A stretch of 64,000 nucleotides of DNA, taken from NCBI GenBank assembly GCA_921293015.1, contig OV121081.1:61273022-61337021 (forward strand), read 5' to 3'. Position 1 is the stretch's first letter, and each line of letters begins with the position of its first letter. Of the stretch, positions 1-64,000 are shown piece by piece. The stretch is from Phorcus lineatus. Taxonomy: Eukaryota; Mollusca; Gastropoda; Trochida; Trochidae. A program made the position numbers and the translations under genes. Below the pieces are notes generated by a model. The model did no database searches. It had not been told where the DNA came from and worked only from the letters and a program-made list of their open reading frames with translations.

Positions 1-239
1 GGAGAATCATGCTTTATAACCATACATGTCTTATGTGACATGTATGCCTAATCCCACTGATTTTGTTACTTTTGAAAATTTGTAAATACTGAATTATGTG
101 AGAATGTTCTTGTTCAACAAAACATTTTACTTTACACGAATTGAGTTTAAAAGTTGCCCTGATTCGAGAAAAAACTGTTAAATGTTTATTTGCCTTATCT
201 ATCACATCCGTTTTTACATTAAATTAATCTTGACTATTG

Positions 240-3200
240 ACCAAGGACTGATTTGAACCATGGAGCAAACTCGATCCTGTCTCGCTATTGGGGGCACCTG
301 TTTCCTGTTCTTTGAATTCTCATAAGTGGAAGAATTGAAGTAAAATGAGCCTCAGGATATCATCCTGCAAACTTCAGAACATAACCAAGAGGAATGATCA
401 ACAAAATTGCTGAAAATGGTTTTATCCTTTGAACCAAATACACAATAAGTGACCTTGAACAAGATCAATAAAATGCGCATGATTGATTTTCATCTAATGG
501 ACATCTGTGTATTTGGGCCGTCAGAGTGGCATTGTGGAGAACCTCAGAAATATGTTGTCTGCTCTTCTGATTTTCACTTTGATAAAACTCGATGAAATGT
601 GTTGGTGTTCAAGTATTTACAAAATCAAACGTTTGACAGATATTATTTGAAAAAACAAATTATCAGTCCCTGTTTAAACTATTGATGTTAGGTAACTGTA
701 AGCATAGATCCCAAAATATTTCATACAAAAGCGTTCTATTTCATTTTCACTGTACTGAATGCGTGAAATGTTTTGAGTCTTTTTAAATCTATACAGCAAA
801 TAAAAAGAATGCTATTTATTTTTTTCTAGCTTAAGACTTAAGTTTTATTCAAATGCATCTCATTTAATCATTACAAGATGAAATACAATTGCAAATGCAA
901 AAAAAGAACAATATATTGGCTATAGTTCATCTTTTCCAAATTGAAAAGTGTGTTTTGGAATTGCTTAAGATTGATTATTTACTGATAATTTGTACGTATA
1001 ATTTATCATTATAATAGAAAATATGAACATTTTGAAGTCAATGGAAAATTTGAATTTCCCTTAAATTTAACTGATGAATTGATTTACTTGCAGATGTTAT
1101 TAAAACTAAGGATGCATCTCCTCATGTTTACATTATGTATGGCCATCAGAGAGGATCCAATTATTTAGGACTATTGGAACCTTGGAATTTGTGTTACTCG
1201 TTCCTCGAAACATAACACAACTATAAATACGGTAGCAGACTGTTAGTTTGATATAGCCAATCGTGATTTTGTCCAAATTTGATGCAACAATTTTGTTATT
1301 GCGCACATCAACAATAACTCTACAGTCGTAAATGATTACAATAAGATCCAGTTATCGTTTCTTTTATGACATATTCATGTGATTTGACCTTCGTGTCGAG
1401 TTATTTCAATCAATTTCTAGCCATGCATTCATCGTCTGATGACACTCAACAGCCAGGGTTCACGCTGGCAACTCTGTATGATACGGGTCAGATATTACAA
1501 TAACCTTCCTTGATATTAGAAACTCGTTAATTAACTGTAGAATACTCAAACAACATTTCAGTGTGAATATTATTTAAATATGGATGTATTCTTTAAATCG
1601 TGTTTCTGTTTTGTTTAATTTGTTGGGTAGTTTGTGCATTGTGAATGGGTTTAGAAATAGATGTGACTAACAATTTATGTCTATTTTTATGTCAAGTTAG
1701 GAAAATAAGAAATTCTAGTGCTTTTCTATTACGCTCATGCAATATTTACCTGCTTATGACTGTATTATGGGCCAGTGGTCTTCTACTGAATAAAATGTCT
1801 GTCTGTCTGACTATATTTTTATTGTTCAATAGTATATTAATTTGTAATTTCAATCTTATTTTTTACTTATTTTTCTTGACAGTCAAAAGAATTTTATATC
1901 CATTTTTATATTCTGATCATATGTGGACATGGGTGGAATTTAGGGCTATTACCTGAACTTATTTTACATTGTAGGTCTTGATTTCTTTAACCAGGTTTCA
2001 ATAATATATGAATATTAATGAATCATAGGTATAAGTGATAACAAAACAATAGAGTGTATTAAATTTAAATTTCAAAACACATTTCTTTTATATGTATAGT
2101 ATGAATTGAAACATGTCAACATTACCTTTAAATTACAGACAGAATAATTTACTGTTTTAGTCAAGAGTTATTTCCTCCAGATGAATTAATACATTCATTT
2201 AAGAACATTTTTATAATTAAGAACTTCAAACATGTATGTATACATGTTTCAGATGTTCCAAAAAGGATCAAAGTTCTAATCCTATTTCAGAGAACCCTTT
2301 ATTGTCTTTTAACAAAGATAAACAATCATTCTATGTCATCAAAGGGAAATTAATTTGAACTTTAAACTGTTTCAGAGATGTTTACAAAGGTTAAAGACAT
2401 CAATTAGAGTTCACGAAAATGTATATTGTTTTTAACAAACTGTTTCTGTTATCACTGTTTAGGGAATCATTTAAATACTCTTTGACGTCTGTGTCCTGGC
2501 AGTTCAAGCTTAATGATGTTACAACGATTCAATACTTCGTAGTGAACACTGTATTTTATGATCCATGGCATAAACATTAATTGTCTATATCGTTATAGTG
2601 TTATAAGTTAATGTCACTGTATCATTTTTTAAAATTATAATGTGACGTTATCCCTTGTTGTCTTGTTAAACGTGTTGTCTGACATGCATATTAGATGCTG
2701 TTGTGTCCACATGCCAAGCTGTATAATTACATTAGACTATTCCAGTTCTGAAGTGTTCAAGTTTGGATTTATGGGTTAGAAGTAAAAGTTTTAGTATATA
2801 GTTACTTTTATTTGCGAAAATGTGTACATGTGGAAATTGCACTGACTACGAAATGTGAAATTCATTCATTTGAAAATATTTCAGAAAATGTGTTGTTTCG
2901 TACGATTTTTAAAATATTGTGTCTACTTTTATTAGACCACAGTTAATGACACCAATTAAAGTGTTTTTGGCCCCAAGAGATTATTATGAAATAATGTCTA
3001 TGTACACATATTATATTTCAAAATTTGTATGAACGCGAGGGTGTAGTCCGAGTAGAGTTTATTGCCATAACGCGAGGCAGTCGGGTCATTATTTGGCTTT
3101 CACTCACGCGGAACATTTGTAAATTAATATTTAACTAAATTATTTATATACAATATACATTATACTTTTACCCTTTGCGGGTTGATGTTTTCTTACCGAA

Positions 3201-3361
3201 TGAGTCCAATAGAATATTTACGATACATGCCTGCTTTAGATTTTTAAGCTAAAAACTAGATCCTCTACATAAGAAATATACAAAACCTATTACCTATAAA
3301 TATATACAGGGGAAAATCAGTGAAGATATGACACAACAAAATGTACCCCAGCTGACATTGA
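240..3361 (+). repeat. Degenerate tandem unit 0 (partial)
   Basis: Blocks related to later units: 300-535 (shares GAAGTAAAA..CCTC.GGATAT and ATGCRCATGATTGAT), 1385-1505 (TGTCGAGT..CTTCAATC, CTGTATGATACG) and 2370-2480 (TGTTTACAAAGGTTA, GTTCACGAAAATGT). The rest is AT-rich with no gene seen. Its left part lies outside the window. An open frame at 1645-1956 has no recognisable features. Confidence 0.55.
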
Positions 3362-3434
3362 TCCTTGTTAGTTCAAGTGGTAGAGGCGTCGCTTGTCAAC
3401 AGGGAAGTCTCAGGTTCGAATACCACTTCCGCTC
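3362..3434 (+). repeat. tRNA-like sequence, probable SINE head
   Basis: TAGTTCAAGTGG (3369-3380) fits the Pol III A box and GGTTCGAATAC (3413-3423) resembles the B box. Spacing is tRNA-like, and GTC sits where an Asp anticodon would be. The acceptor, anticodon and T stems pair badly, so it is a tRNA-derived SINE or pseudogene and not a functional tRNA. Confidence 0.5.
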
Positions 3435-4329
3435 TTTCTAAATCTTATATTTCTAACTTGTTAGAATTTCACAAGTCCATTTGTTTTCACACATTAAACA
3501 TCTCATAATTGACCCACGTGTTTAATAACTGAAATGTTAAAAAACACGTTAAAACACCAACTCTACTACTCACTCATAACCAACCATGGTAGTTATGAGG
3601 ACCAATCTGCGCACATGATGGTTATGGCATATGACATTCAATAAAACAATTCCCATGGTGTGTAATTTGTATATCCATCTCCGGATTTAACCCTTCTATG
3701 TCAACTATAGTTACATTTTACACCTGTACAATCAAAATATTTTTATCAATTACATTTCTTCACATTATTGTAAATAAATGTACAAAATAAATACATATTA
3801 TATACACATGTACACAGGGAACTCGATAACTGCCAGGTCGAGTTTAACAAAACTTTCTATGTTTACCAATATTTGCTTCAAGGGTACCTGCATGCAGATA
3901 ATTAAAACTCTAAAAGTCATAACATGGTTTTAGTCATAAAAAGTTAAATGCATATATAAAACATTATTTGCTTAATCATTTCCAATCAATAAAAGTGTTA
4001 AAATGACAATTTAACTAATTTATGGCTTGTGAAGGGATATAAGCCATCTCCCGATGGCTCTTTTATATATATACCGATGATCCGCAGGCATAGTTTTTAG
4101 TTGATTTTGAAAATCCCAAGAAATTCAATTTCTCAAAGTGGTTTTGTAACCTTCGTCAACAGCCTTTGCGAAAAGGATTTGTTCGATGGTAAAACGTATT
4201 CTTCAATTGAATACAGCTACGAGTAAAGGCAAATAGAAATCAATTTATCTTTGTATATAGCCAGGCTCTCATTCTTCGATGCGCAAGTAAATAGCAGTGT
4301 GCCTCATGCAGTGACCCTGCCAAGTAGTG
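3435..4329. other. Non-coding stretch between units 0 and A
   Basis: AT-rich sequence downstream of the SINE-like head. I recognise no gene, terminal repeat or array block in it. Confidence 0.5.
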
Positions 4330-7300
4330 AATTACTCAGAGGAAAAGTAAATTGATTCAACTTGTTTCCTCTATCGAACCCAACTGATGTATTGAACACA
4401 TGTTGAGAGAATGCACATGATAGAACTTCACTTAATGTTTTTTTTTACTTGTATGTGGGCCATCAGGGCACCAGAGTAAGCTCTTGATAAACATGTTATA
4501 CGGCCCTTCTATTTTTAAAGGTAATGACAGGAAATATTAGCTGCAGAGTGTCATTCTTTAATTATTATTAGTCTATGAGTATCCTCTATGATATTTTCAA
4601 CACCATTGATGACATGCTTTATTTTTTAATCTGTATATTCAAATCCTGTTGATTTCTTAAAAGTTTTAAGAAAACTATTCGAAATTTTAGTCACATGGGT
4701 TATGTTAGACATTTAATGGTTTGAATGTCCTGAAACAGAAGCGCCAAAGAGGAGAATTGGGACCATGGCGGAAAAATGATTCAGCACAAGGATGAAAGTG
4801 AAAAATATCATAAGTTTTGTTCTTAGTATGTATAAGTTCAACTTTTTCAATACAGTTGGTTTTTAGTTATATATTATATTTTAGTCTCGGAAATTCCTTA
4901 GGTTTCATTTTGAATTAATTTTGTGATTATTTTTGTCGTGATCTTTGAACTGAATTCAGCTATCAGCTGTTTTGAGACTTAACCATTTAATTCAACTACT
5001 AACCAACTGCTGTGTTAATCATGGACTTTACTGAATATATTGAACTAGCTTATTGATTGTTTTTCAGTTAATTTTGTATAATCAATTTGAATTAGTCTAG
5101 TTTTGAAACCTTAAATTATTTTTATTAGCAATTAAGTTGTAATAACTACATACAAGTGTTTGTCATATTTTGCTGGTTTAAAAGGAAGATATTCTCATTC
5201 CAGGAGACACGAGGCTGAGATTATAGTTATGATTCAAAACCCTTTCCCCTTCGTATCCATGAACAATTTATGATTGGAAAATCATTCAATCAGACAAGAA
5301 ATGGATAGGGTAAAAGTTATCTAACTAAGAAAAGCCCGAACGAAATATTTAAAATGATAAACTTACTGACTATTTTATACATACAACAACGGACAGGGAT
5401 TTAAAGGATATGTACAAGACACGTACTTGAAATCGTTTATTATGAGAGATATAAATCTGTAGAAATTTGAAAAAATTACGATTTTCACAAACTGAGAGAC
5501 TTGTATGCCGTGTAAGAAAAGATAAATAGCGATAACTGTTCAACATCTAATCATTGTTTCTAATGGGTTAAACAGTTTTGAACAAATACAAAGGACATTT
5601 AAGAAAGAAGTGGAAAGAAATTCAACAATTGCAGAAAAATGAATATTTCATAACACTTCAATCACTGTGACACCGTCATATTTACCATCTCACATTATTT
5701 TGGAGTAATTATTTGATTATGTTGAACGAGAATGAGGTCATAGTTCTTGACAGCTAGCCATTTTTCAAAATCTACTCTCAAGAATATTCCTATCTCCTAC
5801 GATAAATCTTAGAGCAGTTTTAACACATCAATATGAATATAATAATGAAATCATTTATACCTTATGTTAAGGTCATCAGAGATATTTTTCCGATGAAAGT
5901 GCTTGTTAACTAAACAAGTAGAGTACCATTATATATAAGAAGATTCATACAACGATAAATTCATTTACATTGCTTTTCTGAGAGAAATCTGTCCTTGAAC
6001 TTAAATTGTCAGGGAATCGTATTGAGTAGTAAATGGAAACAGAAAAATGTTATGGATGTAAAAAAAATTATTAAATGAAACCTCCCTAAACCTGTTTTGT
6101 TATTGCAAGAGAACTTTTCCTATAAAAGGTATAAGATATCAATCTCTATATTGAATTGCACGCAGGGAATAAGAAACGTTCGTCGTAATCAAATAAGAAT
6201 GTTAAGAACTCTGTAAGCAGTTACAGGACAACGTTCTACAGTGGCAAACATACATATAAGTGATCCGTGGCCGGATGTTCTATCCATCATTCATTGGTAT
6301 TTTAGCAGTCTTGAATCAGTCTTTATAGTACCAATCTTTCAAATGATTCACTATACCACATATCAGCAGCCATCCAATCGTTTATTTTCTTTTCTTCCAT
6401 ATCTCAACGTCCATATGATTTTATTCATTCCATATGTAGTTTTTTAATTTCCTCATCCAGTCACATTTATTCTATCGAATATTGAACAAATGTCTAATTA
6501 TTTCAACCACCATCTTCGGTTTTATTCGAATCGCTGTATGAGGCATCTGTTTTTTATTATTGTTTCTCTTAAGTTTAGATTTGAAGAAAATGTAAAATTC
6601 AAATTATATCAGTTTGTAAAACATGTTTCAATCATTTGCCCGAAATGTAAACAAAAGTAACAGTTGGATGATAAATAAATGAGATATAATGTTTCATGTA
6701 CATTGTATTTTGAATCATGTTATAATTACAGTAATACTTTACAAGAATGAGATTTAATCAGAGAATGATTTTCCCAAAGATAAAAGTCATTTAGGACCTT
6801 GTTGTTCCTACTAATGCCTCCCAAAACCTTATATCCGGTTAAAATTAAAACTTATCATCCTCAGCTTAGTTAACAATTACGTTATTCAAAAAGTTTTAGT
6901 TTAGTGATGTTTGGCACTGAACATTTGTTTAATAACGTTTATGAACATTTCTTGAAGATATACCTGAATGGGAGGCAGTGTTAAAATAACTTAAATATCT
7001 AAAGAGAATAAAACAGAAATCGTGTTAAGATTTTATACTGTTCAACTATCTTAATACAATCACAGCCTACCGACAATACATAATCCAGTGGTCTGCTTTA
7101 TTGATTGATTGATTCTACTGTTTCTGACTGGTTTCGTAACTATAGGAAATCTCTTAATAAAGTTGATACCCCGTGTTATTATCTTATAATAAATGTCTGA
7201 GAAAAGTTCTGAAAACATCTTCCTGCATCAACGTGTTCCCCAGATGGGGTTTCTGTATGAAATATGTGTCATGTATGCAGAATAATCCTCTTCATGAATT

Positions 7301-7753
7301 TCTATGAGTTTCCTTAACTTTTGAACCGAGCTGTAGCTTTATGAGGTCAGTAGGGTTAGGGATGACTTAAAACGGAGACAGTGCAGGAATGTTACGTCAA
7401 AGGTTTGGTATTATTTATTCAGTGCAAGCAAATAACTCACTTTACTTAATGTTTAAGTTTAATGACGCAAGATGATTTTTAGAGGGAAGGTTGGTTTGGG
7501 GGTTCTTGTTATTCTAATTATAAAATCAGGAACACACACATATTTACAATTTGTCTACGTGTAAGAAGAATAAGAAGAAGAAGGTTTTTATTTGTATAAA
7601 GGCCATAATACCCATAGTACAAAATGATACAGTTATACATTTGAGTTACGATTTCAAGGTGCACTTTTTTGGGGGTTTTTAAATTTTTTTACAGGCACTG
7701 TTAACAGACGAGAATATACACGTCAAGGAAACTTACAAAGTTATTGATAATAT

Positions 7754-8143
7754 TTAAGTCAGATGATGTACATAAGCTGTGAAGAGAAAAGTAATATCTA
7801 CGTTAATTTTCGGAACTAAACGCTGACGCATGTCATAGCGTTTACAAGTATAAACAACATGAATTTCATCTTCAATACTTTTACAGTGTTTACATAACAC
7901 AATATCGTCGTAACAAGAGGCGATACCTCTTCTAATATATTTAATGCCCAGTGAATGACATCCTGATCTAAATAGTGTAAACAAACGCTTTGATCTATTT
8001 GCAATATTCAGTAACAAATACTTTTCACAGGTCAACATAGATTTATGCGAATTATAGAAACACAGCGAAGGAGCATCTAGGGAAGAGTGCCAATCTTGCC
8101 TTGAGCAATTGTTAATTCTTTCGGTAAACATACAAAAGAACAT
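7754..8143 (-). pseudogene. LINE C-terminal domain with Cys/His motif
   Basis: 129 codons ending in CKHCKSIEDEIHVVYTC then RYDMRQRL. The C-x2-C...H-x4-C spacing followed by the Leu-Arg helix is typical of the C-terminus of this LINE type. Its start codon is internal; the family sequence continues upstream with a stop. Confidence 0.75.
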
Positions 8144-8400
8144 GTCTATATCACCAACATCTTGTGAAATCCAAGCTATACCAAAGCCAAGGTGAAATAA
8201 CAGGTCACTGATATGCCGAGCCCATGTGGGACGTTTCCTGAATTCAATCGATAGTAAAAATTGACACGATTGATATGGATATCAATTTTGATCCATTCGT
8301 AATAACCTTAGCCAGTATTTAATACATTTGACTAAATAGACATTACTTAGTGATACCCTCCCACATTCCCCATATGCAACAACATTAGAAGATCCATAAC

Positions 8401-8640
8401 TTATCTGGAGCAAATATTTGCAATACTTCTATGAACTATTTTAATACTTTCTCTTTCCTTAAAACCCCATATTTCAGCTCCATATGTTAGAATTGGAACT
8501 ATTTCATCAAAAATATGAAAACCTTCATTCAGTGACACGTCATAGTTTCGAATAAATGATTTAATAGGCCACAGTGCCTTAGTAGCTTGATCTGATAACG
8601 TTTTACATGCTCTTGTCCAAACCAATTTGGGAGTTATCAC
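8401..8640 (-). pseudogene. LINE reverse transcriptase thumb fragment
   Basis: 79 codons in the same frame as the palm fragment directly upstream. The key motif is VPILTYGAEIWGF followed by an amphipathic helix. It ends at a stop before the conserved GECGR segment, which continues in another frame. Confidence 0.8.
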
Positions 8641-8646
8641 AAGTCC

Positions 8647-9081
8647 TTAATATTTATAGAAATTGACAGTTTCCATTCCGGTACCATTATAAAATCCTTT
8701 TTCATGTCTTGATAAAGGTAGACCCATTTTAAACACAATTATTTTACTTTTGTCAATATTTATGTCCATGCCCCATCTATGAGAGTACATATACAAGGCG
8801 TCAATACGACGCTGTAATCTAACAACAGTGTCAGCAACAAACGCCAAATCATCTGCAAATAACAGAGCAATAATATTCAACATTTTTGCGGAGATAAATA
8901 TACCATCATCAAACTCATTTTGTAAAGAAAATGCAAGCTCATTAATGAACAATGAGAATAGTACCGGGCTAAGGACGCAGCCTTGCCGAACCCCACAGGT
9001 ACTATCAAAATATTCAGTTAATTTCATACCATACTCATATGTTACAGTGGTTTTAACATTATTGTCCATATTCTTAATCAC
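8647..9081 (-). pseudogene. LINE reverse transcriptase palm domain fragment
   Basis: 144 codons. The GVRQGC-VLSP motif (about residues 30-40) and the FADD catalytic box (about 75-78) are intact. The segment is cut off upstream by truncation and downstream by an in-frame TAA. No active endonuclease domain is present. Confidence 0.85.
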
Positions 9082-11410
9082 CTTAAAGAAGTTACCATGA
9101 ATTCCTTTATGTAAAAGAACATACAGTAATTTAAACCGTGTACTACGTGTAAGTAAGTGTTATCATGATATTTAACTGACGAGCAGATTCATACATATAA
9201 TATCATATATCAGTATGTAAAGTTAAACACTTTGAGGCTTCTGTACTGCAGATATACAAGTTATCAAACAGTTCAAACGACTTTGGCATATAACAACGTG
9301 GTTCATTACATTTATGTTTATATACATATGAAGTTTTGATTGCTTTTAATGCAGGACGCTTTCGAATTACAAATTTTCATTCATGGCAAATATCGACGTT
9401 GTTTTAAGAACCATAATGTTCTTGTTTCAAAAGCAATATACAGTGCAAAAAGAGAAAGTTCATTCTAATGTTTCCTTTTAATTCAATAATTATTTTTTTT
9501 ATTTCTTTACATAGCTGTCAATTTTCAGTCTTTGGCCTTAAGTTGAATATATTAGTAATGTTACTTACTGTATCATGACAATGGTTTGACAATCTCCATA
9601 TGAGGTCGAAAATCAATCATGGACACGGATGATGTTTGTTGTTCATTTCACTGTCGTGTTATTTTGATTGCTTACGATCCTCAGTTCATCCGCTTCTATC
9701 AAACCAAGAAATTGATTTTAACATTACATATGAAAACTGTTAACATCAAATGATTTCTGTTTCATACTTGTTCAGTGAAGAGGTTTCTGTGCTAATCTCA
9801 AAACATTTTAATCCAAATAGGTACCTATTGATGAAATCATAGTCCTGAGAAATGTCAAAATGGTCTGATGATGTGGATAAGAGATCTCCTTTAAGAACAC
9901 ATTTTATTTCCTGGTACTAATGGCTTTATTTCCTAGAATATTGACTTAAGATTGGTATAGATTTTTACCATCGATTTTTTTAATATAAAACGTGAGGCCA
10001 CTCTATGTTACAGCATGGCTCTTAGGCAAAAAACTAAGTTCATCTTCCAAAAAATTGATACAAAATAGTGCTGTCCTCTATTCCTTAAATAATTTACAGT
10101 TTAAATGTTAGATGATAAAATATATAACATGTTTTTTGTTAGATTGCGAAGGCTAGAGAGGAGACATTCCCACATTTGCTGCATCTGTGCTATCATTTAT
10201 AACTCACAGCTTATCTGCATTATCGGTTTGGGATGATGTATTCATAGTTTTACCCGCATGTCGAGTAACTTCAATCTGAGTTTATTCATGAATTAATCAT
10301 CCTATGACCCTGAACAGACAGAGTACATAACTGTTCGCCCTGTATGATACGTGTCAGGCATTACAAAATCATGTGTAACCAATTTTGCAAGTCATCAAAC
10401 AGCTGAAACATATTCAAATAATTATCATATTTATGAAAGTATCGACCAATACAGATATTCTTGAACATGTCGCCCGTCTGAATCACATATACTGGAAGTT
10501 TGACCATGTTTCTTTTCGGTATAGTAAGAGTGTGGTTTACGTCATGTCTGAAAGAATTTCACAATTTGTGTATAACACAAACGTTAGAAATATCGTCGAA
10601 ATTAATTTTGATGTTGGATTCTTCTCATATGTAGACATTTAAGAAAATGACAAAAGTGAGGTCTGGTTTTGGAAATTAGGGTGACAAAACAGGTTTATTT
10701 ATTTTGAACCCCAGTTTCATAACAAGACATAATTAGATACAAGATGTACATGATGACAAAAAGTTGCAACTCTGTCGGAAAATGTTTGTTTATATTCCAA
10801 TTGACCTGAAATCTATCTTGCCTAATCATTGAGACATTTGCATATTGGGGTGGTCGTAAATATTTATTTGACTTCCAGTGGCATGTGTAGCTTTCATAAC
10901 AACTGCGCATTGCCTCAAAATAATTGGGGTAAACAACACTGTAATTGAATATTCAAGTAGTAAACCTCTTCTATTTTTATTTTATGTTTTGATATGTATT
11001 TTGCTTAAATAAAGTGATAAGATCATGTCACAATTATCTTTTTTAATGATATCAAAATTCATTTGGATTCAAGTTCAGTAAATAACCCTTCAAATAATCA
11101 AACTGTTTCATTTGAAGGAAACCATCACTTTACACCCATCTTAAGGTCAATACAGAAGGGACGACTTTCCCAGGAGACCTTTCAACATTGTGCACTAGCG
11201 TTCTCAACATTTTTTTAGGATACGCGGTTAACTTTGAAAAAAGAAAAACAAACATCTCTGACAAACCAAACGAAAAAAGAACTGACGTTAAGCCTGTACA
11301 CGAAATGTTTACAAAGGTTATATACATTCATTTGGGTTCACGAAAATGTTTATTGCTTCTCATCACTTTGTCACTATTTGTGGAATCACTTGAAATAACC
11401 TTTATCTAAA

Positions 11411-13424
11411 TGCTTTGTAAGGCACATTGTCTTAAATGGGAGATTGTGAATCGTTCATACTAGATCCTCAAATGGTTTCTTAAGCGTATGTTATAGAACA
11501 TTTAGATAGAATACAAAAGAAGATCCAAACTTTCATTGCTATGCTCTTATCCAACTCATTGTCCGTTATGACTCATAGATGAAGTTTGAGTAAGATGCAT
11601 ATATTGATGATTCATTTATGTAGCAATTGTGAAAAATTTGCTTTGATGGTACCCGTCTTTTAGAATATTTTTCTCAAGATAAACAATACATTTGATATGA
11701 TGCGATAACTGAAAGCTGAAAACTGAGAGGGAACTTAGATCACCATCATCTATGATTAGAATTGAAAGACCTTGGTCCTTGACCAGACGTTGGTTACACA
11801 TAGACTAATAGCAAAACTGTTTATTACAACATATTCAACATTCGCAGGTTAACAATTAATTGTTTGTAGTTGATAGTTAGGGCACACTGGCGCACGTTTG
11901 GTGAAAACAAAGAACATTCATTCATGCCCTGCAGCTGTTGGACAAAGGATTGTGTGCGTGTGATAAAACGTGTGTGACTACACACACTGTTACAGCTAAT
12001 ATCAATCAGATTATATTTAAATGATTGCTTTTTTGAATGGGTTTGATTAGATTTGACATAAGATCAATCAAGGCTATTTAAGACATTTTGTGTTTTGGAT
12101 TCTGAAAACTATTCCTTTTGGCAGTTAAGACATTATACTTACTTTGTGTTAATTTCCATTTGACAAGCATATAGTAGTTTAATTCATTTTAAGCGTTTCT
12201 CTATCCCAGTACTTTATTCTCTTTCTTTTTCTATCTCATCACATTTGTGGGATTTTGCATTGAAAAAGGTCATTTCCATGGTGTTGGTGCCATTATGTTT
12301 CTTTTTTGAAAGGAGTTAAAGACTTTTATTCATATTTTTGGATGATTAATGCAATGGGTATATGCATAATTAAGAGCTTTTTGTTTGTGTTTGAGAGTTA
12401 AATGAATTAGGATTTTTTAGTTTGTATAAGAGGGGATCGGGAGGTAGATGGTCAAATACAGTTTGTAAGGTAAAAGTAGATATCTTGAAGAGCTTCATTA
12501 CTCCCTTTGCAGTCTTAGTTTAACTAATCTTAAAAAGAACATCTATGATTAATATTTACTTGACTTTACTTCGAATCACAGAAGGAGAAATTAATTCAGA
12601 AACCAGAAATATATGAGAAACAATTGTAAATGGGTTTTTTCAATTTAATTGATAATTAACAAAGAGTTTTTGGTTACAATATAAGCTAATACAAATAGAA
12701 GATACGATATAAAAAATCCCTGAACAAATAGGCCAACTTAGTACATTCACCTATGTCTTTGCCTTTACAGACATTGATAAGGGTCGAGTCGTGATTAAAT
12801 GGGGAGTATAAATGAAGCTGACCTGTATATAGGAATAAAAAGGTGCAAAACAATAGCGCAGTATAATGATGATAAAATGATATTAAGAACGAGGGCAGTT
12901 GAAAGTGTATGCCTAAGCCAGCCCTTATTTAGGTTTAATATATTCAAGAAACTTACAGACAGAACTCATAGCAGTAAAGGCTAAAAAAAATATAGAATAT
13001 TCTACACGGATTGGTATGATTCAACTAAGTTTTATCGCCAAAATCAAGTCTTTAACAATGCAACAATTTTATATAATGTTGAATTTATGAATACTCATAC
13101 ACTCATAACAAAATGGACAGTTAAGTCAGCGTTTGTTTAAAACTCAAATTGCGTTAAGCCTTAGCCAATTTATTTTGAACTATCAGATTGGTTCAATTAT
13201 AATGATGCATGTTCTCAATAATGTTTTTAAAAGCCAGAATATGATCGCTTTCTTGCAGGATATGATAGACATTGTGGTCCTCATCTCATCCTCTTAAAGC
13301 TTGAATTGGATGATAGTCAAAATAGTCTTTAACCACGTGATGCCCAAGTATTCGCTTGAAACTTCTTTTCCTTTGAACATTAGAAAAATGCATTAAAAAC
13401 ATTTGGATATTTTTATCCACATAA
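11411..13424. other. Non-coding stretch between units A and B
   Basis: AT-rich sequence with only short open frames (for example 12799-12984) that lack family motifs. No repeat or RNA gene is recognised. Confidence 0.5.
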
Positions 13425-16400
13425 AACTCATGATAGATTGTGTGTAATTAATTTCTTGACAGATATCATCACACAACTCTATTCCAATATGCACTTTAAT
13501 GCTTTAGGGCAGGAGGGCCCTGTCATTTCAATCTCGTCATACATCAGTGGAGAGACAGAGCAGATAGAAGGGTTTTGCACAATAAGGTCAGATTTGTTTA
13601 ATAATGAAGAAGAGTCTCTTGTTCTAAAATTCGAATTTTGGCATGAGGAAATAGAAAGAAGGGGTGATATTTTCGAAATAAAATGTCGATTAAAATATTC
13701 CAGTTCAAATCTCTTAGGAAAAAATCAGGACAGTTACATTGACTTGGGAACAAGGGAACAAACCTGACTAGTGTTTAAAGTTGTTGTAAATGTATTTTGA
13801 AGCGAAAAATGGAATTGAGTGTTTTCGGAATTTTGACCCCTTGTCACTTTAATGACCTGCTAAAACTGCTACGGTTAACTATAGTGTATGATATGCTTTT
13901 GTGTTACAGTACAGTGGAAACATTAACATTATCCGTTTCTATTTCGTAATGCTATGATACCTCAAAGACATCCTAAATTACATGATATTTGCACTAGGAT
14001 ACGCAGGTATGTGAACAAACTTGTGGATGCAGTTGTAGTTAAAACAGTTATTTTAATGTTGAATCAATGGAATATTATTTCATAATAGTTTGTATGAGGT
14101 TTAGTAGAGCCACTTGGTTTGTTTCATTCATTAATAAATCAGGCCTTAAATATCTGGGGGTTTTTTGTTTGAAATATTTTATGACAACCTTAGAAGTAAG
14201 CGTTGAATTATGTATTCAGAATAATCATTGTTTGATATCTGTAATTTGTTTACTTTTAATATTTTTTTTAAAAATCCAAACCATTTGAACCATGTGATGG
14301 ACCATACTAAAATATATTTGAAACAATATAACAGTGCCAGCAACATTTGGCTGGGTGACATACAATATCTCATTTTTTGGTTGCTGACTAAGATAAGATA
14401 ACATTCAGTGAGGAGAAAGCCCTACACAGAGAAAAGCATAAGAAATTATTTGTCTTTTGCATCTTAAACATCAGATATGCATTTGTACACTTTTTAGATT
14501 GTAATTGGAACAATACTAGTTTCTTTTGTGAAAGGAAATACGAACTTGACAAGAAACAAGACAGAAGGGTTAAAATGAAAACTAAACTACATCCTGCCAT
14601 CCCCAAAATGCTTCCCATGTGGACAAACATAATTGTAAAGATTAAAGTTCTTGAACTAACCATATTGGCTAGATGAAACTGAGCATTCAAAGCTAGATAT
14701 CTCCTCAAGAAGAAACTATGTAATCATTTCATTGGTAGCAAATGAAGTGTCATTTGGAAATTCAAAAATAATATCATATGCAAAATGTCATGACGCAAAA
14801 ATAACTATAAATGTCTTCCAAGTGAGTTTTACCTTCTTGTGCATCCATCATTTATATAACACCTTATACAGTTATGTAAATGGTATGATTTGTTGAAACT
14901 AAAGCTTTCAAAGAGACCTGACAGGTCACCAAAGATATTGTAACATTGTAAAACACTTTGCATGGCCTACTGATTGTGCGTTTTTGACGTGTTTAAATAT
15001 CTGAAAATATTTGTGTATATTTTTTGGAAACAAAATGTATTAAACTTTAATCAGTACAGATTCGTTTCTTGAGCGGGAATAAAAAAAGGTTTAAAGTTGA
15101 CAATGTACAGAGGCACAGAGATACATTCGTTTCAGGAGTAGAAGTTTAAAACAATTCATTTTATCGTACCGACCTTTGCAAATACATTACCAACCTCCTA
15201 AAATGGAACCTTCTGATATTTTCAAATCATCAATATATGTCTTTATTAGAAGTTGAACTCTTCATGTTTATTAGAATTGCTCTAGCATACATATATTCAA
15301 GATACAAGGTTAGACAACACCTTTCGAAACTTCTTATAGATACCTAGTGAATGTGTACTTGAAAATTCTAGATTACGTGCAGGCAAAAATAAAACTTCAC
15401 AAGTCAACTATCCAAGTCTACCAAGTCTTCAACTCCCTTCAACTTGTTGTCTTTATGGAACCCAAGTTAAAATGCAACTGATGTAATGAACACATGCTGA
15501 GAGGATGCACATGGTTTATTATCACTTAATGGTTCTACATGTATTTGGGTCATCAGGACAACAAAGTAAGCTTTTATAGATTTTTCCATATGTTCATTTA
15601 TGCTTAAAAGGAAAGAAGTAAGAATAGGCACCAACTTCTAAGGTTTGTGGCATTTGATACCAACAAATATTAGTCTCATGTGCCATTTACTTGAATTGGT
15701 GAATCTTCGCAAAACTCCTTTAATTTGTTAACAAATTGAACCACAAATTTAAAAAGAAATAATCGTTTGTCTTCACATATTTTATGAACGATCAATGTTT
15801 TGGATGTCCGTTTACTTTAAAAAGAATTTATTTTTACCATATAAAAATGCTAATCATCATGAACACAACACATGTAAATGTTTTACATGTTTGCATTAAC
15901 CCATATAAAAAGTATTAACTTTGATTAAAGTGCATCTCAACTCTTCAAGTAGAGTAGCAATATACTTTTTTTTTAAACTTATGGGAAATTTATGCAAATA
16001 TCACGTGCCTTTCTTCTCTATGAGAAAGTTGTTTTCTTATGAACTTAAGTAATACGGAAAAGAAGAAAACGGAACTATGTTCAGGACATTGACAAGGGTT
16101 ATAAATTACAAGTAAAACTGCTTCCTCAAAAATATTTTAATGATAATGAAATGTCAAATGAAAGGCTTGAGGTTTTTTTATCTTTATCATCTTGCGATTT
16201 CAAAGCGTCCTTTATTATGACACATCAATGACAAGACTTATTGAGTACTTAACTGACACCCTTCCATAATTAGAGAGAAAATAAGTGCACCGTGAATTAA
16301 CGTTTTAAAATATATCCTATATTGGCATTTCAGCATGCTTTGTACGGTTTTAAATTACTCTTCTACATTAGTCAACGTTCTTTAATCATACATTTAAACA

Positions 16401-17269
16401 AATATTTTTCAATACTTTAACATCCATGTGCCGCCATGATTGAAGCACGAAATAACAAAGTTCGTTGATTTCACCATTTCTATCAAATGTTTTCGACTAT
16501 TGAACAAAAGCCTAATTGCCACGACGTTGTAAGATGTATCTCGTCGATAGGAGACACATTGGCTGTTTTCCGTCATGGACTCCACATAAGTTGAACATTT
16601 AAAGTAAAATCAACCTCTGGATATGGCCCTGTAACTTCAGTACATTAACATTGGATTTTTCCCTTGAACCAAACTATCCATGAATGGCCTTAAACATCAT
16701 CAAAAGGATGCATAAATTTAACGTTTACCTCATCTGTTGATAAAGGTTTTCAAACTTTGGACGAAATTAAAACATATTAATCATCAAAATAAGTTATATC
16801 ATTTGAGAAATCACACAAGAAATTTATTCATTAATATATAAATAGAATATTCTGTGTCATCTCATATGAGTGTTAAAGTTTATTGTAAAATTAAACTTGA
16901 ATTTTTTAATGATTTTCAAATACTTTCGATCAAAACAACTATTCAATCGCTTTGAAATTTACATTTTAAAGAAGATAGAAATAAAGCGATTCCAACATTT
17001 TTAGAATATGTTACATGCCCATAAAATTTTGATTTATATTTCTTACATCAGGGTAAGATTTTTTGGGCTTCGTTAGTTTTTTTTTTAAACCAAACACAAC
17101 TAAATGTAATTTATTCAACATAAAAATTCAGAATTAAACATTTTTTTCACAGGATATACATGTATATCAACAAAAAAGTTTTACAAAGGACTAACGTTCA
17201 TTTTATCACAAATTATGTCATGACATTTATGAAAAATTATCAAAAAACAATCTTTCAATACTTCAATCA

Positions 17270-17340
17270 ATCTTAGCACTAAGAGAGTCTTAAATACCTT
17301 CCATTAACATTGGCTTACGACTATCTTAGCACTAAGAGAG
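17270..17340 (+). repeat. Direct repeat ATCTTAGCACTAAGAGAG
   Basis: An 18-base perfect repeat at 17270-17287 and 17323-17340. The following bases (CTTCGGAAATCTAGGCCC) resemble transposon-end sequence often seen in marine invertebrates. It lies just before block c of unit B and is absent from unit C at that point. Confidence 0.5.
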
Positions 17341-20300
17341 CTTCGGAAATCTAGGCCCAGATTTTGGAGGCAAAGTCGATTTATAAAGATTATTTTAACA
17401 GAAAAGTACCAAACTCACAAGACGATACCATAGTGTTTCATGTATCATAATAGAATCACAGCCCACTGGCAATACATAATCCAGTTGTGTGCTTCATCAT
17501 TTAATGTGATTGATTCTACACTGTTTTTATTCATATAGGAAAGCTCTTTGGATAAAGAGTTGATACCCCATGTTATTCTTTTATAATAAATGTCTGGGAA
17601 AAGCTTCGATAACATCTTCCTGCATCAACATGCTCCCCAGATAGTGAATTCTGTATAAAATATGTGTCATGCATATCTTCATGAATTTCTATGAGTTTTC
17701 GTGACTTTTCAACTGAGCTGTAGCTCTACGAGGTCAGGAGGGTCAGTGTTGACGCAGCCGGGAGACAATGTTGGAATTGTCTGATTTTTTGTGTGATCAC
17801 AATGGAATTTGAAAACAAATAATTTTGACACACTTCAACGACAGATATCTATATCTTTTTTAAGTCATTGCAATCTATGAAAAGAATGATATCTTGTTGA
17901 AAAAGTTTCAAGCCATTATTAGTGCAAAAAATAATTGCCATAGAATATTGCATATGTCTGTCTCCATTAAACTTTTTTACAATCAAATGTAGCTGTTTCT
18001 TAAAATATCTGTCAATATCTAGACTAGACTTGAGTTTCAAATGTCCTTCTTACTGTATGTTGATGTATAAAGATAAGCTTAATGTTTCATGTTCATACGC
18101 AGATTTTAGATATACAAATATATAGTAGTCTTATCTGGTTAAAAAAACCCCAGAAAAGTCATTTTTAAATCTTTGGCAACGCCTTTCAGTAAATCATCAT
18201 TATGGGGGTCATACAGTGGTAATGAATCATATTCACCTTATGTTATAAATTTTTTAATACAGAAATCTTATTTAGCCAAAAAAGAGTTATTGTGTTCCTT
18301 TTTTTTTCCTGTGGGTGTTTTCATTAAACGTTTTAAAATATGGGTGCTAGTGTTATCTCTTTTTTTCCAATTTAAACAGGCACTCCCGAGCATGGCCACA
18401 TAGATCAAAACCATATACTTGCTTTGTTGCTGTAGGTTGATCCCGATCCAGGACCCATAAATAAATAGATGGATTGACCATTATCATAAGGCCATATATG
18501 CAATTTATGCGATTTCACTCTTACCATGCTTATCAAGGATGATTTAGGATCTCACTCATAGGTTTGATGAAGCCCAACAAGGGCATGCATTTAACGAGTT
18601 ATAGTTAGATTGCGAGTGTCCGTTGTTAGGTCGTTGAAGGTGTTAATTGCACTGCGACGAGGATATAATACATCAAACGTTAAAAATGAATTATATTTAT
18701 CAACCAGAGTTGTTATTACCATTCTGGAATTGAATACAAACTATATATTTGCACAGGTCCGCACTAGAATTTGACATCAAAGCAAAATTACAGAGCACAT
18801 GAAAAAATTTAATTTTCAGGGATTGGGTATGCGCTGGAATGTGAGTGGTTTAAGAAAAATAACTTAACATTGATTAATTGAAAAACTTCTGTATTAAAGG
18901 GGCACCGTGTACAATGTATGTTGTTAGTGTCAAATATGTCAAACTTAATAAAATGTATTTTTAATCAGATAAATAGTGGTTGTTTCTGAAAATTATTATT
19001 TCAATGCTTATCTGTTCAGTATAATGACCGCAGATTAAAGTCGATATTGAGCCCTTAAACCGGACATTTGCGCACGCCAATAGTACTTGCGTAATACGTA
19101 TTTACAGCAGACAAAATGACAATTATAGTTGTCTAGTGCTATGTAGGTCATTGAACTAAAATTTATGCAAATGGTAAGCAGAAATTCAATTTGTTAACAT
19201 GTGTTTTTCTATTATAATTAAAAACAAGAAAATATCATAATAAGAGATAAAGATGTAAATAATATTAAGGCGAATGATCTTCACTTCAAGGCAAATGTTA
19301 TTTGTGCTCTTTTTTAAGCCACATATATAATCTATTAACATACTCTGTGTCACAATAATTTTCCTATTTTTGCCTTTCTTGGAATCTTTGTAAGAGGGAA
19401 AGTATAAATTGTGTTATTGCAGCCTATCGTGTAGATTGTTGTTACAGTGATTTAACGATATAGGAGGCTTTTCTGTTTGTAATTATCCTTCACTCAATCG
19501 TTATCTAAAAGTGGTTAGAAGGCGCAAAATGACATATAAATTCTTGTGTAGGACTTGAATCTTATCTTTACCACGTAATGTAAATCTTGGCTTTGAAATA
19601 TTCACCTAGATACATCTTCCGTGTTCACTGACACCAAGATTTGGAAGGCTGATTATATTGAGTGTTCTTTCTTGGAAGTACTTTACTGCGGATTTCAGTG
19701 CAACAGGAAACATGAATGATTTTAAAATTGATGGTAGCAACCATAGAAGAGAAATCTGTATCATTTAGTAACAATTTATCTTAATCTCTAAACAACGCCA
19801 ATTTGGGCTTATTCAACGAATTGAATAATTTACAGAGATATTTCCCTCATGGATGTATTTGAACGAACATTTTGCATTTTAAAGTGATCGTTTATAACGT
19901 CATGCAAATTTTTATGATGAAGTCTCCGAAGCCCTAGCAGGCATAATTTTACTCTAATACATACAATACATACACATATGAAGTGTCTCTCTCAAAGAGA
20001 AGAGGTAGCTTTTTATTGTATACTTGTAGACTTTAGAATGCCTTCATTTGAAAAACAATGTATCTGGTACTCATCGCTAGGGGGAAATGTACACTGCAGA
20101 ATAAGGAATACATCTGTGTGAACAAATTGAAACTCATCTCAACTCATTTAACTTTCTTAGTTGTAATTGTTTAAAATGCGTTTAAAATCCTTTTTTCATC
20201 GATAATGTTTATTTCCGAAATTTAAAATTATGATTGAAAATTACAATGTTTGACAAATGCCTCTGTGGCCTGAATTCAAGGCAATTGTATTTACAGGGAT

Positions 20301-20371
20301 CGTACATAACGTGTTGAATGCACTTTGTTTATTTTGGATTGTTATTTTCAACTTGACCCCCATGGACTAAA

Positions 20372-20590
20372 TGAACGGAAATAGTGACCATAAAAGCTCA
20401 CAAAGCCATATTTGATATCAGAGTATTTCCCTTTGAATATCAAAATGTTATCTTTGAACTCTTTGATAGAAACATGAAGCCAACATTACTTTATGGTCCA
20501 GAAGTATCAAGATACAAAGATAGACCTGTAATTAACAAATTCAATAATGATTTATGTAAGTTTGTACTTGATGTAGGTAAATAAGTGTCG
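20372..20590 (+). pseudogene. Second LINE fragment (reverse transcriptase thumb)
   Basis: About 70 codons on the plus strand, with KAHKAIFDI, then ELFDRNMKPTLLYGPEV and FNNDLCKFVLDV. This is the pattern of the thumb region of bivalve and gastropod LINEs (ELFD..V.PILLYG.E.WG....FCK..L.V). The tryptophan-glycine after the glutamate is lost. It is an isolated fragment with stops on both sides. Confidence 0.7.
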
Positions 20591-21139
20591 CAATATTTGC
20601 GGATTGTGGTAGAGACTGTATTAGTGCAGATTACAATATTAAATGTATCAGGTATTGACGTACTGATCGGTTCCTAAAGAAAATTAATGTTCAAATTTAT
20701 ATGATATTTGTAAATTACTTTGGTATCGGCGCTGCAATTACAAGATTTCCGGCATTTCTTGCTCGAGATGGGATTGCACTTGATTCGGTAACTCTTCGGT
20801 CTGAAACGCCATACGCCAACAAGCAGCGTCATCCTAAACTTTAAAACGGACTTAAAAATGGAAAATCTTTGCAGACGCGACAGGAAATATTGGTGGAAGT
20901 GATCGGATTTTACTCGTGAAGAATAATTAGCCAAGTTTGGTTGCCTTACAAAATTGAGACTATGACTTTAAAGAAAAAAGACTTGAAGATAATGTAAATA
21001 AATATGTTTCATTAAATGCATATATGAAGCTACATGATAATTGTAAGTTTCATTTACACAGAAATATACATGAACGCATGTACATGTGTATATATGTATT
21101 TATTATATACCCATGTAAACTTAGGATAGTAATACAAGG

Positions 21140-21177
21140 GTGCAATACGGAATACGTCTTCAAATTCCGTATTGCAC
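21140..21177. repeat. Perfect 14-bp hairpin
   Basis: GTGCAATACGGAAT and its exact reverse complement are separated by 10 bases. It may be the core of a palindromic element. Confidence 0.6.
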
Positions 21178-21855
21178 TCGAGAATCCGTATCTCACCCCT
21201 ACCGGTTCTATACTTTTTCTGAATCTTGGGACTTCCCGGATTTCCCGAAGCATCTATTTAAAGATATATCCATTTAGGTCATTGGGATTCCCAGTTTGCG
21301 AGAGTTGCACAAAACCTCTTATAAAACATGATTGTCATTTCCAAATGATTTGATTACAATTATAAACAAATACCATGAATCATGAAAATCAGCAGCGAAA
21401 GCGTAGACGTGTCATCTTCAACAGTGACTCCGTCTAACTGACGGCTCGAGCCAATATGACGACAACGTATTTGAAACTTTTGAAAATGACCTTGAACTTT
21501 GAAAGTTACTGATTTCTACACGATTGTTTATAAACAAAATAGCTTGGTCATTGTTTCATTTATGCTTGATCATATTAAATCAATTCTGAATTTGATCAAA
21601 ATATTGGGTTTTTTTTATCTATTTGTTGTTATTGTGAGATGTGAAAGTCGGACTTGCTATATACTTGCCGTCATGCGGAGGAATGTGGCATTCAGGTCAA
21701 TTGCGTTATTCGGTCATCGGCGTAACAATACAAATGTTAAGGTAACCTCAACGCGGAAGTATGTATGGCGTGAAAATGTATATCGCTACGCAACCTTTTA
21801 TTTGTATAAATCATAAAATGTTTTGTTTTATTGATTAAGATCGGGTATATAATAA

Positions 21856-22005
21856 ATATAGAACGTCATACTAGTGCATTTTGATGTTTTGCATTGAACT
21901 CGAAAATGTCATGGGAGCAGAGAAACAACTCGTTCTTTCTCTGCTCCCATGACATCTTTTCGTTCAATACAAAACATCAAAATGCACTAGTATGACGTTC
22001 TATAT
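21856..22005. mobile_element. Foldback element with 70-bp arms
   Basis: Arms 21856-21925 and 21936-22005 are near-perfect reverse complements with a 10-base loop. Only a few differences lie mid-arm. The element ends right at a (GTAT)n microsatellite. It looks like a hairpin-forming MITE or foldback element. Confidence 0.8.
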
Positions 22006-22072
22006 ATGTATGTTTATCTGTATGTATGTATGTATGTATGTATGTATGTATGTATGTATGTATGTGTGTATG

Positions 22073-22103
<31 letters not shown>

Positions 22104-22104
22104 G
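22006..22104 (+). repeat. (GTAT)n microsatellite
   Basis: A tetranucleotide TATG/GTAT run of about 100 bp with rare interruptions, abutting the foldback element. Such pairing of a short element with a microsatellite is common in bivalve genomes. Confidence 0.9.
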
Positions 22105-23676
22105 TATTTGTACGGTATGAAAAGTGCTCTTTAAAAATGTTTTCAGTTTCCATATCTGTTTATAGGTTTCAACTTATTAGGAATAAAGACAATGATTGTT
22201 CACGTGAAAAATATCAAAAACTATCAACGAGAGATACGCTTGTGTCACCATTACAAGCAACACATGTGATATGGAACCTGACGCTCAGACAAATCGGGCC
22301 CTTGTACAGTTTTTCATGTATATTTGTATGTATATTTACAAAAGGTAAGCATTAAATGGACCCTTGTTTGACAAAAACATCAATTTTGTAATGGGGAATC
22401 TTAAAGAGATCTAAGTGTAAGGATATAAGATGGTTATTTTCAGACTTTTAACTTTTGGGTTCTCTCAATGTCATTTGGAGATTGACACGATACATAAATT
22501 ATAGAAGAAAAATCTGTTCTAATAGTTTCTAGGAATAACTTGTATAAACGTTCTTTCTTGTGAGTCTGAAAAAATGAAATACTGTTTATTATCTTTTTCA
22601 CTTGATAAGAAGAAAAATGCCTTTGTTTATTTACTTGATGCATCAAACAGTGAAATGAACATTTCAAGATTTCTTAAAAGCAAATGATTGTCCTAATTTT
22701 ACAAATTCAAGACATAATTCCAGCAAAAGTTTCAACTATTCTTTCCTTCATTGATATTTACTTTTAGGCCTTTCACCATTGAAAAGTTGTATTCAATAAG
22801 CATTCAATTTCGTAAAAAACGTAATAGGACTATATATGAGTTTGAAGAATAGTATGTTAACATTTATCTCAATTTGATAGCAAATGAAATGTGTAGACAC
22901 ACCATTCATTTGTATTTGACATATGTATCATTTTTGGATGATATCCCAATATAAGAAAGACCCTTAAATATTGCTGCAGCGTCTGGTCTTTTGTATAGTA
23001 CACCAATTGAGATGTATCCAAACTAATACCGGTAATTCCTGAGCTTTAATACGGAGCTAAAGAACACAAAGTACCTATTAAAGTTGCCCTTAGCTTGTAT
23101 AATATACAAGAACATCAACAGACAGAAACAATCAGATCAAACAAATTCAGCTTTACTCAGATAACCCTGCCATACGTCACAAATGCATTATTTTTTATTT
23201 GGTTTTGATGATTTTTAAAATTATAAATGATAAGCTTGTAAATTTAAATTATTCCTTTCTTCTCTTTAATTGATCATTTTGTCATCGCGTATATCTAGTA
23301 TTATCGCAAAAACGAAATTTCAAAATGATTATTTATCATGATATGAGTTTTTGAATGGGGACATGATTTGTTTAAAGCTCAGTGACTTCTAAGACTAAGA
23401 AATTACTGGTATCAGATAACCAAAATAGAATTTGACATTCATTTAACCTAGGGGAAAAAATTCAATACTTTAACAACTTCAAGCAATACGCAAAAGCTTC
23501 TTGATTTCATATTTTTTTTTTTCAATGAAAATATATACATCGACTCTAAAAGGATAAAAAATAGAGAAATTCCTATCATCTGTCATTGCCAAGTCTAAAA
23601 CGTTTCTAATGCCAAATTTCCTTGAAATGCAACTAAGTATCTCCCGAAAATAACTCTCGAGGCTGTGAGAGAGTCC

Positions 23677-23820
23677 GAACTGACGCTTATGACAGCTCAG
23701 TGACTGGTGACACTGGTCCTAGCAAATCACATTCTCTAATGAGTGTTTGCGTTCTCTCCCTCCATAACCACTTCGGTCTAAGCCTGTCGTCTTATCATCA
23801 GTCTTTCATGTTGCTTATAT
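23677..23820. repeat. Strongly conserved block k, copy in unit B
   Basis: Two tracts, 23677-23748 (72 bases) and 23776-23820 (45 bases), are identical to 32715-32786 and 32814-32858 in unit C, although the rest of the units is much diverged. The role is unknown; see findings. Confidence 0.8.
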
Positions 23821-23860
23821 TATTGCCTTGCCCTTTAACAAGATGTACACATCATAAGAT

Positions 23861-25384
23861 TTTGTGAATTGGATTGTTGAAGCTCTCTACTTCAAACAAA
23901 AGACAAACCGACGGAAAAGTGTTGTAAGAAAATCTACTGTTATATTTTGAATTAGAAAAAAAATAACTAATGAAGGGACGTTCAATAAATACGTTTATCA
24001 TAGAATTATTATCAGAAAACTGCACATCATATTTTGCAGACCCACTAGGAATTAACATAACTCAGATACATTGTTTGAATATAAAGAAACTTGACATGTT
24101 TTATCACTATGATATATAGGTTTTTTTGTTTCAGTCTTTAATAATTTGCAGTATTCATGCGAATTGTTTCAGTGTCTCCATAAAATTTTATGCCTCTTAA
24201 AATGTTGTCACTAATTGTTGGGCTGTAAAGAAATTTTACACATTTCATCATGTATAGATGTGCCATTTGTATGTTTTAGTCACTAATTTGACTCCTAATT
24301 TGTGCTCCTAATAATTCAGACACTACTAATTGAAATGTAAGGAAACGCGACATATGTTAGCATTGTGTTGATTAGATGTGCCTTTTATATGTTGCAGCCA
24401 ATAATTTGCATATTTCTAACAATTCTCATAGTTTTTCCGTTTCGTTTTTGTTTTGCTCATAAATGTGAAAGTCAAACACTTTTTGCTGGAATATGCGGAA
24501 ACCCGAGGAATTTAATGAATATGAAGTACATAAATGCCGTTTGTGTTGTTTCTGTCCTTGATTTCCGTAATTTATGCAAATTGTTAATAGTATAAAATAT
24601 TACCCCTGACACCTTTTCCCAATACAAATCTATACATGCTCATTTCACTATACTTGATACACATGGCAATTATGAACATGAAATGTGCCAGTACTTGCAT
24701 AAAATTTTATTTTATGTAAATTTTTTGACGTTTAGAAGTCATAGGGTAAAACGTTTTTATGAAACATTCAAATTGGGTGTTTATAAGAAAATTTGACCTA
24801 ATGTAACATCTGAAGCTTCTGTGACCACTCTATGAAGCCTAATTGGGTATATGAATGAGTTATGATCACAAATGCTCTTGTTTCTTCATATGTATATGAC
24901 GATTAGATTAACATACAAATATTGTTCATGTCTTAGATACGATTGAGAGATAAATAAGGCTATAGTACCTGTTGGCAGTCAGTTATTTTAGTAACATTGA
25001 TAACCTCAGAGAAATGTGGGTATAGTACCTATTGCCAGTCAGTTATTTTAGTATTCTTTACAACACTTTCACAACGCTTGAAATATACATGAAATCTTTG
25101 ACAACAAAATTAAACGCGACTAGCAGGTATGCATAGCAAAGTCAATGTTCGCTAAATTCTTTGGTAATTTATTAGGAATTATCACATTTTGATCAAATTT
25201 AATGTCTATTTAAAAGCCAGAATATGATTGATCTCTACAGGTTCAAGCAGAAATTGTGTTCATTTTCTTACCCTCTTTAATCTGGTCAAACTGTTCTGTA
25301 TTCAAGTGTTCTTTGGGTAATCATTTCTTTAAAGACAAGTAAAATTTGAATCAAAATATCTGGATATCTTTATCCAGATGAAAA
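23861..25384. other. Junction between units B and C
   Basis: AT-rich sequence with locally repeated phrases (TAATTTGCA, AGATGTGCC at 24256 and 24375) and the 60-bp direct repeat. No gene is seen. Confidence 0.5.
24961..25052 (+). repeat. 60-bp period direct repeat
   Basis: TATAGTACCT-TTG-CAGTCAGTTATTTTAGTA occurs at 24961-24992 and again at 25021-25052 with two differences. This is a local tandem duplication in the array. Confidence 0.75.
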
Positions 25385-28300
25385 TCATGATAGATTGTGT
25401 GTAATTAATTTCTTGGCAGATACCATTACACAACTCTATTTCAATATGCACTTTCATGCTTAGGGGTAGGAAGGCCCTGCCATTTCGATTTAATCATACA
25501 TCAGTGGAGTGTCGGAGCAGACCGTGGGTTTATACAGAACAAGGTCAGATTTGTTTAAACGATCAAGAAGAGTTGTGGTCTGGAAAACTATGAATATATG
25601 GAACATGGATTGAATCATAAGATTGATAGCAATATCAATTCCATAGACGAGGCAAAAATAAAATTCCTTTGAGCAATAAAATAACACATTTGGCAATCAA
25701 TCAAATTATCTTATGAAATATCACTCATCATAAGCTATCTATTTTGCGTACAATTTTGATCCAGTTTAACAAACAATTATAAACCAAAAACTTGATAATT
25801 TTTAAACCTTCTTTGATTTTATTAAATCATTTAAAATCAATTTACTAATCTAATTTAGGGGATCCTTTTTACTCATATCGATGAGCTGTATCGTGATATA
25901 TTTGAAACAATATAACAATGTTTTTTGCCAACATTGAAACAGAACAACAAAACAACATGTGTCCAGTTGACATACAGTATTTAATTTTACTAAATTTGAC
26001 TTAACCTAGCTTAACTCAACCAACCCATTAAATCCTTATGTTCATGACAAGAATACCTTACATGGACAAAAGCAGCAGACACATATAGGGTTAGCTATGT
26101 TTCTTTGCGTCTTTAACATACTTCATAAACATCAATGGTATGTAAAACGTCTTGATGCAAAAAAAATTGAAAAGAGTTTCCCTGTATTCATTAACTATAG
26201 AGTCTTATTTCTATGTATTCATTACACAATTGAACGACTATGTTAACTGCATGATTTGGTAAAACTTAAAGTTTCAAATACGTCAGCTGCGGATGTTTCA
26301 ACATTCGAAAAGAAACGTCTTGCTGTTCTTGAAGCTAAGTTTTAAATTAGATCTTAGAAAACGATTTTAATACCAAGGAAACCCTAAACTTAATTTTCTA
26401 TTCCTATTATGATATATTATGTTCTTTGTTTTCCTTTGTACAGTTGTTTGTCATTTGATACTATTTTCTTTTTCCAGCTACCATCATTTTTGCAATGTTT
26501 GATGTATCTCAAAAATAAGAGTTAAATTGAAAGCAAAATGTATTGCTAGTTTAAAAATTTAAAACTATATATCTTTATTTTTCAATTGTTTTGAGCAATG
26601 ACTCATATTTATATATTGATTATGATATTTATTATTTAAGGCTTGATATTTAACAGATGAAAAAATTCTGTATCATTTTAACTAATAGTTCAAGACTTTC
26701 ATTACGCATATAATCTAAAGAAACTTGTTTTTGTTTTTGAGGAGACTTCACATTTTAATTATGTGTTAGTAGTCCTTTGGCAGCTCGCTTCAAAGAATAA
26801 AGGCAAGGCGAGTAACCACTGTTTGCAAAAGATCAGTTGTTTTATTTCTTATAGTTCTTATAGTTTACTACTAACTATGTACATGAACATTCAAAATTAT
26901 CTCCAGACAAAAAATACAACCTTACAACTTTACTATTTTAGCTTTGGTACATAACCATAACGTTGTCGTTTCATTTGGCAGGACAGAAAAGACGGTTCCC
27001 TCTGGCGATGACCCCGCAAACATTTGAAAGGAAATAATCAAGTAAATCGGTTCAACTTGTTTTCTCTATCGGACCTTAGTGGCAACTGATGTATTGAACA
27101 CATGCTGGGGGATGCACATGATTGATCTTCACTTAATGGATCTTCTTCTATTTTGGTCATCAGGGCACCAGAGTAAGCTCCCCCTGAATGTGCCACATGT
27201 TCATGTATGCTTGAATGGAATAATAAATGGATAAGAAAAGTAATCATGTCTGTCTTTTTTTAAATTGATTCAACAACACATATTAGTATCAATTATCATG
27301 TCCCTGAATAGGTAAATCTTGACAAACCTACTTTAATTATAAACAAACATTGAACAAATATAAAAGATGTAAAATATAATGGATCCATTTGTCTTCAAAA
27401 CGTTCAATGTTCAATGTTTTAGATGCCCGTTTGATTTTAAACAATGAGTTCACCATTTACAAATTTCAAGCATATTCAACATACCAACGTTCAGAGACTT
27501 ACCTTTGATTAAATGATTAAAGTGCTTGTCCACTCATCAGGAAGATTAGCAATATGAATAAGAAAACTGTTGCGAAATTTATGCAAATACCATGTATCTT
27601 GCTTCTCTTCTCTCCTCTTGTCTCCTTAAAAAATTGAGTAGTGCGTGGAACCATAATGGTATATATATTTTTCAAATATTTTAATTTCAGTGAAATGTCC
27701 AGGGAAAAGTTTGAAGAATAAAAACAATGCATCGTTATCACACATCAATAATAAGAGTTCCTGGGACATGAACGTAATCACAGAGAGTATAAATGCATCA
27801 TGAATTAATGTGGTTAAAATATGACCTATTTAAATATTAAGCATATATTTCTTTCCTTTAATTTTCTGAATCAGTCTGCAATTATCTGATCTTAAATATT
27901 AAAAAAATATTTTGAAATATTTTAAATCGATTTATTGTTTTGATTAACCACCAAATATCAAACTAAAATGCCTAAGTACTACAAGGTTATTCGCTCTATC
28001 TCGTCGACACCTACTTACCTTCATGGATTCCCTATAAGGCAAACATTTGAAGTAAAACCAACCTCTGGATATGGCCCTAAAAACTTCAGAACATCACCAT
28101 GATGAAATTATCAGGAAAATTTGTTTTAAGTCGATTACTCCATTGAACCAAATTGACCATAAATGACCTTAAACAGCATAAATAAGATGCACAAGATTCA
28201 AATTTACCTCATCAGTGCATTAAGGTTTTCAAAGCTTCATTGCTGAGAAGGTCAAAAATATACATTTGGCTTCTGTCTTATGTTATATGTTTAATGTATT

Positions 28301-29477
28301 TTCAAAGTTAAAAGGTTTTTACAGTTTCTACAGACAATCTAGACGAAATTCAAACAATGTAATAATTAAAAAGTCGAGAAAATGCTCAATAAATATATTT
28401 AAAATAAATAGATATCTATAAGCATCTCCTCATATGAGTGTAAGTGTTGTCTACTTCATAAAGGATTAACAAGGTCATTCTCCATAATATTATCAGTGTA
28501 TTGTATTTGATCAAAAGGAAACTATCCAGTCACTGTGAAAGGTAAATTTTCAAAATGAACCAAATAAAGCCATCACAAAAGTGTTCAAATATTTCTTTTT
28601 AAAAAACACACCTGAATCTCATTCATATCTCTGAAATAATATATAATATAATATTCACTGAATCTCTCTCCATTAGAAAAAATAAAAAAACAAAGGGTAG
28701 ATGCTCTTTTTATTACAAATTATTTTTTTAAAATTATTCATTTTAACATGTTCATTTCAACACGACTAGTATGAAATAGCTGCAATTTACAAGTACCAAA
28801 ATAAACGACATGCAAAAGACAAGATTTGGGAGGCAAAGTTTATTTATACAGACTTTGGTAACAGAAAAGGACCAAACTGACAGGAAGATATCAAAGTGTT
28901 TCATATATCTTAATGCGGTCACAGCCAACTGGCGATACCAAATCCAGTTGTGTGCTTCATCATTTAATGTAATTTGATTCTACACTGTTCTGGGCGCTAT
29001 AGGAAAGCTCTTTAGATAAAGAGTTGATACCCCGTGTTATTATTTCATAAATAAATGTCTGAGAAAAGCTTCGATAACATCTTCCTGCATCAACGTGTTT
29101 CCCAGATGGGGTTTTCTGTATGAAATATGTGTCACGCGCGGAAAATAATGCTCTTCATGAATTTCTATGAGTTTTCTTGACTTTACAATAAAACTGTAGC
29201 TCTATGGGGTCAGGAGGGTCAGTAATGACGCAACTCGGAGACAATGTTGGAATTGGTTTAATGTTTTGTGATAATAATTACATTAGAAAACAAGCAAATA
29301 TTTTGCGAGGCACTTGAAACAATAATTCATTTTATGCTAAATACGTTGCTAAAAGCGGTTTTCTTTGAGTCATGATCATTAGATTCATTCGACAATTTCT
29401 TCACAGTGAATTTTCTTCATTCAGAAGTACATTTATAGCACTATTTTTTATTGGCTTACGTTGTGGAGCAGAGTCAG

Positions 29478-29577
29478 ACACTGGTTACATATCATACTCC
29501 TCAAACAAGAAGGGAATATTAAGAAACAATACAGCACTGCAAAAATGCACTGCTGTTTTTATTAGAGTAACCAGTGT
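29478..29577. repeat. Inverted ACACTGGTTAC/GTAACCAGTGT pair beside the Tc1-like remnant
   Basis: ACACTGGTTAC at 29478-29488 and its exact reverse complement at 29567-29577 bound a 100-bp segment. That segment also contains an imperfect palindrome at 29531-29556. It may be a tiny palindromic element or a relic of a Tc1-type end next to the transposase remnant. Confidence 0.4.
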
Positions 29578-29580
29578 ATG

Positions 29581-30448
29581 TTAATAACAGGCCAATTGGC
29601 TACACATGAATATAAAGAGTTCATATGTGCGACGTATCTGACGACCCCTTTTCACTCCCAAAGAGAAACACTGTCAAAAGTGAAATTTGCCCCACTCGTC
29701 TTGCAGCGCCACGGCCAATTATTGCAGAGTTGCAATGTTGACGTTGATGTCGACGAACACGTCTCCCGACATTTCCCAGACATGCTCTATAGGGGAAAGG
29801 TCAGAACTCATGCCTGGCCAAGGAATATGGACAATGTGGTGACGCTGAAGGTAGTCAATGAAAGATGAAACGTCGACCCGCACGCAGAGCAAAGGGTAGA
29901 ACTATCGGCGCCAGCATGTGGTCATGTTGATTTCTCGTCACACCATAGCAGACCAACATCCAAATCTGTGGTACTGTCTGATGTTAACATTAACTATTTT
30001 ACACGCCTCCAAACGCGAACATGCCTATCAATGAAATCCAGAGTAAATTACACGATTACCCCAATTTCTACGCTGCCTACACCATTGACACCTGTGGTGG
30101 CGAGTTAATGAAGGCACAACACGCAGTCGTCACATATGCAAAAGGGCTGCATGTAGCCAATTTATAATCGTTTGGAGTGTAACTTGAATTCATGTAACTT
30201 GGTAAAAGTTTACAGAAAGCTGATTGGCCGTTATGCACGATTTCGCAGGCCCTGTGTACGAATGTATCGATCCTGGGCTTTTGTTGTACCCCTGGGACGA
30301 CCTGAACGAGGTCTATCATCTACATTGTGTGTTGGTACCGGTTCCACAGTCAGCTGATCACAGACTGTGACACATTAAGTATGTTGGTATGAACCCATCT
30401 GAAGCATACCAATAGCACGTAGACGTTCATCATCTCATCTCGTGTCAT
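29581..30448 (-). pseudogene. Tc1-like (Tc1/mariner) transposase pseudogene
   Basis: Read on the minus strand, the family landmarks come in order but in different frames: an N-terminal DERLRAIGMLQMGS (helix-turn-helix region), DDRPRSGRPRGTT (the GRPR linker before the second DNA-binding domain), WKS/DEKS-like remnants of the catalytic core, and HIPWPGMSSDLSPIEHVWE (the PWPA..SPDLNPIEHxW block with the third acidic residue). The C-terminal ALQDEWGKF matches the usual tail. There are several stops and frameshifts, so it cannot be active. The start at 30448 and the stop at 29581 are approximate family-based limits. I did not find matching terminal inverted repeats. It lies 270 bp from the TRIM. 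Confidence 0.85.
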
Positions 30449-30717
30449 TGCAAATTAAACGTAACTATCTAAAGCAAAGATACGCTAAACAGTAAATCTT
30501 ATGCAAGAATCGATAGGAGAGCATACATGTATAGGATAAACAAGCATGCGGCAGTTTTCATCAACCCTTCCTTGAAGTGTCAAATTTGACAATGTATTCG
30601 ACGTGTATGGCGCTATTGTGTGTCACACGTGCAGCTCAGTGGTTCTTTTGGGGAACACACTCTCAAAGCATTTAAAAGTGTCCATGATGATTTATCATAA
30701 TTATCACAATCTGCATA

Positions 30718-30861
30718 TGTAACAGAAGTGATTGTGAGATCACCCCCCGCGGGATTCGAACCCGGGACCTCCGGGTGAGAGTCCTACACTCTACCGATTC
30801 AGCCAAAAAGATATCCCTCTGGCCAAAGCCAGTAGGAATGCTTTTATTTCACCCTGCCACA
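30718..30861 (-). repeat. TRIM 3' LTR (144 bp)
   Basis: On the minus strand it runs TGTGGCAGG to CTGTTACA and has AATAAA near its start. A Pol III type A box TGGCTGAATCGG (30794-30805) and a perfect B box GGTTCGAATCC (30752-30762) lie about 31 nt apart. Confidence 0.9.
30745..30812 (-). promoter_or_regulatory. tRNA-like segment with Pol III A and B boxes in the 3' LTR
   Basis: The segment resembles a degenerate tRNA. The anticodon-loop equivalent CTCTCAC matches tRNA-Glu(CUC), but the acceptor and anticodon stems do not pair properly, so it is not a working tRNA gene. It may act as an internal Pol III promoter. Confidence 0.7.
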
Positions 30862-30969
30862 TACACCCCTCTCCACAAAGTGACTCGTCCTCGAGTCCAG
30901 CCATTTTGAGTTATCAAGCACCTGAGTTCGACGTACTCAGGGTGCAGTGAGCACTTGGGAGTTGCCCCG

Positions 30970-30987
30970 GCCCCACGTTGGGCGCCA
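30970..30987 (-). promoter_or_regulatory. TRIM primer binding site for tRNA-Lys(CUU)
   Basis: The plus strand reads GCCCCACGTTGGGCGCCA, the 3' end of animal tRNA-Lys(CUU) including CCA. The minus strand is therefore its 18-nt complement, lying two bases inside the 5' LTR. This is where reverse transcription would be primed. Confidence 0.88.
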
Positions 30988-30989
30988 AA

Positions 30990-31133
30990 TGTAACAGAAG
31001 TGATTGTGAGATCACCTCCCGCGGGTTTCGAACCCGGGACCTCCGTGTGAGAGTCCTACACTCTACCGATTCAGCCAAAGAGATATCTCTCTGGCCAAAG
31101 CCAGTAGGAATGCTTTTATTTCACCCTGCCACA
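30990..31133 (-). repeat. TRIM 5' LTR (144 bp)
   Basis: Same length as the other LTR with five base differences. The A box is unchanged (31066-31077). The B box is GGTTCGAAACC (31024-31034), with one change from consensus. Confidence 0.9.
31017..31084 (-). promoter_or_regulatory. tRNA-like segment with Pol III A and B boxes in the 5' LTR
   Basis: Same arrangement as in the 3' LTR; here the loop context is CTCTCACACGG, which is a little closer to invertebrate tRNA-Glu. Its position in the 5' LTR is where a promoter would drive the element. Confidence 0.7.
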
Positions 31134-32714
31134 CATAGGTATTTGCATTCCAATATCCCCCACTTTTTTAAGAGTATAAATACGTTTATCAGTTATGTTT
31201 ATGTGTCTTCACACTACACCTGTTTGGAAATCCTTTGAGGCTTTTATCTACTTGTATTGACAGAATAATCTATATCTCATAATTGTTTTCACTTTTTGAT
31301 GTAACAAATTATTTCTTCTTTCAAAAGATTCAAGCCATTATTTATGTTGATCAGGGCCTGGATTTTTGTATATTATATAACCTCTCATTACCTTATTTGT
31401 TGTTAAGGACATATTCTAAGCTATCCTAGTTATACCACTTTTTCGGCTTTTGGCCCGAAAGAGATCAGGGGATTAGGAAGGAGCGAAAGAGTATTCATAT
31501 ACGCTGATTTAGCAGGATGAGTTAAATGCGCATTGGAATGATTTCGCACCTATTCAGCTAACTATTGTTCTCTCTTTAGGATTTCAACACCTGTATTAGC
31601 AAAGATTGTTTCGAGTTTAAATGATCGTTTCTTTCGACGCATCGTCTTAATTCTAACTGCAAAATTGCCTTCATAAAAAATGTTGAGTCGTCGAAAAGGG
31701 TAAATGATTATACCATTTAAGAACATAAAATAATATTTATATTTAGATATTTATTTTAATCTTTTAGCAGATGAAGTATGTACAAACAACGTGCATCTCT
31801 ATTTGTTAGTTGTGTCATGTTTTGATGATATCCTAATATAAAAAAATAATTAAATATTGCTGCAGACTCTTGCTTTGTGTGTAGGCTCTATGTGCTTTGT
31901 TTCTAAATTGCTCCGCATTACTACTCATAATAGTCGAACGCACTGACACCAATGGAGATGCATCTACCCCAATACCAGTAATTCGCTGGGTTTTGATTAC
32001 GATCAAATGTTCACAGAGTACATCTTAACGTTACCCTCGGCTTTTATGAGAGGAATATAAAGAATATCAAGGACCTGTTGAAATCAATCGATGTATACAA
32101 TCAGTTCATTAAAAAATAAGTTTTTCTTAGATGACCCTGCTATATACGCCAATAATTCATCATTCTCTACTTGTTTTTGATGCGTTATGTATAAGTTATG
32201 AATGTTAAGCTTGTAAATGTAAATATCATAACAATGTAAAAATCATTTCTTTCTCTCTCTTGAACCGAATATTTTTGTTCACTGTTCGTATAGTGGCATC
32301 GGGTATACTTAGTAATATAACTACAAAGAAATTTCAAAATGAAAATTATGAATTTTTGAAAGGCCACAAAATTCATGTGCCCCTCACTTCTAAGACTAAA
32401 AAAAATACTTACATCAGATGACCAAACATCATTTTTAAATTCCTTTAACCTAGGACGTTACAAAAATATAATCACTACTTCCTAACTTCAAGCAATACAC
32501 GACATCATATAGTTTCATTTTTTTTTCTTAATGAAACTATAAACATGTACGCTAAACGAAGACTTAAAAGCAAATCCTATCATCTGTCATTGCTTGTCTA
32601 AAGGAGAAGATTCTAAAACAGTAGCACTGCAAGCGTAAAGCGTTTCTTATGCCGAATATCCTTGAAAAGCAACTAAGTACCTACGAAAATAACTCTCAGA
32701 CTGTGAGAGTGTTT

Positions 32715-32858
32715 GAACTGACGCTTATGACAGCTCAGTGACTGGTGACACTGGTCCTAGCAAATCACATTCTCTAATGAGTGTTTCCTTACTCTGCCTC
32801 CAGAACCACTTCCGTCTAAGCCTGTCGTCTTATCATCAGTCTTTCATGTTGCTTATAT
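32715..32858. repeat. Strongly conserved block k, copy in unit C
   Basis: Partner of 23677-23820. A reading frame starting at GTG 32738 is open through both copies, but differences between the copies change many residues and no motif is recognised, so coding is not supported. Confidence 0.8.
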
Positions 32859-32910
32859 CACTGCATTGCCCTTTAACGAGAGGTACACATAATACGACTT
32901 CTTGTTGTGT

Positions 32911-35037
32911 ATGTTTGAAGCTCTGTATCTTCAAAGGAGATTCAAACCAACTGATTAGGTTGTACAACCAAACGATACATTTTGAATTTGGAGAAACAAA
33001 GTATTCGCACTTTTATAGTAATTTGTGATTTTACAACTCATCTCACGTTTTACAGATCCATTAAGAATTAACATGAACTCATAAATCAAACTTCAAAGGT
33101 TTTTAAAACGCTTTATGATAAAAGTCATAAATTGTACGACTTTCCTATGATGGAGGTTGTAATTACTTATTGGGCCAAACTTACTTCTGTATAGTATCCA
33201 GTGATAATAAGAAATGGTTAGAAAAGGGTCTCATTCCGAGTTGAAATTAAAATTAACGAGATTTTATTATTCATGCATACACCATCACATAAACATATGT
33301 CGATAGGTCGTCATTATGTACATAAAGAACTTAATTAAGCAGCCCCGATTCTGTAAACTCAAATGCGGTGCTCTGTGAACATTAGATAGATGACGTGAAT
33401 TTGGACCACTCCAGAAACAATAATTGCTTATTTATGGACTAGTTTGATTAAAATGAAATTGCACCATTTGCAAAATAATAGAAAATATTTGTTAAATGCT
33501 CATGCTAACATGTTAACTGCAATAAATTGTGTACAATAAACTTTCGAATTCAGTATCATTTCGATATCACATTCACATTCATACAAATGTTATCATGCAT
33601 GATAAGAGGATAGCCAGCCAATGAACTTTCAGTCGTCTTTCCAAAACTGCTGAAGGAGAGGCCTGCAATCTAAAACATTTTTTTAAAATATAATATTCTT
33701 TTAGTTAAATGTGTTAAGCAAATATTTCTTCTCGTTTTAGCTAAGGCATTACTGATAATAGTAGCTGGAGTTGTTCATGGGGCAATTTCATTGAATTCGA
33801 CAAAATTATAATTTTGTGATTTTGAAAGTTCATACTGTTTTGATGGGTGATCTTTATAAGAATTCAGTAACTGAAGTGCCATCCCTTACATTGAGAGAAT
33901 GATATTAATCAAAATAAATATTAATTTCTAATGAGGTAACTTGGATCTTGAAATTTCAAACTAGTAACGCCAGTAGAGTGATGTCTCTACACTGCTGGGT
34001 GCTATCTAATAACACGAATTGTGTTTGACATATGTCTTCTCTCTCATTACAACCTTTTGCTGTAATAAAACTGGGCGGTGTGCTTGAAAAAGTTCTTTGC
34101 GTTTATACCAATCTCATTGAAACCCTAACAACCGTACCACGCTGCTTTTCCTATAATAGGGCCGTATATGTTTACCTAGTCATTACAGCGACGAGACTAG
34201 ACAATCATTGACATAATTTGTTATATAGCAGGCCGCTCATTGTTTGAATTTATTGAAGATGAAAGGTCACAAGCCATCTGGCATGACCCCTGAAGAACAT
34301 TACTCACATCAGAACCGCAGCAAGGGTTGCTCTCGGAAAGTTGGTAACCGTTGTAGAAAACACCATGAGTTATTCATCGTTAGTGACTATGTTAATGTTT
34401 TACACTGATACAATTTGTCATCCTTCAAATCTGGTTTTACAATTATAATATCGCATCTTTCACATCCTATGACGCAATCAATACAAATCGGCAACGGAAA
34501 GCTTCATCATAATTCATCTGCAGATTTTTACAGTATCGTTATCTTTGAGATATAGTTTCGAGATAAAGCATATCAAATTACAATAACTGCCATTCATTGA
34601 ATTCTGCTTCGTTTTGGAATTGATATAAAAGTTGATTTTGTTGCTAGAAATATATCATTGGATTTCGATTAACTATTCTATTTCCGCATCATTTTTTAAA
34701 TGGAAAATTTTATTTTTTACTTCCTCTTTCGCAATTCCATTACGCTTCTCGTAAGTTTTAATCACTAATTAAATTCGTCTTTGTAAGGGTAATGTACAAT
34801 TATCGCAAAAGCCATTAGTTACATTTAATAATGAAGACTTATAGAGGAAAATAAGGAATACCTTATCTGGACAATCATTATAGCAATGCCAACCTTATCA
34901 ACGTTATGAAAGACATGTGAGGCAGCACGCCTGAAAGTCGTGTAAACTTTGATTGAGTGGATACCAATAACACATACATTTACATATGTGATGTGATATT
35001 CTGGATTGAATCACGCGATATTACAGATATTCAACAC

Positions 35038-35095
<58 letters not shown>

Positions 35096-36239
35096 CCATA
35101 GTTGTTGTTGAATTAGTAGTACTAATTGTAGTAGTAGTTGTTTATGTTGTTTTTGGTTGAGTAGTAAGTATATTTATAGTTGTAGTAGTAATAATATATA
35201 ATAATATAATGATAGTTATAGTAATAGCAGCAGTAGTCGCACTTATTGTAGTATTTGAGAGCATTTTAGAAAGTGCATGATTTCCATTTTAAGAAGTCTC
35301 GTAATAATTTTCCAAAAAAAAGAAAATTTCTGTGCTAGCTTCAGTCTTCTTTAAACAATACATCAGGTATAATGAGGCTTTCAAAAGCTTTTTATTGCAA
35401 TCCGCCTACAGGACAAAGATCCGATCACAAAGACTGATTTCCCATGTTCATGGAATTTGCTAGTTTGTAGAAAAGAATGATCGGTATTTAAGCTTTGGTC
35501 CTGACGTTAATTAGACGTACGTGCTACAAATTACAAATTCAGATTACAGAGCTATGTCATTAATGCGTCCTCTACTCTTCTATGTCTCAAATTGCTTGAG
35601 TCGTTGTGAAGTCAACTGAATATATCAAGCATAATAGAACTCGAGTCTTTCTGGATAACTTGAAGTTCAATCAGTTATTCATTAAAACTGTGAACTCAAA
35701 CGGATTGACAGGATGTCAGATCATATGAATATTTTAATCTTTGATCATTCACAGTACATTTTTTATCAGTCACTGAAAACTTAAAACAATACATTCCATT
35801 GTCAAACGGTTAACTCGGATATTAATCGATATGAGTATTTATTTGAAATTATAAATGAACGAATTTTATTGCCAGGATAATGTGTTACAGATATTAACTT
35901 TCAATTAAATATTGATACATGTTTTCAGGTAAGGCCAATCATACCTAGATATGAACTTTGAAATGAACCGAATGACTTTGACTGATAGAAGGGGTTGCAC
36001 ATCAGAAGTTAATCCTTTATTGGGTTATCCAGTCTCGAGGGAACCCTGTATTGGATAGTTGAGTCTCAAAAGTTTTCCAAGTGTTTTACTTTTGCCGGAT
36101 GATGGTTGGTCTGATTGCTTACGAGGTTTGCATCTGTCAGCATTGAGAAGCAAGAGACCTGTGCCCAATCAATCAACCAATGTCCACTGGACTCTTCAAT
36201 ATAACTTCTTTCATCATCCATACTTTAATTCGCCTCCAC
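32911..36239. other. 5' flank of the nAChR gene
   Basis: AT-rich sequence between the tandem array and the gene. It holds the (GTA)19 microsatellite and its degenerate border. No other gene, RNA or transposon is recognised. A minus-strand or plus-strand promoter cannot be assigned from sequence alone. Confidence 0.5.
35038..35094 (+). repeat. (GTA)19 microsatellite
   Basis: 57 bp of perfect GTA followed by degenerate GTA/TTG/ATA repeats to about 35,245. It lies about 1.4 kb upstream of the nAChR start codon. The poly-valine open frame across it (34957-35160) is an artefact. Confidence 0.95.
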
Positions 36240-36451
36240 AATGACTAATCTTGAGGCCAGAACTCTTAATTCAAGCGAAGAACATGAAAACGAAGACGGC
36301 TCATTTCCGTCAGAAAGCGTGTGTTGGATGAGTCGGTGGCGCCATCTAACTGGGGGAATACACGTTATCGACTAGTATCGCCTGCCAGGCTATCGACTCT
36401 CAGTGTTAGCCTACACAGGCAGTTTCAGAGCCGTATGCAGTACAGCACAGA
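36240..36451 (+). promoter_or_regulatory. Probable 5' UTR or proximal promoter of the nAChR gene
   Basis: This stretch is visibly richer in G and C than the flanking kilobases and directly precedes the start codon. I see no clear TATA box and no recognised NRSF/RE1 site. The call rests on position and composition only. Confidence 0.35.
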
Positions 36452-36469
36452 ATGGTAAGGACATCATAA
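36452..36469 (+). promoter_or_regulatory. Possible five-codon upstream ORF before the nAChR start
   Basis: ATG GTA AGG ACA TCA TAA lies directly upstream and ends one base before the main ATG at 36471. Its ATG also has A at -3 and G at +4. If it is in the mRNA it could tune translation of the receptor by termination and re-initiation. The 5' end of the transcript is unknown. The string ATGGTAAGG also resembles a splice donor, so this could instead be an exon edge. Confidence 0.4.
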
Positions 36470-36470
36470 C

Positions 36471-36674
36471 ATGGGGACTCTTGCAGTACTGGATCACTTC
36501 AAATACGTCTTTCTAATACTTTTAACAATCTGTGAAGCAAATGACAATGCCAAAAGACTTTATGACGATTTGTTGCGGACAAGCGGCTACAACAAGCTGG
36601 TCAGGCCGGTTGGGAATGAAACGGACAAGTTGATCGTCAAGCTGGGAATGCGTCTGTCCCAACTCATTGATGTG
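36471..36674 (+). CDS. nAChR coding exon 1: signal peptide and N-terminal helix
   Basis: This exon encodes residues 1-68. The start ATG follows an in-frame stop at 36456-36458 and has A at -3 and G at +4. A hydrophobic signal peptide ends near Cys-Glu-Ala23. It is followed by the family N-terminal helix (AKRLYDDLL at 27-35), the RPV motif, a glycosylation sequon at Asn49 and the RLSQLIDV strand. The donor GTGAGT starts at 36675, phase 0. In many vertebrate nAChR genes the signal peptide and this helix lie on separate exons; here they are joined. A further non-coding 5' exon cannot be excluded. Confidence 0.93.
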
Positions 36675-39600
36675 GTGAGTCCCTGTACAGGTGTCTCTAC
36701 CCCTTTTCTTCAGCTTTGATTTGTTTTGTTTGGTTGATTGCCTCTCATTCAAAAATAATAATTGATAGATTATAAGATGTGGTTTTGAATACGATTTGTT
36801 TTGAAATAATTGTAATCAGATTTAAACTTTTCATTCAAGTCTTTTTTTAATTTTCAAATATTTTCTATGTTACTTTTCAAAACTTATTCCTATCATTTTA
36901 TTCGTTAATAGGTATACTCTTAAAGACGAAATAATACTTGTAAAGAATTTGCTAGTTAGGGCAAGTTTGAATTTTTAGTTTCACGTTGCTGTTTTTATTG
37001 TAGGATTGTTGTAAAAACGTAATTTTGATGAAAAAATGGATATATATTATAAGTTACATACCATAGTATCCGTAGTTGTTTTATATTCATGACTTTCTTG
37101 TGATATTTTACATTTTGGTATCGACTATGGTAAAACAGACAGAAACAATATCATCACAATAATACATAACATATATATTAATATGTGATAAAATAGAACA
37201 TGATACATTTTTCACACTTCTACAAATTTTAACTTTTATTTGAATTAAGTAGAATTGATTATTTGTGATTGAAATAGATGAACGATTTTGATACCAGAAG
37301 CGTTATTTTGACCATTATTATAACATTAAACTAACATTTAGTCCAAATACAATGTAATCAAATATTTCTTAAACCTATCAAAGGTCTCATTTTTTTTCGA
37401 TTTATCACGTGACTAAGAATTAAACACGTGACTAAAAGTTTCGAAACGCACTTCAAAACATTGTCACGTGACTAAGAATTTAACACGTGACTAAAGTTTC
37501 GAAACACTCTTCAAAACATTATCACGTGATAAACGATCACGTGGATACTTCCGGAAACAGCTTTTAGAAATATTTCCATAATTAAAGATTCAATATATAA
37601 TTTGCAAAAGTAAAAGATTCAATATATTGGTTCAAAATTTCAAATGGAAAAGTAAAGAAAGGAGTGTGAACCGGGATAATAATTTTTGATACGGACACAT
37701 ATCTTCTAAAACAAGTAATAATCTAATCTGCCCAGCTCCTTATAACGAATATGTTATTGTACACGTTAAAGTCAATCACACGAGTATGTACTATTATGAG
37801 AGGTCGATCCCTTTCTCTATTATTAAAACATACATTCACTTTATAAAAGGACACTTGTCATTAGCGTGTTGGACAAGCATGTTCTTGTGCCATAAAAGAA
37901 AAAGACGAGGTTCATTAATTAATCGATGGTAAGTTTACTCTTGGACATCCTCTATAGCGATCCCCTGCCTGTTTTATGTACATATTGATTGGATAAACTT
38001 TCTCTCTTAAAACAATTACGATGTTTCAAGCAAATTTATTGTTGAAACTATGATCTATACTTATTAGGTTTACAAGGTCACGGATCATTCAAAGCTCGCA
38101 AATTCAAATGTCATGAGTTTCACTGAGCCTCTTTACAACACATGATAAATCTGAGATGGATTAACATTTAGAGGAAATTTATGTCTTCTCTGTTTTGAGT
38201 TTTATTTTAATGCAATTCTTATGACGTCTGATAGAACTTTTGCAAATTCGGATGCGCTAACAAAAACATAAAATACATGTAGTTTTTGTATAAAATTATT
38301 ATTTCAGGAATAAAGTACAACTGCATACATGTAAATAAAACTTTGAAATTGTCTATTTTCAAATTATTTTTTCTTAATTCATAGAGAAAATGAAGTGCAA
38401 GCAAAAAACATTTTCAAATAAATAAATATCAGTGTAACGGGAACAAAAATCTATTCCCTCAGATTGTTGGTCTGTCTTGTCCTATAACCAATGTAGGAAT
38501 AATGTGGAATCTATCATCATATGGGGCAAAGAGCAACCCTGTAGCCGACCCCACATCTCAGGCCCCTCGACCCCTTTCAACATGAGACCTTCCATTAGTT
38601 AATACCATGGCTGCAATCTGATCGGAAACAAGACGAAAGTCGTCCATCATACTTTGATGTCAGAGCTGACTATGAACTTATCTTTCATGACGCAGCTCTA
38701 AAACCCAATCTTGTGAAATTGTGGTATAATAACATAAAAAAGTTATTCCCCTACATCTTATTTTGCAAGGTGCAATAAGATGTAGAATAGATAAACTCTG
38801 AGATGTTTGAAATACATGTCACTTCACATGGCTGTCATCATTAAACACGATTCACTTCATTGTATCATTATTCTTGCAAACACTGTGCACGCTAAAAGAA
38901 TAGTTAATCTCCAAAAGTGTATACTGAAATGTCATATACTTACAACCATCCCAACTAATTTACTTATTTAATGATCATTTCAAGTTTGTGTCTGGTAAGG
39001 GAATACTTTCATCTCTGACACAATCAAGTACCATAAAGCCGTATATAGTTATTTCAGTCGTCACAAAACATGATTTCCATTTCATTAGTTCACCCAAATC
39101 CTTCAGACGGTTACAGATTTACCCATCTAAGGCGCCAATCATGTTAAGTCGGTTGTCTGTTTGATATTGCGGTTTCATGATTTTCCCTCATCCATTAATA
39201 GTTACGTTACCCCTGACGGTTACGACTTATGACCAGAGCACATGCTATCGTACATAGTATGAGACTACAAAGGGGTATTTTGTTTCAAACAAATGCCATA
39301 TGTCTCTGGTTTTGGGAGAGATATACATATCAGGACTCTCTTTTACATTATCTAAGCTTTTTTGTGCAAACTGAAATGGATTTTCATCTCTTTTTTTTCT
39401 AATTTTTGTGAAAAAGGTTCAGCTAACTTTCATTTGACATAACTAGGATGCTCTTGACATCAAATAAATATTGTTCATATGAAGATATTGGATCGTCTTT
39501 AAAGATTCATGGTAATCAATATTCACAATATTATCCTGAAACACGTGTTATTGAATATCGTTGGGTGAAGAAAATAACGCACGAGAAATGAAACCTCTTA

Positions 39601-42600
39601 TTTATCAACAAGAAATAATTTCTGATAGAATGTCACGTGGCTATTTTTAAAGACGCCACGTGCAATTATATGAGCCAGGTTCGAATGTATTGAACTCTAC
39701 ACGAGGATCATCACTTTCTCATAAATGGAGGCCTAAGAGGACATTCCATGTTAGGACTATACAACATCACATGTAACTTATAGATTATTATCCTCATAGC
39801 TTCATCGTGAATTAGGATCAAAAAGCATCGGAATGTTTCAAGAAAATAGATGCAAGAGAAGAATTCCATATGAACGTCTCAAGACAAACATTGTTGTTAT
39901 GAGGACATCTTTATCTATAGACGAAAGTTATAAGAGTGACACCTCAGTCAGTGCAAGCAGATTTTCCCGTTCTTGTTTTTGACTTCGGCTCATTTGATTT
40001 TCCCTAGTGACAGACGACATATGTCTACCTTATAAAGCTCTGCATTTGTGTAGCTCTACAGATGTACTTCATCTAGAATTACCAGTAACAAGACAAAAGG
40101 ATTCGAACAAATGTATTTTTTAATGACGAAAGTGTGTGGTTTTGTATATCAACCGGCGCAGGAGCAAAACGTGTCCCTCCAGAAACAAGACAAACATCGC
40201 TCCACGACGAACAGATTTCATTCAACAAAAAAGGATGAACGAGGACAGTGACTGTAAATAATGCTCCAAAGTCATTCTAAATCAAGATGATATTTTTGTC
40301 TTATTGAATAAATGATTGTATAATAAAATTTACAGATATTTTGCCTATAATAACAATTATAGTTAAATTTGAAATGCAATGCCAGCGATAAGCTGTAAAT
40401 GACAGAACGTGATTTTTACTTGCTTACTTAGTTCTTTCACCTGCCCTATAGAAAACTACCTATATGAATCTCTTCAAAACGCTGCATTTATTTTCTTAAG
40501 AGAAGTGTTATTTGTTTACTCTATATACATGTGAGAAGTCCGAATATAACATTATTATAAGGTATAACGTCTGTGAATACTTTTTTAAAAATAATATCAG
40601 TTGTCCCGAAAATGTTGAGTAAGACATGATTAGTAAACAATGACAAGTCAAAAGGTTCTACTCCTCCCCTTTTCTCCCACAAAACTTTACACGTTAAATT
40701 CGCACCACCAACGGTTGCAAAAGTTGCAAACGCTATCACTTAACCGTGAACGAAATGCAAGAGATCGGTATCTGAAGAAAGGACACGTCCAGAATCTTAA
40801 CGAAACTCGCGGATTATTTTCCGGTGACAAGTGCCATCAGTTGTCCTGAAAGCGATGCACTAAGACGGTTCCAGGATACTGACGGAGCATACCGAGGATC
40901 GATCAGGTGGCAGCTGGTTTCTTGTCAATCACTGCCTACAAAAACGAGGGCCTATCTAGTCAACTACAATCAACAGATGCTAATCCAGTAGTGTCAATCC
41001 AATACTGAAAAGAGACAGCACGAATGCTCTTCCCACGTTGTTATCCTAGTCCCCAGACGCCTTGCAAAACAATTAACTACAGACAATCAGAACAAAATTT
41101 GATTAAGCCTTCCTGAGTAATTTTGTTGGAGGTATGTGTTTGGTTCTTTGTTGTTTAAGTGAAGTTCTGGTTAAACCATTTTGATCAAATTTACTTTTGC
41201 TACGACTTTTTAAAAAAGGGAGGTTGGCTGTTTTCGCTAATGCTTGGTTCGTTAGGTAATTCATTATCATAAAAATCATTTCGGTTAAGTAGTCGTCTCA
41301 ACAGGATATCGGAAAAAGTTAAATAACTTCATATTGATGAAAAAAAACAAGTTTAACTTCATGGTGCACCAATTAAAGGTGAGACATCTGTCTGTCCATC
41401 CTTCACATGTTCAGACCGGACTTAAGCTTGAAACAGATTCAGATATCTCATTGAAGTTTATATGTATGAAGTGAGCCAATAAATAAATATCCGTCCGTCG
41501 GTAAATATTTCTTTTTAATTTCTGGAAGAGCTTAAGCAATTTGGCAATTATTATCAAGATTTAATGATTTAGTGACACATTGGCTGATAATAGGGACAGA
41601 GGTGCCAAACCCTAAAAAGATATTTGTATGGTCTTTCAAGATCTGAAAGACATAGAACGGTAACTTCTCCTGTCTACAGGGACTTATTTTGCTTCGTGTT
41701 CTTTTAACAACTAAAATAAGCCTAGGATAACTTGTTATTGTATTCTATATAAACTGAGGCTTTGTTGATTCTGCGACCACTCCGAAATCAACGCATATAT
41801 ATTCATCGGCATATTGACATATTTTTTATTGTTTGTGTATTTTTTTGTTTGTGCAATATTTTTGCATTTTCTAAATATATCCAACAAAAGAGACATAGAG
41901 CCACAAACCTTTGTTTACTGCTTCTTCCTATTTAGTCGAGTCTTTTATTTCATCTAAACGTGAAATTGGTATACGCTTTTATGCAACAGATGAAACGTGT
42001 ACAGAAAATGGTTTACTGTTTCTAATATACGAAAGCCACATCAGAACAGAACATTTAGCGGAAAGCGAAGGCCTTGATACCGAGACAGCACAACTGTGTT
42101 TCTTCATCAGAAAGATCCTTTAATTCTCAGGATTATCAATGCCACAGAAAGGACGCTGTTGGCAGAGTTTGGTTTCGAAATGAAAGGATTCTAAATAGAG
42201 ATTGTATGAGAATGATTTGAATTGGTTGCACAGATTTCATGATAAAAGTAATTGTGTTCTCAAAACCATTTCCATTAATTTGACTTTTTTTAAAATTCCT
42301 CCTTTCTTTGATCATTAAGGTAACTTGAAAAGATTGCTAAAATAAGATTTCAAGGCAGCTTTCTTTTCAAAGCATCAAAGAGTAACTAATGTGTTGTGCT
42401 TTAAGCACCCATATTACGTTTGCTTGATGTATTCAGTATAAATACAAGGATTTCATTTGCAGATTTAATGACAATTCATGTAATATGATGGCAAGCTCAG
42501 GCATAATTTCATATAGAGTATTTCGTCACTACGACTGTTTAGAAATGACGGATTACCAGGACACATTACACACGTCCATTAGTCTTTTCATCCAATAGTA

Positions 42601-45600
42601 TTTCCATCGACATTGCAAAAGCAAAATCTAAAATGGAAAAAGTACGTACATTTTAAAAAACATTGAAAACAAAAGCTCAGCAAGTTCCGATTTCAAGATA
42701 TATCAAGGGCTAAATTCATCATGCAAACACTGATAATAGTTACACCGTGTGTGAATTTAAAACCACATTAACAGTTATCTTTGATTCCTGACATGGATTT
42801 CTTATGTTTTATTTCTACCCAACCACACAAACTTGTTTAAGATATCATTGATAATGCGAATATCATTGAAGCTAGTTGAAAACATTGATTTTGTCACATA
42901 TTGACTTTTTACATGCTATTTACCTTCTATCAGCAACGAAATTAAATATTGTTTTGATTTACCTCTTATCTAATCGTGGCAATATATTCATTTCGTTCAA
43001 CGTACTAAACAAAGCCTCAACATCAAATTTTGCGAAAAACATTTTATACATAGTGCAGTGTCCATAGCTTTTGAGTAAATTGAATACCTTCTAGGTAATC
43101 CATTCCCAACTGCAATGATAGAAGTTAATGTCATGTAGGAGAAACGAACCGATCTCGAACTACATTATTACAATTCCGAACAATTTGAAGCCTCAGCAAC
43201 TAGAAGAGACGGGTTCATTTTTCTCCATAGATGCAGTGAATCAACGATAACCTTATGGAACCGCTATCTCCATTTGGGTATCAGGAAATCGGAAAAGTAA
43301 AAACCCATCGTCATCAGCAATGAGACCTGGTAATCGAGGACAGCATCTCTACCCATAAATTACGCTGTTCCCGAGGTCTGGTGCTTCGCTATTAACCTTC
43401 GCCATCCGCCCATCGCACTGGCAGAATTGTTGATGGAATCACTTTGCGAAGGATAATACTTCAACATTTTATTGAGAATTTTTTAGAATTATAGAATGTA
43501 TTTGATTATTTATTTGATTAGAATATTTGAAAATAGTGATTTAAATTAAGTGTAATATGCAGCATCCAAAAAGGCATAAACGAAGTATCAAAAATGAAAT
43601 AATAGGAAATGACTGACAGTAACGTTGTTGTTGTTTTTTGTATTCGAAAATGTTTATATATTTTAGCATACAATGAGGCCTTAATTTGCTATACAGCTAT
43701 AATACATAGAGAGAACATAGTTATCATGAATATTCCTTTCTATTACTTCTTTTTGGTGGTATTTCTACAAATTGTCTTAGATAACATCGTTTATATCAAA
43801 ATGTAAATTAAAATTTCAATAAAGGATTATAAATTTTCTTCCGATGTCATTATGTCTTTAACTACACCAAATTGTATAACCAACAGTATCCTGAGAGCAC
43901 AACAGCCTTTGTCTAGTGGTCTAATTTTCTCTTAATAAGCTGTTAAAGGGACAGTGGTACATAAAGAAAACGAAAATGAATTTTTCCAAATGTATGAAAT
44001 GTTTTTTAATCAAAGCGATTTTAAATCGAACGTATCATGATCGGTTAAGCTTTCCGATTCGAATCTATACCTCATATGATTAAAAAGTGTTCACACACAA
44101 ATGGTCGCCAGGGTTTTTCCATGTTTGTTGATTATTCCCTATACAACTACGGTGTAATGAGGTGTTTTTACCCTCTGAACATAACACATTGGCATGAAGT
44201 AATGTTTTTATGGGGAAAATTTAAGAAATAGATGTTAGAAAAACGTTTTACTGTCCCTTTAAAATGTCGGGAAAGAACGATGAAGATCTCCCACTCTTGA
44301 TTTACCTATAAGATTGTTTGGTCATGATCATTATTAAAATTATAACCTCATCATGAAACGAATAACGAATTCTTTTACGACGCCAGTGTTACCGTAGCGA
44401 CGGTCAGACATTACCCTGTTTTAGTGTATTTACAACGTTCATGTGCTCACGGACTATTATGACAGTGCCTATTTGTAGTGATTTGCGTTGTTAGCGTAAT
44501 TAATCCAATAGTTTCCCATACGCATGTGTATACATGTCAGTACGCTGTAAGTTCTCAGAGGTTTGTAGGGTATCGATTTTCATTTCGTCCTGCCTGATTT
44601 TACTTCAACATATAAAAGACAATTTCCGTATAAGTTCTAAGTCCTTGGACATAATCAATTCTAGCTTTTAATGCACCATGTAAATCAGAGCTGCGTACTT
44701 AAGAATAGGATTGTTTGAAGACAAGATCAGATTTCAAAGCTTCCAGAAATCTAGGAAATGCTTGGATTTCTGCTCTTAAGAATGGTCTTACATTTAAAAA
44801 CGAGTGCGCTCGTAAATGTCATATTTCCTTATAATAAGCGAATTACTGGATCGACGCACGTGTCAGGAACGAGAATTATGCTTCTTTTTCTGACGTGCTA
44901 GTCCTTCGGTGTCTCGCGTCGCTTTCAAGCTTTGATTGTGGTGTTAACTGATACAGATAAATGAACAAGACATCTAAGGCATCGTATTGAGGATTACACT
45001 GATTATTTCTCATGAAATCCTCCTTAATCTAAACAAGCTGAAAAGTCCATTGATCATAAAACTAATTTAATCTTAAACAATAAGCTGCATGGATAACGGA
45101 TGAATATGCAATGTTCAATCGATTCCTTCACAGCTGTTCAAAGCTATTATTCATACATGAGACTTGTTTAATCTAATCGGAACAGCATTATTTGATGTTT
45201 GTTAATATAAGGATGGGAATCAGATTGGTTTCAAACAATACCAGACTCAATTTGCAACTACAGAGCTGTCACCGCTCTTGCTATAGTCGGTGTTATGGCT
45301 GAGAATTCCGAGGTAACGAGATTCTGATTGGTTGAAATCTCCTTCATCCAAGACCTGGTTCATCGTGTTGTGTACTCGGACTCGCCATTAGTCAACTTGC
45401 AAACATCGTAACTTAGGGGTCAACGTTTCATCATTACTTCAGCAAATACATTTACTTTGAAATGCGCATTCCTTCAAATGATAATGTATGGAATAGGCTA
45501 CGAAAGCATGATAAAAAATTTTGCAATATTTTGCCAATCATATTATATAAAATCTAAAACTTAATTTCATTTCCATTTAAGTCCTAGATGAATTGTTAAA

Positions 45601-48600
45601 ATTCATTAGCTTTTATATTAGCAGCAAAACATGCATTTTGATTTGGGATTATTATTGCAGTCGATCAAATATATAATCTTGATTAATGTTATGTTCGAGA
45701 GTTTAATCATGATTGATATAATCAACAATGAGGTGAACGTTCGTCAACATTTCAAAGTTAATTAAATGTTCCTGAATCTAGAAAGAGGAAACTATTACTT
45801 TCACATTCAGAACTTGATGGTTTGAGAGAAAGTCGGACTGCATTAGTAACAGATGGATTGCAATCGCGGACGGAAATTTGTTATCATCTTTGATTAGACC
45901 ATTCAACCCTTGATTGAAATTCATGAGATTTTTTAAGCTTGGAATTAAGTGCTTTCAGTATCTTGACATTCATTATAAATAGGATTGAATATTGATTTTC
46001 TGGATGACTATCAAAACTCTCGACACATTATATCTGTTAAAGTTTAAAGAAACTTCCTCAAGATAAACATCTTGTTGGATAATCCAGTTGGGCTGTATTC
46101 TTGTGAATGGTCTGTGGACAAGATTTCCAAATCATTTCATCAGTCAATTCAGCCCCACTGTATCATGTTGAATTACATTTCCCTTGCAGCTCAAATCTCA
46201 ACGTTAATTAGATTAGCAGGTCTCAAGTATAACGCATGGCGTAAGTGGGAACGAGCTCGGGAATCTTCAAAATGGGAAGGAATTCAAGTATGGGACAGTA
46301 ATGGCGGAATGTTCCTCCACACTCATTGATTATCAATAGTAAACATCATGGGGAGAGAGCTAGGAACATCTCGTTCTTAACCCAATAACTTCTGAAGTAT
46401 TAGTCAATGGTCATAACTATATGTTATGTCTACACGGTAATGCTGCGGCTGTATTAGCTGTCTGGATAATTCGGATTACTAACCTTTCAATAGTTTTATG
46501 ACATTTGTGCTCGTACTTACGAAAATTTATTAGATAGCGAGAGTTGTGGAAATAGCCATGTGCCGAGATAAATACTTGATGCTTGCGGCAAATGTTAACA
46601 AACTATTATTGCATTGTATGCACTAAATGTTCATAAACTAAAAATGCCAAGTCTTAATATTCAATACTCGTATATAACGTAAATTTGCGTCGCTTAAGAA
46701 CACAATCGTGTCAGCGATTATCTTTCGATGTAAAACTCAGTGCAACTTAATTAATCATGAAAACAGTTTCAAAAATAAGGATGAGAGCAATTATGCAAAC
46801 TAAATCGTCGGTAATTGGCCCGAATGTCCTAATTCAACTCTAAGAATGAAGCAAATTACATGGGAACAATTCATAGGGGACAATGGTGACAGCTTTGTTT
46901 ATAATGACGCTGCCCCATCACCGGTTTCTTTATCAACCTGATCCGCGGAGCAGTGAATAATTTTCTGTGTAAATGTGTACACAAACAGGAATCTGATCAA
47001 CCAAAAGGCAATCCATCAATTCCGCCCCTACTGTTGACTCAAGTTTGACGGCGAGTGGTGTGATCCCGTGGTTTCTTCGTGTAGTCAACAAAACATGCAC
47101 ATTGATCAGAATTTTTTTCAGCTCAGTCATTTACTGTTTAAAGGTACTTGCGTTCCCGACCTTACTCAATTGAGAAAAAAAGTATGGATTAAATAGCACT
47201 CTCTTCGGAGGTGTGCCTCAAGAACAGTCTGTAATTGGAATAAATGGAGAAAGAGCTGGCTAGGTGTCTTGAAAAATGCTGGGGACAAACAATGTTTGCT
47301 GTTAAATTTGTCTCCACTGTTGCCTTGCACGTCTTCCTCGCTGTCCCTAACATATTACGTCTGATTGAAGACATCCACCTATATATATTTAGAGGAGAGT
47401 CAATCTAATAAACACTACTTTTAATGTCAAACCCGTTTAATATTGAGTTTATAAAATCTTTTGCGAATATCGAATGATTACATAAAATAAAAGATTAAGC
47501 ATGTATTTTTAACATCAAAATGCTGGATAAGCAATTAAATGAGAGACACTTTATCAATAATGAAAATTTAGTTTAGACGTGAGACATAAGTTAATTTTGT
47601 TGTTTGCCCGCTTGTAATTTCAGAACAGTCAAACAATTCAAGAAATTGGCCACTTCTTTCAATTTGATTAAGTACATTATTGTGGAAAAGGGAGATAAGG
47701 CAAGTCTCTCATTTCACTCGGTAATTGTACTGCCAGCAAAACCTTTAATTGTCAGTCAGACACTAGAAGAAGCGGAAGGGTCCTCATTCCCTATGGAAGG
47801 GGATGTGTGCCAAAAATGAAATCATGTAAACTCGTAATTCGCAAGTTGTAACATGTTGTTCTCAACCATGCACTTCTCGAAAAGACAAGTCCAAGTCTGC
47901 AAACCTAACATTTCATTCCTGTAAAACTCAACTTTCTGTTCTCAACTTTACAAAGTTTAAATGTAATTTTAGAAATGTTAAAGTCGAAACTCATTTTTGT
48001 ATTTCAAATACGAGGGATATACACATTTAGCAATGCTACAAATTACGTTTTACAATTGGTGAATGAAAAATGAAGAGTTGTAAAATCACCCTTTGGAAAC
48101 AGACTTTTGCATCTGGAGTTTTACATGAGTTGCATGGTTATGATTGCAATGTTCCGAAATACATCTGTACACGATTTCGCATTGACCATATTTGGAAGTT
48201 TAACGAAGTCTGCCGATGATTTCCGAAGATGATCGGTATTTGACAACAACGAGACCTCCCTGATCCAAGCTCCATGCAACGCTGTGCAAGCTTTCCGGAT
48301 AGTGTTGAGTTGAGTCCACCTCAATGCGCGGAGCTTGGGCATGCCGTCACCTTTTGTAAAAGTTCTCAGTAACCCGCGTACGGTGTTTTTGGACCCTCAA
48401 GGCAAATAGCAACAATTGTAATAGAACAAATATCATTTGCAATTAATTCTTATCTGACCATTATCCCAAAAAAATTTCGTGAATACGTCATTCTCTAAAA
48501 TATACCCGTGTTTATTGTAAGAAAATTTCCGAACTCTTTTCGAGCCCCTCAGATGTTGTGACGTAGTCAACGCATATTAACTTTTCGAGGGCCGATTTCA

Positions 48601-51600
48601 ATAGTTCAAAATACTTAATCAATTTCGTAGCATAACAAATTTTTACAAAACTGAAAAGTATCATTTTTTCAAAGTACATGTTTATTGTTTAGTAATTGGT
48701 ATAACAATGGAATATGAGCGTTTCCGACGCATTTGGAAAAGCATGATTACTTTGTAGACAATCTTTCAACACCATACTTTTGTGTCGTCTTGGCAATCAA
48801 TTTTAAATGATTATTATTTTATGACATCACCTAATTATGATTTATCACTAGGAGAATAATGGTTTACATTAATTAACTGATGTGAAGTTTGATTTTATGC
48901 ATGTAGGCCTACTCCTCAAGCCGCACTTGCGTAATAATACCTTCAGTTGATGAACACAGTTGGTAAGATTTGTAATTATACACAGGCCCGTAGCACCAAT
49001 TTCGAGAGTGGGGGGGGGGGGGGGGCTGAAATTAGGGATTTAAATTGCTATGTTTATTTAAGAAAAACTCCCGCTTACAACGTCGTAGAGACCAAATACA
49101 GGCAGTTAATGTTCACGTCACTCACTAAGTCATTAGTGCCTTTTGTCAGATGGCGCATGAAACTTATGATATTCTATTTTTCACACAAACATTGAAATAA
49201 AGAGCAAAAAAGTTGTTTTTTACCCTACGGGCCTGAAACACACTGGATAAAATTCAAGATATACACTACGTGAATCGATAATTAACTATCAATTACGATA
49301 CAATAGTCGTGTTTTTGTTGCTGTGCCACTTGTCTTGATGCGAGAAATCTAAGTTGTACACCCCTAAGTTATACGTATGGAAATGTATAATCTTGTATTT
49401 CAAATAATTGTTAGAATTTTAACATCTTGATGATAACAAAGGTATTTTGATTTAAATTGTATCTGATATCTGAATTTGCAAGAGCTTTTCGACTTAAAAA
49501 TGGGCAAAATAGCCTATGTATCGAACAATGACCTGATGTTCTCTAGCGGCCTGCCAGACCAGGCAAAAATTGATAGACCGTTCGCTTATAAGAAGACCCT
49601 ATAATAACTGTTGATCGGGCGGAGAGTTAAAAATAACATGTCACATGAAATGTCAGTCATTTGATTTTGACATGTTCTTCAATTAAATTTGTTCAAACTG
49701 TTAAAAAAACGTCTGGTTTAGAACGTTCATAGCTTTAAAACATGACTTTAAACGGTATTAAATAAATGTTTCTTTTAACGAAATAATATTCATTGGTTAA
49801 ACGACCGAATGAAAGACTAACAAAAGAAAAAAATATTCTTTTCAATGATTTTGGAACTTTTCCCTTACTTTACGTTGCGTAGTTATTTTTCTAACTATTA
49901 ATTTGAAAGAATAACATGCCCGTGTTTTAAGGGTAACGTGGGTGTACAATATAGGCTAGATATATTTTTTCTACCGCTATTTGTCTTTCCGAGACAAGTA
50001 TGCCGTTGTTTCATTATTCTAAATCCAGTCTCGTAATTTGGTGAGTTTTTTTAAACCCAACCTAAATATCTAAAACGATATTTTTTTATAGTGAATCATC
50101 TCGATGCAGTAAGTTGTGCAGAGATTTAGTGTCCAGTAAAGTCTAACCCAGAATTAAAGTTCATAATATTCTTTCGTGAGATAAACCTCGTGTTACCCTT
50201 ACGAAAACAGTAGAAACAAATTATCTAGATCAATAATTGACTAAGAACTTTGACAAAAGGTGAAGGTCGCATGCCCAAGCTCCGCGCATTGTGGCGGACT
50301 CAGCTCAACACTATCCGGAAAGCTTGCACAGCGTTGCATGGAGCTTGGATCAGGGAGGTCTCGTTGTTGTCAAATACCGATCATCTTCGGAAATCATCGG
50401 CAGACTTCGTTAAACTTCCAAATATGGTCAATGCGAAATCGTGTACAGATGTATTTCGGAACATTGCAATCATAACCATGCAACTCATGTAAAACTCCAG
50501 ATGCAAAAGTCTGTTTCCAAAGGGTGATTTTACAACTCTTCATTTTTCATTCACCAATTGTAAAACGTAATTTGTAGCATTGCTAAATGTGTATATCCCT
50601 CGTATTTGAAATACAAAAATGAATATCGACTTAACATTTCTAGAATTACATTTAAACTTTGTAAAGTTGAGAACAGAAAGTTGAGTTTTACAGGAATGAA
50701 ATGTTAGGTTTGCAGACTTGGACTTGTCTTTTCGAGAAGTGCATGGTTGAGAACAACATGTTACAACTTGCGAATTACGAGTTTACATGATTTAATTTTT
50801 GGCACACATCCCCTTCCATATTTCCCTGCCTCAAGAAGATGTAAATCGTATGTAAATTGTTGAATCTTCTTCATCCGTTTTGTTCACCCTTGTGCCCGAG
50901 GATGCTGATGCTGTCACCTTCATTCACGTTCACTTTCTCATCAGACCAATAAACAAGGATTACTCTCTCCTTTAACAACGCCAGTCTCTTATCAAACTTT
51001 AGTCGTCGTTCCTACAATTTCGTGTTCATCAAGACTGGATCCTCTTGGAATTAATCCTGTAGATTTATTCGATTAAACGTCAGGATATACCCAGCCTGTT
51101 TGTATTAGGTACATAACTGTTCGACCGGCCTCTGTCATTTGGCGTATAAAGTCACTTTGATCACACAAACTATAATGCGGAAAAGTAACTTTAAACTGTA
51201 TAACCCGTTGCTCCCGCTGAAGTCTGGTAGTTATTATACGGCAGTGAAAGGATGCTTTTAAAGGGTCCTAACACGGTCTTCGTCCTGTATTTCCCGTACA
51301 ATTACTATTATATTAATGATTGTGTGCAGATAAACAATCAGATCTGATATTATGAACAGCAACTTTCTTTCACAAAAGCCGTGATGACTAAGGTAATGGA
51401 ACTTTCAGTCCTGGTGATATGTGAAACTAAGTTTACCCTTTATGTGCCATAAATAACTTACTCACGATTGTTTAAAACGTAGATAAGCTCTTAACCATAC
51501 TTATTTCATATTACTTTGACAAATGGAATCATGTATAATTATTTCTACTTTTATGTTTCTAAGGCATCCAAGTTGGGCTATTTCATTTAAGCATTGTAAT

Positions 51601-54600
51601 ATTATAAATATCTTTACCAGGAGACATGCGTAGCCGGAAACCATCTATAAAAGAATACGACACAAGGACTTTTCAACAAACCAGTCCAACAAAGCGACAA
51701 AATATTATTAGTGAATTTGTAAACATTTTATATTTTATGGCGGTGATAATATCATATACTATTCTGATAAAGACAAAAAGATTTCATTATTCAACAATAA
51801 GTGTACATGAAGGAATGGTTAATAACCTTTGTAGAGAAGGTGGGCGTCTCCCCATGACACATTTATTAATAGACGCTCTTGGTATTCTGATCACTCTATG
51901 ATCACAATGCATCGAGGTCATTCATCAGATCATTCCTCACAAGAACACGTGCATAATTTGACTTCTTCTCACGTGACTGGTCAAATGTGCGAGATGTCCC
52001 TTGACTCGTCCACGTAGTGGTCAACACCAGAGTTGAGAGCGAACAATGGACATTTATTAGGATCGTTACTATCAATTCGCAGACACATATTAGATTAGTG
52101 GTGGGCCTAACGATCTATTGACATCATGATAGACATAAGGCTAATTGTCAGGGGGTAACCGAGACGTGATTCCAGCTCTCGGCCAAATCTTCACACATTG
52201 TACCGGTATCTGTCAGTTTCCAAATGGATTTTGTTACTTGAGACGTGATCACGTGTAATTGATGGTTTACAAGTTGTGATTTGTTACAGCGTCATGTCCT
52301 CTAGCCGTCATGCCGGAATAGCGTTGTGTTTTAATTGTGAAAATAAGAGGTTTTCTATTAATGAAGTTTTAATGTAATAAGGTATAGAGCTGCTATGACG
52401 ACCATATAGAGAATCTCATCCTATGATATCAAATATATGAAAACGAGTTGATAAAGGTTTCAATTATCCGAGGCTTGACCATGGCAGGGCATTGTTCAAA
52501 ATCCACTGTCAAAACGATACCTCCAAAGAAACAGCTTTGGACGAAAGCTCATGTTCTGACAATTATGCAATGACAGTTGAAAATAAGAAATGTACGACAC
52601 CATTAACTATCAAGCCTTAGTTAAATTCCTTTTTAAAACCTAAATGTATGTAAATGTATAGAAAGTCATATGTGTATTTGGGTCATTTGTATTTGTAAGC
52701 GGGGAACATCAAATTCGAATAACGAATTGTTTCTGCATCGTGATACCTTCGAGTTCAATTCAAACGATCGAACTGCACACATATAATTAACTTATAGGCT
52801 TTTTATATTCATTATATTCCCTCTTTTCAACGTTAATACAACTAATCCAAAATCGCTCTAATTACCTGACACGAGATACCGCGCATGAATAGCTATTGTG
52901 AACAATAAGATGACCTGTCCAACTCGGTCTTGGCTTGGATTTCCTTTTACATAGCGTTTTTCAGTTTCTTAATTTATATCTACACTGCTTTCTGCTTTCC
53001 CCACATTATTATTCGATAATATTTATGTATGTATTTAAAAGCGTTTACTCAGATCCCCGAATAAGGTTAATGATTGTTTCCATGAAATGGGAAGTTCCGA
53101 GAGTAGAACAGGCAACCGCACAAAATCAAAACCTTCAGTGCAATGTTGCAACTGCATTACCGAATATAAAACCGATATAATGCTTTTAGACAAGGGTAAC
53201 AAGGTAGCGTTGCGTTTAATGTAAAATATATATCATGAAATCAAAACTACTATTCAAATTGAAAGATAAACTCAAATGTTTTATAAATTTAAGTTCGACT
53301 GATGTAACTTTAAAGTCTGATTTACACAAATCATTCCAAAAAGTAACTAAAATTTTTAACCACTTTTCTATCCATTTCGAAAGTGTCGATGAAAACCATA
53401 AAATCGTTATCCTGTTCCCTTGCAATCGCGTAGTATATCAAAGACTTATTTCCCAACGAGTAGAAAGCCAATCATACGTTTAATAAGATGTCTGATTTTA
53501 TTTGTCCTACTAAAACTAATGGCACAGCCTAATTCTGTAAGGTCCATACGGCACATTGAACACGAGACAAATCCTGTCGGTCCTGTGTTCACAGACTCGC
53601 CATATTGACCGCAAGTTAATATGCTTGTGTTACACCATGTATTATAGCGGTCAGTGCTTCGTCAATTCTCTATATTAAGAATGCACGTATTTGATTAACC
53701 GTCTAACTCCAAGCCAATCCAAGGTGGAGGTGAGCTTTGGTTTGAAGTTCATCGGGATCTGGTGTCGGCGGTGTATTGATTCCGTTCAGAATGTCAAAGA
53801 GTCAAGTGCTTGATATCCTTGATGTTTCCAGTACCTTCCAATTTTATTGAAGTTTATTTGACCTACCCTTCCATATATGAATCTCTCTTTTCCAAAGTGA
53901 CTGTTTAGTCTGAAGAGGACTTCCTCAGCCTCGGGCTAGGATATTTTAGGATCCTTCTTTTACGATTTTAGTGCGTTTTGAGATATCCGCAATTTGGCAA
54001 AAGTTCTTGCGAAGAAATGGAAAGAACATTAATTTGCTGTGACATTGATTTTTATGTTATATTTAGAAGTTACTTCTTGGGAGTCTATGAAATATGAATG
54101 AAAAATTAGATACATCATTAGCTGAAGTTCAGCTGGTATTTTATAAGCGAAAGTATTAAAAAGCATTTTTGAGATTGGTTTATTTATATCAGTAAAATCA
54201 CTTATCGACGTAATGTATTTTCCTATAAATCAGTCATTTTAGCTTCCAACGTATACAATGTTGAAAATGCGATTAAACAAATGTAAGATGTGACAGCCCT
54301 TGATTGCATAAAGATATTATCTTTTTTTTTTCCGTTTTGAAAAATGTAAATGTATTTTTCTCTGTTTAAGGATGAGAAGAACCAGGTGATGACGACGAAC
54401 GTGTGGCTGAGACAGGTGATGCTAGGAGTCATGACATCTGTTGTTAGCTGGAATCTCTGTCATTAGTTGACGATGAGCCCTGAGAACATCTGGTCCCGTC
54501 TACGATACGATTTAACATTGGAAATTGCTTTTATCTTAACTCTATTAGGCTTATCCTTCATGTTGCAGTAGTTTTTAGTTAGGATTTGCTTAGTATCGTC

Positions 54601-57600
54601 TTAGTATCGTTTCAATTTAGAGCAGCTCTCAAGGATACCTGAAGGCATGACATCTCTTGAACTCTGATGTGTATTTTGTTAGATGACGATAGGAGCCAAA
54701 AACTACGATCTCAGATTTAAAATTCGAGATTTTTTTCTGATATCTGTTTGTCTCATTCTTGATTTTGATTACTCATAGGAATATTTGAACAAGCATCTTG
54801 TATTTTTGGGAAATAAAAAAAACCCCAAAAACCTCTTGTCTCATCTCAAATTAATATAAGATTTAATTTCATTTGAAATTCAACATAGTGTATATCACTA
54901 GACATTAGTGTGGGATACTTGAACACGTGATATTTGTTGTGAAGTGTCTGTCTTAGTTATTGGTCCTTGTAAACATCTGGAGATTCAGGATATAGATTTG
55001 GAATTGTATTTGTTATGCATCGTCGACGCATCCCTGACTCTCCATTCCTTTCAGCTATGTTTGAACTTGCATTTGGTAGCGTGTCCCTTCTGTTGAGTTT
55101 CTGTCATAAGATAATGGTGTGTTTGAAAACATCTGGTCACATTAAATCGAGATTTGGAGATGTTTTTTTATTTAGAAAATTTACGCATCTTTCATTCTAA
55201 GTTTGGTGTTTTTTCTAAATTGGCTTTGAGGAACTTAAAAAGTTAACTGTTAACCGTGTATTGGAATTTGAAGACGGAGCATATGTTGTCCTTTTCTTTA
55301 TCAGTTGTCAGTTGGTGTTTTGCCTTATGAACATCTGCTCACGCATAAGCTTAGTTTCTTGATGAAATTTCGGAAAGGTTTGTGCATCCCTGATTAGCAT
55401 TTATTTGAATCAATTCAATATACCATGCCAAGTTAAAAGGTAACGAAGAAAGTGTTATCCTAATTGTTGATGTAACATTAGAGCTTGTGTTGTATTGTGT
55501 TGTGTCTTTTTAATTAAAGTTTCTTGGCCATTTTCATTTAAGTTGATTTGTAAGATCAGTATTTTGAAGTTTGTTTTGTACGATTTGATGCATCCCTCAT
55601 TTTTTCAAATGTGTATTTGCTTTGATTTGGATATGGTGTTTTTCTGACGAAAAATGACCATATAAATCTTGTTAACATAGCATCTTTTGTAAAATGTAGT
55701 TTTTGTCAATATACATGTTTTGAAAGTGTCCCATTGTCCCATTTGAAGTATTTAAAGTAAAATTAATGAATATGTCGAGCATATCTGTTCACTTCAATAA
55801 ACTGTGAGGTTTTGTTATGACGCTTGTCATGTTATCTAGTTGTGCTTATTAATTATAATATCAAAATAGTGTTATCTATAATAAGTAAGCCGTCTGACGT
55901 ACCAAGCGCGATTTATTGTTGTCTCTTAGAAGTTTAAAGTCCTCGTTTACTTTTACATAAGCATATATCCCAATTAGATTTGATACTTTTTATAAACGTC
56001 ATAAATCAAATATATTTTAATGTACCTACTCTATTCTGAATTACGTATTTCAACTGTCACGTAATTATCGAATAAATGATTGCTGAGATGCATATAAATG
56101 CCACCATGTTTTTAACTTTTAGGCTTCAAATATGGAACATGATTATGGAATATCGAACTTTTTAATTCATATAGATATATATCGATATGATCCAATGTCA
56201 AATATTTTCTCGTCCATGATTCAGCATTCACATTATTTACAAGGCTCCTGACCTTCTGTGAACAAATTTGACTATCGCCTGATCAACGGAACTACACTGG
56301 CGTTTTTCCAATATATCAATCCGAATTTTCAACTAAGTCTGGACAAGTTAAGCGCAATCTCTTCAAACTAAATCCTCTATGCGGGAATCAGATAGGAACT
56401 TCATTTCCACGCCTCTTAAATTGATGAGCTTTTTACATAGCATTCGGTCATACACTTTCTCGAAAGTTGTCGCGAGATCAAGATAGGATCAGATATCCCT
56501 CCTCGCTCCATATCAACACGCGTTATCCTGCCCTTGGGTCTCGAGGTGTGCGATCTATTGCCCAGTATTGACGGTGCTGAGGGCCCCTGTTTATTGATTT
56601 CATCTCAATATGAACGCTCGCAGATGGTGTTTTCTTCACGGGCTCGAGATCCTCCCAGACAAATTCTAACAACATGGATTTTTCTTCAAAACAATTACGC
56701 GTCACGCATTGCGAAATGATTCCATTAAAAACTCCGTCGATGTTAAATGTAGATTTGAATTTATTTTCCCGTTATTGGTTGATTGAAATTAATTTAAGTA
56801 GACAGTTTGTACACAGTCTCCTCACGAAATCTTTGTCCAAATGCCATGATTTGTAGAGTGTTTTTGCAACTGCTTTTCCTTGTTCGATAACATTCACTTG
56901 GACAATTGTTTTTGTTTTTGAAAAATACGAGAATCAATTGTGAGAGGATGAACTAAACGAGCAAACAATCATGATTGAAACTCATCGAACACTATTAAAG
57001 GTTTTTGTAATCTCTCCGTGGTTCATAAAATTACTCAGTGAGATTAAAGATTTATTTTTTTAAAATCTATTTATATCATGAGTGTCAGTGGAACCAATTG
57101 GCCTATCTTTGAGGATTACGAATGTGTCAAAATATAATGTTTCCAATGCTATAATTGCAAAGGCTTGGATAGGGTCTTTAGATTGTACATCCTCTCTTCC
57201 AATTATCTTGCAATATTGATGTATTTTTTTAATATTGATCTTTGCATTTATTTAATCATTGTTTTCTCACTAAATTCATTTCTAATTTTTCTTCCTTACA
57301 ATAAAGAAAAATAGGAAACTGTCGTAAGTCAGGAGAATAGATTGTCCGTTTCTGCACTCTTTTCCCATTTGTGCCAGTGTAACCTCTTCAATCGATTAGC
57401 ATTTACAGAAGCAAAAGGCTCTTTTTAATAGCATATTTTTAAACATAGTAGCGATACCGATTGCAATGCATCATTTCAACAAATCAAAATAGTATCTCTC
57501 TAAAAGTTTTTTTATTATTTACAAGTGGTATTGACACTGATGGGGTGCGGGGAAAAGTACACACAGTTAAATTTGTTGAATATCTTAACCATTTTCTTTG

Positions 57601-60600
57601 AGAATCAAGGTAATACATTGTATTGATACTGCAGCAATATAACCTGTTGCTACAGAGATATCGATGTACGTTTCCTTACTGCTGCCAGGATTTAAACTGC
57701 AGAAAAATAAAATGGATCAGATTGTCATTCCAGTTTAACTTGCTCTGTTATCCTCTGTGATAATATGAACACTAAAAATAACGCAACAACTGGTTTCTCA
57801 AATGTTGCTTCTTTCCTCCACTTGCGGCCAGGAGTGGTACGACAGGAAACTGACGTGGATCCCGTCCGAGTATGGAGGAGTGGACCGACTGTATGTCCCC
57901 TCAAGGAACATCTGGCTACCCGACATTGTCCTCTACAATAAGTAAGTCTATTGCTGGTGTCACTTATGGTGGTGGTCGTCGTCATGGTGTTCTGTATATG
58001 ACCGAAACAAAATTTGAATATATGAATACCGATCTCTGTGAGTAATGAGTGCTAATTTTGTTTGTACATAAAAAGGTTCTGATGTTCTTATGTTTTGCAA
58101 AAGTATTGGAATGAGTCTGAATCACTTAAAATGTACTGAAAAAAATTAATATTCATTGTACATGTAGATTGAGATATAAGGGAGTAGGGGATGGTTAATG
58201 AGTTACAAGAGAATTACAAGAGATGATATCTGTAAGTTGCTTTGCTATGGTTTTTAGTCCTGTTGTACAACCAGTAATAAAGTGTTATCATATAGTAAAG
58301 TATATGGAAGTTACGACTTTTTAAAAAGTCAGGAATGCGGTTTGTTCATAAACATGAATGTGTATCATTATGCTGCATGACATGAATTGTATTTACATGC
58401 AATATTTTCTCAAGGTTTTAACAACTAACCACTTCAGCCTAATTGAATGAACGTAATCCTTGAAATGTTGAATTTGTTGTATATACATAGATATTTAACT
58501 GCCAATTCTATTTCAGATCCTCCCTCATAAAATATTGCACTTAATTTCCCTTTGTTTTGTTGTTGTTTATCGCAAGCACAATTGCACTTGTACAGTCGTA
58601 GTATATTTAGTGTAGTATATATGTACAAACACAAATACTGGTACAAACAAGCACATACAGATAGGCTGACGTGAAATGACATCATAAACTTAATCTGATT
58701 ATCTCAGATACACGAAAGTTTGAATACCTTTACACGCCACTTGGAAATGGTTATGATAAAACCAATAAATTAAAAAAAGTTTTTGTAAAAATAATGATTG
58801 TATATAGATGTACATTCATATTATTGGCATAACATCCTAGATTGTTTAACTAAAACAGACATATCTTTTTATAATTCAAAACAGTGTTATTTAAAGAATG
58901 CTTTTGTAAATTTTCCTCTTCTTTAAGTAATAATTGAGAAATGCCACAATAAAAGCAGATACAAAAAGGGACATACAGATTTTACGTAATTTCTCACGTG
59001 CTTTTACATTTAAAGCAACTCAGAAGCAGAACGCATGTTAATGAGTACAAATAGTTGTGGAAATAGTACATACAAACACTCAAATACTTATTGCATGTGA
59101 TTTCGGAACGTTTCGTGCGAACCTTATGTATATATGAAGTTTAACTTTATTGGTACAAAGGGTCAATAAAAGTTTGTTTTCAACGTTAATTATTTCACGA
59201 ATACGAAGTTAAATGTTAAAAATTGCAAGGCCACCATTTTTTAATGAAAAGAAGCAATCCTAAAACAATCGTTATATGTCATGTTAAGCTACGCGAATCC
59301 ATTTCCCTAGCTTAAATGATGAAAAGGTGTTGGTGGCCAACAGTTTTCGCGTGATTTTAACTGCTTTTTCTACGACTACGGATAATCCCGTTGAATAATC
59401 ATGCGTTTGACCCTCTGAAGATACAGCATTTGGCATTTGAAACAAATTAATCGGGAAGTTTTTAAGAAATTGAACTTCAAACGAATGTGCTATTGCCTCT
59501 TTAAGAAGTCTCTGTCTGTTTAATTTGTCATTAATGATAAGGACGGTTTCGACTATCTCATTGTAGAGTTCGTCACGGCATGAGAACAAGACCCGACATT
59601 GGTAATAATAGATAGAATAAGATAAGAGGATCTAAATGTTTATTTTCTTTGTTACGTCTTGTTCTTATGGTTACCAACGTTTTGACAGGTCTGGCTGACA
59701 GGCTCCCGTAGTTAGAAAGGGAACAATACGTTAAGAGATATTTTAGATTGAAGAACGTTATGACTGTCAGTCGGTGCTGAGGCAATTCTTACAACAACAA
59801 AGTCCTTCAAAGGAACCGCATCGATTTATTGGATGACCGACTGGAATAAAGTTTTGGATAAGTCCATTTCATGTACACAATAGGCAGACTAAAAGTCTTT
59901 AACCGCGATTTTGTAAGATGAAGTAATGGCCAAATCTGCTTTTGTTACCACTGAGGTTTCCTCTATATGATACACCTAATTCACGTTATATGCTTCCTCA
60001 TTAAGTGAAATACACTTTGGAATTGTAGCTGGATACACTTAAACGTAATCTATATTTACATGATGTGACAGATCAATGAGACTTAAAATCAATTTTAAAG
60101 ACGTGTTTTACCCTAGGCGTCGGGGATTACATGTGAAAATACACACTTGTAATTAGAGATCTGAAGATTTATAGATCGTGATGAAGAGTTTCTAGATGAG
60201 GATCAAAATCATATTATAAATATCAGTTGAAAGCAATTCTATATTTGTTTGTCATAAAATCCAAAACCCCATAGAGAGCTCCGACATCAATACATCAGTA
60301 AATCATACCGTTGACTAATTACTAAATGCTGAATATCACAAGCTATTCAATGCGATATATTTTGCCATAGACACACGAATTCCCTTGAAGAAGGCATGGC
60401 GGCAGCACTTTGTAAAAACATTATTCAGATCATATGACAAGGCATAATTTATGTCTGTAGTTTTACTTCAAAACTCCTATGGTAAATTAAACTCACAATT
60501 CGCATAAGAGTACATGATTTTGAATACACGCTTGTCATTGGACATACGAACTTCCCTAACAGAAACTACCACTTCATCTGCACATTAGAGTAATTATCAC

Positions 60601-62504
60601 ACATCATTTAATAGGATTTATGTTCCACTTAAACTTTCTTGGCACTTCCTTGTTTAAGTGTCTTGTTTCCCAATTTATAGCCAATGCACACAGTCGAATC
60701 CCAGATTGTAGTTGTGGTGTTGTCACAAGTCAGAGGTAGCAGGGCGGACTGCAGAGGGTAACTTCTCTCTTGAAATGATGCCATTGAAATCTGTTATTTC
60801 CAGCGCTGACGGCAACTATGAAGTGACTCTGATGACAAAGGCAACTCTTCATCCTAATGGCCTTGTTGTGTGGGAGCCGCCGGCCATCTACAAGAGCTCT
60901 TGTATCATTATGGTCAAGTTCTTCCCATTCGATATCCAGCAGTGCAAAATGAAGTTCGGTTCATGGACTTACGATGGCTTTGAAGTTGATCTGGTCCATG
61001 TATGTTCGCCTACGGTAGGCCCTTCTGCAAGGATATCCCAAGGAGTGGATCTGCGAGACTTCTACCAGAGTGTTGAGTGGGACATCTTGGAGGTATGGGC
61101 AGAGAAGAACACCAGAAGATACCCTTGCTGCCACGAACCGTATCCAGATATTACTTTCGAAGTTCACATTAAAAGAAAAACTCTCTTCCATACAGTAAAT
61201 ATGATCATTCCTTGTGTAGCTATTTCCTTCCTTACGGTTTTGGTTTTCTACCTACCATCAGATTCAGGAGAAAAGGTCACCCTCTGTATTTCCATCCTGC
61301 TGTCACTCACTGTGTTTTTCTTGCTACTGGCAGAGATCATTCCACCAACTTCTATCGACGTTCCCCTGATCGGCAAATACCTTCTTTTCACCATGATTCT
61401 TGTGACGTTGTCTATTATAGTGACAGTTATAGTACTCAACGTACATTTCCGGTCACCTTCAACACATACCATGTCTCCCTGGGTGAGACAGGTCTTCCTT
61501 AATATTCTTCCAAAACTGCTGGTCATGCGCAGACCACAACAGGATTTTGAAAAGAAACAGAAAGTTGTCGTGCGAACTTGTAATGGCTTGGAAGTGCGAG
61601 ACACTACACAGGATCTGCGACATTCCAATTTAGGGCCTGAGTTTGAGTCTCAAAGGGCAAGTGATTTCGGACTTTCCTTCGAGACGACTGAAACACAAAC
61701 TGGCCCGGTGTCGAAAGGACGGTACTGGAGCAAAGAGGTGCAGGATGCTATTGAGTCAGTCACGTTCATCGCGGAACATATGAAATACGAGGATTATGAA
61801 TCATCGGTGAGATACGTTTGTACTTGATTATCTCTTTTAAAAGGGAAATTCTTTATAAAGCAGGTAATTTTGCTAAGCCATTTCCTTCTTTCGGATGTAG
61901 AAAAATTCACCCAGTATACGCTTTATATTCGAAGCGTAGATATTTGCTCATATGTTTCGAGGATGGTTTGGGCCTTCCATTCCAGAATTAGGACACATAG
62001 GTTTTGTAGCGGAATGTACTTGGGAACCAATTTTTCATCTTAAGTACAGCAAAGTAGTAATTTAAATTATATGTATAACCTATTTATTGTTTTGACTCAA
62101 ATATAACGTTAAACAATAATGTTTCAGTTTAGATAAACATGTGTTACGTCAACAATGATCAATTGCAGTTTGCTAATTTGCATGTATAAAAGTCTAGAGA
62201 TTTAACTTTTTTCAGTGATATGACAAATCTTTGGAACTTACATTCTTCTTATAAATACATACACAACTAAAACACATGTGATACCTCATTATACACATTA
62301 TAAGATTTTCATATCTTTTTTTTTCTTTCGTCACAGATAATTGAAGATTGGAAATACGTGGCCATGGTTTTAGACCGTCTATTCCTGTGGATCTTCACAA
62401 CTGCGTGTGTTGTTGGAACCATCGGCATCATCCTGCAGGCTCCGACCCTCTATGACGACCGGGAACCAATCACATCCGAGGACTTTCCAACGGAGGCTTG
62501 CTGA
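36471..62504 (+). CDS. Nicotinic acetylcholine receptor alpha-type subunit (five coding exons, 509 aa)
   Basis: This is a cys-loop ligand-gated ion channel subunit that binds acetylcholine at the cell surface and, as a pentamer, conducts cations. The coding exons are 36471-36674, 54371-54415, 57832-57941, 60804-61806 and 62337-62504, all with GT-AG introns, and they join to 509 residues. Seen in order: a signal peptide (about 1-23); sequon N49-E-T; loop D Trp80; loop A Tyr118; a Cys-loop C153-C167 with FPFD and 13 residues between the cysteines; loop B Trp174; loop C Y226-P-C-C229 with Tyr233; M1 from about 248; M2 277-296 preceded by Gly-Glu; M3 about 310-331; and M4 about 466-487. The vicinal cysteines make it alpha-type. 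Glu276 before M2 points to cation selectivity, and the M2 pattern is alpha7-like. Length is normal for the family. The exact orthologue and whether it forms homopentamers are not determined. Confidence 0.96.
37406..37543. repeat. Tandem E-box (CACGTG) cluster in intron 1
   Basis: Six CACGTG sites start at 37406, 37425, 37465, 37484, 37523 and 37538. They come from a repeat unit of about 59 bp present just over twice. CACGTG is the E-box bound by bHLH factors such as Myc/Max, USF and CLOCK/BMAL. It lies about 730 bp past exon 1, where intronic enhancers are common. Function is inferred. Confidence 0.75.
38751..38785. repeat. Small hairpin in intron 1
   Basis: CTACATCTTATT..GCA pairs with TGCAATAAGATGTAG as a 15-bp stem, with a two-base TT bulge and an AGG loop. 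The role is unknown; it could be chance or a remnant of a palindromic element. Confidence 0.45.
39634..39662. promoter_or_regulatory. Inverted pair of E-boxes, CACGTGGC/GCCACGTG
   Basis: CACGTGGC at 39634-39641 and its exact reverse complement at 39655-39662 are separated by 13 bases. It may be a paired bHLH site or a small hairpin in the intron 1 transcript. Confidence 0.4.
43943..44262. mobile_element. TTAA-flanked MITE (320 bp)
   Basis: The element begins TTAAAGGGACAGT and ends ACTGTCCCTTTAA, so the ends are 13-base inverted repeats with TTAA at both borders. TTAA target duplication is typical of piggyBac and Kolobok superfamilies. There is no coding frame inside, so it is non-autonomous. 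It sits within nAChR intron 1. A diverged relative lies in intron 3. Confidence 0.75.
47792..48370. repeat. Left arm of a 580-bp inverted repeat in intron 1
   Basis: The arm is nearly identical to the reverse complement of 50240-50820. It carries a 73-codon open frame on the minus strand (48121-48342) matched almost residue for residue by the frame in the other arm. The frame has no motif I recognise. The arm could be one of two inverted copies of an unknown element. Confidence 0.85.
48371..50239. other. Spacer of the long inverted repeat
   Basis: 1.87 kb of AT-rich DNA with a MITE-like element at 48,983-49,235. I see no gene in it; no transposase motif was found that would make the whole structure one transposon. 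Confidence 0.6.
48983..49235. mobile_element. MITE-like element with CAGGCCCGTAG termini, containing G16
   Basis: CAGGCCCGTAG at 48983-48993 and its perfect reverse complement at 49225-49235 bound a 253-bp element. Termini starting CAG with this kind of sequence are frequent in hAT-type non-autonomous elements of marine invertebrates. It contains a run of 16 G at 49010-49025. I could not find an 8-bp target duplication, which weakens the hAT assignment. Confidence 0.5.
50240..50820. repeat. Right arm of the 580-bp inverted repeat
   Basis: This is the inverted copy of 47792-48370 across a 1.87-kb spacer. The open frame 50250-50492 (plus) has an upstream extension of seven residues, then the same 73 residues with only a two-residue swap near position 8-9. 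Outer ends share TATGGAAGGGGATGTGTGCC. Arm identity is high, so the duplication is young or homogenised. Confidence 0.85.
54371..54415 (+). CDS. nAChR coding exon 2: conserved 45-bp exon (loop D)
   Basis: The exon has 45 bases and encodes 15 residues, [15 protein letters not shown], including loop D Trp80 of the ligand site. The acceptor is TCTGTTTAAG and the donor is GTGATG; both flanking introns are phase 0. A 45-bp exon at exactly this place is a hallmark of nAChR genes across animals. It is too short to be found as an open reading frame and was located by protein motif. It lies 17.7 kb from exon 1. Confidence 0.95.
54416..57831 (+). other. nAChR intron 2 (3.4 kb)
   Basis: Phase 0 intron between the 45-bp and 110-bp exons. 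It is AT-rich sequence in which I recognise no gene, repeat or alternative copy of the neighbouring exons. Confidence 0.9.
57832..57941 (+). CDS. nAChR coding exon 3: conserved 110-bp exon (loop A)
   Basis: The exon has 110 bases, encodes residues 84-119 and ends two bases into codon 120. It begins EWYDRKLTW and includes the YGGVD, VPS and WLPDIVLYN motifs. The acceptor is CTTGCGGCCAG and the donor is GTAAGT, phase 2. A 110-bp exon following a 45-bp exon is again the canonical nAChR arrangement. The split Asn codon (AA/C) is completed exactly by the first base of exon 4. Confidence 0.96.
57942..60803 (+). other. nAChR intron 3 (2.9 kb)
   Basis: Phase 2 intron that splits codon 120. It holds a degenerate MITE copy near 59.2-59.5 kb, and otherwise nothing I recognise. 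Confidence 0.9.
59213..59505. mobile_element. Degenerate relative of the intron 1 TTAA MITE
   Basis: The stretch 59,408-59,505 aligns by eye with 44,169-44,262: CCCTCTGAA, GGCAT and TTTAAGAAAT are shared at the same spacing, and the right end is again CTTTAA. The left half aligns weakly. An open frame on the minus strand (59284-59589) runs through it and is not considered a gene. Confidence 0.45.
60804..61806 (+). CDS. nAChR coding exon 4: Cys-loop, loop C, M1-M3 and cytoplasmic loop
   Basis: This 1,003-base exon completes Asn120 and encodes residues 121-454. It carries ADGNYEV, the Cys-loop (C153-C167), SWTYDG (loop B), YPCC (loop C), M1, the GEK-M2 pore, M3, the amphipathic post-M3 helix near 341-361 and the cytoplasmic loop up to the helix that leads into M4. 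The acceptor TTATTTCCAG ends at 60803 and the donor GTGAGA starts at 61807. The open frame extends upstream to an ATG at 60712, but that part is intron. Open frames inside it in another plus frame (61212-61502) and on the minus strand (61248-61628) are shadows. Confidence 0.96.
61807..62336 (+). other. nAChR intron 4 (530 bp)
   Basis: Phase 0 intron with donor GTGAGA and a good pyrimidine tract before the acceptor TTTCGTCACAG. Nothing else is seen in it. Confidence 0.9.
62337..62504 (+). CDS. nAChR coding exon 5: M4 and C-terminus
   Basis: This exon encodes residues 455-509 and ends at TGA 62502-62504. It starts [18 protein letters not shown], the family motif that joins the cytoplasmic helix to M4. 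It continues through M4 to the highly conserved LQAPTLYDD and a short extracellular tail ending in Cys509. The acceptor is TTTCGTCACAG, phase 0. Splitting M4 from the rest of the protein is common in this family. Confidence 0.96.
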
Positions 62505-62906
62505 ACCCTATGACAGACAGTGTTCTGTTCACTAGACAGGGATTTCGGTACCAGCATACGCTCACTTTTTGCTGGAACTATATCGGAGGACGAACTGGTA
62601 TTTCAGGGTAATATTGATATGGCCCTTGCAGGCAGTTACTTAGTGGTTAATGAAGGAGAATCAAATTGCAAAACACGGTTATAGTGGTTTGACCCTTGTA
62701 GATAGTTACACAGTTAGCTGGCCGTCATTGAACGAGTATGCAATGACTACCAAGGTAATGGTGATATGTTCCTTGCAGACAGTCAATAGATAATCTGTTA
62801 TTGGTATAACAGGATTATTGACATAGGGTACTTCCAAACAGTTACATTGTTATAACATAGAATGCTATTGCATATCCAAATTATTGGGGTATAGTCTTTT
62901 CAAGTA

Positions 62907-62912
62907 ATAAAA
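62907..62912 (+). terminator. Candidate proximal poly(A) signal AATAAA
   Basis: AATAAA 403 bases after the nAChR stop codon. Use of this site is inferred only. Confidence 0.35.
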
Positions 62913-63698
62913 GTTTTGTTTAATTACATGTTCAGGATAAGCGAAATTAAGTGCATAGAATAACACGATAACATGTCAGGCTATTTATGCATACACCGTC
63001 TTGCTTAACAGAAAAAAACAAAGTGATGTATCTGGGTTATTGATACCTATACATGTGTGATTGGCATACGATATATGAAGACAGCAGATATACACTTGGA
63101 GTAGTACACGTGTATAGTATCGTAGCAGTACTTCTGACACAAATGGGTTTCATTTACACAACAGCTAGGTTATCTAGGTTGTCGATGAAACGAGCACACG
63201 TTTTTATATAAGTGACGTTAACGTACAGGTTGGTAAAAGGGTTAGCAATGCAGGATAGATATAAATAATGGGGTAGTTGTAATTGGGGAAGTACGAAGAT
63301 ATGTCAAGGTTTGGTTGATGAAGGAAGAATGGGTAAGCCGTCCAGCTGGCTAACATTTTCTTAGGATATAATGGTAGAATAAGATATAGTTGCTTGTTTA
63401 TAGTCGTATCTTTTTTTCTTTGTCATGTATTGTGTTAACCCACAGCAACCACTCTTTGCACTGTAAAGATTGTATAACGCCAAAGACTTCAGGTCAGATT
63501 ACTCATATCGTGTGAAATTATCTCATTTTATTGTGATGACGAAGGAGAATGAATGATTGCACTTGATGAATGTTTATTGTTATAATGAATCCGATGTTCT
63601 TTTAAATTATAAGCAATAGATTTTGATAGTTAATATGATATGTCGTTGCAGAAACAAATAATGTTAAACTGTGGTCATTGATTCAATTTTCAATCAAA

Positions 63699-63704
63699 AA
63701 TAAA
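63699..63704 (+). terminator. Candidate distal poly(A) signal AATAAA
   Basis: AATAAA about 1.2 kb after the stop, followed by a T-rich stretch near 63718-63735. It is a plausible distal end of the mRNA. Confidence 0.4.
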
Positions 63705-64000
63705 GATTTATAAATCGTTTAAATTGTGTTTTTCTTATAAAAATCATTTGGCACAAAAACATACGCTTATTTTTGCTATAGATTCGGTTATTCCTTCCTA
63801 TTTCTAAGCTCGGTGTTTTTTAAAACTTGACGATCAAAACACATGATGCTTCTTTCAGAACGTATTTGTACTTAATTAACTCTATTAGGTTCCCGCTCAA
63901 ACATGAATCAACAGAAAAATGGTTGAACTTGGCAAATTTGTGCTGGAAAATCAAATTAGGTACATTCTTTGTGCTGTGTGATCTCGTGACTTGCGAGAGA

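What the first reader, a model, noticed from the sequence alone, without database searches (positions are those of the whole stretch)
30718..31133. Miniature LTR retrotransposon whose LTRs contain a tRNA-like Pol III promoter
Both 144-bp LTRs carry a consensus A box and a B box inside a tRNA-Glu-like segment. LTR elements normally rely on Pol II promoters. Plant Cassandra TRIMs carry a 5S rRNA promoter in the LTR; a tRNA-type version in an animal TRIM would be a parallel case and might let a 416-bp element be transcribed by Pol III while being copied by the LTR machinery of another element. Structure is seen; Pol III use is inferred.
Basis: partly seen in the sequence, partly recalled or inferred. 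Interest (0 to 1): 0.85.

Follow-up and report, generated by a model that had tools for sequence, protein, structure and literature searches.

The report
Tiny retrotransposon carrying a tRNA-like promoter
This is a 416-bp hitch-hiking retrotransposon whose end repeats carry a tRNA-like promoter, a kind already described in animals in 2024; what is added here is genomic evidence, in the form of chimeric insertions, of which larger element copies it.

Summary
Window 30718-31133 is a complete 416-bp miniature LTR retrotransposon on the MINUS strand: 144-bp TG..CA LTRs (5 differences), 128-bp non-coding core, tRNA-Lys1,2 primer-binding site, polypurine tract, 4-bp target duplication CATA/CATA, A and B boxes in both LTRs. 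The host genome holds 69 exact primer-site junctions of this kind, the window's included; 37 of the 40 copies examined first have exact 4-bp duplications.

The kind is not new: tRNA-promoter TRIMs were named Helenus (Kojima 2024, PMC10886601), known from bivalves and five other animal phyla. Pol III use remains inferred; the tRNA-Glu label is unsupported.

The addition is the copying machinery. A Gypsy-type element (about 9.7 kb; 881-bp LTRs) shares the primer site, polypurine-tract end and LTR start, and little else. Four chimeric insertions (partner LTR + Helenus core + Helenus LTR) at different sites are each bounded by a perfect 4-bp duplication, so they were joined before integration. In the six chimeras whose junction was printed, the switch lies at the shared primer site, as expected for plus-strand transfer between co-packaged elements. 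One further composite holds 58 nt of host tRNA-Lys plus CCA: a mature primer tRNA copied in.

The parts
30990..31133 (-). 5' LTR (144 bp, TGTGGCAGGG...CTGTTACA read on the minus strand)
30718..30861 (-). 3' LTR (144 bp; 5 differences from the 5' LTR)
30862..30989 (-). Internal region, 128 bp, no open reading frame of 110 aa or more overlaps it
30970..30987 (-). Primer-binding site TGGCGCCCAACGTGGGGC, complementary to the 3' end (with CCA) of tRNA-Lys(CUU)
   Evidence: named PBS Lys1,2 in PMC1084362 and PMC8775094 (passages); matches host tRNA-Lys gene end + CCA
30862..30874 (-). Polypurine tract region GGAGAGGGGTGTA before the 3' LTR; partner has GGGGGGTGAA at the same place
31066..31077 (-). 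A box TGGCTGAATCGG, 5' LTR
31024..31034 (-). B box GGTTCGAAACC, 5' LTR
30794..30805 (-). A box TGGCTGAATCGG, 3' LTR
30752..30762 (-). B box GGTTCGAATCC, 3' LTR
31013..31084 (-). tRNA-like segment in the 5' LTR (Rfam tRNA 17.4 bits, below the cut-off of 29)
31077..31081 (-). TCTTT overlapping the first base of the A box, possible moderate Pol III terminator (5' LTR); TCTTTTT at 30805-30811 in this copy's 3' LTR
   Evidence: terminator strength from PMC8466645 (passages)
30714..30717 (.). Target site duplication CATA
31134..31137 (.). Target site duplication CATA

Best explanation
A Helenus-type TRIM. Shown: a non-coding 416-bp LTR element with tRNA-type A and B boxes in both LTRs, present in many copies in this genome with 4-bp target duplications and a tRNA-Lys primer site. 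Shown: a Gypsy-type element with the same primer site, a matching polypurine-tract end and a near-identical LTR start exists in the genome, and chimeras with the partner's LTR fused at the primer site to the Helenus body integrated as single products. Inferred: Pol III starts the RNA near LTR position 40-50, just upstream of the A box; the RNA is packaged in the Gypsy particle, primed by tRNA-Lys and reverse-transcribed, and the partner's integrase inserts it. Inferred: a chimera forms when the partner's plus-strand strong-stop DNA (partner LTR + primer site) lands on Helenus minus-strand DNA through the shared primer site. The confidence is for identity and partner; for the Pol III start alone it is about 0.75.
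For: TG..CA ends in 40 of 40 and exact 4-bp TSD in 37 of 40 copies. The 18-nt PBS is exact in 33 of 42 internal regions. Partner copy L071: LTRs 99.9% identical over 884 aligned bases, LTR of 881 bp, TSD TATG, PPT GGGGGGTGAA, LTR start TGTGACAGGG against Helenus TGTGGCAGGG; RT, RNase H and integrase matches in that order, and a PNMA-like gag piece in the frame before. Helenus and partner share 21 bp internally (the PBS with one base before and two after) and no LTR match beyond short pieces. Chimeras with a complete partner LTR, L073, L074, L075, L077, have TSDs TACA, ATTA, GTTA, TAAA, 4 of 4 exact, without shared flanks among these four. Of all 69 exact PBS+CGGGGC junctions in the genome, 63 have a Helenus LTR upstream, 5 have partner-LTR sequence, 1 is unidentified. 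Composite L048: partner LTR, then 58 nt identical to host tRNA-Lys loci plus a CCA absent from the gene, then Helenus, with TSD CAAG/CAAG. Pol III side: boxes kept in young copies; 34 of 40 copies have no T4 run on the sense strand, while the partner LTR has 9 T4 runs, TATA-like and AATAAA motifs.
Against: No transcript data: Pol III use is not shown. Box retention in young copies is weak evidence because young copies have few mutations anywhere. Lack of T4 runs is not rare by chance (43.5% of shuffled elements have none, mean 0.72 expected against 0.175 seen), and the copies are related. No reciprocal chimera (Helenus LTR + partner core) was found with the exact pattern; as only 5 exact partner junctions exist, about 0.4 would be expected at the same rate, so this says little. 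L076 and L080 have cut-down partner LTRs; L078 and L079 are one duplicated locus without an exact TSD by my boundaries; L090's partner LTR is mostly inverted; L099 is unexplained. For yeast Ty3 a review describes a plus-strand transfer in which the PBS is not renewed from the tRNA and pairing is by R and U5 (PMC5371799, passages); that version would not by itself predict a switch at the PBS between elements with unlike LTRs.
Confidence: 0.85

Rival explanations
1. The LTR is transcribed by Pol II like ordinary LTRs, and the tRNA-like part is a passenger from an old SINE insertion.
For: An AATAAA lies at LTR positions 14-19 in the window copy, and 5 of the 19 youngest copies keep it. The tRNA-like part folds no better than shuffles and scores under the tRNA cut-off.
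Against: A box and GGTTC are intact in both LTRs of 19 of 19 copies with 0-1 LTR differences. Neither TATAA nor TATATA occurs in the element's sense strand, while the partner LTR has four TATA[AT]A. AATAAA is AGTAAA in both LTRs of 13 of the 19 youngest copies but AATAAA in 8 of 9 of the oldest, so much of the young set does without the canonical signal.
Confidence: 0.2
2. Two independent SINE insertions in tandem.
For: Two tRNA-like units in direct orientation.
Against: LTR-core-LTR structure at 40 of 40 loci, with LTR ends and 4-bp TSDs around the whole in 37; chimeras with an LTR element.
Confidence: 0.01
3. The chimeras arose by DNA recombination between inserted copies, not during reverse transcription.
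For: Segmental duplication happens at one chimera pair (L078/L079, 300-bp flanks 99-100% identical); four of the eight chimeras have no exact whole-unit TSD by my boundaries.
Against: 4 of 4 chimeras with a complete partner LTR have perfect 4-bp duplications joining the partner LTR end to the Helenus LTR end; recombination between two insertions would join unlike flanks.
Confidence: 0.06

Closest known systems
Helenus (animal, bivalve group), TRIMp3; Kojima 2024, PMC10886601
   Same: TRIM under 1000 bp as screened, tRNA-like A and B boxes in the LTRs, PBS and PPT, 4-bp TSDs, tRNA-Lys primer among the bivalve families, Gypsy machinery proposed from PBS similarity
   Different: The words chimer, hybrid, template switch and plus-strand occur 0 times in its main text; no chimera with a partner is described in the sections read. 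Whether this exact family is in its Table S1 could not be looked up.
Cassandra (plants)
   Same: TRIM with a small-RNA Pol III promoter in the LTR
   Different: 5S rRNA promoter, not tRNA-type; plants (as described in PMC10886601)
biv-TRIM (bivalves; PMC6934838, abstract and first part of Results read)
   Same: Bivalve TRIM; tandem LTR-core arrays also seen (two here: L042, L045)
   Different: 202-218 bp repeats and 77-80 bp core with no clear PBS; here 144 and 126-128 bp with a tRNA-Lys PBS
T+ SINEs such as B2 (PMC8466645, passages)
   Same: tRNA-type promoter, AATAAA and TCTTT motifs
   Different: Here the copying is LTR-type, with PBS, PPT and 4-bp TSD (LINE-type copying of SINEs is recalled and stated in PMC10886601)

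Membership tests
Helenus | TRIM: two LTRs, under 1000 bp, non-coding | tested here: met
   416 bp, LTRs 144 bp, no ORF of 110 aa or more overlaps
Helenus | tRNA-like sequence in the LTR with TRGCY..YGG A box and GGTTC B box | tested here: met
Helenus | PBS next to the 5' LTR and PPT next to the 3' LTR | tested here: met
Helenus | 4-bp TSD in animals | tested here: met
   37 of 40 exact
Helenus | Gypsy-type mobiliser in animals (proposed in the source paper) | tested here: met
   by chimeras, not by an experiment:
Helenus | Pol III transcription (expected but unproven in the source paper) | not testable with these tools
   no RNA data
Helenus | Identity to a published Helenus consensus or listed host | not testable with these tools
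   Repbase and supplements not held; G000 is unnamed
Cassandra | 5S rRNA sequence in the LTR | tested here: not met
   no 5S match at gathering score in the window or at E up to 1 in 30600-31250
biv-TRIM | 202-218 bp terminal repeats, 77-80 bp core | tested here: not met
   144 bp and 126-128 bp
functional tRNA gene | tRNA cloverleaf over the detection cut-off | tested here: not met
   17.4 bits in the window; best tRNA score listed in 11 other loci 27.1 bits, cut-off 29; in the others any tRNA match may be hidden behind a tmRNA T-arm match of the same clan
SINE | No LTRs/PBS/PPT; each unit with its own target duplication | tested here: not met

The most novel reading that the evidence does not exclude
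The LTR is a Pol III version of the U3-R-U5 plan: start site and a half-strength TCTTT terminator sit next to each other at the tRNA-like 5' edge, too close to stop RNA in the 5' LTR but able to end it in the 3' LTR, giving a very short R. In addition, tRNA-like LTRs could be renewed by the primer itself: reverse transcriptase can run through an unmodified tRNA-Lys primer and switch into the LTR at the shared A-box/D-arm sequence, as the L048 composite records.
Probability: 0.2. Interest if true: 0.75.

Novelty: new member of a known kind. Interest (0 to 1): 0.5.

Why it matters
For animal TRIMs that carry a tRNA-type promoter, the larger element that copies them has been inferred from primer-site similarity (PMC10886601, sections 3.6 and 4.2 read; for one fungal family that paper also shows a shared core with a Copia element). 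Chimeric insertions with intact target duplications are physical evidence for one Helenus-Gypsy pair, and suggest that sharing the primer site, polypurine-tract end and LTR start is enough. If Pol III is confirmed, a Pol III transcript would be a substrate for an LTR-type particle, which can be tested directly.

Tried and rejected
tRNA gene calling on the element: no tRNA over the cut-off. RNA folding of the tRNA-like segment: no better than shuffles. A T+ SINE-like polyadenylation model (AATAAA + TCTTT) was considered; AATAAA is AGTAAA in most of the youngest copies, so I do not rely on it. Four exact-pattern scans of the viral and prokaryote collections gave 0 matches, as expected for an animal element. 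The exact reciprocal chimera was sought and not found. Paper searches: 51 papers, 20 listed; 59 papers, 12 listed; apart from the papers opened, only listings were seen. 'Helenus'+'TRIM'+'retrotransposon' from 2023 on gives one paper. My statement that chimera evidence for a Helenus partner is an addition rests in this open-licence library only. Isotype of the tRNA-like part: only tRNA-Lys could be compared. The host species was not identified. Number of solo LTRs was not counted.

Full report
What is there. The element occupies 30718-31133 exactly as reported, but it reads on the minus strand. Its 5' LTR is 31133-30990 and its 3' LTR 30861-30718, with 5 differences in 144 positions. Next to the 5' LTR, after two bases, is TGGCGCCCAACGTGGGGC, the 18-nt primer-binding site named Lys1,2 in PMC1084362 and PMC8775094 (passages). 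It has no match in 100 shuffled windows and equals the complement of the host's own tRNA-Lys(CUU) gene end plus CCA. A purine tract precedes the 3' LTR. The insertion is bounded by CATA/CATA. The A and B boxes occur in both LTRs, in the sense orientation of the element.

Family in the genome. The window lies in an unnamed assembly of 957.8 Mb in 74 contigs. One search gave 42 full-length alignments and one partial one, the best 40 of 1027 candidates having been scored. The 42 lie at 40 loci, all of which I used: the window copy and 39 others. Of the 40, all have TG..CA ends and 37 an exact 4-bp duplication; the exceptions are L022, L038 and L043. L022 is part of a composite with its own duplication (below); L043 lies against partner sequence (locus L081); L038 misses by one letter. 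L042 and L045 are LTR-core-LTR-core-LTR arrays. LTR pairs differ at 0 to 8 positions, 10 of 40 at none, so the family has moved recently; the window copy, with 5, is older than most of this set (rank 32 of 40 by mismatches). The sample is biased towards copies like the window copy. The exact string PBS+CGGGGC occurs 69 times, with 0 in the reversed control: 29 of these lie in the first 40 loci and the other 40 were examined. That second set includes older copies: LTR pairs differ by 0 to 17 mismatches, besides gaps, among 21 full pairs.

Boxes. In 82 LTRs the A box is letter-exact in 77. Sorting the 40 copies by LTR difference, A box and GGTTC are intact in both LTRs in 19 of 19 (0-1 differences); A box in 12 of 12 and GGTTC in 11 of 12 (2-4); A box in 7 of 9 and GGTTC in 8 of 9 (5 or more). 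In 56 further full LTRs from the second set a pattern scan finds the A box in 44, GGTTC in 49 and TCTTT in 48, and a T4 run in 3. The tRNA-like segment is not a tRNA gene over the cut-off: 17.4 bits against 29. Among 11 copies with 0 or 1 LTR difference, a tRNA match is listed only for L034, at 27.1 bits; in the others such a match may be hidden behind a tmRNA T-arm match of the same clan. The segment folds no better than shuffles. The tRNA-Glu label could not be supported; against host tRNA-Lys(CUU) it has 47 identities over 73 nt, scoring above all 500 letter shuffles, but other isotypes were not compared.

The partner. Beside one copy (L022, enlarged as L048) lay a foreign LTR end. Searching with it (best 40 of 691 candidates scored) brought out a second LTR family, here 'partner'. 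In L071 two LTRs, 99.9% identical over 884 aligned bases, start about 8.8 kb apart, the LTR is 881 bp, the whole about 9.7 kb, and the target duplication is TATG. Pieces of its long reading frame match, in order, reverse transcriptase, RNase H and integrase, and a piece of the frame before it matches PNMA, a gag-like family; that order is the one of Gypsy (Ty3) elements (recalled). Helenus and partner share 21 bp at the primer-binding site (18 nt plus one base before and two after), the end of the polypurine tract (GGGGGGTGAA against GGGGGTGTA in most Helenus cores) and 9 of the first 10 LTR bases; no other clear similarity was found. In three chimeras (L074, L075, L077) the partner LTR starts TGTGGCAGGG, as in Helenus. 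The partner LTR has TATA-like motifs, AATAAA and nine T4 runs; 34 of 40 Helenus copies have no sense-strand T4 run, though 43.5% of shuffled elements have none either.

Chimeras. Eight loci carry partner LTR sequence, Helenus core and Helenus LTR in that order: L073 to L080. Four have a complete partner LTR with clear ends (L073, L074, L075, L077), and each of these four has an exact 4-bp duplication between the outer edge of the partner LTR and the outer edge of the Helenus LTR: TACA, ATTA, GTTA, TAAA. Among these four the 300-bp flanks show no similarity, so they are separate insertions. L078 and L079 are copies of one locus and have no exact duplication by my boundaries; L076 and L080 have cut-down partner LTRs and no exact duplication. 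In the six chimeras whose junction was printed (L073, L074, L076, L077; L075, L078) the partner's AAT spacer is followed by the primer-binding site, with mismatches in L075 and L078, and then Helenus core. In the genome-wide set of 69 exact junctions, the upstream LTR is Helenus in 63, partner in 5 (L073, L074, L076, L077, L090; in L090 most of the partner LTR is inverted) and unidentified in 1 (L099). Of the six exact 'partner spacer' strings, four are chimeras and two (L088, L089) are ordinary Helenus copies with identical LTRs that carry the partner-type spacer. The reciprocal chimera was not found, but only 5 exact partner junctions exist, so about 0.4 would be expected at the same rate.

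Reading of the chimeras. Exact target duplications around unlike ends mean that the chimera existed before integration. In retroviral replication plus-strand strong-stop DNA (LTR + primer site) is transferred to the minus strand by the primer-site complement (PMC13191261, passages). A partner strong-stop DNA landing on Helenus minus-strand DNA gives just this product. I infer that both RNAs were in one particle and used one reverse transcriptase and integrase. For yeast Ty3 a review describes another course, in which the first strong-stop DNA runs into the tRNA as a dead end and the PBS is not renewed from the tRNA (PMC5371799, passages); which course this Gypsy follows is unknown.

The tRNA composite. 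L048 has, between CAAG and CAAG: partner LTR with an internal deletion, AAT, the complement of host tRNA-Lys from its CCA to the D arm, a switch into Helenus tRNA-like/U3 sequence in reverse, then part of a Helenus core and a full LTR-core-LTR copy. The tRNA part is identical over 58 nt to four other loci; the two of them fetched are tRNA-Lys(CUU) genes by ARAGORN, and the one printed has no CCA after its end. So a mature primer tRNA was copied. A review states that on unmodified primer tRNA synthesis proceeds to its 5' end (PMC13191261). The switch lies in the stretch TCGGTAGAG shared by tRNA-Lys and the Helenus A-box region. It is one event; its bearing on the origin of tRNA-like LTRs is a hypothesis. 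PMC10886601 proposes SINE insertion instead and reports no complementarity between tRNA-like LTR parts and their PBS.

Layout hypothesis. TCTTT lies at LTR positions 53-57, overlapping the first base of the A box, in 79 of 82 LTRs (counting TCTTTTT). In B2 SINE tests TCTTT stopped about half of Pol III transcripts (PMC8466645, passages). If Pol III starts at about 40-50, the motif would be too near to act in the 5' LTR but could end RNA in the 3' LTR. None of this was tested on RNA.

Known or new. Helenus is described in PMC10886601 (abstract, Methods, Results, Discussion, legends and tables read): tRNA-like LTRs, 4-bp duplications in animals, families in bivalves of the subclass Pteriomorphia with Lys among the primers, Gypsy proposed as mobiliser by primer-site similarity. 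The defining features that could be tested are met here. The window element is therefore a member of a known kind; whether this very family is in the paper's table could not be checked. The chimera and composite evidence is the addition.

Noticed in passing
G000:C1:62768349-62778248 (L048), reverse complement about 8580-9500: Composite insertion: partner LTR, copy of mature tRNA-Lys primer including CCA, reversed Helenus U3, Helenus copy; whole bounded by CAAG/CAAG.
   Followed up: partly
L088, L089: Two Helenus copies with identical LTRs that have the partner-type AAT spacer before the PBS, perhaps traces of short exchange with the partner.
   Followed up: no
L042, L045: LTR-core-LTR-core-LTR tandem Helenus arrays with intact 4-bp duplications.
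   Followed up: no
L009-L047 and window, LTR positions 14-19: AATAAA in older copies (8 of 9) is AGTAAA in most young copies (13 of 19 with 0-1 LTR differences).
   Followed up: partly
G000:C32:44644752-44677159: Dense array of high-scoring tRNA matches, many at spacings of a few hundred bases: looks like a tandem tRNA gene cluster.
   Followed up: no
window 60712-61827 (+): Open frame matching the ligand-binding and transmembrane parts of a Cys-loop (acetylcholine-receptor-like) ion channel.
   Followed up: no
window 8647-9159 (-): Fragment matching reverse transcriptase (RVT_1).
   Followed up: no
L099: Helenus core and 3' LTR preceded by unidentified sequence instead of an LTR.
   Followed up: partly
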